Part shown: piece by piece, positions 1-64,000 of the stretch
Layout of the letters: each line of letters begins with the position of its first letter
Numbering within the stretch: position 1 is the stretch's first letter
Assembly (NCBI RefSeq): GCF_900215215.1
Contig: NZ_OBDR01000001.1
Span: 310,001-374,000, forward strand
Reading direction: 5' to 3'
Length of the DNA: 64,000 nucleotides
Origin: Methanohalophilus euhalobius
Lineage (GTDB): Archaea > Halobacteriota > Methanosarcinia > Methanosarcinales > Methanosarcinaceae
The notes under the pieces: generated by a model
The model's input: the letters and a program-made list of their open reading frames with translations, nothing else
Databases searched by the model: none
Told to the model about the DNA's origin: nothing
Made by a program: the position numbers and the translations under genes

Positions 1-1658
1 GCATTGTGGTATACGAACTTCCTTATCAGGTAAACAAGGCACGTCTTGTGGAATCCATCGCCAATCTTGTAAGGGATAAAAAAATTGAGGGTATTTCGGA
101 TTTGAGAGATGAATCCGGCAGGGAAGGTCTGCGGGTGGTTATTGAACTTAAGAAAGGAGCCAATCCCAAAGTCCTGCTCAACCAGCTCTACAAACAGACC
201 CAGCTTGAAACCACATTTGGTATCATAAACCTGGCTCTGGTTGACGGGGTGCCCCGCGTTCTTAATCTCAGGGAACTGATCCAGATATATCTCAAACATC
301 GTATAGATGTTATCACTCGACGTACAGCTTTTGATCTAAGAAAAGCCGAGGAAAGAGCACATATTCTCCAGGGGCTTAAAATAGCCCTGGATAACATTGA
401 TGAAGTTATCAAATTGATAAGAGGCTCAGCCACCACAGAGGAGGCAAGAGAAGGGCTTATAAGTAATTTTAATCTGGATGAAACCCAGGCTAAAGCCATT
501 CTGGATATGAGGCTGCAGCGGCTGACTGGATTGGAGAGGGAAAAGATCGATGAAGAGTATAATGGTCTAATCGATATGATTGCCGATCTTAAGGACATCC
601 TTGCAAATGATGAGCGTAAATATGCGATTATTAAGGATGAAGTTCTGGAGTTGAAAGATAAATATGGTGATGAGCGCAGAACCCTTATTCAGGGTAGCCG
701 TGAAGAACTTGCGGATGAAGACCTGATACCCGAGGAAGAAGTGGTTGTAACCTCTACCCAGAGTGGTTATATCAAGAATATTCCTCTCCAGACATATAAT
801 ATGCAGCATCGGGGCGGTCGTGGTGTGAGAGGTATGGAAACAAAGGAAGATGACACTGTGGGAAGCATCTTTGTGGCTTCTACCCATGATTACATCCTCT
901 TTTTCACAAATCACGGTAAGGTTTACTGGCAAAAAGTCTATGATATTCCCAGGGGAAGTCGCCAGTCCAGAGGGAAGGCTATTGTTAACCTACTTGAACT
1001 TGCTGAAGGTGAATCAGTAAATGCCATGATCCCGGTACATGATTTTGAAAAGGATCGCTACCTTTTCATGGGTACACGTGATGGGACCGTAAAACGTTGC
1101 AGTCTTTCGGATTTCAGTAATCCACGCCGTGCCGGTATTATTGCGATTTCCCTGAAAGAGGGGGATGAACTTGTAAATGTTCTCCAGACCGACGGAAATC
1201 AGGATATAATGCTGGCTTCAAGGCATGGTAAAGCCCTCCGTATCTCTGAAGAAGATGTGCGTGTGATGGGCAGGACGGCACGTGGTGTGAGGGGTATGAA
1301 ACTGACAGGTGCGGATGTTATTGTAAGCCTGGATGTTGTAGATTCTGATGCTACCCTGCTGACTGTTACAGAGAATGGTTTTGGCAAACGCACGCCATTT
1401 GATGAGTACCGCACCCTTCGTCGTGGAGGGCAGGGAGTGATAACCATTTTCACTGATATGCGCAATGGTCCCGTGGTCACTGTAAAAACAGTGGAAGATG
1501 ATGATGAGATCATCCTTACAAGCTCTGCCGGCATTGTGATACGTATCCCTGTGACAGATATTAGGGTGCAGGGACGTAATACAAAGGGTGTAAAAATTAT
1601 GAATATCAGGGAGAAGGATAAATTGGTTAGTTTGGCCAGAATTAAAAAAGAGGAGTAA
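1..1658 (+). CDS. gyrA: DNA gyrase subunit A, C-terminal part (5' end outside window)
   Basis: Type II topoisomerase subunit that, with GyrB, introduces negative supercoils. The frame is open from base 3 and the first visible residues (IVVYELPYQVNKARL) match the interior of the breakage-reunion domain, so the GTG at 6 is not the start. The rest of the tower and coiled-coil region follows, then the beta-pinwheel domain. A GyrA-box-like QHRGGRG lies at 804-824 (the usual second residue is R or K), which marks gyrase rather than topoisomerase IV. A later blade carries RRGGQGV. Bacterial-type gyrase is normal in Methanosarcinaceae. The gene ends in TAA that overlaps the base of a terminator hairpin. 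Confidence 0.97.
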   Translation, partial: IVVYELPYQVNKARLVESIANLVRDKKIEGISDLRDESGREGLRVVIELKKGANPKVLLNQLYKQTQLETTFGIINLALVDGVPRVLNLRELIQIYLKHRIDVITRRTAFDLRKAEERAHILQGLKIALDNIDEVIKLIRGSATTEEAREGLISNFNLDETQAKAILDMRLQRLTGLEREKIDEEYNGLIDMIADLKDILANDERKYAIIKDEVLELKDKYGDERRTLIQGSREELADEDLIPEEEVVVTSTQSGYIKNIPLQTYNMQHRGGRGVRGMETKEDDTVGSIFVASTHDYILFFTNHGKVYWQKVYDIPRGSRQSRGKAIVNLLELAEGESVNAMIPVHDFEKDRYLFMGTRDGTVKRCSLSDFSNPRRAGIIAISLKEGDELVNVLQTDGNQDIMLASRHGKALRISEEDVRVMGRTARGVRGMKLTGADVIVSLDVVDSDATLLTVTENGFGKRTPFDEYRTLRRGGQGVITIFTDMRNGPVVTVKTVEDDDEIILTSSAGIVIRIPVTDIRVQGRNTKGVKIMNIREKDKLVSLARIKKEE

Positions 1659-1681
1659 GTGTAGCCTTTAAGGTTACACTT
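1657..1681 (+). terminator. Hairpin terminator of gyrA
   Basis: A 10-bp stem (AAGTGTAGCC pairing with GGTTACACTT, one G-U pair) with a 5-nt loop begins inside the gyrA stop codon. It is followed by a short pyrimidine-rich stretch and a T run near 1694. Confidence 0.7.
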
Positions 1682-1855
1682 ATTTCCCGTAGCATTTTTT
1701 CAGATGTTGTGTAGATGTGGGGTTTTGTCATATAACTTACTGCAAGGGGTTGCAACGAAAATCGGGTCCACAACTGTCCAGGTGCCTGTCAGGAGAGTAT
1801 CCGTTGCGAATATGAATTTCGCTTGTTCCTCTTTTATCATGATAGAGTAAGAATA

Positions 1856-1875
1856 CCACCGTTTTCAAACGGTGG
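1856..1875. repeat. Left-end hairpin of IS copy 1
   Basis: A perfect inverted repeat CCACCGTTT/AAACGGTGG about 18 bases inside the left end, identical to 58303-58322 in copy 2. It is the expected subterminal hairpin bound by TnpA. It also encodes the last residues and TGA stop of tnpA. Confidence 0.85.
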
Positions 1876-2281
1876 ATAAATTACACCCTCTATTGTTGTT
1901 ACCATCTATGTATTTCTGAATCGTTTCAGCAGATACTTGACCGTGTGTTCCTATGTAGTAACTTGGAGACCACAAATGCTTTCCCAAAAATTCTTTTTTT
2001 CGCAGTTCAGGGAATTTTTGAAATATTCTTTTTGTAGTAACGCCTTTCATAATTTTGACAATATCTGTAGGTGCTATGAATGGAGGTGCAGTTATGAAAA
2101 GATGGATATATTCAGGCATAACTTCCAGTTCAAGTATTTCCCATTCTTTAGATTCAGCAATTGTTCTTATCTGGTCATCAAGAAATTGCTTTAATTCATC
2201 ATTCATAACCTGTTTTCGATATTTCGTACACCATACAATATGATAATTAATTTCATATACAGCAGAACTTGAATAAGGCAT
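1865..2281 (-). CDS. tnpA: IS200/IS605 transposase TnpA (Y1 HUH enzyme, degenerate HUH motif)
   Basis: 138-residue transposase of the Y1 HUH family that cuts and rejoins single-stranded transposon ends. The fold is typical: YHIVWCTKYRK near the N-terminus, LWSPSYYIGT, and the nucleophile-bearing helix ETIQKYIDG with its Tyr. The metal-binding motif reads MPEYIHLFI where relatives have DHVHLL-type His-U-His, so the first His is Tyr (codon TAT, one change from CAT). That should weaken or abolish metal binding, and the protein may be inactive. It is transcribed divergently from tnpB across a 53-nt spacer with a duplicated motif. Confidence 0.9.
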   Translation of the reverse strand: MPYSSSAVYEINYHIVWCTKYRKQVMNDELKQFLDDQIRTIAESKEWEILELEVMPEYIHLFITAPPFIAPTDIVKIMKGVTTKRIFQKFPELRKKEFLGKHLWSPSYYIGTHGQVSAETIQKYIDGNNNRGCNLSTV

Positions 2282-2283
2282 AT

Positions 2284-2329
2284 TTACCTATAGGTTCGAA
2301 AAGTATTTAATCATTCCTTACCTATAGGT
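2284..2329. promoter_or_regulatory. Duplicated TTACCTATAGGT motif in the tnpA/tnpB divergent promoter
   Basis: The 12-mer TTACCTATAGGT occurs at 2284-2295 and again at 2318-2329, with a palindromic core CCTATAGG. The two copies fill the spacer between the divergent tnpA and tnpB starts. They may be paired promoter elements or an operator for one regulator. The assignment is inference. Confidence 0.5.
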
Positions 2330-2334
2330 ATTTA

Positions 2335-3417
2335 ATGCAAAAATCATATAAGTTTAGGTTATATCCTACAAAACAACAAGAAATCAAATTGAATAAAACT
2401 CTTGATGTTTGTAGATGTATCTATAATGAATTTCTTGCAGACCGTAGAAATGCATACGAAAGATGTAATTAGGGAATATCTACAATGGAACAATTGTATC
2501 AGGTTCAATACCTTAAATTTGATACAGAAGTACATTCACAAGTCAAGCAGGATGTAATCAGGAGATTAGGAAAATCCTTTGATAGTTTCTTTAGACGATG
2601 TAAGAAAGGAGAGACAAAAGTAGGCTATCCACGTTTCAAAGGTAAAAATAGATATAACAGTTTTACTTATCCTCAATCTGGTTTTAGTATTTCTGGAAAG
2701 AAATTGAAATTATCGAAAATTGGAGAAATTAGGATAGTTCAACATCGGGAAATTGAAGGTAAAATTAAAACTTGTACCATTCGTAGAGATGGAAAACAAT
2801 GGTATGCAACATTTTCTGTTGTAATTAAAAACAATGTAAAACCTGTAGAACCTATTGCCTTCATTGGAATTGATGTGGGACTTAATTCCATTGTAACGTT
2901 AAGTGACGGTGCACAAGTTAATTCTCCAAAATATTATTGCAATACAGAAATAAAATTAAAAAAGCAACAACATGAACTTAGTAGAAAAAAGAAGTTTTCT
3001 AATAACTGGAAAAAGCAATGCGATAAAGTAAACAAATTGCATCGAAAAATACGTAACCAAAGAAATGATTTTAACCATAAGTTAAGTAGAGAATTGATTA
3101 ATGTTTACGATTGTATAGTTTTTGAAGATTTGAATATAAAGGATATGGTAAAAAATTCAAGACTTTCAAAATCTATACATGATGCATCATGGAGTAATCT
3201 AATTCAGTTTACAAAATACAAAGCGGAAGAAGCTGGTAAGTTTGTAAAATTAGTTAACCCATGTAATACATCTCAAATCTGCAGCAATTGTGGTCAAAAC
3301 GTTAAAAAATCATTAGCAACGAGGACACATAATTGCCCCCATTGTGGATTAATTATTGACCGCGACCATAATGCTGCAATTAATATTCTGAATCGTGCTG
3401 TAGGAACTACAGTTTAA
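2335..3417 (+). CDS. tnpB: TnpB RNA-guided nuclease with an in-frame TAG (copy 1)
   Basis: 360-residue TnpB, the RuvC-type RNA-guided nuclease of IS200/IS605 elements. The start is ATG 2335 (MQKSYKFRLYPTKQQE, the canonical TnpB beginning). An in-frame TAG is codon 46 (2470-2472), and the frame then runs open to TAA at 3415. The RuvC acidic residues are present in GIDVGLNS, VFEDLNIKD and DRDHNAAINI, and a CSNCG...CPHCG zinc ribbon precedes the last. The N-terminal 45 residues are family-typical, so translation from the internal ATG 2485 would give a truncated protein. TAG may be decoded as pyrrolysine, or this may be a nonsense allele. The 3' end overlaps the predicted omega RNA. Confidence 0.88.
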
Positions 3418-3488
3418 GCCTGTGGAATTGAACTAATAGGTTCAATAATGAAGCAGGAAGCCACCCTATTCATAGGGCGGTAGTTCAC
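3395..3488 (+). ncRNA. Predicted omega (right-end) RNA scaffold of IS copy 1
   Basis: The region from the last tnpB codons to the right end folds into three hairpins: CTGTAG-gaa-CTACAG (3398-3412), ATTGAAC/GTTCAAT (about 3426-3445) and CCACCCT/AGGGCGG (3461-3480). The same architecture at 59551-59642 has a compensatory T-A to C-G change in the first hairpin. TnpB omega RNAs are known to come from this position, and their guide is the host sequence just outside the right end, here starting around 3489. The exact 5' end is not known. Confidence 0.65.
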
Positions 3489-3634
3489 GCAAGCTATTGA
3501 ATTACCCAAAAAGAATATAGGGCACGTGAGACATTTCAATATAATTTTGCAGAAGGATGCTGCGACCAAATCTTTTTATGTAAATATACTTACTATTGAC
3601 CCTATATCCGATTAAAAAAAAGAAGGCTTATGAG

Positions 3635-4531
3635 ATGGAACTTGAAAACTTAAGGCACGGTACTGAACTCATTAAAAGAGGTTTTGCCAGAATGCAGAAA
3701 GGCGGGGTTATTATGGATGTAACCAACCCCGAGCAGGCGAGAATCGCCGAAGAAGCAGGGGCTGTGGCTGTAATGGCCCTGCAGGCAGTTCCGGCTGATA
3801 TCCGTAAGGCCGGTGGAGTGGCCAGGATGGCAGATCCGGAAATCGTTGCGCAGATTATTGATACTGTAACAATTCCTGTAATGGCAAAGGCCAGGATCGG
3901 TCATTTTGTGGAAGCTGAAATCCTTGAATCCCTGGGAGCTGATATGGTCGATGAGTCTGAAGTCCTGACTCCTGCAGACGAAATGTACCATATTGATAAA
4001 ACCGGTTTTACTGTTCCTTTTGTATGTGGTGCAAGAAACCTTGGGGAAGCCCTGAGACGTATCAATGAAGGTGCGGCAATGATACGTACCAAAGGTGAAG
4101 CAGGTACCGGGGATGTCCGTGAGGCTGTGCGCCACATGAAAAAGATCATGGGGGAAGTACGTGAACTTGCCGGCAAGGACAAAGAAGAACTCATCAAGGT
4201 TGCCCGTGACATCGAAGCACCCATAGAACTTGTTCTTGAGTCTGCAGACTTACAGCGTTTGCCTGTGGTAAACTTTGCAGCAGGGGGTGTTGCCACTCCA
4301 GCAGATGCTGCCCTAATGATGAGACTGGGTGCAGATGGTGTATTCGTAGGCTCTGGAATTTTCAAAGCTGAAAATCCTGAAATGATGGCTAAAGCAGTTG
4401 TTGAAGCAGTTAATAATTATGATAACCCCAAAAAACTGGCAGAAATTTCCAGGGGAATCGGTTCAGGAATGAAGGGCATGAGTGCTGACACTATACTCCC
4501 TGAAGAAACTTTGCAGACACGTGGCTGGTAA
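3635..4531 (+). CDS. pdxS: Pyridoxal 5'-phosphate synthase lyase subunit PdxS
   Basis: Synthase subunit of the deoxyxylulose-5-phosphate-independent PLP pathway. It condenses ribose 5-phosphate, glyceraldehyde 3-phosphate and ammonia supplied by PdxT. The start chosen is ATG 3635 ([18 protein letters not shown]), giving 298 residues, the usual length; an upstream in-frame TTG adds 13 unlikely residues. Visible motifs are GGVIMDVTN, the catalytic-lysine segment [18 protein letters not shown] and the phosphate loop [12 protein letters not shown]. pdxT follows after 19 nt, so the two probably form one transcript. No promoter motif is obvious beyond the AT-rich stretch at 3570-3595. Confidence 0.97.
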
Positions 4532-4550
4532 ATTATCAACGGTGAAATTG

Positions 4551-5150
4551 ATGCGTATCGGTATAATCGCCATACAAGGTGATGTTTCCGAACATATTGA
4601 TGCCGTAGAACGTGCCCTTTGTGAGAGGGACATTGGAGGTGAAGTGCTGGAAATCCGTCATGAAGGCATTGTGCCCCGATGTGATGCGGTCATATTACCC
4701 GGAGGGGAAAGTACAACATTGGGCCGTCTGATTGAAAGAGAAGGAATTGCAGGTGAAATTCAGAATGCTGCAAAGAACGGCATTCCTGTACTTGGCACCT
4801 GCGCCGGCTTGATCCTTGTTGCAACCCGCGGGGACGAACAGGTGCATAAGACCCATCAGCATCTTCTCGGTCTGATGGATGTAAAAGTGAATCGAAATGC
4901 TTTCGGAAGGCAGCGGGAGTCCTTTGAAATTAATTTAGATCTTGCATTCCTGGATTCTCCCTATACAGCAATTTTTATCCGGGCCCCTGCAATCATGGAT
5001 GCGGGCCCGGAGGTTGATGTATTGTCAACAATTAATGGGAGAATTGTAGCAGCAAGACAAAACAATGTACTTGCTCTGGCTTTCCACCCGGAACTGACGC
5101 CTGATCTACGGTTGCATCATTATTTCCTGGATATGATTTCGGTTACCTGA
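4551..5150 (+). CDS. pdxT: Pyridoxal 5'-phosphate synthase glutaminase subunit PdxT
   Basis: Class I glutamine amidotransferase that releases ammonia for PdxS. The start is ATG 4551 (MRIGIIAIQGDVSEH), giving 199 residues; a longer frame opens inside pdxS but its extra N-terminus is not family-like. The oxyanion segment LPGGESTT, the nucleophile Cys in LGTCAGL, the interface segment RNAFGRQRESFE and the catalytic His-Glu in FHPELTPD are all present. It lies 19 nt downstream of pdxS and both subunits are needed for one enzyme complex. Confidence 0.97.
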   Translation: MRIGIIAIQGDVSEHIDAVERALCERDIGGEVLEIRHEGIVPRCDAVILPGGESTTLGRLIEREGIAGEIQNAAKNGIPVLGTCAGLILVATRGDEQVHKTHQHLLGLMDVKVNRNAFGRQRESFEINLDLAFLDSPYTAIFIRAPAIMDAGPEVDVLSTINGRIVAARQNNVLALAFHPELTPDLRLHHYFLDMISVT

Positions 5151-5226
5151 AGTCAGAAATTAAAGAATCATAAATGTAATATACCTCTACCTTACTATTT
5201 TTGTTATCTAACAAGGAGATCTAAAC

Positions 5227-5634
5227 ATGGTAAAACTCACAGAAGACATGAAAGAATCAATTGCCAATGTCAGCAGGCCACTTCCCTTTGCCACCGCCTC
5301 AAAAGACGGTATACCAAATGTAATTCCAATTGGTATGTGCAAACTTGTGGATGATGCAACTATCTGGATTGTGGACAATTATTTTTTGAAAACCCGCAAT
5401 AACCTTGAAGAAAATCCTAAAGCATCACTTTATGTATGGGGTGAAGGCTCAAAAGGCTGTTTCCAGATAAAAGGCGATGTGGAAATTAAGACTGAAGGTG
5501 ATGATTACGACGCTGCATATGCCATGGCAAAGGAAAAAGGAGAGAAATATCCTGCCAAAGCCCTGATTGTCATGAAAATTACCGATGTCTTTGAGTGTAA
5601 AAGTGGCCCTGAAGCTGGAAAGAAGTTGCTCTGA
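5227..5634 (+). CDS. Pyridoxamine 5'-phosphate oxidase-like FMN-binding protein
   Basis: 135-residue split-barrel protein of the PPOX-like flavin-binding family. It shows the typical LPFATASKDGIPNVIPIG strand pair, the segment TRNNLEENPKASLYVW and a C-terminal barrel strand. A good ribosome binding site (AAGGAG) precedes the ATG. Being next to pdxST does not prove a role in vitamin B6 metabolism. Archaeal members of this family are often uncharacterised flavin or cofactor-binding proteins, so a substrate cannot be given. It is probably an independent transcript, since 76 nt separate it from pdxT. Confidence 0.8.
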   Translation: MVKLTEDMKESIANVSRPLPFATASKDGIPNVIPIGMCKLVDDATIWIVDNYFLKTRNNLEENPKASLYVWGEGSKGCFQIKGDVEIKTEGDDYDAAYAMAKEKGEKYPAKALIVMKITDVFECKSGPEAGKKLL

Positions 5635-5641
5635 AATGATG

Positions 5642-6430
5642 TTAGTCCTTTTTTGGGACTAACTCTGAATTTTTTTCATACCATTCATAGAGCTTGGTTG
5701 CCCATTCGATGGCTTCTTTTTCTGTACCCATAAGGTAACTGTTGTCATAACGACAGTTATTCAACATAAGGGATAAAAGGAAATATTGGTCAGAAGCAAT
5801 AATTAAGGAGGGCTTAACTTCTCCTTTGTAGATCAATATCCGGGAATTGTCTGAATTTTTGAGTATCCGGGTTGCTTCAGGATAATCATTTTTCATTTTT
5901 TCAAATATCGGTTCTGTCATTATCAACGATAAGTTTGCTCCTTTTGAGGCCATTTCAGAGGCACACGGAGGCTATGCCGGATGATAGACTGCAATAAAAG
6001 CTTTAATCCAGATAGACGCTTTTGTAAGTGGTTTTATTTTTGCGAAAGGATCGAATGCATCAGTAAGTGAAGGTACGATATATTCACTATTATTTAATTC
6101 TCCGATACGGTGCAATAATTCTTTTGGAATAGGAGTTAAATCATGTTCATTTAAATAATCGAAATGATGTTCAAGTACATCAAATGTTTTAAAGACCTCC
6201 TGGAGCATGTGCACCAGCAATATGCCAATTCTGGTTAATGAATACGTACTATTTTCCTGAACTATGAGGCCATTTTCTTTCAATATTTTTATTTGGGGAA
6301 GAATTGAAGGCGAAGTTTCATCAAGAATCTCTTTTATTTCATCAATATCCTTCTTGCCTTCCATAAGCAGGAGAAGAAGGCGCTTACGTTTTTCGGAAAA
6401 ACATGTAATGTCAATAAGTGAGCGCCTCAT
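5642..6430 (-). CDS. DUF1724/FilR1-type winged-helix regulator with an in-frame TAG
   Basis: Archaeal transcription regulator with an N-terminal winged helix (about residues 1-70, EKRKRLLLLLMEGKKDIDE) and a C-terminal DUF1724-like domain, common in methanosarcinal genomes. Codon 153 is TAG (5972-5974). The same frame continues for six codons into the segment starting MASKGANLSLIMTE and runs to TAA at 5642. Read through, the product is 262 residues, the family's usual size. Read as a stop, the ligand domain is cut in the middle. The residue replaced aligns with Tyr in the HPDYP-type motif I recall for the family (here HPA-TAG-PP). Pyrrolysine or a nonsense allele are the alternatives. Confidence 0.82.
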
Positions 6431-6545
6431 ATCTATTCTTCCTGCTTTGCTTTTAATTGGTACAAAATCTGTCTACACATCGACTTCTTTTATATATTTT
6501 ATATATGTCAATTAGATTATATCTATTTATACTTTTGAGTAAGCA

Positions 6546-6890
6546 TCATTTTAGTATCTCTACTGTATCCCTGTCATAGTACAGCTTCTTTTCAAATATT
6601 GTTATTGAAGGCGGTTTTATGGAAGGCCTGACATCAGTTGTGAGAAAAAGATATCCTATGACATGAGTGTAGTACTCAAGCCCTTTATGATACCGGTTTA
6701 GTCTCTCGATTTTCCTTCCTGCATAAGGATTACAAACCATTGAAAGACAAGACAGATTCCTGTAAATATCCCGTATATAGAGTACAATTCTTATAAGAAT
6801 GGAATAAATGACCCTGTAAAATAATTCAAGTATGCTGGCTTTCTTCTCATAAGAGAAAAGTTGTTTCACATTTGGATTTCGGATGTCCAT
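6546..6890 (-). CDS. Hypothetical protein, 114 residues
   Basis: I do not recognise this protein. It starts MDIRNPNVKQLFSYEKK, has a hydrophobic helix-like stretch (YRVIYSILIRIVLYI) around residues 25-39 and a basic middle with a single Cys pair. A weak ribosome binding site (GAGG) and a TATA-like run at about 6913-6920 lie upstream. There is no overlap with neighbours, and its codon use looks ordinary for this AT-rich stretch. It could be a small peripheral membrane protein. Confidence 0.5.
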   Translation of the reverse strand: MDIRNPNVKQLFSYEKKASILELFYRVIYSILIRIVLYIRDIYRNLSCLSMVCNPYAGRKIERLNRYHKGLEYYTHVIGYLFLTTDVRPSIKPPSITIFEKKLYYDRDTVEILK

Positions 6891-7041
6891 GTCACATCTA
6901 TCCTCAATTCTCTATATATACAATATAATTAATTTTTATAAATAACTATTGTATTAAATGCAATTGAAGATATAATAATGTGTAGCCAACAAGGAATATT
7001 CAGGGGTGAAATATCAATTGAAATAAAAAAGGGCGGGAGAT

Positions 7042-7446
7042 TTACTCATCGGAAGTCTCTCCCTCTTCACCGCCACCGAGAATTTCTTCGATGGTTTTGT
7101 CTCCGTATCCAACAATTTTTGTGTTGATCTGGACAATATCCGGAGCTATTTCTCTTCCTCTGAGGAATTTACGGCGACGCATTCCCTTGTCTTTTGGCTT
7201 ATATCCGACACCCTCGGCTACGAGTAACCTCTGCCTTTTGGGACCGGGTACGTTCTTGCGCATGACAAAACCACTTCTGTCACTTCCGCCAGTAATCTGG
7301 ATGGTGTAACCGGGAAGACCGACTACTGTTCCTTCTACAGTTTCGCCTATTGCTTTTCCTATGAACTTATTTGCCTCGGCACCACTCACATCGAACTGGT
7401 ATGCTTTGGCTTTTGGATCTGATACGACAATTTTGAAATCTACCAT
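7042..7446 (-). CDS. rps6e: 30S ribosomal protein S6e
   Basis: Archaeal/eukaryotic-type small-subunit protein S6e, 134 residues. It has the typical start [12 protein letters not shown], the core [11 protein letters not shown] and the basic run [10 protein letters not shown]. It is the last gene of the operon rpl7ae-rps28e-rpl24e-ndk-infB-rps6e. GGAGGT lies 5 nt before the ATG. Downstream on the minus strand a CCCTTTTTTATTTC tract (about 7020-7033) probably terminates the operon. Confidence 0.97.
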
Positions 7447-7474
7447 TATTTACCTCCAACATCAATTAATATTA

Positions 7475-9298
7475 TTACTTGGCCCAGAACGGATTATCCC
7501 TGCGTTTGATTTCAAGGAAAGCATCGAGGGTTTCCATCTCATCTGCCGAAAGTGAGTCAAGTATCTCCGTTTCAAGCACCTTTGCATGCTTTTCGGGAAT
7601 ATTTGAATAAAGTACATCACCTTCTTTGATCTGGCGACCTATTGTTGGTCCATCAATCGCCATTGCAACTTCCATCCCTGCACTGGCTTCCTTGATGTTT
7701 TCTCCTTCTAATTGGAGTCCTTTGATTGTGCCTACAACTCTGCCACTGTTATCTGTAACACCGATGTTAGTTTTGACCTTTCCGCCTGTGATTCTGACAC
7801 CAACAACAGCAGGTTTGCTTTGTCTGAACGTGCAGTCTGGAAGAAGCAGGAATCTTGCAGGTTTTACTATGAGCTGGGATATTGTTTGTTCGGATTTCTC
7901 CTTCTTTTCTTTGACCCAGTCTTTGTAATCATCAATAAGCCTGTAAATAACATCATTCTGGAATATTTTAAGATCGCCACCCTTTGCTTTTTCTTTTGCA
8001 TCAGGTAACATCTTTACATTAAAGCCAATAAGAACCGCATTAAAAGGATCTTCGATAGCCGAAACCTCGATAATATCCCTCTGGGATATGTCTCCTACTT
8101 CGGCTTTTCTGATGGGTATATCCTCCTTCTGGAGTTCATTAACAAGCGCTTCCAGTGATCCGATTGTATCTGCTTTAAGAGTCACACCTGTGGTGCCCGT
8201 ACTAATCTGTACCTCGTCAAGTTCCTCTTGAACCTCTTTGACAATCGTATCAAGGTTTTCCGGGTTGGCCGCTCTTACAGTGGCTCCTGACAGGGCACCA
8301 TCAAGATTTGGCGCAGATATCTTTACACCAATAGCAGCCGTAACTGATTCCACATTCTGGAACTTTTCCTCGGCGGATATTTCTCCCATTGGATTGGGTT
8401 TTAGCAAAGCCCTCACTTTGGTCTGAATAGGCTCCCCAAGACTTCCGACTACAATAGTATCCCCTTTTTTGAGGGTTCCATCATAGAGAATAATATCGAT
8501 GGTAGTTCCCAATCCCTTTTCTTCCTTTACTTCAAGTATTGTTCCTTCACCAGGTCCACTTGCGTTATAATGAAGATTAGATTCGAGGAATTTTTGGGCC
8601 AGCCCCAGTAATACCATAAGCAGGTCAGGTATACCTTCGCCGGTAACCGCGCTTATAGGTATTATTCCTATATTTCTCTGGAAATCAGATACACGGTCAT
8701 AGCGTTCGGAATTAAAACCACTGTTATATAGTTCCCCGACAATTTCATAGAACTTGTTATCAAGATCGGCTCTTACACGTTCACTTTGTTTGTTGTAAGT
8801 TTCCAGAAAACTCGCGCTTTCATGTGGTTGCCAACCATGTATCCTGTCGATCTTATTTGCAACAACCACAAAGGGAGTTTTGAACCGCTTGAGTATTTGC
8901 AGACTTTCTTTTGTCTGGGGCATGAAGCCCTCATTAATGTCTACAATTACCACTGCCAGATCTGCAAGTGCTCCTCCTCTGCTACGCAGGGATGTGAATG
9001 CATGGTGTCCCGGTGTATCTATGAATAAAAGACCGGGTACTATGAAATTGTTCTTCATCCCGGAAGCACCACTATGTTCTATTATGGAATCGATCGTCAC
9101 TTCCGTTGCACCGATATGCTGGGTGATCGCACCGGCTTCTCCTGCAGCCACAGAACTACCGCGTATCCTGTCTAACAGTGTGGTCTTACCGTGATCCACA
9201 TGTCCCATAACGCATACAATGGGTGTCCTGAGATTTTCGTTATCGGTAATATGCATCCCTTCCTTAAGAAACAGGGGAGTGAGCAAAAGGGTACTCAC
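7475..9298 (-). CDS. infB: Translation initiation factor aIF5B (IF-2 homologue)
   Basis: GTPase that promotes initiator tRNA placement and ribosomal subunit joining. G1 [10 protein letters not shown]3 DTPGH and G4 NKID are present, followed by the IF2/eIF5B beta-barrel domains and the C-terminal segment. There is no intein. The first ATG overlaps the ndk stop codon and gives 607 residues. A second ATG at 9256 ([16 protein letters not shown]) resembles the N-terminus of relatives more closely and may be the real start. It sits in an operon with ribosomal proteins. Confidence 0.96.
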
Positions 9299-9744
9299 TC
9301 ATAGAGCCATTCTTCGTCTATACGACAATATTCGTTTGTCTCATCATCCTTGAAATGGATGCTGATTTCTCTTTCAGCTGATTCTACTGAATCGGATGCA
9401 TGTACCACATTTCTACCGGTTTCAAGAGCAAAATCGCCCCTGATTGTACCGGGCATTGCTTCGGATGGATTGGTGGCGCCATTTATTGTCCTCATGGATT
9501 TTATTGCATCCTTACCTTCAACAATCATTGAAACTGAAGGAGCGGAAGTCACATAGGATATAAGTGAACCGAAAAATGGCTTTTCACAGTGTTCGCTGTA
9601 ATGTTCCTTTGCATCATTCTCATCGATAACATTCATGCGCATTGCACTTATCTTGAGACCTCTCCTTTCGATTCTTCCTATGATCTCTCCAATAAGTCCT
9701 CTCTGGACACCATCTGGTTTGATCATAACATATGTGCGTTCCAT
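9295..9744 (-). CDS. ndk: Nucleoside diphosphate kinase
   Basis: Transfers gamma-phosphate between nucleoside triphosphates and diphosphates through a phosphohistidine. It is 149 residues with [16 protein letters not shown] at the start, the ATP-site segment [19 protein letters not shown] and the active His in RNVVHASDS. The stop overlaps the first possible infB start. Its placement between rpl24e and infB is common in archaea. TGAGGAATTAATCA before the ATG provides a ribosome binding site. Confidence 0.97.
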
Positions 9745-9758
9745 TGATTAATTCCTCA

Positions 9759-9947
9759 TCAGGCTTTTTTCATGTAGGTTCTGCCCGTTTCGGTCCAGAT
9801 AGTACGCCTTGGAAGTCTACCCATCTTGTAATTGTTCCTGCATTTAGAGGAGCAGAAATTGTAGGTAGAACCGTCCTTCTTTGCAAAAAGGATACCAGTT
9901 CCAGGTTCCAGTTTAGTTCCGCAGAAAGAGCATTTCTTGGTTTCCAT
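9759..9947 (-). CDS. rpl24e: 50S ribosomal protein L24e
   Basis: 62-residue zinc-ribbon ribosomal protein. It has CSFCG...CSSKC spacing (CxxC and CxxxC pairs), then the basic [12 protein letters not shown] segment. The ribosome binding site AAGGTGATGCGCA overlaps the end of rps28e, which indicates translational coupling within the operon. Confidence 0.97.
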
Positions 9948-9953
9948 TGCGCA

Positions 9954-10169
9954 TCACCTTGTTGTAAGTTTCTTTGCCTCTCTGGAAGTCTCCATCAGCA
10001 TCAGCACATCGCCGATACGAACAGGGCCCATACAGTTACGGGTGATGATCCTGCCCTTGTCCCGGCCATCCAGTACCCTGCACTGGATCTGGCTTGCTTC
10101 GCCATGCATGCCGGTATTGCCGATGACATCTATGACCTCCGCGGCATATCCTAAGTTTTCATCTGCCAT
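9954..10169 (-). CDS. rps28e: 30S ribosomal protein S28e
   Basis: 71-residue OB-fold ribosomal protein. [25 protein letters not shown] and [11 protein letters not shown] are diagnostic (shown here as two separate stretches of the same protein: [13 protein letters not shown], then RVLDGRDKG). It follows rpl7ae and precedes rpl24e, the standard archaeal order. AAGGAG lies 9 nt before the start. Confidence 0.97.
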
Positions 10170-10198
10170 GGAGAATTACTCCTTTTTTATGGGTAAGT

Positions 10199-10552
10199 TT
10201 ATTTGAGGGCACTGACTTTTTCGGCCAGGTCCTCGATGGTCTCTGCGCCCTTACCTGCATCTGTAATTACTACTGCAGCACAGCCAACGCCTATTCCGCA
10301 GGCAGCTCCAAGTTCTTTCTGCTGTTTCACGTAGATGTAAGGTGCATTCTTTTCTTCACAAAGGGGGCCAATGTGAGCTACTACTTCTGCAGGTTCAACA
10401 TCGTCTGCAATGACTGCCAGTTTTGCAATACCTCTTTCTACAGCCTTTGTAGCTTCGTTAGCTCCTTTTTTTACCTTGCCAGTATCTCTGGCAACTTCTA
10501 CTGCTTCAAGAGCTTTATCTATTAGTTCATCTGGAACATCAAATTTTGCCAT
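10199..10552 (-). CDS. rpl7ae: 50S ribosomal protein L7Ae
   Basis: K-turn-binding protein of the large subunit, also a core protein of archaeal box C/D and H/ACA RNPs and RNase P. The start is set at ATG 10552 ([17 protein letters not shown]) because GAAGGAG lies just upstream; the frame extends 8 codons further but that start lacks support. [16 protein letters not shown] and the loop [11 protein letters not shown] are typical. It is first in the operon and is preceded by a leader of about 105 nt. Confidence 0.97.
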
Positions 10553-10697
10553 AATTTCTATCTCCTTCGAAATCACGGTTTACACCGCGGTTTGTCATTA
10601 TTCATTGTATAGATGCAAACAATGGTCAATTCTACCATACTGTTTACATTCGTTGGAGTATTTGGTATGAATCGCCACTGGTACATATATAACTTGC
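10553..10697 (-). promoter_or_regulatory. Promoter and structured leader of the rpl7ae operon
   Basis: On the minus strand a TATA box (GTTATATATG, about 10685-10694) lies roughly 130 nt before the start codon. The long untranslated leader contains a hairpin at 10615-10647: GTAAACA pairing with TGTTTGC and ATGGT with ACCAT, with a 2-nt bulge on one side and a 7-nt loop. No standard kink-turn could be made from it. Confidence 0.5.
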
Positions 10698-10775
10698 GAC
10701 AACTCGATTGCACTTCTTGAAGATGCCTATCGATTATAAAACTTCTGGTATCGATTTAAAAAAGTAAAAGGAAAA

Positions 10776-11651
10776 TTACTGGATGGGTTCCATAGCCAGT
10801 GCATAGAAATTAGATGCATTGGCAGTGATGTCCACCTTGGTAATATTTCCGTAATCTGTAATGTTGTAATTTAGGCCTCTCTGGCTTGTGTTGGATGCCC
10901 TTATTGTCAGGTTGGTCATTGTGTTTTCAGTGGGATCGGCATACAGGGCAGTTCTTCTGAAACTGCTGCCATCTTCAATAGCCCATTCAACATAATACTG
11001 GTCTGCGAATTCATTTTCCAGATCGACAACTTGCTGTATAGGGGCATCTGTACTTGCGAATTGGAATATTTCATTGAATTTATGGGCGGATTTTGCATCT
11101 CCTTCAATTACATCTATTGTGTCTTCAACACTTTGTTGTTCTCCCAATAGCATGGGAGTTCCTATGACGTTGTAGATACCCTGTCCTCTGGAAAGGGGCT
11201 GGTATCCCTTATATGTTTCAGGAGCAGTATAGTACTGGAATGCCACAACCTTTGGGTCGATCTCATGCATTTCTATCCATGAAGAATTATCATATCCTGC
11301 TGAATACAGTTTGGTTACATTTGACCCGTAGAAATTATTGTAAACGGATGTATTACCTATAAGATATTGCAGTGGCGTACCGTTCAGGTAGGCGATGTTC
11401 ATGTATCTGGCTGTAGTAACATTATCTGGAGTTACCTGCAGACCATCCTGAATGGAGTTTAATTTTATCCCTATATGTTCACCCGGCACACTCTCAAAAC
11501 CAGATACCTGAACATTTTCAGATTGTTCATTGTTGTTGTTGGTTGACCCGCCGCTGAAAAAGAACATGCCGATTGACCCGACCATTATTACTGCAAGGAA
11601 TATACCTACATATTTTGTATATTTTTTTTCATCTTTTTTTCTAGGACTCAT
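10776..11651 (-). CDS. Membrane-anchored extracytoplasmic protein, function unknown
   Basis: 291 residues. A charged N-terminus (MSPRKKDEKKYTKY) is followed by one transmembrane segment at about residues 14-31 (VGIFLAVIMVGSIGMFFF). An Asn-rich linker and a large exported domain with many N-x-S/T sequons come next, which fits archaeal surface glycosylation. I do not recognise the domain. The gene is monocistronic, lying between the rpl7ae operon promoter and a large PAS/GAF sensor. It could be a surface receptor or a component of an envelope complex. Confidence 0.7.
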   Translation of the reverse strand: MSPRKKDEKKYTKYVGIFLAVIMVGSIGMFFFSGGSTNNNNEQSENVQVSGFESVPGEHIGIKLNSIQDGLQVTPDNVTTARYMNIAYLNGTPLQYLIGNTSVYNNFYGSNVTKLYSAGYDNSSWIEMHEIDPKVVAFQYYTAPETYKGYQPLSRGQGIYNVIGTPMLLGEQQSVEDTIDVIEGDAKSAHKFNEIFQFASTDAPIQQVVDLENEFADQYYVEWAIEDGSSFRRTALYADPTENTMTNLTIRASNTSQRGLNYNITDYGNITKVDITANASNFYALAMEPIQ

Positions 11652-11723
11652 GAATTCACTCCGCAGTCATCCCTGTTGAATTTAACTACGATAGTCCTTC
11701 TAATATATAAATATCTTCGGACT

Positions 11724-14246
11724 TTATGTATCATGAATGGAGGTTGCTGATGTATTGATATGTTCGTAGATTCCAAGTATGCAATCCTTTTCGTTCCATT
11801 TTATATTCTTAAAAGTTACTCTGCAGGGAATTTCTCTTCCTGTGCTGGAATATAACCTGATATCTTCACTATAAGGCCTGTTTTGGTTTATTGGCTTGTT
11901 TACGGAATCCAGGACATGCCTGTATCTCAGCGGATATATATCTGTAATGTCCATCTTTTTAAGCTCATCTGCAGAGTATCGTATCCACTTCTCAAGTATC
12001 TTATTTGTATAAAGCAATGCTCCCTTTTTATCGGTTACAGTGATACCTTCTTTTACATTGTCAATCAATATCTGCAAATCACTGATCTCCTTTTGTGCGG
12101 ATGCTTCTTTGTGCATATTTGATAGGACTTTCCCGATTTGTTTTGCTATCGTTTCGAGATCATGTCTGGATTTATCGGGGATTTCATATTCAGAATGTGA
12201 GGACAGATAGAGAGCAGCTATTATCTCGTTGTGGTATCGAATCGGAATTATTGCAGTTCCATGCAAGCCTTCATACCGGAGGTTCTTGCCTGTGGTGATT
12301 GCGCTGAGTTCGGAATGATGTTTATACACCGCCTGTCCGCTCATAACAAGGCGTGTATGTACTGAATTCCTTTCATAGTGGGAGGTACTATTCACAAACT
12401 GCTCAGACAGCCCGTGATGAGCTACCAGGTTCAGGTCTCCTGTTTTATCGTCAACAAGGTACAGGGCTCCTGAATCAAGGGGTGTGATTTTCAGTGCAAG
12501 ATCCAGTAGCCTGTTGAAGATCTCGCCATTTGATGTGGCAGAGCTGAGAACACTGTCAAGATCATACTGCAGGTGCATGAAATCATCGGAATGCTTTCTT
12601 TCTGTGATGTCTACAATGATACCTTGCAGATACGTTACTGTTCCATTTTCATCATATTTGATAAAAGTCCTTTCATCTATCCACCTGACATCTCCAAATT
12701 TCGTCATTATCCTGTATTCCTGATTGAAATCAGTCTGTCCCGCATCGATTCTTTTTGCGAGTTCGTTCTGGACCCTTTTCAGGTCATAAGGGTGTACTAT
12801 GTCAGCGTAGACCAGTTTACCCGAAAGGAAATCATCCACAGTGTAACCGAACTGTGTTACATTCTCGGAGACGAATTCAACAGGCCAGTCTTCTTCGGCC
12901 CACCATATAAATACGACTGCAGGGCTGTTCTTAATGACATCAGAAAGGACTGATTTTATTTCACTTGATTTTTTCAAATCTTCCATATACTGGTATAATT
13001 CCTCATCAGCCAGTTTTTGCTGGATTATATTCCACATTCCCTGCATGAGTAATTTTAACTGCCTCACATCTGTAGATGTATAATCCTGTCCCTTATTGGC
13101 AACACCCACAATACCTGCAATTCTACCGCCTTCAAAAATGGGGACGCTCAGATTTCTCTGGATTAATTTAGGATCAGTATCTTTCTCAGTTAAATATTCA
13201 TTGTTCATTATGGGAGTGCGATGGTAAAGTGCTTCATCCCATATACTGTAGCTCTCTGCCGGAGCCTTATCGGAACTCTGTTTGCCGTTTGACCAGGAAA
13301 TAACCGCATAGTTTGTTTCCGTTTCATCCAGGAATGCCAGAAAGCCAATCTTGCTTTCAGTTAGTGAGACTGCCTGTTCACGCGCATAATCCATTATTTC
13401 CTGAATTGAAGAATCAGACATGGCATATAGTTTTAAAAGAGCTTCATGACGTTTTTCTTCAAGATAGAGAGCATTTTCCACATTCTTTCTATCTGTTATA
13501 TCAACAATTATACCCTGCAGATATGTCACATCACCTGTATCATTTTGCTGGATTTTTGTGCGTTCATCCACCCAGCGTACATTTCCATCTTTTGTCAGGA
13601 TACGATATTCTTTGGTGAACTCTCTGTTACCCTCTGCGACACATCGGGCCATCCCCTGGCGCACTTTCTCTATATCATCAGAGTGAACGATATCACCGTA
13701 CACCAGTTTGTCTGATGTGAATTCTTCAACTTCATATCCGAATTGTGTAATGTTTTCCGAGACAAATTCCACTGGCCAATCATCTTCTGCTCTCCACAGG
13801 AAAACAATTACAGGGCTTGCATTGATTACTGTCTCGAGGGCTTTTTTCATCTCCAGGGCACCATCAATGATCTTTTTTTCTTCCATCTTCCTGGAAGTAA
13901 TATCCATGATAATTCCTTCATAGTAGGTGTTATCCGGATTATGATGAATCATGGTACGTTCTTCGACCCAGCGTACATCTTTTTTCCCGGTGAGGACACG
14001 ATAGGTAAGATTAAACTTTTCATCTCCGCTTTCCAGATGTTTTTCCACCTCTTCAGTTACCATTTCAAGGTCGTCCGGATGGATTATGTCACTATACCTT
14101 AAGGTGCCCGAAATAAAATCATTGGGAGTATAGCCAAAAAGAGAAATATTTTTCGAGACGAACTCCACAGGCCATCTGTCCTCTTCCTTCCATACAAAAA
14201 CAATAACAGGGCTTGCATTGACAATATCTTCAAGTACGCTTTTCAT
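11724..14246 (-). CDS. Multi-PAS/GAF sensory protein without a kinase domain
   Basis: 840 residues with domain order PAS (about 1-125), PAS (130-258), GAF (265-415), PAS (430-555), GAF (565-715), PAS (725-830). The first three PAS domains share nearly the same wording (SPVIVFVW...WPVEFVS.NI..FGY and a PAC motif DITxRK), so they arose by recent internal duplication. No HisKA, HATPase, GGDEF or other output domain is visible, and no membrane segment. It is probably a soluble redox, ligand or light sensor acting through a partner. The same PAS type recurs at 27940-28680. Confidence 0.9.
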   Translation of the reverse strand: MKSVLEDIVNASPVIVFVWKEEDRWPVEFVSKNISLFGYTPNDFISGTLRYSDIIHPDDLEMVTEEVEKHLESGDEKFNLTYRVLTGKKDVRWVEERTMIHHNPDNTYYEGIIMDITSRKMEEKKIIDGALEMKKALETVINASPVIVFLWRAEDDWPVEFVSENITQFGYEVEEFTSDKLVYGDIVHSDDIEKVRQGMARCVAEGNREFTKEYRILTKDGNVRWVDERTKIQQNDTGDVTYLQGIIVDITDRKNVENALYLEEKRHEALLKLYAMSDSSIQEIMDYAREQAVSLTESKIGFLAFLDETETNYAVISWSNGKQSSDKAPAESYSIWDEALYHRTPIMNNEYLTEKDTDPKLIQRNLSVPIFEGGRIAGIVGVANKGQDYTSTDVRQLKLLMQGMWNIIQQKLADEELYQYMEDLKKSSEIKSVLSDVIKNSPAVVFIWWAEEDWPVEFVSENVTQFGYTVDDFLSGKLVYADIVHPYDLKRVQNELAKRIDAGQTDFNQEYRIMTKFGDVRWIDERTFIKYDENGTVTYLQGIIVDITERKHSDDFMHLQYDLDSVLSSATSNGEIFNRLLDLALKITPLDSGALYLVDDKTGDLNLVAHHGLSEQFVNSTSHYERNSVHTRLVMSGQAVYKHHSELSAITTGKNLRYEGLHGTAIIPIRYHNEIIAALYLSSHSEYEIPDKSRHDLETIAKQIGKVLSNMHKEASAQKEISDLQILIDNVKEGITVTDKKGALLYTNKILEKWIRYSADELKKMDITDIYPLRYRHVLDSVNKPINQNRPYSEDIRLYSSTGREIPCRVTFKNIKWNEKDCILGIYEHINTSATSIHDT

Positions 14247-14388
14247 GGTTGGTGTGTCAATACCTGCAGAAAAAGAACTGTAATTTTTGGGGGATGGATG
14301 ATTGGGAGTTGCGATGGTATCACTTCTACTGATTGATCTTACATATTAAAATTGGTATCTGAACACTTATATAATATACTGTACCGAA

Positions 14389-14868
14389 TCAGCATTGCAA
14401 TTGCTGTTTCCATATTTTTTCTCTTTCAATTCTGTTTTGTCTGTTGGCTCCACTGGATGAAGGCAATACTGCTGTATCGTATCCCTTTTCCTGTAACAAA
14501 TACTCATATTTCCCGGCTCTTGTTTTTCCATTGAAAAGGATTTTACGTATGTTAGGTGCTATCACTTCAAGCAGGGAAAAATCATTGATAACCTCATACC
14601 TGATTTCAGAATCACCACTTCCCTTTCTTTCTGCTTGCCTGAAAACATCCCAGAGGCCTATTTTATGTTCTTTTAGAATTCTTAATTTTTCTGGATATTC
14701 CTTATTGTCAAGTTCCTCTCCGATAGCATCACCTGTGAGCTTCCAGAAATCATTTCCTTTATTGGCATAATATTTTTGTTGTCTGAGGGATTCTTCTCCT
14801 GGCAGGGATCCCATAATTAAGATTTCGGTGTCCTGATGAATTATCGGCTCAAGTCCTTTTTTTGCCAT
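14389..14868 (-). CDS. DNA glycosylase of the uracil-DNA glycosylase superfamily (hypoxanthine-DNA glycosylase type)
   Basis: 159 residues. Motif 1 is GSLPGEESLRQQKYYANKGNDFW and motif 2 is VLPSSSGANR (the first is cited here as GSLPGEES and YYANKGNDFW). This pattern fits UDG family 6, whose Methanosarcina member removes hypoxanthine from deaminated DNA. The protein would act in base-excision repair. It is divergent from the TPR gene, with the starts overlapping by a few bases of upstream sequence. A G/T-U mismatch glycosylase activity cannot be excluded. Confidence 0.82.
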   Translation of the reverse strand: MAKKGLEPIIHQDTEILIMGSLPGEESLRQQKYYANKGNDFWKLTGDAIGEELDNKEYPEKLRILKEHKIGLWDVFRQAERKGSGDSEIRYEVINDFSLLEVIAPNIRKILFNGKTRAGKYEYLLQEKGYDTAVLPSSSGANRQNRIEREKIWKQQLQC

Positions 14869-14933
14869 CTACAAATTTGATGTGCCTTATATTACAAAAG
14901 ATATATGATACAGAGAAGGCTTATTCTATTGCC

Positions 14934-15800
14934 ATGAGTTTTCTGAAAAAATGGTACGATAAAGTTTCCCGGAAAAAACAATTCACGACTCTCTATAGAC
15001 GCGGTGAGGAAATCTATGGGAATGGATATGTACTTTTTGAAATGGGCAATTATGAAGAGGCGCTGGAAAAATACAATGAGGCGGCCGCTATATGGGGTGA
15101 ACTGGAAAATAAATTAAGTGAGCTTGAAGATGATATGGAAGATGACCTGAACACTTTGAGAAAAAAATGCCAGAATGTTCTTTATAGCCGTTGTTTTGTC
15201 CTTTACAGGATGGGAAGGCATGAAGAGGCTCTTGAAGTAATTGATAGTTTTCTTGAAGAAGATCCGCAAGATGCCGGTAAATGGTTTGGACATGGATTTG
15301 TAATGCAATCGATAGGACAGCATCAAAAAGCGATTGAATCCTTTTCGAAATGTCTGGACCTGGATCCTGCTTTCTCAGACGCCTGGTATTGTAAAGCCAC
15401 TCTTCTTTATCAGAATGATGAATTTACAGAAGCTCTCAAATGCTATGATAGAGCGGCACAACATTCAAATGTGAAGGATTTTGCATTTCCACAATATTCA
15501 TTTTTGAACATAAATCCCAAACCCAAACTTAAAAAAGATGCTGCAGGCATTTTATATGGGAAAGGTAATACTTTGTTCAAATTGGAACGATTTGAAGAGG
15601 CTATAGAAGCATTTACAGAAGCCATTGATATAGAGCCAGAATCTCCCCAAATATGGCAGGGTCTTGCAAATACTTACCTGAAAATTGGAAACAATGATAG
15701 GGCCGACATGGCCTTTGCAAAGTTATTGGAACTTGATCCTGAAAACTCTCAGGCACAAGATCACATAAAACCTGCCAGTCCTGCTGAAGATAAAGAGTAA
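14934..15800 (+). CDS. Cytoplasmic TPR-repeat protein
   Basis: 288 residues from ATG 14934 (MSFLKKWYDKVSRKK). An upstream in-frame ATG at 14862 adds 24 residues without family features. At least five tetratricopeptide repeats are visible, such as GNYEEALEKYNEAAAIW, GRHEEALEVIDSFLEEDP, GQHQKAIESFSKCLDLDP and ERFEEAIEAFTEAIDIEP. There is no signal peptide, so it is probably a cytoplasmic scaffold for protein assemblies. Partner unknown. Confidence 0.85.
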   Translation: MSFLKKWYDKVSRKKQFTTLYRRGEEIYGNGYVLFEMGNYEEALEKYNEAAAIWGELENKLSELEDDMEDDLNTLRKKCQNVLYSRCFVLYRMGRHEEALEVIDSFLEEDPQDAGKWFGHGFVMQSIGQHQKAIESFSKCLDLDPAFSDAWYCKATLLYQNDEFTEALKCYDRAAQHSNVKDFAFPQYSFLNINPKPKLKKDAAGILYGKGNTLFKLERFEEAIEAFTEAIDIEPESPQIWQGLANTYLKIGNNDRADMAFAKLLELDPENSQAQDHIKPASPAEDKE

Positions 15801-15806
15801 AGATCT

Positions 15807-16256
15807 TCAGTACATATACTTGTCTTCTTTTTCTTCCCATTCGGACAGCAATTGTTGGCATATTTTGCTGTCCAGCTTTTCCACATTCATTTCTGTATCA
15901 GTACCTTTACAGAGAGCCCTGTATATCTGTCCGTCGTCAAATCCGATTTTTTCTACCTCGGCTGTTGTTGTCCCATAATAAAGCGTTTTGATGCGTGCCC
16001 AGTACAGAGCTGACATACACATAGGGCATGGATAAGAGGTGGTATATATTTCGCAGCCAGACAGGTCAAATGTTTCCAGATTTGATGAGGCTATCCTGAT
16101 TGCCATTATTTCAGCATGAGCCGTCGGATCATTAAAATCAAGTACTCTGTTATGTGCTCTGGAGATTACAGTTTTATCTTTTACAATTACAGCTCCAAAG
16201 GGCCCTCCCAGATTGTGTTTCATGCCCATTCGGGCTTGCTCAATGGCAATTTCCAT
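15807..16256 (-). CDS. Guanine deaminase-type nucleobase deaminase
   Basis: 149-residue zinc-dependent deaminase of the CDA fold. The His-Ala-Glu site (PTAHAEIMAI) and the zinc cysteines (YPCPMCMSAL) are present, with the guanine-deaminase-like DDGQIYRALC segment near the C-terminus. ATG 16256 is chosen because MEIAIEQARMGMKHN aligns with the family start. The longer frame overlaps the upstream gene. It follows the DUF447 gene by 4 nt and is likely co-transcribed with it. A tRNA adenosine or other nucleobase deaminase is a less likely alternative. Confidence 0.85.
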   Translation of the reverse strand: MEIAIEQARMGMKHNLGGPFGAVIVKDKTVISRAHNRVLDFNDPTAHAEIMAIRIASSNLETFDLSGCEIYTTSYPCPMCMSALYWARIKTLYYGTTTAEVEKIGFDDGQIYRALCKGTDTEMNVEKLDSKICQQLLSEWEEKEDKYMY

Positions 16257-16260
16257 GAAA

Positions 16261-16887
16261 TTATTCAGTGTCTTTGCCCCCGGATACATGTTTCTTAATT
16301 TCATCAATTTCATATAAGAGAATGTCAGCGGCATCTTTTTCCCTCTGTCCTCCACATTTGTAGGTAGTTTCCATGCACTGGTCAATCAAGTCGAGAAACT
16401 TATTGTCTCCTGTTAATTCATAACGAGTAGCATGCACTGCTGCCTCAATAACTGCTGTAAGGCCCCGGTTGATGGCCTTTGGTCTATAATCATTGGCTAC
16501 CGCATCCATTGGGATGATTTCTGCTGTCATGGCCTGTTCTGTATGTTTTATTTCACCGCATATGAAAATAACACTGCTGGCTGAATTTTTTAGCAGTGGT
16601 ATTTTTGTTGAATTCAGGGAATAGTATTTGAAATTCTCATTTTTGAGATTCGAAAAAGTCGATTTTACAAAAAGTAAAGGGTCACAGGTCACATTGGCGG
16701 CAAAATTTTTATCCTGTTTCACATTTTCATAAGTTGTAGAACCTTTATAAAGTCTTATGAAAATCCTGTTATCTTTGCGAATCAGGCCAATTGGAGCAGC
16801 GTTGGGGTTTTTTATGCCCGATGTCAATATGATCTCGGAAATTCCATCGCATATACCGTATTTGTCAAGTTCTGAGATTTCCATCAA
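16261..16887 (-). CDS. DUF447 family protein
   Basis: 208-residue archaeal protein of the DUF447 family (COG2457), which has a split-barrel flavin-binding-like fold. Recognisable parts are SGIKNPNAAPIGLIRKDNRI, the segment FAANVTCDPLLFV and NDYRPKAINRGLTAVIEAAVH. It overlaps the stop of the preceding CitG-like gene by 4 nt, so the pair is translationally coupled. As I recall, homologues of both genes also occur in tetrahydromethanopterin gene clusters of methylotrophic bacteria. A role in C1-cofactor synthesis is therefore inferred, not proven. Confidence 0.82.
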   Translation of the reverse strand: MMEISELDKYGICDGISEIILTSGIKNPNAAPIGLIRKDNRIFIRLYKGSTTYENVKQDKNFAANVTCDPLLFVKSTFSNLKNENFKYYSLNSTKIPLLKNSASSVIFICGEIKHTEQAMTAEIIPMDAVANDYRPKAINRGLTAVIEAAVHATRYELTGDNKFLDLIDQCMETTYKCGGQREKDAADILLYEIDEIKKHVSGGKDTE

Positions 16888-17804
16888 AACCGCATGCCTC
16901 CCATGATTGAAAGGAAAAGCCCGCCTATAATTATATCTGCAGTTGAACCGGGATTTATTTTCTTTTTGAGTAACTCTTCATCAAGTTCAATTATTGAAGG
17001 AAGGGTTGCTTCATACCCGCATGCTTCTATCTGTGTGACAATAGCGGTTGCCTTTTCTGAAACCTCGACTGCAGTTTCCCGGTTGAACTTGGTTTGTATG
17101 AATGTATCGGGATTTTTCGACAATAACTTGAGGAAAGTGTAAACAATGGAGCAATTTATGTCTGTACAAGTCCCTTTTTCTTCCATAAGGTCAGTGATCT
17201 GTTCGCTGCACCGGCAGCACAGTTCAAAACCATGGGTCCACTCTTTAGCTATCATGTCGTAGTTTTCGGATATTTCCATCAATTCGAAAAGGCTGGTTTG
17301 ATTTTTCCTTAAGATTGTGATGGAATCAGAATCATTGAGATCAAGATCTTCTACATCCTGTACACAGACATTTGCTTTTCCAAAAGCCTGATAGAAATTA
17401 ATCGAGTCCTCTACATCTGTATGTTTAACTATCCAGTGAGCCCTCTCAACCATTTTTTTCATATCAAACGTTTCATTTTCCTGACTCAGCTGACCTGCAG
17501 CTTTTGCCAGGGGAAGAAGGAGTAAGAACGCACCAAAATGTGTGTTTCCTCCTTTTTGCCATTTATTGCTTTCAAGCACGGCTTCTTTGAGCAATTGCCC
17601 TATCTTTTCTTTTCCAGAAGCAGCCCTTTCAATTACTGGATAAACACCGGTTGCAGATGCGAGGAAATGTTCATAACAGGTATCGACATAATCATGCGTC
17701 CTGTCAATATTTCCGGGTTTTGGTGATGCCGATACCTCCAATATCATTGCAAGTTGGGCACTGCGGGCAACTTCGGAGGGCTGTATCTTGTAACAGGAAT
17801 TCAT
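16884..17804 (-). CDS. Triphosphoribosyl-dephospho-CoA synthase-like protein (CitG family)
   Basis: 306 residues. Family motifs ASPKPGNIDRTHDY, GGNTHFGAFLLLLPLAKAAG and INPGSTADIIIGGLFL are present. CitG makes 2'-(5-triphosphoribosyl)-dephospho-CoA in citrate lyase organisms, but no citrate lyase is expected here. The methanogen paralogue more likely handles a phosphoribosyl or nucleotide intermediate. Downstream it is coupled to the DUF447 gene, and 11 nt upstream lies the marker 9 gene, which supports a methanogenesis-linked cofactor role. Confidence 0.85.
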   Translation of the reverse strand: MNSCYKIQPSEVARSAQLAMILEVSASPKPGNIDRTHDYVDTCYEHFLASATGVYPVIERAASGKEKIGQLLKEAVLESNKWQKGGNTHFGAFLLLLPLAKAAGQLSQENETFDMKKMVERAHWIVKHTDVEDSINFYQAFGKANVCVQDVEDLDLNDSDSITILRKNQTSLFELMEISENYDMIAKEWTHGFELCCRCSEQITDLMEEKGTCTDINCSIVYTFLKLLSKNPDTFIQTKFNRETAVEVSEKATAIVTQIEACGYEATLPSIIELDEELLKKKINPGSTADIIIGGLFLSIMGGMRF

Positions 17805-17815
17805 ATCCCCACCGT

Positions 17816-18943
17816 TTATTTTTCTTTGGCGTGGTCGAGGATGTAGTCAGCCATTTGTTTTTTGAGTTTCATGTACTCCTGTGGGGGGAGGTCTATAAGG
17901 TCCAGCACACCATCTCTCATGAAACACGGTTTTGTGATCTTACAACACCATGCAAGACTACCAAAGCAGGTACTGTCACCGTATTCAAGGGGGGTACCTT
18001 TTACAAATTCCATTTTCAGGTTTGCAAATTCCCGGGGACTGAATCCCAGTTGTTTGGCCTTATTATGTACAGCACAGGGTTTTACCGGGAGGCAACAGAA
18101 AGTCAGTCCTCGCAGATCGCCCTGTCCTCTGCAAATATGTTTTGGAGCATTATACCAGCCGGTACTTTCCTGAAATTCAGAAACAGCATCTACAAGGCAA
18201 TCTATAATTTCCGGAGAGTCCATTGCCTGTCTTCCCACAGATACCATATCTGCACCTCTGGAAAACATCTCTTTTGCATCATCAAAGCTCTGTATCGAAT
18301 TATTGCCTATCAGGAAAATACGTGTTGCATCCCGGATGCGGCGGATAGTGTCAAGATCGGCACCTGCACCTTCTTTCATGGCATCGACATGGATTATATC
18401 AGCACCTGCACTTTCAATTGCCTTTGCAAGTTGTATGTCATCAACAACATTTGCCCTGATCTTGACTGAAAGCACGACACCAGTTTCTTTTATCCGCCTT
18501 ATCCATTCTGTAAGACGTGGGAGGTCTTCCATCAGGGCCTCTCCAACTCCTATTTCTTTCATCTCAGGTTGGCGGCAGTGTGCGTCCAGTTCCATTAATG
18601 TACCAGCATCCCTGATGATTTCTGCCACATCAAGTAAGGGTTTAAGTTCACTGCTGCGCAGGTTTATTCCCGCTGTCCCATTGAAATCAACGGCATTTAG
18701 CTCTTTTGTGATATATTCGATTGGCTCCTGTGATACAAATTCTTTTCTTCCCCTTTCTATGAGTTCACATGCTGCAGCATTGGTTTTCTCATCAAGGTTG
18801 TATCCGCCCATTATCACAAGTGCGGCACTTTTGCCATAATTGTTTACGAATGAACTGTCTGTAATACCCGCCATTGGAGCGATGGCGACTGGATTTTTTA
18901 AGTGGATATATCCTATATTTAGATCAAAAAGTTCTTGGGTCAC
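17816..18943 (-). CDS. Methanogenesis marker protein 9 (dihydroorotate dehydrogenase/Dus-like barrel with Cys-rich tail)
   Basis: 375 residues. An FMN-type TIM barrel (NPVAIAPMAGITDSSFV, GADIIHVDAMKEG, GADMVSVGRQAM) is followed by a cysteine-rich C-terminal domain (TFCCLPVKPC, STCFGSLAWCCKITKPCFMRDG). That domain corresponds to the methanogenesis marker 9 domain and could hold an iron-sulfur cluster. It is first in a minus-strand cluster with the CitG-like, DUF447 and deaminase genes. The substrate is unknown; flavin-dependent reduction of a cofactor or RNA is plausible. Confidence 0.88.
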   Translation of the reverse strand: MTQELFDLNIGYIHLKNPVAIAPMAGITDSSFVNNYGKSAALVIMGGYNLDEKTNAAACELIERGRKEFVSQEPIEYITKELNAVDFNGTAGINLRSSELKPLLDVAEIIRDAGTLMELDAHCRQPEMKEIGVGEALMEDLPRLTEWIRRIKETGVVLSVKIRANVVDDIQLAKAIESAGADIIHVDAMKEGAGADLDTIRRIRDATRIFLIGNNSIQSFDDAKEMFSRGADMVSVGRQAMDSPEIIDCLVDAVSEFQESTGWYNAPKHICRGQGDLRGLTFCCLPVKPCAVHNKAKQLGFSPREFANLKMEFVKGTPLEYGDSTCFGSLAWCCKITKPCFMRDGVLDLIDLPPQEYMKLKKQMADYILDHAKEK

Positions 18944-19049
18944 GTTGAAAGCCTCTATTTCTCGTTATTCAGGGGTCAATAGAAGAGACTTCAGCATATT
19001 AATTTTACGAATTGAAAAATAGGATGAACAATGAAAAATAAAGGATCAA

Positions 19050-19700
19050 TCAGTTCAGATCGACCCTTTTAGCAGTTGCAATGTATACAATACTTTCACA
19101 TATATTGCATGTATGGTCTGCAATACGTTCCAGATACCTGAGAACAAACATCATTTCCACTGCGTTTTCAATAACCGTTGAGTTGTCGATCATCATCTGG
19201 ACCAGATCCTGCCAGCCTGCGTAGACATTCCTGTCGACGATGTCATCTTTTGTAGTGATACCTTTTGCCAGCTCAGTATCCAGTTCTGAATAGGCTTTAA
19301 TGGATTGTTCTATCATTTCTTCACATGTGGCTATAATAGGTTTACATTCAGAAATTGAAAGAGCCTTCTCAGTATCCATCTTTTTTATTCTTTTGGCCAC
19401 ATCCACTGCCAGATCGCCCATTCTTTCCAGATCGATTGATATTCGATAAGAAGCCGTTATAAGTCGCAGGTCACTGGCAATTGGCTGCTGTAATGCCAGT
19501 AATCTTGTGATTCGGGTTTCAACTTTCTCTTCAAAATCATTTACTGTCTGATCCATTTCAATGATTTCCTGAGCAAGTTCTTTATCAATATTTGCAAGTG
19601 CCTTTATAGATTTCCTGAACATTTCCTGGGACACGGCACTCATATCAGAGATGTTTTCTTTTAGTTCATCAAGTTCAGCATGGTATTTCTCACGAACCAT
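19050..19700 (-). CDS. phoU: Phosphate transport regulator PhoU
   Basis: 216 residues with two three-helix PhoU domains and metal-binding-type segments (ERMGDLAVDVAKRIKK and ERIADHTCNICESIVYI). It is last in the pst operon, 4 nt after pstB. It represses phosphate uptake or signals phosphate status through PstB. The first residues MVREKYHAELDELKE are typical. Confidence 0.96.
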   Translation of the reverse strand: MVREKYHAELDELKENISDMSAVSQEMFRKSIKALANIDKELAQEIIEMDQTVNDFEEKVETRITRLLALQQPIASDLRLITASYRISIDLERMGDLAVDVAKRIKKMDTEKALSISECKPIIATCEEMIEQSIKAYSELDTELAKGITTKDDIVDRNVYAGWQDLVQMMIDNSTVIENAVEMMFVLRYLERIADHTCNICESIVYIATAKRVDLN

Positions 19701-19704
19701 TTAA

Positions 19705-20472
19705 TCACCCGAATCTTCCCGTGATGTAGTCTTCAGTACGTTTTTCCTTGGGATTTTCGAATATCTGGTTTGTTTCTCCAAACTCGATTATTTTTCCCAT
19801 AAGGAAAAATGCGGTGTAGTCAGAAATTCTGGCCGCTTGCTGCATATTGTGGGTAACAATTACAATTGTGTAATCCTTTTTTAATTCAAGAATCAGGTCT
19901 TCTATCTTATTTGTAGATATGGGATCAAGGGCACTGCATGGCTCATCAAAAAGTATGATTTCCGGTTCTACGGCCATGGTCCTTGCAATGCAGAGTCTCT
20001 GCTGCTGTCCTCCGCTGAGGTCCAGGGCTGATGAATCCAGCCTGTCAGATACTTCTCCGTAAAGAGCTGAATCCTGCAGGGTTTTATCAACGATGCCCTT
20101 TATATCTTTTTTGGGAACTTTGTGGATTTTTGGACCGTAGGCAATATTATCAAAAACTGACATGGGGAATGGGTTTGGTTTCTGGAAAACCATACCAACC
20201 TTCTTTCTGAGTTCAACTACGTCCACATCTTCATCGTAGATGTTTTTATTGTCGATTTTTACCCTGCCTTCGATATGACATACTTTTATAAGATCATTCA
20301 TCCTGTTTATACAGCGCAGGAATGTGGATTTTCCACATCCTGAAGGACCTATAAGAGCGGTTACACTTTTGCTGGGAATTTTTATATTTATGTCCTGGAG
20401 GGCTTGATTGGATCCATACCATAGGTTGAGATCCTCAACCTCTATGTCTGCGAAATTATTAATTTCACTCAT
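19705..20472 (-). CDS. pstB: Phosphate ABC transporter ATPase PstB
   Basis: 255 residues. Walker [11 protein letters not shown]-loop [10 protein letters not shown], signature LSGGQQQRL, Walker [14 protein letters not shown] and the switch His in IVTHNMQQA are all intact. It powers phosphate import through PstCA. The gene lies 17 nt downstream of pstA and 4 nt upstream of phoU. Confidence 0.98.
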
Positions 20473-20489
20473 CTCTTATCCTCGAATAA

Positions 20490-21341
20490 TTATCTGTGAA
20501 GTTTTTTCCTGTAATGTTTTCTGATAATAATTGCTATGCTGTTTATGAGCAGTACCAATATCAGTAACACAAGAGCAGTTCCGTACTGTATGGGCCTGGT
20601 TTCCATGGGGTTGAGACCGGAGGTAGCCAGTATGAACAAATGATAGGGCAAAGCCATGAATTGTGAAAATACAGACTCCGGCAGACGTGGTAAAAAGAAA
20701 GCTGCACCTGTGAACATTATAGGGGCGGTTTCACCTGCAACCCTTCCAATACTCAGGATAATTCCGGTTACTATTCCGGGTAATGCTTCTGGTAATACTA
20801 TACTACTTATGGTCTTCCATTTTGTTACACCAAGGGCAAGAGAAGCTTCCCTGTGTTCCTGAGGAACGGTTATCAAGGCTTCTTTGCTTGCTCTGATTAC
20901 AACTGGCAATATCAAGAGGGAAAGGGTAAGGGATGCCGAGATAATTGACGGTTTAAATGCTAAATATTTAACAAACAATGCCAATCCGAACAATCCGAAC
21001 ACTACGGAAGGGGTTCCGGCAAGATTGTTGATTGCCATTTCAATGATCCAGGTTGAACGGCTTTCCTTTGCATATTCATTTAGGTAGATAGCTGAAAGAA
21101 CGCCAAGGGGGATTGCTACAGCCATGGATATGCCAACAAGATATGCTGTCCCCATCAAAGCGGGATAGATGCCACCTTCAGTCATCCGGTTTCTGGGCAT
21201 CTCAGTCAGGAACTCCCAGCTCATTATGCTGTATCCCTGTATTACAATGTAGAGTATAAGAATTGCTACAAATGCAACAACAATCCATATACATGCTCTG
21301 AGGAAACAAAATGCTAATTTTTCAGTCGTTCTTGGATCCAA
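20490..21341 (-). CDS. pstA: Phosphate ABC transporter permease PstA
   Basis: 283 residues, about six transmembrane helices. The inner-membrane permease signature EALPGIVTGIILSIGRVAGETAP contains the EAA-type loop. Translation appears to start at a TTG that abuts the pstC stop (TGATTG), so coupling to pstC is likely. It forms the channel with PstC. Confidence 0.95.
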   Translation of the reverse strand: MDPRTTEKLAFCFLRACIWIVVAFVAILILYIVIQGYSIMSWEFLTEMPRNRMTEGGIYPALMGTAYLVGISMAVAIPLGVLSAIYLNEYAKESRSTWIIEMAINNLAGTPSVVFGLFGLALFVKYLAFKPSIISASLTLSLLILPVVIRASKEALITVPQEHREASLALGVTKWKTISSIVLPEALPGIVTGIILSIGRVAGETAPIMFTGAAFFLPRLPESVFSQFMALPYHLFILATSGLNPMETRPIQYGTALVLLILVLLINSIAIIIRKHYRKKLHR

Positions 21342-22235
21342 TCAGAGCCCCTCCTTGAGTTTATATTTTCTCTTTATCCTATCTGCAACCATATTTATTA
21401 TGAAAGTCGTAATAAACAATACTGAACCAACTGCAAACAATGCATGGAAATGCGGGCTGCCTTTGGGTACTTCTCCCATTTCAAGTGCAATAGTTGCTGT
21501 CATTGTCCTGACAGGATCAAGAAATCCTTCGGGGAATCCAGGTATTATGGCCATGTTACCTGTTACCATCAATACTGTCATTGTTTCACCGATTGCTCTG
21601 CCTACTCCCAATATCACTGCGGCGGATATTCCGGAAAGGGCAGCCGGCAATGTTACTTTATAAATTGTCTGCCATTGTGTACTCCCCAGAGCTAATGAAC
21701 CTTCTTTAAGTGCCAGTGGTACCGCATTAATAGCGTCTTCGGAAATTGAAATTATTGTGGGTAGTGCCATCATTGCAAGCATTATAGAACCCGTAAGGGC
21801 TGTTTGGCCTGTGGGTATATCAAAAATATCTTTTATAAGAGGAACCAGGACTACCAGACCAAAGAAACCGTATACAACGGAAGGTATGCCTGCAAGGATT
21901 TCAATGAATGGTTTCAGTAAGTCAGCGATTTTTGGGCTTGCCAACTCTGAAATATATATTGCTGCAGCAAGGCCCAGGGGTACAGCTATGGCTATTGCGC
22001 CTGCTGTGACCAGAAATGAGCCGAATAAAAGGGGGAGTATTCCAAAACGTGGTGGGGTTGAAGCGGTGTACCATGAACTACCGGTTATGAAACCAGTAAA
22101 AGAACTTGTTTCGAATAATAGGTATCCATCTCTAAAAAGAAAAATACAAATGAAGAGAAGGACAACGACAGTCGTTGCCGCTGCTAAGAACAGGCCTATC
22201 TCAATGCCCTTCTCTTTAAGTCTTCTGTGAAACAT
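21342..22235 (-). CDS. pstC: Phosphate ABC transporter permease PstC
   Basis: 297 residues with six predicted transmembrane helices and the permease loop AALSGISAAVILGVGRAIGETM. The N-terminus (MFHRRLKEKGIEIGLFLAAATTVV) leads into the first helix. It is separated from pstS by 33 nt and abuts pstA. Confidence 0.96.
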   Translation of the reverse strand: MFHRRLKEKGIEIGLFLAAATTVVVLLFICIFLFRDGYLLFETSSFTGFITGSSWYTASTPPRFGILPLLFGSFLVTAGAIAIAVPLGLAAAIYISELASPKIADLLKPFIEILAGIPSVVYGFFGLVVLVPLIKDIFDIPTGQTALTGSIMLAMMALPTIISISEDAINAVPLALKEGSLALGSTQWQTIYKVTLPAALSGISAAVILGVGRAIGETMTVLMVTGNMAIIPGFPEGFLDPVRTMTATIALEMGEVPKGSPHFHALFAVGSVLFITTFIINMVADRIKRKYKLKEGL

Positions 22236-22268
22236 CGCTCACCTCTAAGGGTTCATGCTTCAAATCAT

Positions 22269-23177
22269 TTACTCAACAGGGAAGTATCCTACATCGTAGA
22301 CGATCTCTGTACCTTCCTCACTCAGGATATATTCTGTGAAGTCTGCAGCAAGGCCGGTAGGCTGTCCGTCTGTGTAAAAGTGAAGGGGTCTGGCAAGTGG
22401 ATAGTCGCCTGCAAGGATGTTTTCGGAAGTTGGTGCGACCATCCCGTTACCCTTGTTGACATCTACACCCTTTACGTTTTCATTGAGGTAAGCAAAACCG
22501 ATGTAACCGATTGCTGCATCGTTCTGTGAAACTGCCTGTACCACAGCACCATTTGAGCTCTGTGCGATTGCGTCTTCACGGAATTCGTTGTCTTCACCGA
22601 GTACTTCTTCCTGGAAGTAGCCGTATGTACCGGAGCTGCTGTCACGGTTAATTACTACAATTTCCTTGTCAGGGCCACCTACATCTGCCCAGTTGCTGAT
22701 GGAACCGTCATAGATTCCCTTAATCTGGTCGTAGGTCAGCTGGTCTACGGGATTTGCCGGGTTTACTACTACTGTGAGTCCGTCCCATGCGATTACGTGT
22801 TCAACAGGGTCAATTCCGTTTGCTTCAGCATTCTCTATCTCGGAGTCTTTCATCTTCCTGGAAGCCATTGCAATATCTACATCCCCATCTATCAGGGCTG
22901 CGATGCCTGTACCGGAGCCGCCTCCACTGATACTGATTGAAGCCTCAGGATGATTTGCCATGTAAGTTTCAGCTGCTGCCTGTGCAAGGGGGAGTACAGT
23001 TGTTGAACCTTTTACATTGATTTGTTCTGCTTGTGCAGCTTCTTCAGCACCGGTTGAACCTTCATCACCAGAACTTTCGGTTGGTTCTTCGTCATTGCTG
23101 ACACAGCCGGCGGTAAATAACGCCAGTACCATTACTAAAGTAAGTGCTATTGAAAGTATCTTTGACCTTTCTACCAT
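22269..23177 (-). CDS. pstS: Phosphate-binding lipoprotein-like PstS (copy adjacent to pstC)
   Basis: 302 residues. The signal sequence ends in a lipobox-like LFTAGCVSND, followed by an acidic Ser/Glu-rich linker. The phosphate-binding core has INVKGSTTVLPLAQAAAE, ISISGGGSGTGIAAL and NRDSSSGTYGYFQEE. It captures phosphate outside the membrane for PstCAB. It is highly similar to the next upstream gene, so the two are tandem paralogues. A 178-nt gap with its own AT-rich promoter region separates them. Confidence 0.97.
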   Translation of the reverse strand: MVERSKILSIALTLVMVLALFTAGCVSNDEEPTESSGDEGSTGAEEAAQAEQINVKGSTTVLPLAQAAAETYMANHPEASISISGGGSGTGIAALIDGDVDIAMASRKMKDSEIENAEANGIDPVEHVIAWDGLTVVVNPANPVDQLTYDQIKGIYDGSISNWADVGGPDKEIVVINRDSSSGTYGYFQEEVLGEDNEFREDAIAQSSNGAVVQAVSQNDAAIGYIGFAYLNENVKGVDVNKGNGMVAPTSENILAGDYPLARPLHFYTDGQPTGLAADFTEYILSEEGTEIVYDVGYFPVE

Positions 23178-23355
23178 AGTTACATTATCCTTTTCCTTTT
23201 GAAGGCTTAAGCCTCGGAAAAAGTAATGGATACCGTACTTATAGTCTTTATCGCAATATTCTATGCTACACTATATTTCAACATATAGTCTATATAGATA
23301 TATTGTGTATGTAATTTCAGGATACTTAAAAATAGAGGGCTAAGAGCAGGCCTTT

Positions 23356-24243
23356 TTAGGCGGGGAAGTACCCCACATCATTTATAGTTATTGTACCTTC
23401 TTCGCTCAGGATAAATCCTATGAAGTCTGCAGCAAGACCGGTAGGCTGTCCGTCTGTGTAGAAGTGCAGGGGTCTGGCAAGTGGATATTTGCCTGAAAGG
23501 ATATTTTCGGAAGTAGGCTCAACCATTCCATTCCCTGAATCTATATCTACAGCCTTCACACTATCATCCAGATATGCAAATCCTATGTATCCAATTGCTG
23601 CATCTTCCTGGGTGACTGCCTGGACAATGGCTCCGTTTGAATCCCGGGATACTAAATCCGGGCGGAATTTAACATCTCCTAATATTTCGTCCTTGAAATA
23701 GCCATATGTTCCGGAACTGGGGTCACGGTTCTGTATTATTATTTTCTGGTCTTCTCCACCTACCTCTGCCCAGTTGCTTATGGACCCATCGTAGATCCCT
23801 TTTATTTGCTCATAGGTCAGCTGATCTACAGGGTTTTCCGGGTTTACAACTACTGTGAGTCCGTCCCATGCAATTACGTGTTCAACAGGGTCAATTCCGT
23901 TTGCTTCTGCTGCTTTTTTTTCGGAATATTTCATTTTCCTGGATGCCATTGCAATATCGACTTCACCCTCGATCAGGGCTTTTATGCCCGTGGTTGATCC
24001 CCCACTAATAACATTTATTGACTTCTCAGGATGATTTTCCATATATATTTCAGCAGCTGCCTGTGCAAGAGGGAAGACAGTTGTGGATCCTTCTATGTTG
24101 ATCTTTTCGACTTTAGTATGTTCTGTTACTGTTTCATTTGTCTTCTCGTCTTGTGTGTTATCATTTTCATTAAGACATCCTGCAGCAAACAATGCCAACA
24201 ATAAGATAAGTATAATTATTAATGGCTTGTGTGATTTTATCAT
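23356..24243 (-). CDS. pstS: Phosphate-binding protein PstS, second paralogue
   Basis: 295 residues with a signal/lipobox segment (LLALFAAGCLNEND) and the same core as its neighbour (INIEGSTTVFPLAQAAAE, NRDPSSGTYGYFKDE). Long stretches such as the C-terminal HFYTDGQPTGLAADF are identical between the copies. It is first in the pst locus. A paralogue with different affinity or expression would widen the phosphate range. Which copy is dominant cannot be told from sequence. Confidence 0.96.
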   Translation of the reverse strand: MIKSHKPLIIILILLLALFAAGCLNENDNTQDEKTNETVTEHTKVEKINIEGSTTVFPLAQAAAEIYMENHPEKSINVISGGSTTGIKALIEGEVDIAMASRKMKYSEKKAAEANGIDPVEHVIAWDGLTVVVNPENPVDQLTYEQIKGIYDGSISNWAEVGGEDQKIIIQNRDPSSGTYGYFKDEILGDVKFRPDLVSRDSNGAIVQAVTQEDAAIGYIGFAYLDDSVKAVDIDSGNGMVEPTSENILSGKYPLARPLHFYTDGQPTGLAADFIGFILSEEGTITINDVGYFPA

Positions 24244-24548
24244 ATTAACCCTCTAATGTAAGTAAAGTTTCTTTTTAAAATAAGTGAACTAGCCATTTAT
24301 AAATATTTGTTAATATATTCTATATATGTATATATATTCCATGCTGTGAGCATATTGACTTACTCTTCACGTATAAAATCTAAAAAAGTAATTGAACATT
24401 TAGTATTGTTCAATCTCTTTTGGTACTATATGATTGCAAGTGTTGCAAAAGTATATGGCCATATTTCCCAGGCGCCTGTTCTCAAGATATGAGCTGCAAA
24501 AATAACATCGTATATTGCCTGGCACAACATTAGCCATTGTTTTTGCAC
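24244..24548. other. AT-rich intergenic region upstream of pstS
   Basis: Contains TATA-like runs at 24305-24340, probably the promoter of the second pstS. A small element TTGAACATT...AGTATTGTTCAA (about 24391-24413) gives an imperfect inverted repeat around TTGAACA/TGTTCAA. No RNA gene or convincing plus-strand gene was found. Confidence 0.5.
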
Positions 24549-24704
24549 TCATTTTCCTTCGATTCCACCTATGAGGAATCTGTAAAGGTCCATTTCTTCA
24601 TTGTCGAGGTTTCCGTTGATCCTTCCTCTGTATATTGTATGGGAAAGATCCGGATTACCGTTTTGGGATTTGAGTACCTTTTCATTTTTCTCAATGCATT
24701 TCAT
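24549..24704 (-). CDS. Small charged protein, 51 residues, unrecognised
   Basis: A minus-strand frame beginning MKCIEKNEKVLKSQNG and ending in TGA, rich in charged residues, with a well-formed helix-like tail (NEEMDLYRFLIGGIEGK). GGTGGAGG lies 14 nt upstream and a TATA box (AAAGTATATATTAATG, about 24754-24769) a further 45 nt upstream. In-frame GTG codons at 24716 and 24725 are alternative starts. I do not recognise the family. Confidence 0.55.
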   Translation of the reverse strand: MKCIEKNEKVLKSQNGNPDLSHTIYRGRINGNLDNEEMDLYRFLIGGIEGK

Positions 24705-24870
24705 ATTGTCTATCACTTCCTCCACCAAAACAAATATTGTATTTCATTAATATATACTTTATCCCTAATATCCATATATCCATTTTTAAATCATTATTTC
24801 ATCTGGCCGGAAGATGTAAAATAGGAAAAATAATATGCATGTCTATCCATAATTGGTCGAAGGGAAGAGT

Positions 24871-26238
24871 ATGAATGATATATTAATTAAGAACACTAAA
24901 GTTTTTTATAAAAATCAGTTGCAATCCGGTGAAGTGCTTATAGATGAGGGTAAAATAAAAAAAATTGCCAAAAATCTGAAGGGGGAGGATGCGGACAGGC
25001 ATATTGATGCACACGGGGGACTTACTATTCCTGCAGGCATCGATGTACATGTACATTTCCGGGAACCCGGTATGACCCACAAAGAAGATTGGTACTCAGG
25101 AAGCTGTGCAGCAGCTGCAGGTGGTATCGGGACAGTTGTGGAACACCCCAACACATTGCCGCCGGTTATTGACAGAAAATCTTTCAGGGAAAAGCTCAAA
25201 CTGGCAAATCGTAAATCCATCATTGATTTTGGAATTAATGGTGGTGTAGGAAAGAACATTGAAAAGCTGGAAAGTCTCTGGGGGCTGGGTATTACGGCTT
25301 TTGGGGAGATTTTCATGGCAGAATCAACTGCCGATCTGGGATTGGATTCAGATTTGCTAAAAGAGGCTCTTGAAACAATCCAGCAACTTGGAGCATTGGC
25401 CTGTATCCATGCTGAGGATGAAAATATCAAATGCGATAATGAAATCTTACTCAAGAAAGACTTCACTCCCCTATCCCATTCCCGGATTCGCTCCAATCAA
25501 TGTGAGGCAATGGCAGTTAAGAAAGCGCTCGAGTTATCTGGTTTAACCTCCGTAAATACTCATTTTTGCCACATCAGTACCCTGGAAGCTTTTGGTCAGC
25601 TAAAAAGGGAAAAATACATTCTTGAAAAAGAAAAAGCTTCGCGTCATTTAAGCTTTGAGGTAGCTCCCCATCACCTTTTCCTTTCAGACCGTGATTGGGA
25701 TAGGCTTGGTACTTTCGGCAAAATGAATCCTCCCCTTAGGAACCGACAAAGTGTGAAAGCGCTTGTTAATGGAATAAATGATAGTACTGTGGATGTTGTA
25801 GCTTCGGATCATGCTCCTCATAGGATGTCGGAGAAGGAGGGAGACATTAAGAGCGCTCCTTCGGGTGTACCGGGAGTGGAAACTCTTATGCCCCTTATGA
25901 TGGTGGGAGTTAAAAGAAATCTTTTTCCTCTCAAACGTCTCATTGAAGTCACAAGCAGCAATCCGGCAAGAATATTCGGACTTGACAACCACGGAAAAGG
26001 TGTTTTTGCTGAAGGCTATGATGCTGATCTAATAGTCATGGATCCAAGAAATGTGAAATCTATTAATTCAGATATGTTGCACAGTAAGGCAGGATGGACT
26101 CCGTATGAAGGGATGGAAGGCATATTCCCCGAATATACCATTTCCCGCGGGGAGATTATCTGGGATGGTGATATTGTGGGGAGGCGAGGAAGAGGTAATT
26201 TCCTTCCGGGTGCCGGTTCTGTTAAAGACGACGATTGA
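24871..26238 (+). CDS. pyrC: Dihydroorotase
   Basis: Third enzyme of pyrimidine synthesis, cyclising carbamoyl-aspartate to dihydroorotate. ATG 24871 (MNDILIKNTKVFYKN) follows GAAGGGA; an in-frame TTG upstream adds six residues. The metal site DVHVHFREPGMTHKEDW, further His ligands (CIHAEDEN, NTHFCHIST) and the catalytic Asp in VASDHAPHRMSEKE are present. It is about 455 residues, in the range of class I archaeal dihydroorotases. Confidence 0.95.
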   Translation: MNDILIKNTKVFYKNQLQSGEVLIDEGKIKKIAKNLKGEDADRHIDAHGGLTIPAGIDVHVHFREPGMTHKEDWYSGSCAAAAGGIGTVVEHPNTLPPVIDRKSFREKLKLANRKSIIDFGINGGVGKNIEKLESLWGLGITAFGEIFMAESTADLGLDSDLLKEALETIQQLGALACIHAEDENIKCDNEILLKKDFTPLSHSRIRSNQCEAMAVKKALELSGLTSVNTHFCHISTLEAFGQLKREKYILEKEKASRHLSFEVAPHHLFLSDRDWDRLGTFGKMNPPLRNRQSVKALVNGINDSTVDVVASDHAPHRMSEKEGDIKSAPSGVPGVETLMPLMMVGVKRNLFPLKRLIEVTSSNPARIFGLDNHGKGVFAEGYDADLIVMDPRNVKSINSDMLHSKAGWTPYEGMEGIFPEYTISRGEIIWDGDIVGRRGRGNFLPGAGSVKDDD

Positions 26239-26310
26239 TGTACATACTTTCTTTTTTTATGTCCATGGTGCGCAAAATTATATATGCACTATGGACTATA
26301 TTCTTAAAGC

Positions 26311-27219
26311 ATGGTACGTAACAAATACCCGGTTCATACGACACTCAGTTCGGATGCCATTAAAGTTCTTGATAGGTATGAAAAAGAACTTGGTGCTAAA
26401 AACCTTGTACTCGAGAAAGCTTTACTCTCGCTTGACAAGGGGCGCTTCAGGTCAAAAATGGATGCCGGTAATTTGCAATGTTCAATAAAACGGATAAGTA
26501 CCGGTATTGTTGGGCTGGATGATATGCTGGAAGGAGGTATACCGGAAGGCTTCTCAGTGATTATTACAGGTCCTCCTGGAACGGGAAAGACCACTCTTTG
26601 CATGCAATATCTTATGGAGGGTGTAACCAAAGGAGAGAAATGTGTCCTTTTTTCCTTTGAAGAACGTCTTCCACAGCTAGTGCAACAATTTATGAGATTT
26701 GGCTGGGATGTTGCAAAATACATCGATGATGGCTACCTGGAAGTTTTTGGGATGTCGATGCTGACCTTTGAAGAGATCACAGAGATTATTGAGACGTATA
26801 AGCCCTGCAGGATAGTGTTTGATTCCCTTAATGTTTTTAGCAATCCTGAAAATTTCCGCAATTCCGGAGGCTGGCGTTCGTTACACAGGACGATTAAAAA
26901 TAGGGGTATAACTTCATTTTTAATAACTGAAAAAAAGCATGGTATTGATACCAAAGATTTTGATGAATATGATTTTCTGGGTGATGGTATCATATTTCTT
27001 GATTCCATGCAATTAAATGATATTGATACCACCTTAACTCCTGTTATGGCCATACAAAAAATGAGGGCTACAAAAATAGATCCCACGCCTCAATCATTCA
27101 GGTTCGGTGAGAAAGGGATTGAAAAATATCGTTCCATCCAAACATCAAAAGTTCTGCAAAATAAAATTGGAAATCAAGGTAATAGTAGTCCTTATTCAAG
27201 GAATGAACCCGGATATTAA
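26311..27219 (+). CDS. KaiC-like RecA-superfamily ATPase
   Basis: 302 residues with one KaiC domain from about residue 60. The landmark segments are STGIVGLDDMLEGGIPEG, Walker A TGPPGTGKTTL and Walker B CRIVFDSLNVF. The N-terminal 55 residues (HTTLSSDAIKVLDRYEKELG) look like a short ribbon-helix-helix or coiled segment. Single-domain archaeal KaiC-like proteins are often signalling ATPases, some linked to motility or regulation. The 3' end overlaps the convergent membrane-protein gene by 24 nt. Confidence 0.88.
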   Translation: MVRNKYPVHTTLSSDAIKVLDRYEKELGAKNLVLEKALLSLDKGRFRSKMDAGNLQCSIKRISTGIVGLDDMLEGGIPEGFSVIITGPPGTGKTTLCMQYLMEGVTKGEKCVLFSFEERLPQLVQQFMRFGWDVAKYIDDGYLEVFGMSMLTFEEITEIIETYKPCRIVFDSLNVFSNPENFRNSGGWRSLHRTIKNRGITSFLITEKKHGIDTKDFDEYDFLGDGIIFLDSMQLNDIDTTLTPVMAIQKMRATKIDPTPQSFRFGEKGIEKYRSIQTSKVLQNKIGNQGNSSPYSRNEPGY

Positions 27220-27903
27220 TGCTGCCAGTAGTGTTGTTACATATATTGCCTGAAAACAGGCTGCACCGCCAATATCTATATAGGCACTTCCTTTTTCTTC
27301 TCTTTTCAGGGCCATCAGGGATGCCACAGACCCTGCTATGATTCCGCCGGTCCCGGCGATGAATATGATAGTAGCTGCATTCTGAGGGGCTAATATCAAT
27401 GCCAGTGGAATTGTAAATATTCCTACATATGAAGGTATCACTATTCCGACCCCGTCAACAAAATCAGCCAGTAATGCAACGACAACCAGCACTATGAGCA
27501 TTATTTCCAAAGCGACAAAATCCATTTTACTGAAAAGCAGATACAGAATTGTTAACATGGGAATTATAAATCCGCCTACATTAAGTGTGATTTTTGTGTC
27601 ATAGATCAGGTTTGTGCCTGTTGCAAGTTCTTTTATCACGGGCACGCCGTATGTTTCCTCCAGAAGGAGTGCGTCCCTGTGCATGTGCTGGTTTTTGCGA
27701 GTTCTGATTTTGGTTATAGGTATTTCTATATTTGATGCAACTGGCATCAGGAGTAAGATTAAAAAGAGAGGGTATGATGAAATTGGTCCAAGAGTCAGCT
27801 GTTGCTTGTAACACAACATGGCCATGGGAAGCAAGGCCAGTATGTATATTATGTAATCTCTCAAACCTATTCTGTTGATGTAGGTGCGCATGCTTACTAT
27901 CAA
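27196..27903 (-). CDS. DUF1614-like integral membrane protein
   Basis: 235 residues with about seven hydrophobic segments. Recognisable stretches are ATGTNLIYDTKITLNVGGFIIP (cited as LNVGGFIIP), FVDGVGIVIPSYVGIF and AGTGGIIAGSVASL, which suit the archaeal DUF1614 membrane family. Function unknown. The 3' end overlaps the convergent KaiC-like gene, and the start has no strong ribosome binding site. Confidence 0.75.
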   Translation of the reverse strand: MIVSMRTYINRIGLRDYIIYILALLPMAMLCYKQQLTLGPISSYPLFLILLLMPVASNIEIPITKIRTRKNQHMHRDALLLEETYGVPVIKELATGTNLIYDTKITLNVGGFIIPMLTILYLLFSKMDFVALEIMLIVLVVVALLADFVDGVGIVIPSYVGIFTIPLALILAPQNAATIIFIAGTGGIIAGSVASLMALKREEKGSAYIDIGGAACFQAIYVTTLLAALISGFIP

Positions 27904-27939
27904 AATATAATATTATTTTATATATAATTTATCTGGGAA

Positions 27940-28680
27940 TCAGAGGTCTTCAATGATTCCCTGATATTTTGAAGGATTGCCATTCTCATCACGAATTATA
28001 AGGGTCCTTTCAGCAACTTTGCGTATCTGGCCTTCTTTTGTGTATATCCGATATTCCTGATAAAAATCATTGTATCCTTCCCGGCATCTCCTGCTCAGTT
28101 CGTCCTCTACTCTTTTCAGGTCGTCTTTGTGGATAATGTCCCCGTAATTAAGATTACCTGACAGGAATTCCTCGGTTGTGTAGCCATACTTTTCAATTTC
28201 ATCTGATACGTATTCTACAGGCCACCCCTTTTCTACTTTCCAGACAAATGCTACAACAGGACTTTTTGTAGATATCATATCCACACTCATCTCTTCAGAA
28301 TCCATCTGGCCAGTGATATCCATTACAAAACCCTGGAAATGGCATGGTTCATCCTCGATGTCTCTTTCCACAAGGGTCTTTTCCAGAACCCATCTTTCCT
28401 CATCATCAGCAGTTAGTATCCTGTATCGATGGGTGTATTCTTTAATGCCTTTCTTACAGATGCGGTGTATGTTTTCTCTGACTTCATCGATATCGTGTGG
28501 ATGGATTATTTGTGCATAGGTCTTTCCTCCCGATATAAAATCATCGGCATTGTACCCAAATTGTTGTATGTTATCGGATACAAATTCAACCGGCCAGTCC
28601 TTTTCTGCATTCCATAGGAAAACTATTATGGGATTTTCATACTCTTGATTTTTGTCCTGCATAGGAATAATTACCCCCAT
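27940..28680 (-). CDS. Two-PAS-domain protein
   Basis: 246 residues with two PAS/PAC units (about 10-120 and 130-246), using the same wording as the large sensor at 11724-14246 (WPVEFVSDNIQQFGYNADDF, with a second repeat WPVEYVSDEIEKYGY). There is no output domain. It probably arose by duplication from the larger sensor or a shared ancestor. It could act as a partner in the same signalling route, but this is inference. Confidence 0.85.
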   Translation of the reverse strand: MGVIIPMQDKNQEYENPIIVFLWNAEKDWPVEFVSDNIQQFGYNADDFISGGKTYAQIIHPHDIDEVRENIHRICKKGIKEYTHRYRILTADDEERWVLEKTLVERDIEDEPCHFQGFVMDITGQMDSEEMSVDMISTKSPVVAFVWKVEKGWPVEYVSDEIEKYGYTTEEFLSGNLNYGDIIHKDDLKRVEDELSRRCREGYNDFYQEYRIYTKEGQIRKVAERTLIIRDENGNPSKYQGIIEDL

Positions 28681-28786
28681 TATTTCTTTTACATTTCCTC
28701 TTTAATTTATCTTCTTTAAGTACCTGTCGAATATTGTTTATTAATTCTTAAGTACAAAGTATTTCCGGTGACCCAATAGGTTAAAA

Positions 28787-29137
<351 letters not shown>

Positions 29138-29147
29138 AGTGATCCAA

Positions 29148-29339
29148 ATGTATCGGGGTAAAAAAAGTGCTAAGTATGCAGGATATGTTCTTTTTGTAAT
29201 CCTGTTTGTAATAATGGCTTTTGAATGGATATTGGACTTGGGCTATGAGTCTCTTGTATTAATACCTGCAGCTTTTCTTTTTGGAATGATCGGCTATTGG
29301 CTTGGAGGAGTTACATATTCGGTCCTGCAGGAAAAATAA
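29148..29339 (+). CDS. Small two-helix membrane protein
   Basis: 63 residues (MYRGKKSAKYAGYVLFV) with two transmembrane segments at about 10-28 and 38-57 (SLVLIPAAFLFGMIGYWLGG). ATG 29148 is preferred over GTG 29139 because GTGATCC, complementary to the 16S 3' end, lies immediately upstream. It probably shares a transcript with the polyasparagine protein. Function unknown. Confidence 0.65.
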   Translation: MYRGKKSAKYAGYVLFVILFVIMAFEWILDLGYESLVLIPAAFLFGMIGYWLGGVTYSVLQEK

Positions 29340-29348
29340 GTAAGGGGA

Positions 29349-29474
29349 TTAAAATACTCCCAGCCATCTTCCAAGCACAATAATATATAGAATCAATATT
29401 ACAAGGCCGGCTCCAAATTTAGCGTTTTCATGTGGTGTTGGTCCTTCTTTTATCACATAGTCTTCAGGTTCCAT
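29349..29474 (-). CDS. 41-residue single-span membrane protein
   Basis: Starts MEPEDYVIKEGPTPHENAK, followed by one hydrophobic helix (FGAGLVILILYIIVLGRWL), ending in TAA. The upstream sequence AGGGTTGATAAAT serves as a ribosome binding site. The acidic head and single helix, with no competing frame, argue for a real small gene. It is transcribed toward 29139-29339, convergently. Confidence 0.65.
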   Translation of the reverse strand: MEPEDYVIKEGPTPHENAKFGAGLVILILYIIVLGRWLGVF

Positions 29475-29521
29475 ATTTATCAACCCTTTAAAGAGTTCGA
29501 TTTCGTTTCATATTTTTTTTG

Positions 29522-29917
29522 TTAGGGCAGTTCCGGCTGGTCCAATTCTACATCAAGAACCGGCAGGTCTACAGGATACCCTTTCCTGTTATAGCATTGC
29601 CAGCTGTTCTCATCGAAAGGCTCGGCAACAATTATATGCCAGTCCCCGGTCTTACCAAACATTATAAGGTCGGCATTTGAGGGCCGATAACTGGGTCCCG
29701 GATGGCTGTGCACCGAACCTACGGATTGTACATTTGGCATCATGAATAATTTGATTACTGCATTCATTTCACTGCTCTCTGTTCCAGGCAGAATCATCAC
29801 ATTGCTTATTATGCCTTTTTCTGTTTCCAGTAAACCCACAAATTCCCGGGGATATGTTGATTCACTACTTTTCAATATAAATTTCAGTGTTTCCCGGGCA
29901 ATCCCCTCTACTTTCAT
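29522..29917 (-). CDS. JAMM/MPN+ metalloprotease-like protein
   Basis: 131 residues. The JAMM zinc site is complete: upstream Glu in PREFVGLLE, then SVHSHPGPSYRPSNADL (H-x-H-x10-D). Archaeal relatives remove ubiquitin-like SAMP modifiers from proteins. The single-domain form here matches that class. It is next to a DUF92 membrane gene, with no evident functional link. It is cytoplasmic, since there is no signal peptide. Confidence 0.88.
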   Translation of the reverse strand: MKVEGIARETLKFILKSSESTYPREFVGLLETEKGIISNVMILPGTESSEMNAVIKLFMMPNVQSVGSVHSHPGPSYRPSNADLIMFGKTGDWHIIVAEPFDENSWQCYNRKGYPVDLPVLDVELDQPELP

Positions 29918-29956
29918 GTATTAGATATAGTTGCGGTAAGTATATCTTTTTTGTCA

Positions 29957-31279
29957 TTACAGGACAAGAATATACAGTATACCGGATATGAGGGCACCTA
30001 TGGCAGTTGCTACAAAATTGACTCCACTATTGGACAGGTAACCATTTTTCTGGAATGTAGCACCAAGTAAACTATCGATATTTGTACCTCCCCATCCGCC
30101 TGCACATGTAATAAGTATGGCAGGAATTATCTGCTCCACAAACCCAAAGGCTGCTCCGAGTATTCCTATTGCCAGTGCTCCCCCAAAGGCTGCAAGTTCT
30201 CCAAGGGAAGTTACAGCCCCGTCAGTACCGGTTTTTGTAGGTTTTAAGTTTGTTATCATCCTGGGTGACTGGCGTGCAGTTGTTCCGATTTCACTTGCAA
30301 GGGTGTCCCCTGCAGCTGTTGCTACGGTTCCCAGAAAAGCATATGTTATTAGATTGCTATGTTGGGGATATATGCCACATGCAATGGCAAGCACAAGGGC
30401 AGCAGTACTGTTGCTGAATACATTTTCATAAGTCCTTACTCCTCCCTTTTCCTGTGCGATACCCAGATCGAGCTTATAGTTGTATTTGTATTTGGTGAAT
30501 ACTCCTCCGAGTATGAAAAAGGTAAGTAGCAAAACAAACCAGAGGATGTTACTAAAAACAATTATCAAAACTCCCATAAGTGTAGCACTCAACACTGCGG
30601 AAATATCGGCTATATTGGTGCGATATGCCAGATACCCCAAAAAGAGTGCAAAAATGAATGCAATCAATAAATGGAAAGGAGCAACTGTGTAACCAAAGGA
30701 TGCAAGAATCCACATTGCCATTGCCGAACCCAGGGTCATTGAAAAAAGCCTATCTACGGAGGATGGTATGGATTCAAATAGAGCTGCTGTAATTGCTCCG
30801 ATTACTGCTATGAAAAATATAAGTTCGTATGATACAGCGGCTGTCCAGTATGCATACCATGAACCTGCTATAAAGGCAGAAGCGGCCCCTGCTATTAATA
30901 AAGCAAGGCTTGATGGGAGATTGGTAGTATTTTCTTGTGAGTCCTTTTTGGTGCCCCGGCGCACTATGGCTGCACTTGTGAAGCCAATGGTGGAGATCTG
31001 GATTGCTGATATAATTATGTATTTTGGTAGGGAATAGGAATAGTGATTCGCAGTAATACTTATCAAAAGTAGCAAAACTACTGAGACAATAAGATTGGTT
31101 ATATTCCGATTGCTACTGGTTATGTAGCCATATACACCCGCACCTGCAAAAATCAGGAGTAAGATTTCCCTGCTTAAGAATGGAAATATGAGCATGGAAA
31201 CTAATGCGATAGTTATTAAATAGAGGGTATAGTTTTTCCCTATATCTTCTCCGGTAAAGCATTTTGGCCAGCCTGTCAT
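29957..31279 (-). CDS. DUF92 family integral membrane protein
   Basis: 440 residues and about ten or more transmembrane segments. The C-terminal half carries the DUF92 signature (DTLASEIGTTARQSPRMI, then KPTKTGTDGAVTSLGELAA). The N-terminal half is an extra hydrophobic region. Plant DUF92 protein VTE6 is a phytyl-phosphate kinase, so an isoprenoid-phosphate kinase role in archaeal lipid metabolism is possible but only inferred. Confidence 0.82.
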   Translation of the reverse strand: MTGWPKCFTGEDIGKNYTLYLITIALVSMLIFPFLSREILLLIFAGAGVYGYITSSNRNITNLIVSVVLLLLISITANHYSYSLPKYIIISAIQISTIGFTSAAIVRRGTKKDSQENTTNLPSSLALLIAGAASAFIAGSWYAYWTAAVSYELIFFIAVIGAITAALFESIPSSVDRLFSMTLGSAMAMWILASFGYTVAPFHLLIAFIFALFLGYLAYRTNIADISAVLSATLMGVLIIVFSNILWFVLLLTFFILGGVFTKYKYNYKLDLGIAQEKGGVRTYENVFSNSTAALVLAIACGIYPQHSNLITYAFLGTVATAAGDTLASEIGTTARQSPRMITNLKPTKTGTDGAVTSLGELAAFGGALAIGILGAAFGFVEQIIPAILITCAGGWGGTNIDSLLGATFQKNGYLSNSGVNFVATAIGALISGILYILVL

Positions 31280-31445
31280 GAAAATCAGAGATTTTTTGTT
31301 TAATAAAGCACTGATTATTTATAAAAGTCATCTTTTAGTTTAATTTGTTTTTATATATGTATTTGTGCACAAATGGTAAAATTAATTTTTGAAGATTTGA
31401 ATGAGACGATTCAGATTCCAGGTGTAACCAGAAATCATGCATACC

Positions 31446-31498
31446 AACTATATATTAGTTCACTATTTTTATAGTTTACATTCCAAAACTATATATTA
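31446..31498 (+). promoter_or_regulatory. Duplicated AACTATATATTA promoter element
   Basis: AACTATATATTA occurs at 31446-31457 and again at 31487-31498, 41 nt apart. The second is 36 nt before the ATG of the zinc-ribbon gene, the right distance for a TATA box with a short leader. The first may be a second promoter. Confidence 0.55.
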
Positions 31499-31533
31499 AT
31501 GTTCCTGCCTTAGGACCATTAAGGAGTGGTACA

Positions 31534-31677
31534 ATGAACCGATATGACTATCTCTTAAAAAATTGCCCGGTTTGCGGAACAGATCTCAGGGAAAACAATG
31601 ATTATCAGATATGTGAATGCTGCCATTACTGGACTCAAAAAGGCCAGGCTAGAATAGATTCAATTCTGATATGCTAA
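31534..31677 (+). CDS. 47-residue zinc-ribbon protein
   Basis: MNRYDYLLKNCPVCGTDL is followed by CECCHYW, giving a CxxC...CxxC zinc ribbon. AAGGAG lies 9 nt before the ATG and a TATA box 36 nt before it. It ends in TAA and is followed by a T-rich tract near 31790. Such small zinc ribbons are frequent in methanogens and may bind nucleic acid or protein. Function unknown. Confidence 0.75.
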   Translation: MNRYDYLLKNCPVCGTDLRENNDYQICECCHYWTQKGQARIDSILIC

Positions 31678-31896
31678 CATGAAGGTTTACAATGTGCCAA
31701 ATAGCAAAAAGCAAAATCAATAGGTGCTAACATTGATTATAGACAAATAAGAATGTGGACTGCCAAACCCCTTTGATTAAATCTTTATGTCTTTTTTTAT
31801 TGTCCTGTGGTGATTTTATATCCAAACAATAATTTTAAATTTTAGTAAGCATTGTATTATATTAATTGATTTAATGGACCGTGGTGATAGGTTTAA

Positions 31897-34800
31897 ATGG
31901 TGATGGGGTTCAAAAACATTTTATCAATGTTTACTTTAGTCTTATTTTTGGCAATTACTCTATGTCATCCAGCTGTTGCTGTTGACAATTTGAATGATGG
32001 TATATCCCTTTATTCGGATGAAGTAAATATTACACAGGAAGTAAATATTACACAGACAAATGATTCTCAGTACCTTTATAGTGACACATATGAGAACATT
32101 TCATCTTTTTATTTATCAGGAAACTATGATCAATCTCTGGAAGTTTCCAAAAGGGTTCTAGATTCCAATCCCAATTCTACTTATGCCCTTTATATAGCTG
32201 GCCTGAGTCTCGAAAATCTGGCTCGTGAGAATGAAGCCACACAGTACTATGAAAAAGCTCTTTTGAACCTGAAGGACGCTGATCAAAATATAACTGAAAT
32301 GGTCAATAATCCCGATCTGGAAGTGTTGCCAATTCTATTCCTTAAAGGAAAAATAAGCCATTTAGAGGGTAATTATAATGATTCGCTTACATATCAGGAT
32401 GCAGCATTAAGTGCTTATGGATATCATTCTGAGGACCTCTATAACAAAGGTCTGTATTACAAAAATGAAGGCAAGTACGAGGATGCAATCGAACATTTCC
32501 AGGCTGCTTTGCGTATCAATCCCTCCAAAACAGATTCCTGGACACAGCTGGGGGAATGCTATGAAGCCATGGGAGAGTATCAGAAAGCACAGGATAATTA
32601 TGATAAAGCCCTCCTAAGGGATCCAAATAATTCTGAATTATTATTGAAGTATGGTCTTGTTGCAGAAAAAATGGATGATTACAACCTAGCCATTGAATAT
32701 TATGACAGGGTGCTTGAAATACAACCATACAATGTGGATTCATGGAGATACAAAGCCCGCAGTCTTGAAGAACTGGGTCAGAATAATTATGCACTAACCT
32801 GTTACAATCAGGCACTGGAATACGATCCGGAAAATAAAACACTATGGAACCTGAAGGGGCAATTACTGGATGAACTTGGAAGGTATGAGGAGTCGATTGA
32901 ATGTTATGACCAGGCCCTTAAATTAAATCCGGATCATGCACGTGGTATCGGACGTGTTTCAGAGGCTCCCTCAATTATGATTGAAACCGATTCCCATGAG
33001 GTTTTCTATGAAACACCCCAGTTTGATTCAGAGTCTGCCCAGATACTGTTCAATAAAGGTGAAGCATTCTACAGGCTGGAAAAATATGAGGATGCACTTG
33101 AATGCTACAATGACGTACTTGAAACAGAACCTCATGCCGTCGTATGGTACCGAAAAGCTACTATTCTTAAAAACTATGGTGATTTTTCAGAAGCTATCGA
33201 TAGCTATGGAGAAGCCCTTGGCATTGAGCCGGATGCTCCTGCTGTATGGTATGAACAGGCGGTATTGTTAGACAGGATAGGCGAGTATGGAAAAGCAGTT
33301 AAGAGCTATGAGGAGGCCACAGAAAGGGATGGGAACTATACCCTTGCCTGGTATGAGATGGCTGTTGACCTGAAAATACTGGGTAAATATGAGCAATCTT
33401 TAGAGGCTTATGATAAAGTCTGTGAACTTGAGCCATCCTCAGCACAGGTGTGGTATGAGAGAGGGGCCGTTCTGGATGAACTTGGAAGGTATGATGAAGC
33501 TATCACTTCTTATGAAAAAGTCCTTGAACTGAATCCTGGTCACTCAGCAGCCAGTTATCAACTAAGGACTGATCAGAGTAAGCTATCGCAATCCAATCAA
33601 AAAGAATCTGATCATAGGAATAATTTTCATTATACAGGCAATTCCCCGTTCCTTGATTTCCTTAAAAGTAACGGATTTGATCTGACTTTCATGGGAAGTG
33701 GGACAGATGTGTCTGTCAACTCCCTTGCGTCTATTGAAGATGGTGAGCTGCCAGCTCCCGAATACCTATGGTATTCACGCGCCATGACAATGTCAGCCGT
33801 AAATAATACGAATAAATCCCTCTCTTCATTTGAAATGGCTACAATGATAGAACCTGATTATGCAGCTGCCTGGGAAGGTAAAGGGGATCTTTTCAAAAAA
33901 TACAATCAATGGGACAATTCTTCAGATGCGTTTAAACAGGCTCTTTCAGTTAATTCCGATTCTGTGAAATTGTGGCATAAATACGCAATAGTATCACAAA
34001 AGGCAGATGACCTCCAGACTGCTCTGTATGCTTATGGAAGAGTAGTAAAGAATGATCCGGATAATGAGGATGCTCTGTATAACAGGGGATTGATATACGA
34101 TAAACTGGGAAGTTTCAGGAATGCAGCCAACGCTTACCAGAAATATCTCAGTTTGGAGCCAAAAGACATGAATGCATGGTATCTGCTAGCTCAATCCGCA
34201 CACAAGGCAAGGATGTATGATGTATCCCTGAGTGCAATTGATACTGTCATTAATAATCAGCCTTCAAATCAGGATGCTTTGTACCTCAAATCTGACAACC
34301 TTGAAAAAATGGGCCGTTTCAGTGATGCAATAGTTGTTTATGATGAAATTCTGGATTCTGACCCCGAAAATCAGGATGCATTGTTCAATAAGGGGCTGGC
34401 TTTTGAAAATATCGGACAGTACCAGAAAGCAATCGAATGCTATGAACAGTTACTTGCCGTTAATCCACAGCATGTTACTGCAATGGAGCATAAAGGGTTT
34501 AATCTATACCTTCTTGGAGAGTACAATAAAGCCGATGTTGTATACGACCAGATTCTAACGCTCCAGCCCAACAACGCTGACGCTCTCTATCACAAGGCTA
34601 CTATCAAGTACCTGTTGAGTAGCTATGCAGGATCAATAATATATTATGACCGTCTACTTGAGGTGAAACCCAATTGCATTACTGCATGGTACAACAAAGG
34701 ATTTGCCAATAACATGATGGGTAATGTCGATGAGGCAATCGAATGCTATGATCAAGCCCTTTCGATTGATCCGAACAATCCTTCTGTACTTTATAATAAG

Positions 34801-34980
34801 CGGTTTGCCCTTTATAGGATAGGTAAATCTTCAGAGGCAAAGACAACCAAATTGAAACTTGATTCCATAGATCCGGGTTTTGAAGAGGCTCTGGACAACA
34901 GGGGAACGAAATTCTTCCTGCCAAAGGAATACGACCCCAATCTGGGATATGAGCTGCCTTCACGATGGTATAATGAATAA
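31897..34980 (+). CDS. Large secreted TPR-repeat protein
   Basis: 1027 residues. The N-terminal signal sequence (hydrophobic core LVLFLAITLCHPAVA, likely cut after AVA) is followed by about 20 or more tetratricopeptide repeats (for example GKYEDAIEHFQAALRINP, GRYEESIECYDQALKLNP). A spacer at about 560-620 splits the array. There is no C-terminal anchor. GGTGATAGG precedes ATG 31897. It probably acts as an extracytoplasmic scaffold, perhaps at the S-layer; the partner is unknown. A strong terminator begins at its stop codon. Confidence 0.9.
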   Translation: MVMGFKNILSMFTLVLFLAITLCHPAVAVDNLNDGISLYSDEVNITQEVNITQTNDSQYLYSDTYENISSFYLSGNYDQSLEVSKRVLDSNPNSTYALYIAGLSLENLARENEATQYYEKALLNLKDADQNITEMVNNPDLEVLPILFLKGKISHLEGNYNDSLTYQDAALSAYGYHSEDLYNKGLYYKNEGKYEDAIEHFQAALRINPSKTDSWTQLGECYEAMGEYQKAQDNYDKALLRDPNNSELLLKYGLVAEKMDDYNLAIEYYDRVLEIQPYNVDSWRYKARSLEELGQNNYALTCYNQALEYDPENKTLWNLKGQLLDELGRYEESIECYDQALKLNPDHARGIGRVSEAPSIMIETDSHEVFYETPQFDSESAQILFNKGEAFYRLEKYEDALECYNDVLETEPHAVVWYRKATILKNYGDFSEAIDSYGEALGIEPDAPAVWYEQAVLLDRIGEYGKAVKSYEEATERDGNYTLAWYEMAVDLKILGKYEQSLEAYDKVCELEPSSAQVWYERGAVLDELGRYDEAITSYEKVLELNPGHSAASYQLRTDQSKLSQSNQKESDHRNNFHYTGNSPFLDFLKSNGFDLTFMGSGTDVSVNSLASIEDGELPAPEYLWYSRAMTMSAVNNTNKSLSSFEMATMIEPDYAAAWEGKGDLFKKYNQWDNSSDAFKQALSVNSDSVKLWHKYAIVSQKADDLQTALYAYGRVVKNDPDNEDALYNRGLIYDKLGSFRNAANAYQKYLSLEPKDMNAWYLLAQSAHKARMYDVSLSAIDTVINNQPSNQDALYLKSDNLEKMGRFSDAIVVYDEILDSDPENQDALFNKGLAFENIGQYQKAIECYEQLLAVNPQHVTAMEHKGFNLYLLGEYNKADVVYDQILTLQPNNADALYHKATIKYLLSSYAGSIIYYDRLLEVKPNCITAWYNKGFANNMMGNVDEAIECYDQALSIDPNNPSVLYNKRFALYRIGKSSEAKTTKLKLDSIDPGFEEALDNRGTKFFLPKEYDPNLGYELPSRWYNE
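32020..32055 (+). repeat. 18-bp direct repeat in the secreted TPR gene
   Basis: GAAGTAAATATTACACAG occurs twice in tandem, encoding EVNITQ-EVNITQ just after the signal peptide. Each unit carries an N-x-T glycosylation sequon. Confidence 0.95.
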
Positions 34981-35014
34981 TCGGGTTTATACCCGATTAT
35001 ATTTGTTTTTTTTC
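34979..35014 (+). terminator. Intrinsic-type terminator after the TPR gene
   Basis: A perfect 8-bp stem AATCGGGT/ACCCGATT with loop TTAT, starting in the stop codon, is followed by ATATTTGTTTTTTTT. On the opposite strand it also lies at the end of lysA. Confidence 0.9.
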
Positions 35015-35023
35015 CAGGCTATT

Positions 35024-36286
35024 TCATTTAAAATTCTCAAGACCTTCAAAATCCAGTGTGGCAAAATAGTCTTCCATGGTCTCTGCTCTTCTGATTTGTA
35101 CAGCACTGCCATCTTCCCTGAGCAAAATTTCAGCAGAGCGCAATTTTCCATTATAATTGAATCCCATTGAATGGCCGTGTGCTCCGGCATCATGCATTGC
35201 CAGGATGTCACCGATTTCGATTTCAGGCAGTTTCCTGTCTATGGCGAATTTGTCATTGTTTTCGCAAAGAGAACCTGTCACATCATATGTATGGTCATGA
35301 GGCTGGTTTTCCTTGCCAAATACAGTTATATGGTGGTAAGCTCCGTAAACACCCGGCCTCATAAGGTTTGCCATTGTGGCATCCATTCCTACAAAATCCT
35401 TGTAGGTATGCTTGAGATGGCGTACTTTACTGATGAGGTATCCATAGGGTCCGGTGATTACTCTCCCACATTCGAGGTAGATATTGAGGGGGCCAAGGCC
35501 GTTTGCGGAAATTATTTTATCATATTCTTCCTTAACACCTTTTGCTACAACATCATAGGGAACTGGTTCCTGGTCTGGTTCGTAGGGTATTCCTATACCG
35601 CCTCCCATATTCGCGAATTCGAATTTGATACCGAGTTCCTTTGAAATATCAGCGATAACTTCAAAGAGAATCCTGGCAGTTTCTATGAAATAGGTAGGAT
35701 CCAGTTCATTGGATGCCACCATTGTGTGGATACCGAATCTCTTGACCCCTTTATCGGCCAGTTTTTTATATCCTTCAAAGAGCTGTTCCCGGGTAAAACC
35801 GTATTTTGCATCTTCAGGATTGCCTATGAACTTGTTACCTTTTTTTAATGCACCGGGATTATAGCGGAAACATATCATTTCAGGCAGGCCTGCATGTTTT
35901 TCAAGGTAATCGATATGACTTATGTCGTCAAGATTGATTATAGCGCCCAGTTCTTTTGCCTTGACGAATTCTTCTGCTGGTGTATCGTTGGAGCTGAACA
36001 TAATATTTTCGCCAACAATACCCGCTTTTTCAGCAAGTACAAGTTCGGGAAGGGAACTGCAATCGGCACCAAATCCCTGGTTTTTCAAGATTTTGAGTAT
36101 ATATGGATTGGGGAGGGCTTTTACAGCGTAGTATTCCTGAAAACCTTCCAGAATCCCGAAGGCTTCTTTAAGTTTTTCCACATTTTTCAGTATGCCTTTC
36201 TCATCATAGAGATGGAAAGGAGTAGGATATTTTTCCGCGATCTCCTGTACTTTTTCTTTAGTAAAAGGTACTTCTTTTGATACCAT
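35024..36286 (-). CDS. lysA: Diaminopimelate decarboxylase
   Basis: PLP-dependent fold III decarboxylase, last step of lysine synthesis. 420 residues from ATG 36286, preceded by GGAG; the frame extends 13 codons upstream without support. The PLP lysine lies in EYYAVKALPNPYIL. Gly-rich GGGIGIPY, ECGRVITGPYGYL and the partner-subunit Cys in GSLCENNDKFA are present. It differs from bacterial LysA in having ECGR for EPGR, as in methanosarcinal homologues. A related carboxylyase activity cannot be excluded. Confidence 0.85.
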   Translation of the reverse strand: MVSKEVPFTKEKVQEIAEKYPTPFHLYDEKGILKNVEKLKEAFGILEGFQEYYAVKALPNPYILKILKNQGFGADCSSLPELVLAEKAGIVGENIMFSSNDTPAEEFVKAKELGAIINLDDISHIDYLEKHAGLPEMICFRYNPGALKKGNKFIGNPEDAKYGFTREQLFEGYKKLADKGVKRFGIHTMVASNELDPTYFIETARILFEVIADISKELGIKFEFANMGGGIGIPYEPDQEPVPYDVVAKGVKEEYDKIISANGLGPLNIYLECGRVITGPYGYLISKVRHLKHTYKDFVGMDATMANLMRPGVYGAYHHITVFGKENQPHDHTYDVTGSLCENNDKFAIDRKLPEIEIGDILAMHDAGAHGHSMGFNYNGKLRSAEILLREDGSAVQIRRAETMEDYFATLDFEGLENFK

Positions 36287-36380
36287 TTTTTTCTCCTCAA
36301 TAATTGTAAAATAAAGAAGATACACTCAGTGGTGTATTTTTATTAAGATGATTATTGCTATTGCTGTGATGAAGGTTTCT

Positions 36381-36390
36381 TATATAGTTT
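36381..36390 (-). promoter_or_regulatory. Probable lysA TATA box
   Basis: On the minus strand AAACTATATA lies about 95 nt before the lysA start, leaving a leader of about 65-70 nt. No riboswitch fold was recognised in it. Confidence 0.45.
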
Positions 36391-36471
36391 ATCCTTATCT
36401 GAATAAGAAACAAAAAAAGCATTATGTGGGGTGATTTATGCCCTCCACCTAAAAAGTATTCTGGAATTGAA

Positions 36472-36933
36472 TTATTTTGAGCCTTGTGAAAATCCGCTTG
36501 TTTCTTCTATGAATTGTTCAACTCTCTTTTTTATTGTGTCTCTCAAATTCCTCATTTGTTCCAGCTTTTCTTCATGTGTGCCTGTGAAATTTTCAGGTTC
36601 CGGGAATGGCCAGTATAATTTTGCAAAGGGTTTTGGGTATATAGGACATCTCTTCTCGTGCTCTCTGTCGCAAACAGTGATTACGAAATGGAAAAATTTA
36701 CCTGCCCGGAAAAGGTCCCATGCATCCTGGGTCTTTTTCTTTGTGAGGTCGAATCCATCTTCCTTCATTACTTCAAGGACGAGTGAATTAATCTGTTCGG
36801 GTTCAAAACCCGCACTCTCAGCTTCGAACTTGCCTTCTCCAAGTCTTTTCAGGTATTCTTCTGCTATCTGGCTTCTTGCACTGTTGTGCACACAAATGAA
36901 AAGTACTTTGATATTTTCGTTGCTTTCTTTCAT
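36472..36933 (-). CDS. Arsenate reductase/low-molecular-weight phosphatase-like protein
   Basis: 153 residues. The phosphate loop is CVHNSARS (C-x5-R) near residue 13, and the later CDREHEKRCPIYPK segment carries the extra cysteines of thioredoxin-coupled ArsC. The acid-loop region reads WPFPEPENF, with Glu where Asp is usual. It would reduce arsenate or act as a tyrosine phosphatase. It lies 141 nt from the sulfur-cluster genes in the same orientation but is probably separate. Confidence 0.85.
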   Translation of the reverse strand: MKESNENIKVLFICVHNSARSQIAEEYLKRLGEGKFEAESAGFEPEQINSLVLEVMKEDGFDLTKKKTQDAWDLFRAGKFFHFVITVCDREHEKRCPIYPKPFAKLYWPFPEPENFTGTHEEKLEQMRNLRDTIKKRVEQFIEETSGFSQGSK

Positions 36934-37074
36934 GAAATGTAGAGGAGCTGATGTGGCAATAAGTGTTACCTACATAGATTATGTAGATTCTATATCAAGC
37001 AGTACTGATTAATTGTGCCTGTGATTTTTCAATAACAAACCTGTATTTTAGTTATCAATCCAACAGGCCATACT

Positions 37075-37674
37075 TCACTTTAATTTCCCTGCAAGTTCCT
37101 CGCCCATTTCGAAAGCCTTTTTAAGCGCTGCTTCATCCTTTTTGATAATTCCCCTGTCAAATTGGTTAAGCACAGACATCGCCTTATCCACTGTGTATCC
37201 CAGGGCTTCCAGGGGATAACTCATGGCTTCCAGGCTGAACCCGATATCTTCAATGATAGGTTGCTCTCCAATGGTGAAAACGCAGGCACGTCTTCCCTGT
37301 CCTGCCAGCCGGCTGGAATACTCACGTGGTCTGTCATCTGTGAAATTGTAGTAAGGATAGAGGCGATCTATGAAGGTTTTCATAAGGGAGGTAACGTTGT
37401 AATTGTAGGTAGGGGAACCAAGCACCATACCTTTTGCTTCTTCGATCTTCGGATACAGTAAATTCATCCCGTCATCGTCATGGAAGCGGGTACAGGTCTT
37501 ATCCTGGTGACATCTTTCACATCCCACGCAGGACTCAATACTGTAATCCCGCAGATGTACTATCCCGACTGTAGCACCGTTACTTTTTGCGCCTTCCATT
37601 ACCTCATCCAGCAATACGTCAGTATTGCCTGCCTTCCTGGGGCTTGCACAGATTCCCAGGATATCTATTGTAAT
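37075..37674 (-). CDS. Iron-sulfur flavoprotein (Isf-like), apparent ATT start
   Basis: About 199 residues. Flavodoxin-like FMN site GICASPRKAGNTDVLLDEV, compact cysteine motif CVGCERCHQDKTC for a [4Fe-4S] cluster, and LGSPTYNYNVTSLMKTFIDR. Family-like residues begin at ITIDILGICAS, upstream of any ATG, GTG or TTG in frame. An ATT at 37674 sits 8 nt after GAGGAGG and is the likely start. Isf proteins transfer electrons, for example to oxygen or peroxide in Methanosarcina. It follows iscU by 23 nt and is probably in the same operon. Confidence 0.8.
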   Translation of the reverse strand: MTIDILGICASPRKAGNTDVLLDEVMEGAKSNGATVGIVHLRDYSIESCVGCERCHQDKTCTRFHDDDGMNLLYPKIEEAKGMVLGSPTYNYNVTSLMKTFIDRLYPYYNFTDDRPREYSSRLAGQGRRACVFTIGEQPIIEDIGFSLEAMSYPLEALGYTVDKAMSVLNQFDRGIIKKDEAALKKAFEMGEELAGKLK

Positions 37675-37697
37675 ACTATATTCCTCCTCTTCTGTAA

Positions 37698-38342
37698 TTA
37701 TTCTGTGAAAACGACCTTCACTTCTTCGATATCCCAGAGTGACTCTACTTTCTCCAGAATATCCTCTTTAATAGCCGATGCGAACTGGTGATCTGAAGGA
37801 AGGTCTATAAGTATTCTCACAGAACCCTCATTTATCTCTATCTTTGTCACAAGTTCCGTCCTGACTATATCCAGCCCCGCCATGGGATTCATGACATGTT
37901 TCAGGCGCCTTCTGACGACTTCTTCAGTAGTAGTTTCTTTCTCACTCACAAGGCCATGCTTTTCTTCATAATCCCTAATTGCCGCCCTCAAACCTTCCAC
38001 AGCCAGTACTGAACAGTGTGCTTTTACTGTGGGCAGCCCCCCTAGTTCTTCGGTGGCTTGCTTCCATGAGATATTTTTGGCTTCTTCCAGGGTCTTTCCC
38101 TTGGCCATTTCGGTAATTATGGAAGCTGTAGCGATATTGGATGCACATCCATAGGATTCAAATTTTATATCCTCTATCACCAGGGTTTCGGAATTGACAT
38201 TCAGGTATACTGCCACCATGTCACCACATGCCGGACTTCCTTCCAGCCCCTTGCCATCCGGGTTTTCTATTTTACCCACATTCCGGGGGTTTTTAAAGTG
38301 ATCAAGAACTTTTTCACTGTAAGGGAATTTCACATTAAACAC
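37698..38342 (-). CDS. iscU: IscU scaffold fused to a MIP18/DUF59-like domain
   Basis: 214 residues. The N-terminal IscU domain (1-125) has the three cluster cysteines in SPACGDM, SYGCASN and AHCSVLA. After a short linker, residues 140-214 resemble DUF59/MIP18 (NPMAGLDIVRTELVTKIEIN), a domain of iron-sulfur targeting proteins. The gene is 1 nt from the IscS-like gene. The fusion suggests that cluster assembly and delivery are joined in one chain. Confidence 0.9.
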   Translation of the reverse strand: MFNVKFPYSEKVLDHFKNPRNVGKIENPDGKGLEGSPACGDMVAVYLNVNSETLVIEDIKFESYGCASNIATASIITEMAKGKTLEEAKNISWKQATEELGGLPTVKAHCSVLAVEGLRAAIRDYEEKHGLVSEKETTTEEVVRRRLKHVMNPMAGLDIVRTELVTKIEINEGSVRILIDLPSDHQFASAIKEDILEKVESLWDIEEVKVVFTE

Positions 38343-38343
38343 C

Positions 38344-39510
38344 TCACTTTTTCTCGTACAATGGACTAATTTCTCTTAATTGAGCAACGATTTCCTTTAT
38401 CGCATCCACCATGGCATCGGTTTCCTCAAGGGTATTGTAACGACTGAAGGTAAAGCGCAATGACCCATGGGCCCTTTCATGGTCTCCCCCTATGCCCAGT
38501 ATAACGTGACTTGCTTCAAGGGAGCGGCTAAAGCACGCAGAACCAGTGCTGACCGCAAATCCACGCATATCCAGATGTAGGGTAAGTGATTCACCTTCTA
38601 CATAATGGAGCGTTATGTTGGCATTATGTGGACTCCTGTGTTCCTTACTTCCGTTTAATATTACATCCGTAATTTCACTGGATATTCTCTCTATAAGATG
38701 GTCTCTAAGTGCTTTGATCTGCCTGTTTTCCTCTTCTGTCACAAGTTCTACTGCTTTTGCAAATCCTACGGCCCCCGGTATATTTTCAAGGCCCGCCCTG
38801 AGGTTGAATTCCTGGAATCCACCGTCCATCCATTTATTGATAGGTGTGTCTTTGCGTATATAGAGCCCTCCAACACCACGGGGTCCATGTATGGTATGTG
38901 ATGCAACCGTTATCAGGTCCACAGGAATTTTTTGTACATCTATTGGAACGCGTGTGAAACTATGGGTGGCATCTGTATGCAGAAGTACTCCTTTCTCCCT
39001 GCATATGTTTGAAATGCTTTCCAGATCCTGCAGCGTACCTATTTCCTGATTGGCATGCTGTATCGAGACGAGAACAGTTTCGTCTGTGATCGTCTCGGCA
39101 AGTTGTTCTGTATTTAGCCGACCAGTGTCATCCACTTCAATGAAATCGACTTCAAAACCCTGTTTTTCCAGTGCTTTTGCGGTGTTCAGGACGGGGAAAT
39201 CCTCGATTTTTGAGACAATAAGGTGTTTCCCCTTCTTTTTGAGCGCAGATGTTACTCCCTTTATTGCCATATTGCTTGATTCGGTGCTTCCGGATGTGAA
39301 AACAATTTCTCCCGGCGAAGCATTTAATGAATCTGCAATTGTGGACCTTGCTTCTTCAAGCGCCTCCTTTGCATCAATACCCATCGAATAGGCAAACTCT
39401 GATGTTGCCACTGCATAAGTATCAAAATAATACGGCTTCATTGCCTCAAACACTCTTTCATCCAACCGTGTGCTTGCGGAATTATCAAAATAAGCAGTTT
39501 TGTCTTCCAT
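38344..39510 (-). CDS. IscS/NifS-like protein lacking the PLP lysine
   Basis: 388 residues with the class V aminotransferase fold and the mobile-loop Cys (STGSACFSRSLE). The Schiff-base lysine of GHKIYGPKG is Thr here (SHTIHGPRG). Other PLP contacts also differ: SKIEDFPV in place of EHxAV, ANQEIG for NNEIG, and DATHS for DATQS. It therefore probably does not bind PLP or desulfurate cysteine. Archaeoglobus fulgidus IscS similarly lacks the lysine and serves structurally with IscU. It is coupled to iscU and downstream of dsrE-like and tusA genes. Confidence 0.88.
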   Translation of the reverse strand: MEDKTAYFDNSASTRLDERVFEAMKPYYFDTYAVATSEFAYSMGIDAKEALEEARSTIADSLNASPGEIVFTSGSTESSNMAIKGVTSALKKKGKHLIVSKIEDFPVLNTAKALEKQGFEVDFIEVDDTGRLNTEQLAETITDETVLVSIQHANQEIGTLQDLESISNICREKGVLLHTDATHSFTRVPIDVQKIPVDLITVASHTIHGPRGVGGLYIRKDTPINKWMDGGFQEFNLRAGLENIPGAVGFAKAVELVTEEENRQIKALRDHLIERISSEITDVILNGSKEHRSPHNANITLHYVEGESLTLHLDMRGFAVSTGSACFSRSLEASHVILGIGGDHERAHGSLRFTFSRYNTLEETDAMVDAIKEIVAQLREISPLYEKK

Positions 39511-39518
39511 ACAATTCC

Positions 39519-39947
39519 TCAGATAAACAATGTAATCTCTGCATCTTTTGCTTCATGGACATAGGTGCCCACAGCACCATATTCATCAATCCATTCGGTA
39601 CGTAGCTGTTCTTGTTTGATTCCCATAATTTCCATGGTCATTTCACAGGCAATTATTTTACCCCCCAGTTCCTTGAAATCGGTCATCATTTTTTCAAGAG
39701 GAGCTACATTGGCCTTTTTCATCCTGCTTTTGACCATCCATTTTCCAAGCCCCAGGAAATTCATTTTGGAGAAGGGACCCTTTTCGAGTCCTCCTTTTTT
39801 CAACCGCTCAAGGCCCCAGAAAGTAAAATACAGGGAAACTTCCATTCCCATCGACAGTGAACCATTTGCAATAATGAGTGCACTGTACAGTTTGTCCATG
39901 TCTCCGCTATGGACTATTATGACGGTTTTATTGCTCACAGAAACCAA
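39519..39947 (-). CDS. DsrE/DsrF-like sulfur-transfer protein
   Basis: 142 residues of the DsrE-like family (peroxiredoxin-like COG2210 group): VIIVHSGDMDKLYSALIIANG, then FWGLERLKKGG and a candidate active Cys in IIACEMTMEIMG. It is 5 nt downstream of tusA and 8 nt upstream of the IscS-like gene. This order suggests relay of persulfide sulfur. The ATG at 39947 has a ribosome binding site (AAAAGGGTTGG). Confidence 0.85.
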   Translation of the reverse strand: MVSVSNKTVIIVHSGDMDKLYSALIIANGSLSMGMEVSLYFTFWGLERLKKGGLEKGPFSKMNFLGLGKWMVKSRMKKANVAPLEKMMTDFKELGGKIIACEMTMEIMGIKQEQLRTEWIDEYGAVGTYVHEAKDAEITLFI

Positions 39948-39952
39948 CCCTT

Positions 39953-40174
39953 TTAACGCTTAATTCTGATTTTCCACTCATCAGCTTCTTCATCGATACC
40001 TATAATTTCAAGCCCCATGGATTCACAGGCCATTGGTATCTCCTTCTTTGAAGCTGGATGTGTGCCGGTGACTATGACTTCGTCTCCCGGTGTAGCTTTT
40101 CTCAGTGCCTTCCTGCATTCAACTAGCGGTACCGGGCAGGTCTCTCCCCTTGTATCTACTTCTATTTTTGTCAT
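39953..40174 (-). CDS. tusA: TusA/SirA-family sulfur carrier
   Basis: 73 residues with the CPxP motif (RGETCPVPLVECRKALR) whose Cys carries persulfide, and the KEIPMACESMG segment. It is first in the sulfur cluster and is followed after 5 nt by the DsrE-like gene. AGGGGAAAAGAA upstream gives a ribosome binding site. It probably delivers sulfur for tRNA thiolation, cofactor or iron-sulfur biogenesis. Confidence 0.92.
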   Translation of the reverse strand: MTKIEVDTRGETCPVPLVECRKALRKATPGDEVIVTGTHPASKKEIPMACESMGLEIIGIDEEADEWKIRIKR

Positions 40175-40289
40175 TTCTTTTCCCCTGAATATCTATCATA
40201 TCTGCAATTTCACAATTGTTAACATGTTTATATGTTTGCAAATGATATATAAGTTTCTCGCATAGCATAACAGGCTGCATGGCTCATTT

Positions 40290-40322
40290 GAAGAATGTCG
40301 ATCACCCTTATCGGCATTCTTC
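40290..40322. terminator. Long hairpin, probable terminator
   Basis: A 13-bp stem (GAAGAATGTCGAT with ATCGGCATTCTTC, one G-U pair) and a 7-nt loop. It lies just after the stop of the small membrane-protein gene on the minus strand. Confidence 0.7.
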
Positions 40323-40325
40323 TGG

Positions 40326-40592
40326 TCAGAACAACATAGCAAGAGTAATTACAAAAAGGATGATAGCGACCGCTCCCATGATCTTCATGAGATTTTCTTC
40401 ACCTTCAAAGGCATATTTATCATCTCCTTCCTGCTTTCGTATCTGTGATAATCCGAAAGAAACACCACCAAGTGACCCTATTGCTATACCCATTATAGTG
40501 CCAAGCCCCACGCTTCCTATAGACGGTCCAAGTAACAGGTTGCCGTAGAGTGCACCCGCAATAGATCCTGCAGATACCCATATAGGCATCAC
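40326..40592 (-). CDS. Small glycine-rich membrane protein
   Basis: 88 residues (or 87 from ATG 40589). A first hydrophobic stretch rich in glycine (SAGSIAGALYGNLLLGPSIG, continuing to GIAIGSLGGVSFG) suggests glycine-zipper packing. A charged loop and a C-terminal helix (IMGAVAIILFVITLAMLF) follow. GTG 40592 and ATG 40589 are adjacent start options. The function is unknown. It is downstream of the CobW-like gene in the opposite reading sense of none of its neighbours, and could share its transcript. Confidence 0.6.
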   Translation of the reverse strand: MMPIWVSAGSIAGALYGNLLLGPSIGSVGLGTIMGIAIGSLGGVSFGLSQIRKQEGDDKYAFEGEENLMKIMGAVAIILFVITLAMLF

Positions 40593-40645
40593 TCTCTGAT
40601 TTTGCTCCGATTTGTTATCAGTTATTATTAGACCCCCGGTTCTGT

Positions 40646-41704
40646 TTATATAGAAATATCACACAGGTTAATGATATTTTTTGTGTCTGTATGTTGCTGA
40701 AGTCTCTGAAGATCAATTCCTGTTTCCGCAAACATTTCCTCAATAGTGTTTTCCAGTATTTTGACTACATCATCCTGTCTGATATTTGTCACAGCTGCCA
40801 ATGCTCTAACTTTTTGGTTTGCAACATTTTCCCTCTCAAAAATTTCTATTTCAGGTTTGTTTGTAGAGGATGTGAGGCTGATTTTCAGGAAAGTTTTCGG
40901 TAGGTCCATGGACATCTTTATATGGCCTATAAAATCCGGATTCAATTGAATGAACTGGCTATGTATGGAATCAACAATTTCATTTGCCAGTTTGTGCCCT
41001 TTCTTGATTTCCAGATCATTTGTCTCAATTGCAAATTCAATAGCATGTGATGATACATTTGATTCGGCAATAGAATTTTGTTTTATAGAATGGTCTCTTT
41101 GTTTTCCTTCTCCACTTATGGTTTCTATTAATTCTTCAAAATTTCCTTCATTTTCCTTTGCAGAAAATTCCAGAATTCTTGCATCAGTATTATAGTGTTG
41201 CAATAACGCTTTGACTTTACTGATCTGTTCATCTGTCGCGACGTCTATCTTGTTAATGCCCAGGATGTCTGCATCCTCTATCTGGGTCTTTATGAATATT
41301 GGAACCTGTTCTATTTCCAGATCGAACCTGCTGCCATCGATCAGGTTTATTATTGGGGAAAACTCCATATCTGCAATTTTCATCAATTCAATTTCTTCTT
41401 TGATCTGCCGGGGGAACGCAACACCTGTAGGTTCAATAATTACCGTGTCCGGTCCATATTCCTCGGCAAGGGAGTCAAGCGCCTGTTCCATATCGATTTT
41501 CAAAGTGCAGCAAATACATCCGTTGGTGATTTCCCTGGTTTCCACTCCTTCTATATCCAGTGTTGTCCCATCAACTCCGATTTCACCTATCTCATTTACG
41601 ATAATAGCGATTTTCTCGCCTTTATCATTGAGATATTTTCCCAGCTTAAGCAGGGTAGTAGTTTTACCGCTGCCCAGAAATCCGCCAATGATTATTACTT
41701 TCAT
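40646..41704 (-). CDS. CobW/P47K-family metal-chaperone GTPase
   Basis: 352 residues. The GTPase P-loop is GGFLGSGKTT, the metal-binding CxCC is NGCICCTLK, and NKID occurs near residue 160. The COG0523 family inserts or traffics metals such as cobalt or zinc. The gene is 42 nt downstream of a corrinoid-linked methyltransferase with a zinc site, so metal supply to that enzyme (cobalamin or zinc) is a reasonable inference. Confidence 0.92.
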   Translation of the reverse strand: MKVIIIGGFLGSGKTTTLLKLGKYLNDKGEKIAIIVNEIGEIGVDGTTLDIEGVETREITNGCICCTLKIDMEQALDSLAEEYGPDTVIIEPTGVAFPRQIKEEIELMKIADMEFSPIINLIDGSRFDLEIEQVPIFIKTQIEDADILGINKIDVATDEQISKVKALLQHYNTDARILEFSAKENEGNFEELIETISGEGKQRDHSIKQNSIAESNVSSHAIEFAIETNDLEIKKGHKLANEIVDSIHSQFIQLNPDFIGHIKMSMDLPKTFLKISLTSSTNKPEIEIFERENVANQKVRALAAVTNIRQDDVVKILENTIEEMFAETGIDLQRLQQHTDTKNIINLCDISI

Positions 41705-41746
41705 TTATTACACCTTTTGAAAAAGTAAGTTACTTCTTGATCCCTT

Positions 41747-42763
41747 TTACTTTTCCCCGCAGAATCCATTCCGTGCCTGTGTAAGGGCCTGCATATTTTT
41801 TATGGGTGATTGTGGTGCGATTCCGCAACCTGGGGCCAGGATGTCCACGCCTACCTCCAGACATTTCAAAGCTTCTGCTTTTACTTCTTCAGCATTTTTA
41901 TTGTATATGGTAGTGGAAGTTGAAACATTGCCTATCAGTGCAGCACCGCCTTCATGTGCCATTTTTATGGCGTATTGCAGATCTTCAACACTTTCTTCAA
42001 CACTTATACCACAAAATCCACATTCGGCAATATCTTTTATTACGGGATCAGATTTTCCGCATACATGGATTACACATTTACCGTTAACAGAATCTACAAG
42101 TTGTCTATAGTATGGTTTTATGACGGACTTAAACATAGCCGGTGGAACAATGTCAGGGGAAACAACTGCTTCTCCGAAACATATTACATCTGCTCCTGCT
42201 TCCAGGCTTTCATTAGCAGCTTTTATGCATGCCCGGCTAGTGGCTTCCATTAATCTTTCTATTTTATGTGGTTCTTTCAGTATTTTTAACAGGAATGGCT
42301 TCATGCCCATCAGATTAACAGCAAGGTCCACAGGACCGGCAAAACCACATATAAGTGGAACTTCATTCCCGACTTGCCTTTTTATAATATGTGTGGCTTC
42401 AAGAATTGCAGGCATTCTTCCTCTTTGCATCAAATCTTCAGGGACTTCTATGCCTTCAATGTTGATCTCCGGTCCTTCGAGTACAGCAGGAGGTATGTCC
42501 TTTGATCCCCTGTGAATCTTACAGCCGAAACTTTCTGCCAGCACTGTTAAGTCAAAGGGGTAGCGTATAGTCTCAAATCCAAGGATACTCTGGGTGGCTA
42601 TTGCCAGCTCAGCCATCTTTTCAGCATCAAAGTCAGCTTCGGGTCTGGCAACACCACATGAATCCATAATTTCCAGCGGAGCAGCGGTTGTGAACAATCC
42701 TGCAGGAATTTTATCTACTGGTTTACGTTCCAGTGCATTGATGATTCTCTGTTTTTGTTGCAT
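41747..42763 (-). CDS. Methylcobamide:coenzyme M methyltransferase-like protein (MtaA/MtbA family)
   Basis: 338 residues of the uroporphyrinogen decarboxylase-like fold. The zinc ligands of MtaA/MtbA-type enzymes are visible in CVIHVCGKSDP (H-x-C) and LAPGCGIAP. Such enzymes move a methyl group from a methylated corrinoid protein to coenzyme M in methylotrophic methanogenesis. The start is ATG 42763 with AAAGGT upstream. Whether it serves methanol, methylamine or methylsulfide cannot be decided here. No corrinoid protein gene is adjacent. Confidence 0.9.
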   Translation of the reverse strand: MQQKQRIINALERKPVDKIPAGLFTTAAPLEIMDSCGVARPEADFDAEKMAELAIATQSILGFETIRYPFDLTVLAESFGCKIHRGSKDIPPAVLEGPEINIEGIEVPEDLMQRGRMPAILEATHIIKRQVGNEVPLICGFAGPVDLAVNLMGMKPFLLKILKEPHKIERLMEATSRACIKAANESLEAGADVICFGEAVVSPDIVPPAMFKSVIKPYYRQLVDSVNGKCVIHVCGKSDPVIKDIAECGFCGISVEESVEDLQYAIKMAHEGGAALIGNVSTSTTIYNKNAEEVKAEALKCLEVGVDILAPGCGIAPQSPIKNMQALTQARNGFCGEK

Positions 42764-43170
42764 GGTTGACCTTTGTATAAGTTATTCTATTCTAGTTATT
42801 CTATTCTCTATTTCCTTTAGATTTAGTTTGGTTAGTACTTCAGTGTTATCCTTCAATCTTTTTGTTTTTAGCTTCATTGACAGTATTTTGTCGATGTGGA
42901 ATATGGGTGTTATTATAATGGATTCTTTTAGAATCAAGTACAACTTTCGTGTTAAAAATAATCAACAAGATTCATATTTAATGTGCGCATAATAGGTTCT
43001 TAATTGAAATGATCTAATTATTAAAACAAATAAAGTGGATTTAATTGTTCGAATTTACAAAAAACAAAATGTATGGCAGAAGTAATAGGTATGTTGTATT
43101 GAATGATTAAGTTTCCAATTTATGATTTAAGTGTTACTGAAAGGAGGATTTTTGAGCGAGGTGCTTATAA
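42764..43170. other. Intergenic region between the methyltransferase and the ABC exporter
   Basis: 407 nt of AT-rich divergent promoter region. It contains a 14-bp tandem repeat next to the methyltransferase start. Before the ABC gene it holds AAGGAGG followed by TTG, which opens a 14-codon frame ending at 43196 inside the next gene. No RNA gene was recognised. Confidence 0.6.
42780..42807. repeat. Tandem 14-bp repeat in the methyltransferase leader
   Basis: AGTTATTCTATTCT is present twice without a gap, 16 nt upstream of the methyltransferase ATG. It may be a regulator site or a slippage product. Confidence 0.9.
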
Positions 43171-43815
43171 ATGAGTTCAGAACTGATACGTTATAAGGAT
43201 ATATGTGTTGATTTTCATGGTTCTCGTCTTTTTTCTAAATTTAATCTGATTGTCAATCAGGGTGATAAATTGATACTTAAAGGGCGGTCAGGAAGCGGTA
43301 AGTCAACTCTTCTCAAAATACTTTTGGGAATTTTACATGTCGACGATGGGGAGATTTTTTACAGGGGGAGGAAAGTTTCGGCCTCTAACATATGGGACAT
43401 CAGGAAAGAAATCGCATATGTATCACAGGATACTGATATCGGTGAGGGAATTGTTAAGGATTTGATCAACGAAATATTTTCTTTCGACCATAACCGGGGA
43501 AGAAAGTATCACAGGAAGCGTAATTCCCTGATTGAATACTTTGGGCTGGACAGGTCCATTGTGTACAAGAAGTTTGAGGATCTTTCAGGCGGGGAGAAAC
43601 AGAGAATATGCATAATAATTTCTGTGTTACTGGGCAAGGAGATTTTCCTGCTTGATGAAGTTACATCGGCACTGGATCCCGAACTTAAGGAAAAAGTTGT
43701 GGATTTTTTTCTTGAAAATGAAGACTGGACACTTCTTGTTGTGTCCCACGACAACACATGGGACAGAGTAGCTATGGATGAAATATTTGTTGACGGATGT
43801 GAAATAAATGCCTGA
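43171..43815 (+). CDS. ABC transporter ATPase (FetA-like)
   Basis: 214 residues. Walker A is GRSGSGKSTLL, signature LSGGEKQR, Walker B IFLLDEVTSALDP and switch VVSHDN. The ATP-binding partner of the next gene, whose start overlaps its 3' end by 8 nt. FetAB-type systems export iron or relieve metal/oxidative stress, and the substrate here is inferred from the partner. The ATG at 43171 is preceded by GAGGTG. Confidence 0.88.
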   Translation: MSSELIRYKDICVDFHGSRLFSKFNLIVNQGDKLILKGRSGSGKSTLLKILLGILHVDDGEIFYRGRKVSASNIWDIRKEIAYVSQDTDIGEGIVKDLINEIFSFDHNRGRKYHRKRNSLIEYFGLDRSIVYKKFEDLSGGEKQRICIIISVLLGKEIFLLDEVTSALDPELKEKVVDFFLENEDWTLLVVSHDNTWDRVAMDEIFVDGCEINA

Positions 43816-44608
43816 TGAGATTTCCTACACAGGTTTATTCTTTGGTTTTCTTCTGCTCATTATTCCTTTATTGATAATGAGATATGTACGGCTGAATATG
43901 GGTAAAGAATCCCTTACAGCTATTTTCAGGATGACGATACAGCTTTTCCTTGCCGGTCTATTCCTGACATTTGTGTTTGATATGAACAATCCTGTATTGA
44001 ATTTGTTGTGGTTTTTCCTGATGGTTTCATTTGCAGCATTTGAGTCCGTCCAGCGTCAGGAAATGGATCTCAAATCCCTTTATATTCCTACACTTGGCGC
44101 TTTCCTGGGAGGTACGTTCCTGATTCTTATGTATGTGAACCTCTTTGTAATTGACCTGGCCAATGTATTTGAAGCCCCTTACCTCATACCCATAGGTGGT
44201 ATATTGCTTGGTAATTCCCTTGGCGGAACTATCATTGGTGTAGGAAATTTTTACAGCAGCCTGAAAAGGAATGAAAACCGCTATGTATCCAGACTTTCTT
44301 TTGGTGCCGGAATGAATGAGGCACTTATGCCCTATGTAAGAAAAGGCCTCCGTTCTTCCCTGAAACCGGCTGTAGGAGATATTTCTACTATAGGAATAGT
44401 TCACCTCCCCGGCATGATGAGTGGCCAGTTGATAGCCGGAGCATCACCGATCCTGGCAATCAAGTACCAGATTGCAGTAATGGTTTCTGTTTATGTATCC
44501 ACTGTTACATGTGTGACACTTGCAATTTTCCTGACATCACGTATTTGTTTTGATGAATACGGGATATTGAATGATCAGGTGTTCCGAAATACACCGGATG
44601 TTTCATGA
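43808..44608 (+). CDS. FetB/UPF0014-family permease
   Basis: 266 residues and about seven membrane helices, with the family's segments FRMTIQLFLAGLFLTFVF, PIGGILLGNSLGG and VHLPGMMSGQLIAGASP. It overlaps the FetA-like ATPase gene and forms a two-gene export system. E. coli FetB exports iron; the substrate in this archaeon is inferred. Confidence 0.88.
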   Translation: MPDEISYTGLFFGFLLLIIPLLIMRYVRLNMGKESLTAIFRMTIQLFLAGLFLTFVFDMNNPVLNLLWFFLMVSFAAFESVQRQEMDLKSLYIPTLGAFLGGTFLILMYVNLFVIDLANVFEAPYLIPIGGILLGNSLGGTIIGVGNFYSSLKRNENRYVSRLSFGAGMNEALMPYVRKGLRSSLKPAVGDISTIGIVHLPGMMSGQLIAGASPILAIKYQIAVMVSVYVSTVTCVTLAIFLTSRICFDEYGILNDQVFRNTPDVS

Positions 44609-44679
44609 AGAAATCTGTATGGAAAAGTTGAAAAATCGATATCAGTTATCCTCTGTTATCGAACAATACAAACACATAA

Positions 44680-44964
44680 AGAGAAAATCTTACCCAGTAT
44701 TTCTCCTTTCTCTTCAAGGTATTTCAGGGAGTTTTCACTCATTTATCGGGAGTGGAAACAGAAAGCAAGTTTATTGTTGGTGATGATGCAGTCTCTGTTA
44801 TCGATGAAGAAGCAGAGAATCATGATGTGATTTATTTGGGCTCAACTACCCACCCATTCTTCAAGAACTTCATGAAGGATGTTTTCCCTGAACAGGTCAT
44901 TCGTGGCACTGATAAAACTGTTATCATGACTCGCAGATGGGTTAAGTTCAGGGATATGCTTTAA
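44680..44964 (+). pseudogene. Remnant of a transporter C-terminus with a universal-stress-protein-like domain
   Basis: The frame from 44680 to TAA 44964 encodes FLFKVFQGVFTHLSGVETES and then a UspA-like tail (VIYLGSTTHPFFKNFM, TVIMTRRWVKFRDML). The last part resembles the C-terminal domain of amino-acid permease/Usp fusion proteins. No upstream part remains and no start codon is properly placed, so this is a truncated remnant directly after the exporter operon. Confidence 0.6.
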
Positions 44965-44975
44965 AAAAAGTATAA

Positions 44976-45519
44976 ATGTTGGGACTTCTTGACTTTCTTC
45001 CTTATATTCCAAAAGCCGTACGTGTAAGCACTATAAGGTTGCAGACGAAACTAAAGCACAGCGTTTTGTGAAAGACATCAGACAAAGATATCCCGACGCC
45101 AACCATAATGTATTTGCATACCTATCACAGGTGACGGAAACCTGATTATGAAATATGATGATGACGGAGAACCTTCAGTAAGTTCTGGTAAACCTGTTTT
45201 CAAAGTCCTTGAACTGAAGGGGCTTGATAATGTTGTGGTTATAATCAGCCGGTATTTTGGTGGAATCAAACTTGGCTTTGGCGGACTATCCCGTGCTTAC
45301 AAACAAACCGCTATTGAGGCTATAGACGATGCCGGGGTTGTTGAGCAGAGGCCCACAAAGGAAATGAAAATCATAGTGGACTATGGGAATATTCAGTTTG
45401 TAAAACATATGCTTGAAAATTGTGCCACAATCCTGAATGAACACTATTCTGATATAGTGGAAATAGTAGTTGCTGTTGCAGAAGACAAAATTGGTGAATT
45501 GGAAAAACTGATTAATTAG
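44976..45519 (+). pseudogene. Frameshifted YigZ/IMPACT-family gene
   Basis: Three consecutive frames together give a YigZ-like protein. They read MLGLLDFLPYIPKAV from 44976, then KVADETKAQRFVKDIRQRYP to NVFAY at 45121, then ITGDGNLIMKYDDDGEPS onward to 45519. A single-base loss near 45122 turns the expected codon after AY into two bases. An earlier lesion lies around 45015-45030. The conserved core ISRYFGGIKLGFGGLSRAY is intact. The final codon is TAG, the only terminal TAG found in the window. Without it the frame would run 11 codons to TAA 45552. Confidence 0.8.
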
Positions 45520-45973
45520 AAAATTCCAGACACTTAGATAACCCGACTTTAAAAGAAAATAAATTCACCCATAAAAAGGAAATACAAACTCTTATTTGAA
45601 GAACAATAATTACTAAATTCCTCTATAATAGATCTACAACCAACATTTGGCAAATAATCCAGCACCCAGGATTATGTTATAATATCCATACAATTTTTTT
45701 ACTGCTATGTATACATGCATACGATGCTATCATCGTATATGAATAGCAGGATGAGTAGACAAAGGCTATCCGCCTGTTGGGATCAAACGCAGAGATGAAA
45801 TATTCAAATTGCGTTTCTCATTAAATTTTTTATATGAATGCCAATTTAACGTAAAATATATAAACTATGTGTAATATAGTATTTATATAGAAGTGGTGGT
45901 ATCGAAGAATAAAATATTCCAATTACCGTAGGGTATGACTCTTCGACAAATGATATGAAAGGAAGGATTAAAG
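45520..45973. other. Intergenic region upstream of the HTH gene
   Basis: 454 nt, AT-rich. It holds a perfect hairpin ATACGATG/CATCGTAT with loop CTAT at 45719-45738, and two TATA-like stretches (AAAATATATAAAC near 45854 and TTTATATAG near 45882) that probably drive the HTH gene. No gene was found on either strand. Confidence 0.6.
45902..45946 (+). promoter_or_regulatory. Leader hairpin of the HTH gene
   Basis: TCGAAGA (45902-45908) pairs with TCTTCGA (45940-45946) across a 31-nt loop, in the untranslated leader 28 nt before the ATG. It could regulate translation. This is structural inference only. Confidence 0.4.
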
Positions 45974-46342
45974 ATGTACATGACAAGAATAAACGAGTCA
46001 GATGAAGAGATGATAGAAGCATTTAGAGGCCTTGGAGTTTCAAGAAACCTGGCAACTACTATTGCTTACTTAAAAAATGTTGACGAAGCTTCATCTCAGG
46101 ATATTGAAATGAACACAGGATTGCGACAACCTGAAGTAAGTGTTGCAATGCGTTCCATGAGAAAGAATAACTGGATAGAGGAAAGCAGCAAAAAACTAAA
46201 CGGCAAAGGAAGGCCTACAAAGATTTACAGTCTTGCAGCTCCTCTCAACAAGATCGTCAGACATTTTGAAGAGAAAGTTAAAGAAGAAAACGATGCAAGG
46301 ATCACCCTCGTCAAGAGGCTGAGATCACTTTCCAAAGACTAA
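45974..46342 (+). CDS. Small winged-helix (TrmB-like) transcription regulator
   Basis: 122 residues. A winged-helix domain (about 20-85) with LGVSRNLATTIAYLKNVDEAS, recognition helix GLRQPEVSVAMRSMRKNNWI and wing GKGRPTKIYSL is followed by a charged C-terminal helix. There is no ligand domain. GGAAGG precedes the ATG, and a second ATG lies two codons later. The long leader and strong terminator suggest a well-expressed single-gene unit. Target unknown. Confidence 0.85.
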   Translation: MYMTRINESDEEMIEAFRGLGVSRNLATTIAYLKNVDEASSQDIEMNTGLRQPEVSVAMRSMRKNNWIEESSKKLNGKGRPTKIYSLAAPLNKIVRHFEEKVKEENDARITLVKRLRSLSKD

Positions 46343-46364
46343 TTTTTTATATTTAGTAGAGAGG

Positions 46365-46400
46365 CAACCGGCCCATAAGTGGCCGGTTGGGCTTTTTTTG
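46365..46400 (+). terminator. Intrinsic-type terminator after the HTH gene
   Basis: A perfect 9-bp stem CAACCGGCC/GGCCGGTTG with a 7-nt loop, followed by GGCTTTTTTTG. Confidence 0.9.
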
Positions 46401-46511
46401 AATCAATAATGTTTCTTGATATATGTCAAGAATGTTCAACTACTTTTCACAGGCCATCCTGAAATGCAGATAACAGACTGCAAAAGGGATAACCTCACAC
46501 CAAAAAAGCTT

Positions 46512-46637
46512 TTATTCCGAAAAATCATCACCTTCCGATTTAAGGTCATTCAGATTTTCCTGAATGAGTTTTTCTTCAAGGTTTTCATTTTTTTTCGCAC
46601 CCTTTCTCTCTGTATCCCTTTTGTTGAACTTAGACAT
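46512..46637 (-). CDS. 41-residue highly charged small protein
   Basis: MSKFNKRDTERKGAKKNENL is followed by an acidic helix-like tail (EEKLIQENLNDLKSEGDDFSE) and TAA. GGTGAATTCGC before the ATG is a good archaeal ribosome binding site. The basic head and acidic tail are coding-like, and nothing else occupies this stretch. Function unknown. Confidence 0.65.
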   Translation of the reverse strand: MSKFNKRDTERKGAKKNENLEEKLIQENLNDLKSEGDDFSE

Positions 46638-46723
46638 GCGAATTCACCATAATAACATGGGACCTGTATCGTTATAATCTTTTCGAACAACCTTTTAATA
46701 AGCTAAAATAGTACTCAACCGTC

Positions 46724-47392
46724 ATGGATAAAACTGCAATACCTGAAAACTTAGAGGCAATCATATCAGATGTCGATGGAGTGCTGGTAGATTCGATGCC
46801 ATTCCATGCACATGCCTGGAAAACGTCCTTCAAAGAAGCAGGGATAGATATCGAAAAAGAAGAAATATACATTCTCGAAGGATCAAATCACAGAGGGATT
46901 ATAGAAAAAATATTTGAAAAGCAAGGAATGGTGCCTACTGAAGAGGATATTGAGCAGATACATGAACGGAAAAAAGAACTTTTTTTCAAGAACCAGAAAG
47001 CATGTGTATTTGATGGAATGGATGAAACTTTCAAATCCCTGCAAGCAAAGTTCAAACTTGCAGTAGTCTCAGGATCCGACCGTGCCATTGTAGAAACGCT
47101 GATGAGAAAATTCTATCCCAAAATATTCAATACAATGATTGCAGGAACAGATGTAGAAAAAGGCAAACCTGACCCCGAGCCTTATTTGACTGCTGTGGAA
47201 AGGCTTGCAGTACAAAAAGATAAATGTATTGTCCTGGAAAATGCACCCTTGGGAGTTGAAGCCGCAAAGAATGCAGGATTGTTTTGCATTGCAGTTCCAA
47301 CCTATGTCAGCGCTGATCATCTCCACAAGGCAGATATTGTTGTAAGAGACCACAGGGAACTTGTAGAGTACCTCCGCAGTCTCCTTGATTAA
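46724..47392 (+). CDS. HAD-superfamily phosphatase (beta-phosphoglucomutase-like)
   Basis: 222 residues. Motif I is SDVDGVLVDSMPFH, motif II VVSGSDRA, the Lys of motif III lies in DVEKGKPDPEPY and motif IV is CIVLENAPLGVEAA. The helical cap lies between motifs I and II. It hydrolyses a sugar phosphate or similar metabolite; the substrate cannot be told. There is no clear ribosome binding site, so the transcript may be nearly leaderless (TTTTAATAAG lies upstream). Confidence 0.88.
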   Translation: MDKTAIPENLEAIISDVDGVLVDSMPFHAHAWKTSFKEAGIDIEKEEIYILEGSNHRGIIEKIFEKQGMVPTEEDIEQIHERKKELFFKNQKACVFDGMDETFKSLQAKFKLAVVSGSDRAIVETLMRKFYPKIFNTMIAGTDVEKGKPDPEPYLTAVERLAVQKDKCIVLENAPLGVEAAKNAGLFCIAVPTYVSADHLHKADIVVRDHRELVEYLRSLLD

Positions 47393-47396
47393 AGCT

Positions 47397-49310
47397 TTAT
47401 ACCAGTCTTATAGTTTCCAGATTGGTAAGAGCTCTTGTATCAATTTTCTTTCTTTTATGGACAGAACTTGCAAGGTCTATACACGAACGTTCATCGCCGT
47501 GCTCTGTGAACACATGTTCTGGTTGTGGTTTCATGCGCTTGAAAAATTCCATGAGTTGCCTGCGGTCCGAGTGACCGGAAAAACCATCCACAATCTCAAC
47601 ATCCATGTTCACTCGCACAGTTTCTGAACCCTTGCCTCCGGAAGACAGGGGGATTTCCTTCCAGCCTTTCTGGATACGGCGACCCAAAGTTCCATCGGCC
47701 TGATAACCAACAAACACTAAAGTATTTCTTTCACCCGGTGCAAAGGCTTTGAAATATTCCATGACCGGCCCACCGCTCATCATACCGGAAGTGGACAGGA
47801 TCACACATGGATGTGGATTTTCAATAATATTTCTCCTGAGTTCATTAGAATCCACAGGTTTGAAACATTCAGAGAGGAATGGATTCTGTCCTTTCTGGAA
47901 AATCAGGCGTCTCAGATCATTATTTAGATATTCCGGATAGGTAGCATGGATGGCAGTTGCTTCCCATATCATACCATCGAGATAAACCGGAACCTCATCA
48001 ATAATTCCTTTCCTGATAGCTTCCTCTATGACAATCATAACCTCCTGGCTTCTTCCCACAGCAAATGCAGGAATAAGCACAACACCCTGTCGATCTATAG
48101 TTTCCTTGATAATCTTTTGCAGGTTCTTTTCGGCATCTTTTAATGCAGGCTGCATAGAATTAGAGGCACCATAAGTTGATTCCGTAATAACGGTCTCAAC
48201 CCGGGGGAACTTGTTTACTGCAGGATTGAAAAGGCGTGTCGGCCCATACTTGAAGTCCCCGGTTATTACCACATTATGCAAACCGTCCCCTATATGGAAA
48301 TGGGATATTGCAGATCCAATAATATGGCCTGCATTGTGGAACGTAAGCTTGATGTCAGGTGCAATATCAGTCACTTCTTCGTATTCCAGTACGATGCTGT
48401 GCTTTAGTGCATTACGTACATCCGCAGATTCATATGGGACCCGCTTTCCATCTTTGGCAGCCACGTCGATAAAGTCCAGTTCAAGCAGGACCATCATATC
48501 CCTGGTTGGGTGGGTACAATAAATTGGCCCATCATAACCATATTTATAGAGAAGAGGCACAAGACCCTGATGATCAAGGTGTGCATGGGTAATAACAACC
48601 GCATCAATCTGATTTAGGGGCTGTACTTCAGGAATGTAAAGATAAGGAGTCATGTCATCGTCGGAACCTACATTGACACCGCAATCGATCATAATCTTGG
48701 ATTCCGGAGTGGAGAGCAGGAAACAACTTCTACCCACTTCACGACAGCCACCAAGGGACGTAAGACGTACCCATTGGTCCTTGGAAGTACATTCCCTGTG
48801 AATTTTCCTCCCAATTGTTTTAAGGATATTCTTTCTATCGGAATGGTTCTTTTTCATAAATTCCCGTATATTTTTCACAGTACGGGATTTTATCGGCGGA
48901 GTCCTGACAACTTTCGGGGTCCAGCCTATCTTCTTGGTTATTTCACGAAGGGTTTCCCCATGCTTGCCTATTACAAGGCCGGGTTTTTCCGCCTCAATTA
49001 TCACTTCCCCGACATCCGGAGCAAAATCATAATTTGTGACTCCTGAATCCTCGGGAACTGTTTGATCGATAAGGTCGATAGATTCTTCTGGTGCCAAAAG
49101 TACCTTTGGATCAGGACGAACAACTATTCTGGTCCTTAAATTTTTGGCCAGGGTCCGTACGATGTTTCCATTATCAGCAAATTTCCGGGGTTCTTCTGTA
49201 TATACCACAAGCTGAGGACCCTCAAATTCTACATTTGAAATTGTAGTGCCAGCCGGAAGATTCTTCTCGATTTTTTTCTTTAATCCTTCTAGGATATCTT
49301 CTATGACCAT
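47397..49310 (-). CDS. Archaeal cleavage and polyadenylation specificity factor homologue aCPSF1 (KH/beta-CASP ribonuclease)
   Basis: 637 residues. Two N-terminal KH-type domains (to about 145, with [18 protein letters not shown]) are followed by a metallo-beta-lactamase domain (THAHLDHQG) and a beta-CASP domain ([17 protein letters not shown], then [14 protein letters not shown]). aCPSF1 is the archaeal transcription-termination ribonuclease acting at U-rich 3' ends. This matches the many T-rich gene ends in the window. It is next to the proteasome beta gene, as in other methanogens. Confidence 0.96.
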
Positions 49311-49388
49311 TAAAAATGCCTTCCTGTATTATAAAAAAGTAGAAAATGTGGGAAAGAGTATTTTAAAAAATAAGATGAATAAGGTAGC

Positions 49389-50021
49389 TTATTTCAGATT
49401 TTCAAGTATTTTGTCCACCTCTCCGGTATCAAGCCTATTATAGCTATCCGCAGTTATTTTGACAACATCGATACCATTTCCAGAAGCTGAATCTCTTTTC
49501 ATGGCATTGTAAAGAGCACGGATTGCAAGTTCCATACCCTCTTCGACATTGATACCTTCATGATAGCGGTCTTCAAGAACACCATAAGCCATCGGTGAAC
49601 CAGAGCCCGTAGCAACGGCTTTTGTCTCCTCAATATTTCCACCCATCGCATCGAGTGAAAATATGGCAGGTCCATTCTTATCTACGCCACCTACCAGGAG
49701 TTGGACCATTAGAGGGAAATAGCGTTGCCCACCAAGGATGTTGGAGAGTAAAGTTGTGAGGCCTTTGATGGTTATTGATTCCTGTCTCCTCATTTTATAG
49801 AGTTTGGATTCCACACTAATCATCCGCACAAGTTGCTGGGCATCACCTACCGAGCCAGCAGTGGTCATCCCGACCAGGTCATCGATCTGGTAAATCTTCT
49901 TTGCGGTCTTGCTGGCTATGAAGTTGCCCATAGTTGCCCTTTTTTCAGTGGCAAGAACAACTCCATCACTGCAAACTATGCCTACAGTGGTCGTGCCTTT
50001 TAAATGTTTGTCATTATCCAT
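49389..50021 (-). CDS. psmB: Proteasome beta subunit
   Basis: 210 residues. A short propeptide MDNDKHLKG is cut before the catalytic Thr of [15 protein letters not shown], with Lys in KRATMGNF and Asp/Ser of the Thr1 network (GSGSPMAYG). It forms the 20S core with alpha subunits encoded elsewhere. It ends in TAA 79 nt from the aCPSF1 start. Confidence 0.97.
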
Positions 50022-50419
50022 CAGTATACCTCAGCAAAAAACGAGAAATTAATTTGTAAAAACACACCTATGGTATAGGGTAATACAGTAAATGATTGGC
50101 AATTTAGCTATATAAGAGTTTCTGTTGAAGAGATATTGCACTTATAATTTAGTTTATCGCACAGATGAACCAATAGTAATTGCTCAACTGCTACTGACCC
50201 CCAGAAACACAGGTATTAGTGTTATGTAATTAAAATACATATACAAAATATCAATATATATTATATATTGACAAAATATATAATTTACTAACCATATGAA
50301 TACACATTGAGATATTTCTAACCAACAATAACAACACTCAGGCAAATCAACCATTATATCAAAAAACACTTACTATTATTAATTGAAAAATATTTTTATG
50401 AAAATCAAAGGAAACTATC
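50022..50419. other. AT-rich intergenic region between psmB and the PhoU-like gene
   Basis: 398 nt with several TATA-like runs. CTATATAAG near 50110 (read on the minus strand as CTTATATAG) is a likely psmB promoter. TATATATTATATATTG near 50254 may serve the plus-strand gene. No RNA gene or small protein with a supported start was found. Confidence 0.55.
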
Positions 50420-51463
50420 ATGTCTGAAAGAAGAAAAGTACAACTCACGGGAGGCTCCACCTTTATAGTATCCCTCCCCATAAACTGGGTGAGGGGGGCC
50501 GGTCTTGAAGCTGGAGATAGCGTAATCCTTGCACCACAGAATAAAAGCTCACTCCTGATATCCTCTGATACACTCAACAAGAATCAAAGATACGAAACCA
50601 AAATTGAAATTAATCGCCTGATCCCTAACAAAGGAAAAATGTATAATCAGCCTCCTGTAGCCGAGCCGGAAGACATTTTCAGGATACTCATTTCCCATTA
50701 TCTTGCTGGCTATGATATAATCAAAATGGAGTCAAAAGAGGGATTCAGTGCAGCCGATCGTAAATTCATAAAAGATGCATCCCGCAAAAGGCTTGTAGGT
50801 CTTGAAGTGGTGGAAGAAAGCCACCATGAACTTGTGCTGCAAAGCCTGCTCAATTACAGGGACCTTTCCCTCCATAGGGCTCTGCAAAATATGTCCGGCC
50901 TATTAACCTCAATGTTAAGCGACATAATGGAAGCAATTGAGAAAAATGATAAAGAAGTCGCCCAGGATATAATACTCAGGGACAACGAAGTTGACAGGTT
51001 TTACCTTTTAACTGTAAGACAGTTGAAAGCAGCCATTGAAGACCGCAACCTTTCAAAAAAGATTGGTATCGAAAGACCCGGGGAGTGCCTGGGCTATCGG
51101 CTTGTTACTAAAAGCATGGAAAGAATCGGAGACCATGTGGTCAGGATTGCAAAGAACCTGATTGAAATGGAAAACGAAGTGGAACCTGATGACCCCATAT
51201 TCAAGATGGCAGAAGATGTCCAGACTATCTTCAAGCAGTCCATAGCCCTGCTTTCAAATCTCGATCCCATGGAAGCAAACATGGTCATAAAGAATGCAAA
51301 GAATATTTCCCGGGGAGGTACTGCATTATACAAGAACAGGCAGGCAGACACCAACTCACACCAATTTGGCTTCATTGTGGAAAGCCTGCAAAGGATTGCT
51401 GAATACAGTGGTGATATTGCAGAAATTTCCATTAATATGAGTACAAAGGATTTGAACACATAA
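50420..51463 (+). CDS. AbrB-PhoU fusion regulator
   Basis: 347 residues. An N-terminal AbrB/SpoVT-type swapped-hairpin DNA-binding domain (RKVQLTGGSTFIVSLPINW) is followed by a linker and two PhoU domains (ERIGDHVVRIAKNLIEME, then RIAEYSGDIAEISINM). This archaeal architecture fits a phosphate-responsive transcription factor. It lies upstream of the polyphosphate genes, in the same orientation, so regulation of polyphosphate storage is a plausible inference. It is distinct from the phoU of the pst operon. Confidence 0.9.
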   Translation: MSERRKVQLTGGSTFIVSLPINWVRGAGLEAGDSVILAPQNKSSLLISSDTLNKNQRYETKIEINRLIPNKGKMYNQPPVAEPEDIFRILISHYLAGYDIIKMESKEGFSAADRKFIKDASRKRLVGLEVVEESHHELVLQSLLNYRDLSLHRALQNMSGLLTSMLSDIMEAIEKNDKEVAQDIILRDNEVDRFYLLTVRQLKAAIEDRNLSKKIGIERPGECLGYRLVTKSMERIGDHVVRIAKNLIEMENEVEPDDPIFKMAEDVQTIFKQSIALLSNLDPMEANMVIKNAKNISRGGTALYKNRQADTNSHQFGFIVESLQRIAEYSGDIAEISINMSTKDLNT

Positions 51464-51479
51464 TTTACTTTTTCAGGAA

Positions 51480-51854
51480 TTAGACGATTAAACTGGTTTG
51501 GTTCAGCATAATCATCAAATTATTTACTACAAGTACAACACCCAAAAAAGCAATCGCAAATTTGGAGGTATTCCACAGAAATGAACTCCAGGACAGGCCG
51601 GATTGCCTGATGAGTTTGTAGTTCAAATAAACCGCCACAATAAAGAGAAGTTTCAAAAGCAAAAAGGCTCCCAGGCCAAATTCCGCCAGTACGAATGCTA
51701 TAAATCCGTTTTGCTCGACCCCAAAATTCAAGGCTCCAATGGTGGTTAGGAAATCCCCGAAGACATAGAATAGGATAATATATTTGATGTCAGAAAGGAA
51801 AACAATCAAATCCTTTTCTGGATACTTAAAGGTAGACCGGTACGGGAATTCCAT
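51480..51854 (-). CDS. DUF5658-like small membrane protein
   Basis: 124 residues with three or four transmembrane segments (IILFYVFGDFLTTIGALNFG, LGAFLLLKLLFIVAVYL, FAIAFLGVVLVVNNLMIML). GDFLTT followed by a small loop with Glu-Gln-Asn is reminiscent of DUF5658. Function unknown. It is convergent with the AbrB-PhoU gene, with 16 nt between the stops. Confidence 0.65.
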   Translation of the reverse strand: MEFPYRSTFKYPEKDLIVFLSDIKYIILFYVFGDFLTTIGALNFGVEQNGFIAFVLAEFGLGAFLLLKLLFIVAVYLNYKLIRQSGLSWSSFLWNTSKFAIAFLGVVLVVNNLMIMLNQTSLIV

Positions 51855-52060
51855 AAATAAAAGCTTGCATGTACATTGCTATTAACTTGATGTACACACA
51901 TTTAAGTAATAATGTTCATGAAATTTACAAAAAAAACCATACAAACGAATGAGCACACAAATATCGACCTACAACAAGGCCATGAAATTCAAACCTGCAT
52001 CGAAAATAGTTCTGATTACGATGGGAAGTTTTTAAAGTAATCAAATATACATAGAGCATC

Positions 52061-53659
52061 ATGGGCTCGGGCAAATCATTGATAATTGGTCTTTTTGCAG
52101 TAATAGCAGGCGCAACACTGGGGATCGGGGGCGCTGTGGCCCTTATGTTGATGGAATTGAACCGTTATTCTCCGGCAGGGGAAATACTGGTGACCATGGG
52201 TGCATTTGCAACAGGGCTAGCACTCATAATGCTGGGATTGAATCTATTAATAAAACAGGAAAACGGTTACACCCTGATAAGTGCCATCTTATATGCAATC
52301 ATTATAGGCGGGTTTATTTCCCTCTATCCTGAAAAATGGATATATCCAAACGTGTCCTATATTGCACTGGGGTATCTAGCCACTACACTCTTTCTTATAA
52401 CAAGGATCTTCAAAGAAATGCTTAATCATCTTTTAGAGATCAATAAATTAAAAAACAACTCTAAAAATAATTCATTTTTTATTGCCCTGGCCCAACTTAT
52501 AATGATGGAACTTACAGGTAATCAAGAGGAAGAATACCAAAGCAAGATTGGGGGAGAATACATTATGAATCAGGATGACGAAGAACTAAAAGTTACAGAG
52601 GAACTGAAAGAAAAACAGATAGAAGCCGCTCCTGAAGAAGAAAAAGAAGATAACAAAAAATCAAAAAAGAAGATTGAAATCCAAACCGATGACACAATGG
52701 CCGAAGCCGCTCGGAAGATCTTCCAGAAACATTTCAAGAAAATGCAAAAGCATGAAACGGGAACAAAAGTTGGAAGGGACATAGAAGAGCTACATGACAT
52801 GCGGGTGGCTGCAATGCGTATCAAAGCCGGTTTTGAAGTTCTCAATCCCTACCTTGATATGAAAGAACTTGGCCGATACCTCAAAGGAATAAAACGCACC
52901 CGTAAAGCACTAGGTAATGTAAGGGACATGGACGTATTCCTTGAACGTATTGACCATTATTGTGAAGAGTTACCAGAAAAACGTAAAAGGGAACTCGATT
53001 TCCTGAAAGATAACATCGAGATAGAAAGGGCCAAAGAAAGAGGGAATATGTTGGAATACCTGGATAGCAAAAGGTACAACAGGTTCAAGAAAAAGTTTGA
53101 GGATGCCCTGGGGAAAAAGAATTACTGGAAGATGGAAGATGAAAATAGCAAAGGAACTCCCCGTCCTACCAGTGTACGAGAAGTATTTCCCACACTTGTT
53201 TATGGCCAATATGCAAATGTTCTTGCTTATGAAGACAAAGTAGGTCCTGACCCCCATGAAGCACCCCTGGAAGTACTGCACAGATTACGTATAGATGTGA
53301 AAATCCTGCGTTATACCTTTGAATTCTTCCAGGAAGTCCTGGGAGACGAAGCCAAACAGACAATAAAGCGGCTGAAGAGTCTTCAGGATAATTTGGGAGA
53401 CATGCACGATGCAGCCGTTGCTGTCGAACTTCTGAACGGGTTCAAGGAAAGTGGACACTGGGGAGACAAAAGTACCTCATGGGGAGAAAAGGAAAACAAT
53501 GCTGTTGATGGCCACATTGATGCATTCATCCATTACAAAGAAGAAGAAATAAAAAAACTGCGGGATAAATTCCCTGCTGAATGGGAAAGTATTACCGAAC
53601 CGGAATTTGGGAAGATGTTTGCAGAATCCATTGCAGGAATGTATTCAAAGAATATTTGA
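52061..53659 (+). CDS. Membrane-anchored CHAD-domain protein
   Basis: 532 residues. Four hydrophobic segments span about residues 6-125 (for example LFAVIAGATLGIGGAVALML). A charged linker follows, then a CHAD domain from about 215 to 515 with its conserved basic/His pattern (EELHDMRVAAMRIKAGFEVL, VLHRLRIDVKILRYTFEFF, LGDMHDAA). CHAD domains bind polyphosphate and localise to polyphosphate granules. The gene stands just before ppk1, so the protein probably anchors polyphosphate at the membrane. Confidence 0.9.
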   Translation: MGSGKSLIIGLFAVIAGATLGIGGAVALMLMELNRYSPAGEILVTMGAFATGLALIMLGLNLLIKQENGYTLISAILYAIIIGGFISLYPEKWIYPNVSYIALGYLATTLFLITRIFKEMLNHLLEINKLKNNSKNNSFFIALAQLIMMELTGNQEEEYQSKIGGEYIMNQDDEELKVTEELKEKQIEAAPEEEKEDNKKSKKKIEIQTDDTMAEAARKIFQKHFKKMQKHETGTKVGRDIEELHDMRVAAMRIKAGFEVLNPYLDMKELGRYLKGIKRTRKALGNVRDMDVFLERIDHYCEELPEKRKRELDFLKDNIEIERAKERGNMLEYLDSKRYNRFKKKFEDALGKKNYWKMEDENSKGTPRPTSVREVFPTLVYGQYANVLAYEDKVGPDPHEAPLEVLHRLRIDVKILRYTFEFFQEVLGDEAKQTIKRLKSLQDNLGDMHDAAVAVELLNGFKESGHWGDKSTSWGEKENNAVDGHIDAFIHYKEEEIKKLRDKFPAEWESITEPEFGKMFAESIAGMYSKNI

Positions 53660-53768
53660 TTAATATTTTTAGTACTAATATATAGAATCCATACAAAATT
53701 GATATATATTCTCCGACCACTAAAATGCCACAAACAGATACATTCGGAATTGTATACAATGGGATACC

Positions 53769-55841
53769 ATGAAAAGAGAATCACTTAAATATATCAATCG
53801 GGAAATTAGCTGGCTATCCTTCAATGAAAGAGTATTGCAAGAAGCTGCCGATACCCGGGTACCCCTGATGGAAAGGCTCAAGTTCCTGGGCATCTTTTCA
53901 TCAAACCTTGACGAATTTTTCAGTGTACGTGTGGGAACAATCAGAAGAATGATTGATGCCGACATTAAAGAAAAAGTGATGTTTGGAGGATCTCCCAGAG
54001 AAGTGTTGCAAAAAATACAGAGTACAGTTCTGACTTTGCAAAATGATTTTGATGATGTATTCAAGGAAATTAGTAAGGAACTCCAGAAGAATAAGATATA
54101 CATACTTGATGAAAAAAACCTCAAGGATTACCATAAAGACTACATTTCAGAGTATTTCAAACAAAAGATTCACTCTTTGCTTGTTCCCTTAATGCTCAAT
54201 GAAAACAAAAAGTTCCCCTACCTAAAAAATCATGTAATATATCTTGCAATTCACATGTACAGGAAAGAGGATCCTGCTGATTATAAATATGCCCTAATAG
54301 AAGTTCCTGCTGATATTTTACCCCGATATATCAGCCTGCCTTCAAAAGATGACAAGAAGTATGTTATAATTCTGGATGATATCATAAGGTTTGGCCTGAA
54401 AGATGTTTTTGCAATATTTAACTATGACAGGATCGACGCTTATACAATAAAACTTACAAGGGATGCTGAGCTCGATTTTGAAGAAGATGTAACAAAAAGT
54501 TTCTTTGAAAAAGTGATGAAGAGTCTGGAAGAAAGAAAACGTGGACTGCCTGTACGATTTGTATACGATAGGGAAATTCCCGAGCACTTGCTTAACTTTA
54601 TCCTCAGAAAAAGCAAAATGAATAATTTTGAAAACCTGATTCCCGGAAGTCGCTACCATAACGCCAGAGATTTTATGGATTTCCCGCGCATGGGAATGAA
54701 AGAACTTGGATACCCGAATTCGCCTCCATTGACACACCCCTCGATCGAGGCACATACAAGTATCTTAAAAGCAATCAAAAGAAAAGATATTCTTCTTCAC
54801 TATCCATACCACTCTTTTGATTATATGATAGACCTGCTCAGGGAAGCGGCTATTGACCCGATGGTCACCTCGATAAAAATTACCCTGTATAGGGTTGCAA
54901 AGAACTCAAAAGTTATCAATGCCCTGACAAACGCCATCAAAAACGGCAAAAACGTAACAGTAGTAATGGAATTACAGGCCAGGTTCGATGAAAAGGCCAA
55001 TATTTACTGGACACAAATGCTGGAAGATGCTGGTGCTATCTTAATCGACGGTGTCCCGGGATTGAAGGTGCATGCCAAACTCTGCCAGATAGAACGCAAA
55101 GAAGGGAATGAATCTGTATTTTATAGTGCCGTGGCAACAGGTAATTTCAATGAATCAACCGCGAAATTATACAGTGACCACTGTCTTTTTACCTTTAACA
55201 GTCAAATCAATGAAGAAATTAACAACTTATTTAAGTTTTTTGAACATAACTACAAAGTTTATGATTACCAGCATTTGCTGGTAGCTCCCCACCAGCTTAG
55301 AAAGAAATATTTGAACCTTATTCGAAAGGAAACAGAAAATGCATCCATGGGAAAGGAAGCGTTCATCTGTGCAAAAATGAATAGTCTTGTGGACAAGGAA
55401 ATGATAGATGCACTTTATGAAGCAAATAATGCAGGCGTTAAGATAGATCTGATAATTAGAGGTATCTGCTCCCTTGTCCCCGGAGTTGAAGGACAGAGCG
55501 AAAACATCAATGCCATTAGTATTGTAGATAAATATCTTGAACATTCAAGAATTTTTGTATTTTGCAATGAGGGAGATACTAAATACTACATTTCATCTGC
55601 TGACTGGATGGTACGCAATCTTGACAAAAGAGTAGAAGTTGCCACCCCCATATATGATCCGGATATACAGAAAGAAATCCGGGACTTCATAAAAATGCAG
55701 TTCAATGACAGGAAAAAAGCAAGGATAATCAATGAGAAACAGGACAATCCCTACCTGATAAGTGTTGACGATAAAGAAGTCAGATGCCAGGACGAAATAT
55801 ATGATTATCTGGCCAGAAAGACAGGGCAGGCTAATAAATGA
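53769..55841 (+). CDS. ppk1: Polyphosphate kinase 1
   Basis: 690 residues, reversible ATP-dependent polyphosphate synthesis. N-terminal YINREISWLSFNERVL, phospholipase D-like catalytic domains with the autophosphorylated His in GLKVHAKLCQI, TGNFNESTAKLYSDHCLF and a second His in LEHSRIFVFCNEG. The stop overlaps the ppx start (ATGA), so the two are translationally coupled. The enzyme makes the substrate that ppx and ppk2 consume. Confidence 0.97.
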   Translation: MKRESLKYINREISWLSFNERVLQEAADTRVPLMERLKFLGIFSSNLDEFFSVRVGTIRRMIDADIKEKVMFGGSPREVLQKIQSTVLTLQNDFDDVFKEISKELQKNKIYILDEKNLKDYHKDYISEYFKQKIHSLLVPLMLNENKKFPYLKNHVIYLAIHMYRKEDPADYKYALIEVPADILPRYISLPSKDDKKYVIILDDIIRFGLKDVFAIFNYDRIDAYTIKLTRDAELDFEEDVTKSFFEKVMKSLEERKRGLPVRFVYDREIPEHLLNFILRKSKMNNFENLIPGSRYHNARDFMDFPRMGMKELGYPNSPPLTHPSIEAHTSILKAIKRKDILLHYPYHSFDYMIDLLREAAIDPMVTSIKITLYRVAKNSKVINALTNAIKNGKNVTVVMELQARFDEKANIYWTQMLEDAGAILIDGVPGLKVHAKLCQIERKEGNESVFYSAVATGNFNESTAKLYSDHCLFTFNSQINEEINNLFKFFEHNYKVYDYQHLLVAPHQLRKKYLNLIRKETENASMGKEAFICAKMNSLVDKEMIDALYEANNAGVKIDLIIRGICSLVPGVEGQSENINAISIVDKYLEHSRIFVFCNEGDTKYYISSADWMVRNLDKRVEVATPIYDPDIQKEIRDFIKMQFNDRKKARIINEKQDNPYLISVDDKEVRCQDEIYDYLARKTGQANK

Positions 55842-56725
55842 AATTTGCTGCTATTGATGTAGGATCCAATGCTATCAGACTCCTGTTTTCACGAGTGGAG
55901 GACCAAACCGGCCAACCCTTTTTTGAAAAGGTATCCTTACTCAGGATACCCCTTAGGCTGGGAGATGATGCATTCATCAACAAGAAGATATCCGAAGAAA
56001 AAGCCGACAAACTTGTAGAATTAATGCAGGCTTTCAGGCACCTCATAAATGTCTACCAGCCTATAGAATACATGGCTTATGCAACCTCAGCAATGCGCGA
56101 GGCTAAAAATCACAAAAAAATAGTAAACCGGATCAAAAAAGAATGTGATATCGATCTGCAGGTCATTGAAGGAAAAAAGGAAGCAAAAGTAATTTATTCC
56201 AATCATATAGAAAAAATGCTGGACAGGAATGGATCCTACCTTTATATAGATGTAGGCGGCGGGAGTACTGAAATTACTTTTTTCAAGGGAAAACATGCGA
56301 TAAGATCCCGCTCTTTTAACATTGGAACAATCCGTATAAAAGAAGGGTTGGTGCCAAAGAGGAATTGGAAGAAAATGAAAAAATGGATCAAAGACACTCT
56401 TGAAGGGGAAGAAAATGTTTGCGCAATCGGTACTGGAGGAAATATAAACAAGTTATTCAAACATGCCGGAAAAAAGGAAGGCAAACCTCTGAAATATAAA
56501 AAACTCAAAACAACGGCAAACTACATGGGCAAGTTTACTGTTGAAGAGCGCATAATAAAATTCAATATGAAACCAGATCGTGCTGATGTAATCGTACCGG
56601 CATCAAAGGTTTACCTATCAGCTATGAAGTGGGGAAATATCAATAAAATCTATGTCCCAAAGATTGGGCTTGTAGATGGTATGGTACATGTAATGTACAA
56701 AAAACATAAAGAAAATTTTGTCTGA
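55838..56725 (+). CDS. ppx: Exopolyphosphatase, Ppx/GppA family
   Basis: 295 residues of the actin-like Ppx/GppA ATPase fold. The phosphate-1 motif is AIDVGSNAIRLLFSRVED and the phosphate-2 motif is YIDVGGGSTEITF. Shorter than E. coli Ppx, without the C-terminal HD domain, as in many archaea. Coupled to ppk1 by a 4-nt overlap. It hydrolyses terminal phosphates of polyphosphate. A ppGpp phosphatase activity is unlikely in an archaeon. Confidence 0.92.
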   Translation: MKFAAIDVGSNAIRLLFSRVEDQTGQPFFEKVSLLRIPLRLGDDAFINKKISEEKADKLVELMQAFRHLINVYQPIEYMAYATSAMREAKNHKKIVNRIKKECDIDLQVIEGKKEAKVIYSNHIEKMLDRNGSYLYIDVGGGSTEITFFKGKHAIRSRSFNIGTIRIKEGLVPKRNWKKMKKWIKDTLEGEENVCAIGTGGNINKLFKHAGKKEGKPLKYKKLKTTANYMGKFTVEERIIKFNMKPDRADVIVPASKVYLSAMKWGNINKIYVPKIGLVDGMVHVMYKKHKENFV

Positions 56726-58237
56726 TTAACTTTTAAGTTTTTCTTCAATTGCTTCTGTGACGGTTTTCAGGGCCTTTATACGGGCATATTTTTTATCGTT
56801 AGCTTCTACAATTGTCCATGGGGCATAAGTAGTGCTTGTTTTTTCAAGCATCTCATCTACAGCTTCACGATAGGCATCCCAATTTTCACGGTTTCGCCAA
56901 TCCTCTGGAGTGATTTTCCATTGTTTGTGAGGTGTTTCACTCCTTTTCTGGAACCTTTCAAACTGGGTATCCTAATCTATATGCAACCAGAATTTGACAA
57001 CTACAGCATTCCAGTCAGTAAGCATCGCTTCAAATTCATTAATCTCCCTATAAGCGCGTTTCCACTCGTTTTCAGTGCATAGCTGTTCTACCCGTTCTAC
57101 CATGACCCTGCCATACCAGCTACGGTCAAAAATAGCAATTCTACCGGCAGGTGGAATTTCCTTTAAGAATCTCCAGAGATAATGATGTGAGATTTCATAA
57201 TCATTGGGAGCGCCAATGGGAATTACCGAATAGAGACGTGGATTGAGCCGGCGCGCAAGCCTTCGGATATTACCCCCTTTACCTGATGCATCCCAGCCTT
57301 CATAAACAATAACCACAGGGATCTGACGCTTGAACAATTCATATTGCAAATGCCTCAAACGTTCCTGATACTCTTTTTTCTTACTTTTATATTCTTTTTT
57401 ATCGATCGTTTTATTCATATCAATGCGTGCCAGTATAGAAGTTTTAAGGGATGGTATTCCCGGTAAATCCTCTTTAGGGAAAAGGTCCACAGTAGTTTCA
57501 GTAACGGATTTATGGTCTACCTCTTTGAGTTTATCCTCTATTGCATTTATAAAAGCCGTCATTATTTTGACAGTGGCAAAATTCCTGTTATTTGATTCCA
57601 CAATTGTCCAGGGAGCCCTGAAAGAATCCGTGTTTTCCAGGATTTTTTCTACGGTGTGAAGATAGGCTTCATATTCACTTGCATAATCCACTTCATCTTC
57701 CCCCACAATAAAAAGATCCCCATTATTCTTTTCCAGTTCTTTAAACCGTTGTTGCTGTTTCTCTTTGCTTATGTGGAGGAAGAACTTGATTATTAGGTAA
57801 CCATCGTCTGCAAGTTGCCTCTCAAAACTCCTGATTCCCTGCAGGCATCTTTCAAGTCCTTTTCCATTATTTTTTTCAATATGTTCTATAATCGCTCGCC
57901 TGTACCAGCTGCGATCGAAGATTGCTACCTGGCCGCGGGCAGGAACTTTGGTCCAGAAACGCCACAAAAGAGGTCGGAGTTTTTCCTCATCTGTGGGACT
58001 GGTAGTTGTATGGAAACGGAAACCCCTGGGGTCCATGGGAAGAATGAAACGATTTATTATATCACTCATACCCGAAGCATGCCAGCCTTCAAAGACAACA
58101 ATTATGGGAACCTGCATTTTCCAGCTTTTGCGCTGTAATTCCCCCATTTTGATCTCAAGTTTATCGACTAAATCCTTGTACTCCTTATCGTCTATTCTTT
58201 TTGAGAGATCAACTTTTTCCAGCATTGAAAACCCCAT
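56726..58237 (-). CDS. ppk2: Two-domain polyphosphate kinase 2 with an in-frame TAG
   Basis: 503 residues if codon 422 (TAG, 56972-56974) is read. The N-terminal PPK2 domain has a degenerate Walker A (FEGWHASGMSD); the C-terminal domain is complete (YEGWDASGKGGNIRR, FDRSWYGRVMVERVE). After the TAG the same frame continues 81 codons with the essential KQWKITPEDWRNRENW lid and APWTIVEANDKKYARIKA, ending in TAA. Truncation at 421 residues would remove these catalytic-core parts. It uses polyphosphate to phosphorylate nucleotides. It is convergent with ppx, with no gap. Confidence 0.92.
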
Positions 58238-58302
58238 ATAATTGCAATATCCTATTATAGCTCTTTACTCATATTTTTATTTATCATGATAGAGTAAGAA
58301 GA

Positions 58303-58322
58303 CCACCGTTTTCAAACGGTGG
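58303..58322. repeat. Left-end hairpin of IS copy 2
   Basis: Identical to 1856-1875: CCACCGTTT/AAACGGTGG. Confidence 0.85.
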
Positions 58323-58433
58323 ATGAATTACCTAAATAAGCAGAAGACTCCTTCCATAAGGCAGGAGATGAATGCGTCTTTTTGTGGTTTTGGCACAAAG
58401 TATAAATAGTGTCAAGTGCATAGGTGGATATAT

Positions 58434-59546
58434 ATGTTGAAAGCCTACAAATATAGAATGTATCCAACAAAACAGCAAGAAGAAATGTTTAGCAAGCATT
58501 TTGGTTGTGTGAGGGTAATCTATAATTGGGCCTTAGAACAAAAAATTAAATCCTATGAGCAAGACGGAAAAGCAATTTCCAGATTTACATTGAATAAAAC
58601 AATTCCAACATTGTATAAAGATATGGAATGGCTGAAAGAAGTCAATTCACAATCTTTACGTGGAGCTACTCTTAATCTGGATAATGCTTTTACCAGGTTT
58701 TTCCGTGAGAAAACGGGTTTTCCCAAATTTAAATCAAAGAAAAATCCAGTACAATCATTTTCTGTTCCACAATATTATAAAGTGGATTTTGAGACGAATA
58801 AAGTCAAACTTCCCAAAATTGGATGGATTAAAACTAAGTTGCACAGGCACTTTGATGGTAACTTGAAAACCGCAACAGTATCAAAAACATCGTCTGGTAA
58901 ATATTTCATCAGCATTCTTGTAGATGATGGTAAAGAATTACCTGATAAACAGGATTTTGATGAAAATAGTGCGGTTGGTATTGATGTTGGTATCAAAGAT
59001 TTTGCCATCATGTCTAACGGTGAAAAAATAGATAACCCCAGGCATCTTAATAATTCAGTGAAAAGACTGAAGGTATTACAAAAGCGTCTCTCACGAAAAC
59101 AAAGAGGTTCAAAAAATAGAGATAAAGCAAAACAGCAGATAGCCAAACTTCATGAGAAAATAGCAAATCAGAGAAATGATTTTCAGCATAAATTAACTTC
59201 CAGATTAATTAGCGAAAACCAAGCTATTGCACTGGAAACATTAACCGTATCTGGAATGTTGAAAAATCATAAACTTGCACAATCCATTAGTGATGTATCA
59301 TGGAGTTCTTTTGTAACCAAATTGGAATATAAAGCAGAATGGTATGGGAAAAGCATATTGAGAATTGGACAATTTGAACCATCCACGAAAATATGCAATG
59401 TCTGTGGGTATCATAACAACAACATTACACTTGTAGAAAGACAATGGCAATGTCCTGATTGTGGTGCATCCCATGACAGAGATGTCAATGCTGCAATTAA
59501 TATTAAGAAGTTTGCTTTAAATAAACAGAATTTGATAGGTATTTGA
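58434..59546 (+). CDS. tnpB: TnpB RNA-guided nuclease (copy 2), intact
   Basis: 370 residues from ATG 58434 (MLKAYKYRMYPTKQQEEMF). A GTG start six codons earlier is less likely. The RuvC acidic residues are in GIDVGIKDFAIM, ALETLTVSGML and DRDVNAAINI; the zinc ribbon is CNVCG...CPDCG. There is no in-frame TAG, unlike copy 1. The two TnpB proteins are clearly diverged, although their terminal DNA is almost identical. The stop is TGA, and the predicted omega RNA follows at once. Confidence 0.95.
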   Translation: MLKAYKYRMYPTKQQEEMFSKHFGCVRVIYNWALEQKIKSYEQDGKAISRFTLNKTIPTLYKDMEWLKEVNSQSLRGATLNLDNAFTRFFREKTGFPKFKSKKNPVQSFSVPQYYKVDFETNKVKLPKIGWIKTKLHRHFDGNLKTATVSKTSSGKYFISILVDDGKELPDKQDFDENSAVGIDVGIKDFAIMSNGEKIDNPRHLNNSVKRLKVLQKRLSRKQRGSKNRDKAKQQIAKLHEKIANQRNDFQHKLTSRLISENQAIALETLTVSGMLKNHKLAQSISDVSWSSFVTKLEYKAEWYGKSILRIGQFEPSTKICNVCGYHNNNITLVERQWQCPDCGASHDRDVNAAINIKKFALNKQNLIGI

Positions 59547-59550
59547 AGCA

Positions 59551-59642
59551 CCGTAGGAACTACGGGGAGAGCCTGTGGAGTTGTTTTCAATGGGAAGGGC
59601 TATGAAGCAGGAAGCCACCCTATTCAGAGGGTGGTAGTTCAC
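59551..59642 (+). ncRNA. Predicted omega RNA scaffold of IS copy 2
   Basis: Hairpins CCGTAG-gaa-CTACGG (59551-59565), a short TTG/CAA pair near 59581, and CCACCCT/AGGGTGG (59615-59634), then GTAGTTCAC. The first hairpin shows a compensatory C-G in place of the T-A of copy 1. The predicted guide begins with GCTGGAAGAATACAGG, the ligD phosphoesterase 5' coding sequence. Confidence 0.65.
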
Positions 59643-60226
59643 GCTGGAAGAATACAGGAAAAAAAGAGATTCTAACAGGACATCTGAACCTGAAGCCAAA
59701 GAGACTTCCAGATCCGATGAGCCTATTTTTGTAATACAGAAACATGATGCCAGCAATCTGCATTATGATCTCAGGCTAGAGATTGATGGCGTACTGAAAA
59801 GCTGGGCAGTTCCCAAACAACCTCCAAAAAAAGCCGGAATCAAGAGACTTGCCATACAGACGGAAGACCACCCAATGGAATATGCCGATTTTGAGGGAGA
59901 AATACCTGAAGGACAATACGGAGCCGGCAAAGTTGAAATATGGGACAGGGGAAACTACAAAGCAATAAAGATTGAAGACAAGGAAATCATCGTCACACTA
60001 AAAGGAAAACAATTGACTGGCGACTATGTTCTTATTAAGACGAAGTACGGCAAGAACGATAAGGGCTGGTTATTTTTCAAGAAGAAAGCAGATAACTGAA
60101 TCCGGGTATCCCATACAAATAATCATAAAATACACCCATCCCGGCTATAAAAACGCATTGAACCCTGAAGTTAAATACAAAAGCATTTATACCAACCGGA
60201 AAATCTCGTTTTGGAGTGAAAGGAAA

Positions 60227-62152
60227 ATGCAATACAGTCTGGGAATTGATGCTGGCGGAACGTACACAGATGCAGTTTTTATCCGTAACCGGGATGGGAA
60301 AGTCGTAGACTGGGCTAAATCCCTTACTACCTATCCGGACCTCATTATGGGCATACATAACGTCCTGGAATTGTTGAACCGGGAATATATGGAAAACATA
60401 AACCTGGTGTCCGTATCCACAACACTTTCCACAAATACCCTTCTGGAAAAAACCGGTGCATCCGCCTCCCTAATCCTGATCGGTGACCATCCCCTGGAAA
60501 GAGAACTTGCTGCAGAGAATTATGTATTCATAGCCGGAGGACACGACCAAAACGGTGAAGAGTCGACACCCCTGGACATGAAAAAAGTGGAAGAATATAT
60601 CAAAGAAGTTCAAGGCAGGGTTTCGGTATTCGCAGTTTCTGCCTATTTTGGAACCCGTAATCCGGAACATGAACTTAAAGTAAAGGATAAAATCCTCGAA
60701 CTTACCGGCAAACCGGTTGTATGCGGCCATGAACTTTCCCAGGAACTCGGAGCCTATGAACGAGCTGTCACTGCCCTCCTCAATGCCCAGCTTATTCCTG
60801 TTACTACAAAATTCATCCGGTCAGTCATCCATGAAATCGAAAAACTCGGAATAAAGGAAAAAATGCTGATGTTGCGTTGTGATGGATCTGTGGTCAATAT
60901 AGAGGATGCTCTGCATCGGCCAATCGAAACTATTTTTTCCGGACCTGCAGCAAGTCTTGTGGGTGCTTCATACCTAGCAAACCTGGATACATGTGCCGTT
61001 ATGGATGTTGGAGGCACAAGCACCGATGTTTCTGCTATCTACAAAGGACTACCGGAGTTAAAAGCAGAAGGGGCTACAGTTGGTGGCTGGAAAACAAGGG
61101 TCAAAGCAATCGACATGGAAACTTCTGCTATGGGAGGAGACAGTCACATCTGGGTTACTAAAAAGAGCATAAATATCGGACCCAGAAGAGTAATACCTCT
61201 ATGTATGGCTGCTACACATCACCCACAACTTATGGAAATCCTGAGCGAACAGGCACCTACTTTCCGTGTAATGGAAAATGAAAATTTCCAGCCAACCCGC
61301 TTTTTTATAAAGAATCAATCGGACCACCAGCATATTGATCCACAAGAGAAAGAAATCCTGGACTTACTGGGTGAACAGCCGGTTTCCATACAGACTATTT
61401 CTCATCAACTAAATGGGATACCTTCTGCCAATGTACTGGATTCCCTGATACAGAAAAGAATTGTCCAGGCAATAGGATTCACTCCGACAGATGCCCTGCA
61501 TGTACTGGGAGATTATACGGAGTGGAATGCAGAAGCTTCTGAAAAAGGGGCAGAGATGCTTTCAAAACTTCTCAGGAAGAACAAGATAGAGTTTTGTAAA
61601 AATATCAAAGAAATGTTTGCAAAAAATATGTCAAAAGAACTTATTCACTTCCTGCTGCCGGATGTTGATGAAAAAGTGATCACGGACATACTTAACGGCA
61701 AATATCCGGCACGTTTGAATCTGGATATTCCTGTAGCCCTGGTTGGGGGACCTGTTAAGGCTTACGTGGATGAAATACAAAAAATATTGATCGCAGACAT
61801 AAAGGTACCTGAAAATTTTGAAGTTGGTAATGCGGTAGGAGCACTTATGGGAAAAGGGATCAAACGCGTGGATATTATGATCCGGCCACATTCCCTGCAA
61901 CGGCCCGAAGAGAATTTTCTTGTATTTGCACCCGGGCAAAGAAAGCAGTTCAAGAAATATGTGGATGCCCTGGATTTTGCAAGAAAAACCGGAGAGAGTA
62001 TTGTTAAAGGATACATGAACAAATGCCGTATAGATTCTGAGAGGGTGAAAATCACGTTTGAAAAGAAAACTGTGGTCCCGGATGGCTGGCATCACCCACC
62101 AATGGAAACACGCCTGATAGTGATGGGTGTAGGTACCCCAAACATCGGATAA
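60227..62152 (+). CDS. Hydantoinase/oxoprolinase-family protein
   Basis: 641 residues from ATG 60227 (MQYSLGIDAGGTYTDAVF, a family start), preceded by AAAGGAAA; the frame extends 67 codons upstream into noncoding sequence. N-terminal ATPase-like segment SVSTTLSTNTLLEKTG and the HyuA-type AVMDVGGTSTDVSAIYKG are present, as in the HyuA/OplA large subunit. The C-terminal part is not typical of 5-oxoprolinase. The substrate is unknown. It would hydrolyse a cyclic amide at the cost of ATP, if active. Confidence 0.85.
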   Translation: MQYSLGIDAGGTYTDAVFIRNRDGKVVDWAKSLTTYPDLIMGIHNVLELLNREYMENINLVSVSTTLSTNTLLEKTGASASLILIGDHPLERELAAENYVFIAGGHDQNGEESTPLDMKKVEEYIKEVQGRVSVFAVSAYFGTRNPEHELKVKDKILELTGKPVVCGHELSQELGAYERAVTALLNAQLIPVTTKFIRSVIHEIEKLGIKEKMLMLRCDGSVVNIEDALHRPIETIFSGPAASLVGASYLANLDTCAVMDVGGTSTDVSAIYKGLPELKAEGATVGGWKTRVKAIDMETSAMGGDSHIWVTKKSINIGPRRVIPLCMAATHHPQLMEILSEQAPTFRVMENENFQPTRFFIKNQSDHQHIDPQEKEILDLLGEQPVSIQTISHQLNGIPSANVLDSLIQKRIVQAIGFTPTDALHVLGDYTEWNAEASEKGAEMLSKLLRKNKIEFCKNIKEMFAKNMSKELIHFLLPDVDEKVITDILNGKYPARLNLDIPVALVGGPVKAYVDEIQKILIADIKVPENFEVGNAVGALMGKGIKRVDIMIRPHSLQRPEENFLVFAPGQRKQFKKYVDALDFARKTGESIVKGYMNKCRIDSERVKITFEKKTVVPDGWHHPPMETRLIVMGVGTPNIG

Positions 62153-62224
62153 ACATAAGAATAAACAATCCTCTATACGACCCCAACAAGTTTGCCGTCA
62201 GGATATACACATTTATTCAGGGGC

Positions 62225-64000
62225 ATGGAAGAGGAAAAAACAATGGATATCGAAAAAATACTTTCCAAAATAACATCATCCAGGGGCTACGAAGGGCAAA
62301 TCGTACACAGTGAATCCATAAAAGAAAGACAGGGAAAGTATGATAATGTTGATATCAAGCCATTGCTCAGGTTTGCCCTGCATGAAAGAGGAATTAAAAG
62401 ACTATATTCCCATCAGACAGAAGCCATTGAGAAGATCAGAAGTGGTAAAAACATCGTACTGGCAACCAGTACGGCCAGCGGAAAATCCCTGGCATATACA
62501 ATACCTGTTTTTGAAGAAATAATGGACCATCCTGCCTCTACTGTCCTTTATATATCACCTCTAAATGCCCTTGCCAATGATCAGTATTCAAATTTTGTGA
62601 AATTGAGAGATATACTGGGTGAAAGGATTGACATTGGCCGTTTTGTAGGGCCGTCCTCTAAAGAAGAGAGATGGCAGGCAAAAGCCGATGCAAATATTAT
62701 TTTTACCAATCCCGAAATGCTGCATATGAGTGTACTGGGCTGGAAACAGCAGTGGTACAGAGTATTATCCAACCTGAAATACATAATCCTCGATGAAAGC
62801 CATTATTACACCGGAGTCACCGGCAGCAACATGGCAAATCTTTTGCGCCGGCTGCAGAGAATATGCGATCACTACGGATCCAATCCCCAATACATATGCT
62901 GCAGCGCCACCATTGGCAATCCCGGCAAACATGCATGCAACCTGACTGGAAAAAACATGGAGGTCATTGACAGGGATGGTTCAGGCAGGGGAGCACAGAA
63001 GTTTGTATTCTGGAACCCGCCGGCATACTATAACAAAAAGGGTTACTTCCTGCGCAAAAGCAGTTTTGCAGATTCAAACCGGTTGTTTACCACATTAATA
63101 CAGGAAGGATTGCAAACTATTCTTTTTACCCGTTCCCGCCAGAAAATGGAGAGAATGTACCTCCAATCAAAAAAGGAACTGCAAAACCGGGGGTTGAAAG
63201 AAAGGATCGCCCCTTATCGCGGTGGATATAGTCCAGAAGACAGGATTCTCATAGAAAAACAATTGCAGAATGGTACTCTTAAAGGCGTCCTTTCAACAAA
63301 TGCCTTAGAACTCGGAATTGATATCGGAGGACTCGATGGTTGTATCCTTGATGAATTTCCCGGCACTATAATGAGCACCCGACAGCAGGCCGGAAGGGCC
63401 GGCAGAGGAGAGAACGAAAGCATGGTGGTACTTGTGGCCGGCCAGAATGCCCTGGACCAATATTACATGCGCAATCCAGAGAAATTTTTTGCAAAATCCT
63501 GCGAAGATGCTGTCATTAATCCTGAAAATACCTACATACAAACGGGACATATACTGTGTGCAGCAAAAGAATTACCCCTGCAACAGGAGGACGAGAAGTA
63601 TTTCGGTAGCGGAATACGGGATGTTATTGGAGTCCTGAAGGAAGAAAAATTGCTTGCAGAAAATGAAAAGGGTACAATCTGTCTTGATAACCATCCCCAT
63701 GGACAGGTGAACATAAGGGGAGCCGGTAGGAACGGATATTGCCTTATAGATACCACAGGTGGCAAGAGGAAGATTATTGAAAAAGACCTGGAACGCTCAA
63801 TGGCTTTCAGGGAAGCATTTGAAGGAGCCATCTATATCCATATGGGAAATCCCTATGTTGTGCAAATGATGAACCACAGCAAGAAAGAAATCCTTGTTGA
63901 GAAAGGTAAAGCTGATTATTATACCAAACCAATGGTTGCTTCCGAGATATTCCTGAGGGAAAAGTACGAAGAAAAAAAACCCGGGAAACTGGACGATATT
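62225..64000 (+). CDS. YprA/MrfA-like DEAD/DEAH-box helicase (3' end outside window)
   Basis: 592 residues visible from ATG 62225, no stop within the window. Helicase motif I is TSTASGKSLAYT, motif II LDESHYYTG (DESH), motif III SATIGNPG, then the second RecA domain with motif V STNALELGIDIG and motif VI QQAGRAGRGE. The order matches YprA/MrfA-type DNA repair helicases, whose C-terminal DUF1998 zinc domain would lie beyond the edge. The second ATG at 62243 is an alternative start. No in-frame TAG interrupts it. Confidence 0.92.
   Translation, partial: MEEEKTMDIEKILSKITSSRGYEGQIVHSESIKERQGKYDNVDIKPLLRFALHERGIKRLYSHQTEAIEKIRSGKNIVLATSTASGKSLAYTIPVFEEIMDHPASTVLYISPLNALANDQYSNFVKLRDILGERIDIGRFVGPSSKEERWQAKADANIIFTNPEMLHMSVLGWKQQWYRVLSNLKYIILDESHYYTGVTGSNMANLLRRLQRICDHYGSNPQYICCSATIGNPGKHACNLTGKNMEVIDRDGSGRGAQKFVFWNPPAYYNKKGYFLRKSSFADSNRLFTTLIQEGLQTILFTRSRQKMERMYLQSKKELQNRGLKERIAPYRGGYSPEDRILIEKQLQNGTLKGVLSTNALELGIDIGGLDGCILDEFPGTIMSTRQQAGRAGRGENESMVVLVAGQNALDQYYMRNPEKFFAKSCEDAVINPENTYIQTGHILCAAKELPLQQEDEKYFGSGIRDVIGVLKEEKLLAENEKGTICLDNHPHGQVNIRGAGRNGYCLIDTTGGKRKIIEKDLERSMAFREAFEGAIYIHMGNPYVVQMMNHSKKEILVEKGKADYYTKPMVASEIFLREKYEEKKPGKLDDI

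What the first reader, a model, noticed from the sequence alone, without database searches (positions are those of the whole stretch)
2470..2472. In-frame TAG in a transposon-encoded RNA-guided nuclease (TnpB)
The TnpB frame opens at 2335 with a textbook N-terminus, is interrupted once by TAG at codon 46, and stays open to 3417 with all RuvC and zinc residues. If UAG is pyrrolysine here, the nuclease can only be made in full in pyrrolysine-decoding hosts, limiting its spread. The sister TnpB at 58434 has no TAG.
Basis: partly seen in the sequence, partly recalled or inferred. Interest (0 to 1): 0.7.

Follow-up and report, generated by a model that had tools for sequence, protein, structure and literature searches.

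The report
Amber codon inside a methanogen's TnpB
A jumping gene's RNA-guided DNA-cutting enzyme in a salt-loving methanogen (Methanohalophilus) carries one UAG codon, which this microbe can read as the rare amino acid pyrrolysine, and the gene has stayed under selection since gaining it, so it is probably still made at a reduced level rather than simply broken.

Summary
In detail: window 2335-3417 is a TnpB frame with one internal stop, TAG at 2470-2472 (codon 46), and catalytic and zinc residues intact. The host is a Methanohalophilus with pylTSBCD and two mtmB genes that each carry an in-frame TAG, so UAG is decoded as pyrrolysine. Codon 46 is Gln (CAA/CAG) in all sampled near relatives (Methanolobus, Methanosalsum, Methanomethylovorans, most Methanococcoides). 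It is TAG in the Methanohalophilus profundi copy, at a different site, and, apparently independently, in one Methanococcoides copy 65% identical. The codon lies in an inter-helix loop that varies across the family and is Lys in ISDra2 TnpB. Between the two Methanohalophilus copies, tnpB downstream of TAG shows purifying selection (14 N: 17 S; omega about 0.27; P about 0.0003-0.0008). Against a special role: TAG is not enriched among single-stop TnpBs, M. profundi's copy has two frameshifts, and both Methanohalophilus copies share a second nonsense change (TAA, codon 361) at the start of the dispensable tail. Most likely a near-neutral Gln-to-amber change tolerated by partial pyrrolysine readthrough, like the in-frame ambers reported in Methanosarcina transposases. 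Early decay is the main rival. The 'limits its spread' claim is untested and unsupported.

The parts
1838..3488 (.). IS200/IS605-type element carrying the TnpB; conserved from just after TTTAT (1833-1837) to TTCAC
   Evidence: Alignment of 6 copies at unrelated sites: similarity starts at TTTAT and ends at TTCAC in every copy
1833..1837 (+). TTTAT target site / presumed TAM left of the element
   Evidence: TTTAT precedes nearly all sampled copies; matching unoccupied sequence CGCCTGTTCCTTTTTTAT|TCAATAAAG in a relative
1865..2281 (-). tnpA, Y1 transposase, 138 aa, intact, divergent from tnpB
   Evidence: Pfam Y1_Tnp 1.1e-40 over its full length
2304..2311 (+). TATA-box-like TATTTAAT 24-31 nt before ATG 2335, consistent with a leaderless tnpB mRNA
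   Evidence: Sequence; conserved upstream of tnpB in relatives; function inferred
2335..3417 (+). tnpB reading frame, 360 codons plus TAA, with one internal TAG
   Evidence: predicted fold matches ISDra2 TnpB 8h1j, TM 0.85
2470..2472 (+). In-frame TAG, codon 46, replacing Gln; equivalent to ISDra2 Lys48; in the loop between helix 13-44 and helix 50-59
2485..2487 (+). Next in-frame ATG (codon 51); also Met in most close relatives without TAG, so not a newly evolved start
2872..2874 (+). RuvC catalytic Asp180
   Evidence: invariant column in A2; aligned with ISDra2 TnpB
3124..3126 (+). RuvC catalytic Glu264
3364..3366 (+). RuvC catalytic Asp344
3280..3345 (+). Four-cysteine zinc finger (C316, C319, C334, C337)
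3415..3417 (+). TAA at codon 361, a second lineage-specific nonsense change (from CAA) at the start of the C-terminal tail that is dispensable in ISDra2
   Evidence: PMC10097598 and PMC11844463
3460..3488 (+). Right-end hairpin and TTCAC cleavage end; presumed omega-RNA 3' end
   Evidence: conserved in all copies; role inferred from IS605 biology

Best explanation
This is an IS605-type element whose TnpB gained an amber codon (Gln CAG to TAG) in a permissive loop of the REC domain, in a host that decodes UAG as pyrrolysine. Ribosomes reading the probably leaderless mRNA from 2335 stop at UAG part of the time, giving a 45-aa fragment, and insert pyrrolysine part of the time, giving a full-length nuclease core with Pyl46. 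The change is close to neutral: residue 46 varies across the family and is Lys in ISDra2, and low TnpB output suffices or is even welcome. The loss of the C-terminal tail (TAA at codon 361) is also tolerated. Shown: the TAG, the Pyl machinery, ancestral Gln, sharing with M. profundi, and purifying selection downstream of the TAG. Inferred: actual pyrrolysine insertion, its efficiency, and nuclease activity.
For: Pyl genes and tRNA-Pyl and two mtmB genes with one TAG each in the host. Codon 46 is Gln in the close relatives and TAG in both Methanohalophilus copies. Since the shared TAG, codons 47-360 differ by 14 nonsynonymous and 17 synonymous changes, omega about 0.22-0.30 against a neutral N fraction of 0.73-0.79, P 4e-5 to 8e-4 depending on the transition bias assumed. 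A Methanococcoides copy, 65% identical and in a Pyl-decoding host, has TAG at the same codon in an otherwise open frame; if TAGs fell at random over accessible codons, codon 46 would be hit with probability 0.02-0.04. Position 46 is Q, K, E, I or V in wider relatives, aligns with ISDra2 Lys48, and is in an inter-helix loop of the model. ISDra2 TnpB cut at residue 376 still cleaves, so the TAA at 361 need not inactivate. An amber introduced into uidA is read through at 20-30% in M. acetivorans (PMC2933860).
Against: Single-stop TnpBs in the family show no TAG excess: about 5 TAG, 6 TAA, 2 TGA, against an expected TAG share of 0.21-0.46. The M. profundi copy has two 1-base frameshifts and the Methanococcoides copy has its ATG shifted out of frame, leaving only GTG. 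The window copy has a second nonsense change. No special RNA structure follows the TAG (z = -0.36). No protein or RNA data.
Confidence: 0.56

Rival explanations
1. Ordinary early pseudogene: tnpB is dispensable for transposition, the TAG and the tail TAA are the first hits of decay, and TAG rather than TAA or TGA is chance.
For: Two nonsense changes in one lineage; frameshifts in the M. profundi copy; TAA- and TGA-interrupted TnpBs are as common as TAG ones; one TAG-interrupted relative sits in a host where PylS was not found (G149).
Against: Purifying selection on the post-TAG branches. The window copy has no frameshift and no other stop in 360 codons although the TAG predates the split from M. 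profundi. The TAA falls where the functional core ends. TAG recurs at the same codon in a distant lineage.
Confidence: 0.32
2. Internal initiation at ATG 2485 makes an active 310-aa TnpB lacking the first 50 residues.
For: An in-frame ATG lies 12 nt after the TAG and the ORF is open; selection acts downstream of the TAG.
Against: It loses WED strand 1 and all of REC helix 1. No clear Shine-Dalgarno (sequence). The Met is present in relatives without TAG. The Methanococcoides TAG46 copy has no start before codon 82.
Confidence: 0.06
3. Selected switch: the UAG is kept because it ties nuclease level to pyrrolysine supply (methylamine growth) or lowers TnpB dosage.
For: Recurrence of TAG at codon 46 in two lineages; persistence in two Methanohalophilus copies at different sites.
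Against: No TAG excess overall; only two independent occurrences; relatives in Pyl-decoding hosts mostly keep Gln.
Confidence: 0.06

Closest known systems
[quoted passage not shown] mazei (reviewed in PMC2933860; also PMC3639795)
   Same: Transposon gene with a shared in-frame UAG in pyrrolysine-decoding methanogens; highly similar copies in M. burtonii lack the amber although the host has pyl genes
Pyrrolysine in tRNA-His guanylyltransferase of M. acetivorans (Heinemann et al. 2009, cited in PMC2933860)
   Same: An in-frame amber gained in one lineage, translatable and not essential for activity; explained by neutral evolution
   Different: A host housekeeping gene; readthrough examined there by experiment, not here
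ISDra2 TnpB (8h1j, 8exa)
   Same: Same fold and domain order, catalytic and zinc residues
   Different: No stop; Lys48 at the position of the UAG; has the 33-residue C-terminal tail that this one lacks
MtmB/MtbB/MttB methylamine methyltransferases
   Same: In-frame UAG decoded as pyrrolysine in the same hosts
   Different: There the UAG is conserved and the pyrrolysine is functional; here the position is variable and not catalytic

Membership tests
IS200/IS605 TnpB | OrfB_IS605, TNB zinc domain and N-terminal HTH_OrfB domain in one frame | tested here: met
   (all above cut-off with TAG read through)
IS200/IS605 TnpB | RuvC D/E/D and four zinc cysteines | tested here: met
IS200/IS605 TnpB | Y1 transposase in the same element, hairpin ends, constant TAM-like left flank | tested here: met
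IS200/IS605 TnpB | RNA-guided cleavage activity | not testable with these tools
   needs a bench assay
Pyrrolysine-containing protein | Host has pylTSBCD and genes known to use Pyl | tested here: met
Pyrrolysine-containing protein | In-frame TAG conserved across the gene's lineage | tested here: inconclusive
   2 of 2 in Methanohalophilus and 1 in Methanococcoides; Gln in all other close relatives read
Pyrrolysine-containing protein | Protein-coding selection continues after the TAG | tested here: met
   assuming one origin of the shared TAG
Pyrrolysine-containing protein | Pyrrolysine seen in the protein | not testable with these tools
   needs mass spectrometry

The most novel reading that the evidence does not exclude
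Codon 46 of this TnpB clade is a recurrent, selected recoding site: UAG makes production of the RNA-guided nuclease depend on charged tRNA-Pyl, so element homing and maintenance are tied to methylamine metabolism and to pyrrolysine-decoding hosts.
Probability: 0.07. Interest if true: 0.8.

Novelty: new member of a known kind. Interest (0 to 1): 0.38.

Why it matters
If the full-length protein is made, this would be an RNA-guided nuclease carrying the 22nd amino acid; I found no report of one in the held papers. It would be a natural test of how genomes that decode UAG absorb amber mutations: annotation calls such genes broken, while selection here suggests the protein is still made. It also marks a codon where a pyrrolysine-like residue may be put into TnpB without loss of function.

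Tried and rejected
TAG excess among interrupted TnpBs in the family: none. Pyl-insertion-like RNA structure after the TAG: none. More copies in viral contigs (one distant match) and plasmids (best is the M. hollandica copy at 73%): no further TAG copy. M. profundi frameshifts as pure assembly error: partly possible, since extra one-base frameshifts occur in its neighbouring genes against 1-2 in relatives, but the element carries more than that rate predicts. The PylC_N Pfam search of the host was negative, yet a pylC-like frame lies between pylB and pylD in the cluster, so I take the negative as a sensitivity matter. N/S in codons 1-45 between the two TAG copies: a single difference, uninformative. 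Omega along comparisons with the Methanococcoides TAG46 copy stays low (0.12-0.15), but synonymous sites are near saturation and the age of its TAG is unknown.

Full report
Check. The TnpB frame runs from ATG 2335 to TAA 3415-3417 with one TAG at 2470-2472, codon 46. With the TAG read through, Pfam places the N-terminal HTH_OrfB domain (1-43), the OrfB_IS605 domain (163-274) and the zinc TNB domain (286-351) in one frame. Catalytic D180, E264, D344 and cysteines 316, 319, 334, 337 are intact. The sister frame at 58434 has no stop; it is only 38% identical and of another clade.

Host. The window is Methanohalophilus: the same-genus genome G004 holds the copy recovered by name as M. profundi SLHTYRO. 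The host's own genome has tRNA-Pyl (CUA), pylS and pylB-, pylC- and pylD-like genes in one cluster (the last three named from sequence and order) and two mtmB genes with one TAG each. TAG is rarely used as a stop: 3 of 59 long non-overlapping ORFs in the window, one of which is itself an internal TAG in a conserved gene. So UAG is decodable here.

Element. The copy is bounded by TTTAT on the left and TTCAC on the right, with end hairpins and an intact divergent Y1 transposase. The TTTAT flank matches unoccupied sequence in a relative. Copies in Methanolobus, Methanosalsum and Methanomethylovorans lie at unrelated sites with the same ends.

History of codon 46. It is CAA or CAG (Gln) in all Methanolobus, Methanosalsum and Methanomethylovorans copies read and in the Methanococcoides copies read except one. 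It is TAG in the window and in M. profundi, whose copy sits elsewhere in its genome. One Methanococcoides-type copy (L104; genus inferred from the genus group g3), 65% identical to the window's, has TAG at exactly codon 46 and a TGA in its tail close to where the window's copy has TAA; its host also has PylS. If TAGs struck accessible codons at random, hitting codon 46 has probability 0.02-0.04 for one independent TAG copy. This is suggestive, not proof, since a few other TAG copies with TAG elsewhere (codons 16, 55, 303, and 107 in a host where PylS was not found) were also seen.

Second nonsense. In relatives the frame runs on past codon 361 into the right-end hairpin. The window and M. profundi share CAA to TAA at codon 361. 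In ISDra2 TnpB a protein cut at residue 376 still cleaves, and stops after 376 are not depleted in a mutational scan (PMC10097598, PMC11844463). By the alignment, codon 361 sits at that boundary, so the loss can be tolerated.

Selection after the TAG. Assuming one origin of the shared TAG, all differences between the window and M. profundi copies arose after it. In codons 47-360 there are 14 nonsynonymous and 17 synonymous changes, omega about 0.22-0.30, against a neutral expectation of 73-79% nonsynonymous (P 4e-5 to 8e-4). tnpA over the same time gives 9:4, not different from neutral. So the product downstream of the TAG was still under selection for at least part of that time. The M. profundi copy has since gained two 1-base frameshifts, which may be decay or in part assembly error.

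Position. The model (mean pLDDT 84; best match ISDra2 TnpB 8h1j, TM 0.85) puts residue 46 in a loop between helices 13-44 and 50-59. The column is Q, K, E, I or V in the wider family and aligns with ISDra2 Lys48. A lysine derivative there is plausible.

Alternatives. Internal initiation at 2485 would delete WED strand 1 and REC helix 1, lacks a clear Shine-Dalgarno, and is not available in L104, whose next start is codon 82. A TATA-like box 24-31 nt before ATG 2335, conserved in relatives, suggests a leaderless mRNA starting at 2335 (inference). Simple early decay remains a serious rival: TAG is not over-represented among single-stop TnpBs (about 5 TAG, 6 TAA, 2 TGA; expected TAG share 0.21-0.46).

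Comparison. Methanosarcina transposases with a conserved in-frame amber have been reported, with amber-less sister copies in M. burtonii; an amber gained in M. acetivorans tRNA-His guanylyltransferase was explained by neutral evolution; and an introduced amber is read through at 20-30% in M. acetivorans (PMC2933860; PMC3639795). I found no paper in the held library that describes an amber-containing TnpB, but that library is partial. The case is best filed as a new member of that known kind, in a new type of gene.

Spread. The close copies (62% identity or more) whose hosts were checked sit in Pyl-decoding hosts whether or not they carry TAG, so the claim that the TAG limits spread cannot be seen in these data.

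Noticed in passing
window 5642-6430 (-), TAG at 5972-5974: A FilR1-type winged-helix regulator (PF08350, 2.5e-26) has an in-frame TAG at codon 153 where Methanohalophilus relatives have TAT (Tyr) or TGT (Cys) and read on to the same C-terminus; a second candidate incidental pyrrolysine codon in the same window.
   Followed up: partly
window 1815-3490: Three relatives carry about 1.7 kb here with a roughly 490-aa protein that looks like a sodium/solute symporter (named from its sequence); in the window most of it is missing and the TnpB element sits in its place, as if a deletion ran up to the element on the left, with about 50 bp also lost on the right. G001 has a different truncation of the same gene.
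   Followed up: partly
L104 / L171 (G071 C1:75330-76418): tnpB-only element (no tnpA found in the flanks) with TAG at codon 46, ATG shifted out of frame with GTG left as start, and TGA in the tail.
   Followed up: partly
L047 / L154 (M. profundi SLHTYRO): Extra one-base frameshifts in genes at the orthologous locus and 89% completeness in 4 contigs suggest indel errors in this public assembly.
   Followed up: no
G000 C13:223, C15:69122, C19:50288 (L005, L007, L008): Three TnpB C-terminal stretches with the same score at contig ends: a repeated TnpB element probably breaks the assembly.
   Followed up: no

Follow-up and report, generated by a model that had tools for sequence, protein, structure and literature searches.

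A Methanohalophilus gene for a putative winged-helix regulator is interrupted by a single in-frame TAG, which we read, with a probability of about two in three, as a recent sense-to-TAG change where UAG is substantially decoded as pyrrolysine, drifting near-neutrally in a weakly constrained regulator. The gene lies on the minus strand at 5642–6430 of the window (the whole 64,000-nucleotide stretch analysed), and its open reading frame, Pfam match and homologues identify a 262-residue readthrough frame with a winged-helix DNA-binding N-terminus and a FilR1_middle (formerly DUF1724) domain. The frame begins with ATG at 6430, meets the TAG at 5974–5972, contains a further ATG at 5953 and ends with TAA at 5644–5642, giving 152 + 1 (TAG) + 6 + 103 = 262 residues; the six codons between the TAG and ATG 5953 are CCT CCG TGT GCC TCT GAA. 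These coordinates agree with an earlier note on this DNA, which had placed two apparent proteins of 152 and 103 residues in one frame, joined to 262 residues with the TAG as codon 153.

The Pfam search matched FilR1_middle (PF08350) at residues 126–253 (E = 2.5e-26; 92.7 bits against a cut-off of 27), a match that covers the TAG, whereas the helix-turn-helix (HTH) gave sub-cut-off Pfam matches only (PF01022, 21.8 vs 22) and drew additional support from the structure model. With a domain above the Pfam cut-off and an N-terminal HTH, the protein belongs to the FilR1_middle (PF08350) winged-helix regulators; the winged-helix/DUF1724 identity proposed earlier was confirmed by the match across the TAG, and for the HTH by the weaker matches together with the model. 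Pfam detected no REC domain in the regulator and FilR1_middle forms its C-terminal end, so it is not a FilR1 response regulator proper. The AlphaFold2 model of the readthrough protein had a mean pLDDT of 91.8, and its effector domain fold resembled TrmBL2/TrmB and phospholipase-D-like domains. The upstream part (5972–6430, minus strand; 152 codons) comprises the winged helix, linker helices and the first strand of the FilR1 domain, and the downstream part (5642–5971, minus strand; codons 154–262 plus TAA) comprises the bulk of that domain. Residue 153 is modelled at the start of a helix, right after the effector domain's first strand (141–146), and a 152-residue product would be without nearly all of the effector domain. 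The TAG column in 23 homologues is mostly the Tyr of HP-x-Y-P, although some homologues deviate with C, S, I, V or an N-like residue, in keeping with the earlier alignment of the TAG with the aromatic residue of an HP(D)YP-type motif.

Besides the TAG, no further stop and no frameshift was found in the whole frame of the regulator gene. The codon-usage score was +18.9 for the N part and +11.7 for the C part, and was negative in the remaining five frames; the downstream frame, described as intact in the earlier note, thus showed no other lesion and a positive score. The orthologue is uninterrupted in five Methanohalophilus congeners (one genome per species) at 91–95% identity, indicating that the interrupted frame is a real gene and not a chance one. 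Codon 153 (5972–5974, minus strand) is TAT (Tyr) in four of the five congeners and TGT (Cys) in the fifth, M. profundi. The TAG was present in one genome only, and among 112 genomes of the family it was found in no other close match of the regulator. Since the relatives carry a sense codon at this position, the TAG appears to be a recent change in its own lineage. Reinitiation at ATG 5953 was considered and rejected, as no Shine-Dalgarno-like sequence lies upstream and the orthologues conserve this Met as a normal part of the protein. A 114-residue ORF of unknown function adjoins the regulator (window 6546–6890, minus strand); its homologues also adjoin the regulator in the congeners G003 and G007, and a TAA-interrupted copy is located at C17:16919.

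In a branch codon model, the whole-gene omega on the regulator's own branch was 0.41 (p = 0.20 against the background of 0.21; p = 0.088 against 1). The own-branch omega of codons 157–262 was 0.25, equal to the background (p = 0.046 against 1), on a branch where the TAG may be recent. Three own-specific replacements fall within five codons at the TAG (codons 152–156; 5963–5977, minus strand), namely E152A, Y153TAG and F/L156C. The pairwise dN/dS between the regulator and its G003 orthologue was 0.33, within the top 4% among 529 orthologues (median 0.12), and beyond the genus the closest homologue (G019, 47% identity) contains TGA and TAA. The regulator is fast-evolving and clade-specific and seems weakly constrained; the selection figures neither prove nor exclude regulator function once the TAG arose. 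The earlier note had named a sense codon in relatives combined with relaxed selection downstream as evidence against its reading; the sense codon is indeed present in the relatives, and the downstream omega does not differ from background, with the TAG perhaps recent.

The genome encodes, in one cluster, tRNA-Pyl(CUA) followed by pylS, pylB, pylC and pylD, of which we take the last two to be pylC and pylD from their position and the known cassette order. It also carries two mtmB copies with in-frame TAG. The host has what a pyrrolysine-containing protein needs (tRNA-Pyl, PylRS and PylBCD), and the regulator's TAG lies within a conserved domain with homologous continuation. MS/MS has identified pyrrolysine in the MttB protein of M. 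portucalensis (PMC4928046), and an amber reporter in M. acetivorans gave 20–30% full-length product (PMC2933860). The earlier overall reading is partly supported, by one gene in one frame, the motif alignment, the open downstream frame and an organism with pyrrolysine machinery, whereas the sense codon that relatives carry at the TAG site is half of what the note had named as refuting it.

An altered release factor was rejected because aRF1, represented by a single full-length match per genome above the curated cut-off, resembles that of the relatives and, like theirs, keeps the NIKS motif. A search for a PYLIS-like structure 3′ of the regulator TAG found no stem-loop beyond chance (z = 0.36); PYLIS has been reported to be unnecessary (PMC9499178). 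Amber is reported to be seldom used as an end in Methanosarcinaceae (PMC3941956). The pylB gene, its domain being complete by then, apparently ends at TAG, which is also the case in certain other Methanosarcinaceae (PMC2933860), and for several other ORFs TAG likewise seems to be the end, any extension beyond it being short or absent. Because pylB seems to end in this way, UAG termination probably persists to some extent, and UAG is probably an ambiguous codon here; a strict code is not proven.

A TAG audit covered stretches of three genomes: 1.07 Mb out of 1.94 Mb in the own genome, 0.8 Mb in G003 and 0.4 Mb in G007. TAG was the end of 24/1029 coding-scored ORFs in the own genome (~2%), 9/784 in G003 and 5/385 in G007, and many of these apparent ends run on into homologous sequence. 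TAG-containing ORFs were screened by coding-score and homology filters, the unfiltered scan being dominated by antisense frames. The genes continuing past a TAG encode MtmB (two copies), MtbB, RubisCO, aconitase, polyphosphate:AMP phosphotransferase and a GNAT acetyltransferase. Nonsense changes inside homologue-backed, non-mobile genes comprised 11 TAG, three TGA and two TAA in a manual gene count that left out mtmB, transposases, start-codon artefacts and further hits in a gene already counted; several TAA/TGA matches lay ahead of the true ATG and were dismissed as such artefacts. The TAG share expected from codon usage was ~36%, and the excess had p ~0.008 (0.003 to 0.03 across the assumptions tried). 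Neither decay nor sequencing error by itself predicts such a bias among nonsense changes. Genes that have truly decayed, carrying mixed stops or frameshifts, also occur in the own genome, and a multihaem-cytochrome-like gene with TAG and TGA (G000:C18:386397 and 386682) is likely a true pseudogene.

The second readthrough gene in the window (56726–58237, minus strand) encodes a polyphosphate:AMP phosphotransferase (PPK2, TIGR03708), with a lone TAG at codon 422 (56972–56974) where three congeners have CAG (Gln). The RubisCO large subunit (G000:C18:207417-208841; L045:7417-8841) has TAG at codon 371 (GAA in G003 and G007), and the aconitase (G000:C11:14984-17761; L069, L123) at codon 374, where five congeners have CAG; in each of these three genes the lone TAG lies inside a sequence near-identical to that of relatives. 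The aconitase of G002 has a separate TAG at codon 150 (L130). The GNAT acetyltransferase (G000:C18:219529-220077; L201, also L202-L205) keeps TAG at codon 101 in five Methanohalophilus species, and its sequence downstream of the TAG is under purifying selection (omega 0.27, p = 1.3e-4 against 1), whereas the M. profundi copy (L206) has decayed. This gene is the best sequence evidence in the genus for useful UAG reading outside methyltransferases. In addition, a DEAD/Cas3-like helicase frame of 740 residues has TAG at codon 155 (G000:C17:14288-16510; L075), and a plus-strand gene at about 45005–45549 of the window, whose homologue in G003 is 199 residues long, shows a frameshift near 45121 and two TAGs close to its end at 45517–45519 and 45535–45537 (E189, K195).

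Taken together, the Methanohalophilus sense codon that the congeners retain (four with Tyr, one with Cys) would have changed recently to TAG, with tRNA-Pyl/PylRS decoding UAG in competition with aRF1. Some ribosomes would insert pyrrolysine at residue 153 and complete the 262-residue regulator, and the remaining ribosomes would stop and release a 152-residue fragment lacking most of the effector domain. We infer that the full-length regulator is made; decoding at codon 153, the residue inserted, its efficiency and the function of the product are likewise presumed. Because many TAG codons occur in unrelated genes of the genus, the change looks like tolerated, near-neutral drift rather than a dedicated recoding device.

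The main rival to a tolerated pyrrolysine codon is that the regulator is becoming a pseudogene, with a TAG that mostly terminates, a useless 152-residue fragment and a downstream frame open only through recency. The clade restriction of the regulator and the TGA and TAA of its closest extra-genus homologue fit this account, as do the dN/dS in the top 4%, the cluster of replacements at the TAG with the own-branch omega of 0.41, and the decayed genes with mixed stops elsewhere in the genome. We nevertheless consider it unlikely, if a serious contender, since the regulator has no other lesion, the downstream omega equals the background and differs from 1 (p = 0.046), TAG-reading machinery is present, and decay alone does not predict a nonsense bias to TAG.

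That the true codon is TAT or TAC, with the TAG arising from an error of sequencing or assembly or as a variant of one isolate, seems very improbable. The TAG is known from a single genome, a draft in 27 contigs, three differences fall within 11 bases, and another gene of the same assembly has a frameshift; however, the rest of the regulator gene is clean, and errors would not prefer TAG over TGA and TAA across genes. We give slightly less credence still to an adaptive pyrrolysine sensor, in which the full-length regulator would form only with plentiful charged tRNA-Pyl during methylamine growth, coupling regulation to pyrrolysine supply. The effector domain would then be conditional on that supply, a translational switch through which methylamine metabolism would act on transcription, and E152A and F/L156C could be compensating changes. 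The domain family does include the methanogenesis regulator FilR1 (PMC3991700), and the TAG is modelled at a helix start just past the effector domain's first strand, but the TAG occurs in one species without conservation, and comparable TAGs in unrelated enzymes indicate that drift suffices.

The regulator, itself under weak constraint, thus probably tolerates its TAG as a pyrrolysine codon of recent origin, and the genus-wide TAG pattern holds more interest than this one site. Discussions of pyrrolysine usually centre on three methyltransferases. The genes compared here suggest that in Methanohalophilus TAG has spread into ordinary enzymes and regulators, held by selection in one case (GNAT, five species). 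Each of these TAG-interrupted proteins is split or cut short by standard gene calling, and the genus offers a natural test of the passage from ambiguous to sense codon.

Among known systems, FilR1 of Methanosaeta harundinacea (PF08350; PMC3991700) shares with the regulator the ArsR-related DNA-binding and FilR1_middle domains, but additionally carries REC at its C-terminus and is paired with a cognate kinase, whereas the regulator is without REC. Thg1 (tRNA-His guanylyltransferase) of Methanosarcina acetivorans, described as a neutral pyrrolysine case (Heinemann et al. 2009, as covered in PMC2933860), likewise has a species-specific in-frame TAG and a sense codon in relatives, and likewise lies outside the methyltransferases in a methanogen with pyl genes. 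For Thg1, experiment established that the TAG can be translated as pyrrolysine and that activity does not require it, whereas the case for the regulator is built on sequence. In mtmB, mtbB and mttB an in-frame TAG is read through in the same cell, and pyrrolysine in MttB of the genus has been proven by MS/MS (PMC4928046). There, the TAG position is conserved per methyltransferase class and pyrrolysine works in methyl transfer, whereas in the regulator a single species has TAG in place of a Tyr that is not invariant. Archaea with a 'Pyl code' (Kivenson et al. 2025) reportedly read essentially all TAG as pyrrolysine. TAG ends are very rare in them and in-frame TAG occurs in many unrelated proteins, as in Methanohalophilus; unlike them, however, Methanohalophilus has a pylB and a few other genes that seem to end at TAG.

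Follow-up and report, generated by a model that had tools for sequence, protein, structure and literature searches.

A tusA-dsrE-iscS-iscU operon with an IscS-like protein lacking the PLP lysine: a candidate sulfur relay of anaerobic archaea and bacteria

Four adjoining genes and their products

The window, a 64,000-nucleotide stretch of the 1.94-Mb Methanohalophilus euhalobius genome (G000), carries on its minus strand four genes in the 5' to 3' order tusA, dsrE, iscS* and iscU::MIP18, separated by gaps of 5, 8 and 1 bases. The first, tusA (39953..40174), encodes a 73-aa TusA-family sulfur carrier with the CPxP cysteine C13 (PF01206, E 4.2e-22; 78.2 bits against a cut-off of 28.6). It is followed by dsrE (39519..39947), whose 142-aa product, as called, is DsrE2-like and carries a cysteine at C101; this protein matches DrsE_2 (PF13686, E 3.9e-35) at 121.6 bits against a cut-off of 25 and scores 62.5 bits against the curated DsrE2 sulfur carrier model NF047629, whose cut-off is 210. 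The third gene (38344..39510) encodes a 388-aa IscS/NifS-like protein without the PLP lysine, here designated IscS*. The last, iscU::MIP18 (37698..38342), encodes a 214-aa fusion of an IscU/NifU_N scaffold (residues 8-129; PF01592, E 1.4e-43) with a FeS_assembly_P/MIP18-type domain (residues 140-210; PF01883, E 7.9e-13), and its IscU domain keeps the three cluster cysteines together with the Asp and His (C39, D41, C66, H109 and C110). An earlier note, made from this sequence alone, had placed TusA and a DsrE-like gene upstream of the IscS-like gene and an IscU-MIP18 fusion downstream, and Pfam confirmed all of these assignments. Further downstream lie a flavodoxin/FMN-reductase-like gene (37075-37614, minus strand) and an ArsC-like low-molecular-weight phosphatase gene (36472-36933, minus strand), neither of which is a conserved neighbour at other loci.

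The Pfam match of IscS* to Aminotran_5 (E 4.4e-73) and an AlphaFold2 model together assign it the aminotransferase class V, IscS-like fold. The model, with a pLDDT of 85.6 and residues 30-41 and 228-242 below 50, answered the structural check proposed in the earlier note: as regards the backbone fold only, it matched the 25 best-ranked IscS/NFS1 chains at TM 0.81-0.92 (0.87-0.92 for the best 23), including a TM of 0.88 to E. coli 3LVJ and 1P3W. IscS* scores below the NCBIfam equivalog cut-offs of both TIGR03402 (427.2 versus 530.75 bits) and TIGR02006 (378.9 versus 643.2 bits). The nearest solved sequences are those of Archaeoglobus fulgidus IscS, and the nearest named relative of the window's genome, Methanohalophilus sp. 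RSK, has an IscS* that is 97% identical.

A rebuilt and fixed cofactor pocket

Pocket positions are given in what we take to be the residue numbering of E. coli IscS. Alignment of the window sequence placed Thr206 (codon 38893..38895) at the Schiff-base lysine K206, Asp104 (39199..39201) at the PLP-stacking histidine H104, Gln155 (39046..39048) at N155, the second Asn of the NNEIG motif, and His183 (38962..38964) at Q183, the Gln of DATQS, all codons lying on the minus strand. D180, H205, R352 (E. coli R354) and the mobile-loop persulfide cysteine Cys326 (E. coli Cys328; codon 38533..38535, minus strand) are kept. Three reference proteins were compared at positions 206/104/155/183: A. fulgidus IscS reads D/H/N/A, and chain 9wep reads K/H/N/Q, as does the Lys-bearing IscS encoded elsewhere in this genome, against T/D/Q/H in IscS* of the window. 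The loss of these four PLP contacts with retention of the loop cysteine, as the earlier note had read it, was therefore borne out by the alignment.

The same pocket recurs among 80 relatives at 60-97% identity, which were kept out of 112 confirmed stretches from one scan of genome contigs. Residue 206 is Thr in 78 of them, Ala in one and Leu in one; the Schiff-base lysine is found in 0/80, whereas it is present in 30/30 Lys-bearing comparison proteins. Conservation of the Thr across orthologues was a check set beforehand by the earlier note, which had named Lys-bearing orthologues as evidence against itself, and since lysine occurs at this position in none of the 80 relatives its reading of a lost PLP site stands. 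D104 is kept in 78/80, and Q155 in 78/80, a biased count, since IQHANQEI figured among the six search patterns; departures at 206, 104 or 155 concern six relatives, at one position apiece. H183, F105, N10 and D180 are each found in 80/80, as are the loop cysteine C326 and the substrate-carboxylate residue R352, and H205 in 79/80. A single-strain mutation or a pseudogene is ruled out, as the 80 relatives share the change and 73 of the 122 genomes of the window's order encode a protein at least 70% identical to IscS*, among the matches listed. Two of these 73 matches are partial (G072 and G083), and among the matches listed everything below 70% is separated by a gap that reaches down to 51%.

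The changes are centred on the pocket. Nine of the 388 positions are fixed but different between the 80 IscS* and the 30 Lys-bearing proteins, and four of these nine fall among the 11 positions that we take, from E. coli IscS/NifS structures, to be the PLP and substrate contacts (hypergeometric P 4e-5). Conservation in at least 78/80 was observed for 8/11 contact positions versus 128/388 positions overall (P 0.007). Such a pocket-centred change, fixed ever since, points to repurposing or strict packing and not to decay, and we infer from these residues that IscS* binds no PLP.

A protein that still held PLP, through another lysine such as K226 or without a Schiff base, would be a desulfurase after all. 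It would be accommodated by the part of the phosphate cup that is kept (T76 in 74/80, S203 in 67/80, and H205), by the carboxylate-binding R352 and by the invariance of K226, a position that is not Lys in any of the three reference proteins. This is nevertheless highly improbable, given that four contacts have been replaced together, that position 243' is Leu, Val or Ile in 71/80 IscS*, and that the Lys-less A. fulgidus protein has been reported to be inactive (PMC7585200).

The pocket may instead have been rebuilt around a new ligand or reaction, involving a metal, thiosulfate, polysulfide or another small molecule, which would make IscS* a new enzyme. The substituted residues show the same degree of fixation as catalytic ones, contact positions are enriched among the most conserved, and invariant K226 and near-invariant H208 and H312 all differ from the three reference proteins; yet these fixed residues could merely fill an empty PLP cavity. 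We regard a new enzyme as rather unlikely, and it would be compatible with a sulfur relay through the same protein.

Spread of the operon and a parallel in Archaeoglobus

The archaeal records among the relatives are labelled as Methanosarcinaceae and other methanogens, Methanofastidiosum, Theionarchaea, Thermoplasmata and Heimdallarchaeota, and the remainder as Dehalococcoidia and other Chloroflexota, Syntrophales, 'Deltaproteobacteria', Clostridia, Halanaerobiales, Atribacteria, Actinobacteria, WOR-3 and others; because many of these records are metagenome-assembled, individual labels may be in error. In an 84-row tree that included 34 IscS* proteins, the latter formed a clade of their own (100/100 support) in which archaea and bacteria are intermingled, which suggests transfer between the two domains.

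The gene neighbourhood is conserved along with the protein. All of tusA, dsrE and iscU adjoin iscS* in 69/80 loci, and at least one of tusA and dsrE lies upstream in 76/80, two of the remaining four being cut by a contig end. Six of the incomplete loci, L047, L048, L050, L059, L067 and L069, run into a contig end no more than about 500 bases from the gene, on the side where the part is missing; the other five, L017, L029, L040, L081 and L085, either truly depart from the arrangement or contain genes that escaped detection. L081 and L085, from metagenome-assembled Methanobacteriaceae, show the greatest divergence (60-63% identity); tusA and dsrE are present there and iscU was not found downstream. 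The cysteines that a relay would use are retained in the operon homologues: TusA C13 in 72/73, DsrE C101 in 74/76, and IscU C39, C66 and C110 in 76/76, 76/76 and 75/76, respectively.

Antisense shadow frames aside, the four genes have no other conserved neighbouring family at the 80 loci. We considered and rejected a wider operon including the CobW-like, small membrane protein, flavodoxin-like or ArsC-like gene, as the next commonest neighbour occurs at only 16/80 loci; HcyBio, a protein of sulfur incorporation in homocysteine biosynthesis, and Thi4 were likewise excluded as standing neighbours (1/80 and 2/80 loci, respectively). A cluster of sulfur genes does lie beside the operon of one Dehalococcoidales record (L024), with HcyBio assigned by Pfam and Thi4- and FdhD-like genes assigned by eye and BLAST (3649-4857, 2541-3314 and 7848-8639, all minus strand). 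At 11/80 loci, all of them methanogen records (for example L029, 7839-8375, plus strand), the operon is followed by a gene for a DUF2284 protein that is predicted to bind metal.

Within the window's order, dsrE occurs in 71/122 genomes, all of which belong to the 73 with IscS* among the matches listed. The two IscS*-bearing genomes without dsrE are G083, whose contig starts inside iscS*, and G090 (locus L029), in which iscS* is intact, only a 48-aa dsrE fragment (E 6e-4) remains upstream and tusA was not found nearby; the dsrE match of G109 is weak and contains four stops. The ten genomes of g6 have kept dsrE, but at a distance from iscS* or on a separate contig; tusA still adjoins dsrE in the two examined (G045 and G048). 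This co-occurrence without co-location supports a functional link between dsrE and iscS*.

A related genome (G005) encodes one IscS-like protein with the residue pattern of A. fulgidus IscS, likewise in the order tusA-dsrE-iscS-iscU, with its iscU fused to a pyridine-nucleotide-disulfide-oxidoreductase-like domain. We assembled 118 loci, comprising 30 obtained by searching 392 genomes of the phylum for the G005 protein, 60 more taken in descending order from the list of matches, and 28 Lys-bearing loci of genomes that carry IscS*, with two further IscS* loci left out, and scored tusA or dsrE as upstream when found on the same strand within 1.5 kb by HMM or BLAST at E 1e-4. Loci encoding an Asp206 protein had tusA and/or dsrE directly upstream in 47/48 cases (26 both, 15 tusA only, 6 dsrE only, 1 neither), whereas the count for Lys206 loci was 0/70; because the rows are related, the 118 loci are not independent tests. 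PLP-less IscS is thus closely linked to upstream tusA/dsrE genes, an association that may rest on few events.

At one of these loci (L230), the gene behind dsrE encodes a protein with 99.7% identity to the A. fulgidus IscS that was crystallised, and its genome has a second Asp206 copy behind tusA-dsrE (L220). The dsrE at L230 (1345-1629, plus strand) seems to have lost its start by rearrangement, and the L220 copy looks whole. Elsewhere, at L195 (4897-6228, minus strand) and L197-L202, IscU is fused to a thioredoxin-reductase-like domain behind an A. fulgidus-type iscS with dsrE and mostly tusA; this oxidoreductase domain is possibly a built-in persulfide or disulfide reductase.

The earlier note had likened the window protein to the PLP-free IscS of A. 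fulgidus, and the likeness holds in part. The A. fulgidus protein (PDB 4EB5, 4EB7 and 4HVK; D199K mutant 4R5F) resembles IscS* in lacking the Schiff-base lysine, in keeping the loop cysteine and in having an IscU partner, and the two types share tusA and/or dsrE directly upstream and iscU downstream. Their pockets differ: at positions 206/183/205 the A. fulgidus type has Asp/Ala/Asn, and it retains His104 but has Leu, Val or Glu in place of the substrate Arg, whereas IscS* has Thr/His/His, with Asp104 and the substrate Arg (R352) kept. A point against a relay fed by TusA is that the residue corresponding to the TusA-binding W45 of E. coli IscS is Ile, Leu or Val in IscS*, and E49 is kept in 77/80 IscS* but only 7/48 of the A. 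fulgidus type. The DsrE of the A. fulgidus type leans towards PF02635 or gives a near tie, while that of the window is clearly PF13686. We therefore accepted the common operon context and rejected the identity of the two proteins, their pocket residues being different.

IscS* and the A. fulgidus type each form one clade, and these clades are separate in both IQ-TREE trees; in the tree without the pocket columns they sit on different branches among the Lys proteins, with 0/200 bootstraps placing all Lys proteins on one side. In a FastTree run, IscS*, the A. fulgidus type and the Lys proteins were all clans. A single PLP-less clade costs 7.4 log units and is not rejected by the AU test (p 0.362), and for this reason two independent origins are favoured here without being claimed as proven.

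Proposed sulfur transfer and comparison with known systems

Taking the gene set and its conserved cysteines together, we propose, with a probability of roughly 0.6, that the four genes constitute an ISC module free of cysteine desulfurase. Sulfane sulfur would travel on the conserved cysteines of TusA and the DsrE2-like protein and be transferred to Cys326 of an IscS-like dimer that would itself lack PLP enzyme activity; from there the mobile loop would deliver the sulfur to the IscU domain, where the cluster would be assembled, and the fused MIP18-type domain, with a role assumed from its family, may help to pass the cluster on. The direction of flow from TusA to IscS*, opposite to that in E. 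coli, the order TusA-DsrE-IscS* and the product are all parts of this proposal. In a crystal of the E. coli IscS-TusA complex, Cys19 of TusA and Cys328' of IscS lie about 4 A apart (PMC2854127), a geometry that by analogy could serve transfer in either direction. TusA and IscU have been reported to bind different but competing places on E. coli IscS (PMC2854127; PMC11302665), and TusA there receives sulfur from IscS (PMC2854127).

IscS* might move no sulfur at all, acting as a structural partner whose loop cysteine is a ligand of the IscU cluster while sulfide enters IscU directly. This has been proposed in print for A. fulgidus IscS and suggested by the authors for Methanosarcina acetivorans IscS1 (PMC7585200), and an invariant Cys326 would suit it; however, it gives no reason why tusA and dsrE stand upstream of the PLP-less iscS genes of both types and of none of the Lys-bearing ones, and it leaves the conserved cysteines of TusA and DsrE unexplained. 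We consider it improbable as the sole role, although the two roles are compatible.

A further question is where the sulfur comes from. Ordinary desulfurases are encoded in the window's genome as well, namely one IscS that has the lysine (45% identity) and two proteins of SufS type in which GHK is present, so one of them could charge TusA. Another NifS/SufS-like protein was found in 34 of the 40 IscS* genomes searched (from 40 of the 80 loci; E 1e-20), and in E. coli it is IscS that charges TusA (PMC2854127). Cysteine may accordingly still be the source, with TusA and DsrE passing its sulfur to IscS* as a second platform that commits it to its own IscU, but we give this arrangement a limited chance. 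In six of the 40 genomes, all metagenome-assembled (two Methanofastidiosum, one Methanothrix, two Dehalococcoidia and one WOR-3), IscS* is the only NifS-like match, and two other Aminotran_5 proteins of these genomes resemble SerC- and AGT-type aminotransferases by eye. The parallel A. fulgidus type also tells against a cysteine source. A search with ordinary IscS covered 15 genomes, two of them from other families and 13 from family f9, which we take to be Archaeoglobaceae because it holds the protein 99.7% identical to A. fulgidus IscS. In 13/13 f9 genomes, five of them single-contig, the only near-full-length matches were Asp206 proteins, and a Lys-bearing IscS/SufS-type protein was not found. 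IscU of this family would therefore not be fed cysteine sulfur by an IscS/SufS-type enzyme, an unrelated enzyme being possible, and the case against cysteine is stronger for A. fulgidus-type genomes than for the window's genome.

The preferred reading, a relay from TusA and DsrE through IscS* to IscU, thus leaves sulfide, polysulfide, thiosulfate and cysteine, the last through an ordinary desulfurase, as candidates for the first donor. The earlier note had proposed a relay fed by sulfide or persulfide rather than cysteine; its persulfide relay with IscS* as the platform agrees with the cysteines conserved in TusA, DsrE, IscS* and IscU, but sulfide in place of cysteine is only one candidate source, given the ordinary desulfurases of the genome. 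A broader reading, which we put forward as tentative, is that ISC may have been uncoupled from cysteine more than once, with TusA/DsrE loading sulfane sulfur derived from sulfide or polysulfide onto PLP-free IscS in anaerobic archaea and bacteria, with the Thr206 pocket having acquired a new ligand or catalytic role, and with this being the sole IscS-type route in the A. fulgidus-type family.

Part of this picture is already known. Deere et al. (2020) described M. acetivorans IscS1 as lacking the Schiff-base lysine and having other PLP residues altered, reported that IscS1/IscU1 (MA0808/MA0807) cluster with four further genes of unknown function, called IscS1 possibly non-functional or A. fulgidus-like, obtained the recombinant protein in inclusion bodies, and attributed the reported lack of desulfurase activity of A. 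fulgidus IscS to its Lys to Asp change (PMC7585200). This pair resembles that of the window in its STGSACFS loop, its 24-kDa IscU1, the missing lysine and the altered PLP residues (PMC7585200), and genomes of genus g11 of the window's order encode proteins 70-75% identical to IscS*, among the matches listed; M. acetivorans IscS1/IscU1 almost certainly belong to the same orthologous group. The main text of that paper does not use the name TusA, and its gene-cluster and Discussion sections mention neither the spread to bacteria nor the fixed new pocket. Among open-access papers in PubMed Central, no description of a tusA-dsrE operon with a Lys-less IscS was found at the level of title and abstract. 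As far as open-access papers tell, the new elements are the association with tusA/dsrE throughout the class, the fixation of the altered pocket, its spread, and the difference from IscS that carries the lysine.

The route by which sulfide enters the Fe-S clusters of strict anaerobes such as methanogens is not settled. Methanococcus maripaludis uses sulfide, and deletion of sufBC in M. acetivorans, in a 2023 follow-up, indicated that SufBC is dispensable, with no sulfide-specific phenotype (PMC10500019). The present module of four genes, conserved and apparently mobile, with its probably PLP-free IscS, offers a concrete and genetically tractable candidate for sulfide entry, and its gene set suggests that anaerobes hand IscS* ready-made sulfur instead of having IscS* extract it from cysteine. 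Feeding by TusA/DsrE would also offer an explanation for the crystallised A. fulgidus IscS without desulfurase activity. An annotation as 'IscS' does not by itself imply a cysteine desulfurase.

Collectively, the operon can be set beside three further systems. The MIS system of methanogens (MisS-MisU; Garcia et al. 2022), as described in PMC12442378, is a minimal archaeal IscS-IscU pair. E. coli IscS, the hub of ISC and tRNA thiolation, has in common with IscS* the fold, the loop cysteine and the partners TusA and IscU; it is, however, a PLP desulfurase that gives sulfur to TusA, whereas IscS* would receive sulfur from TusA. In sulfur oxidisers, TusA and DsrE-family carriers are encoded together and feed sulfur oxidation, whereas the operon described here ends in an Fe-S scaffold instead.
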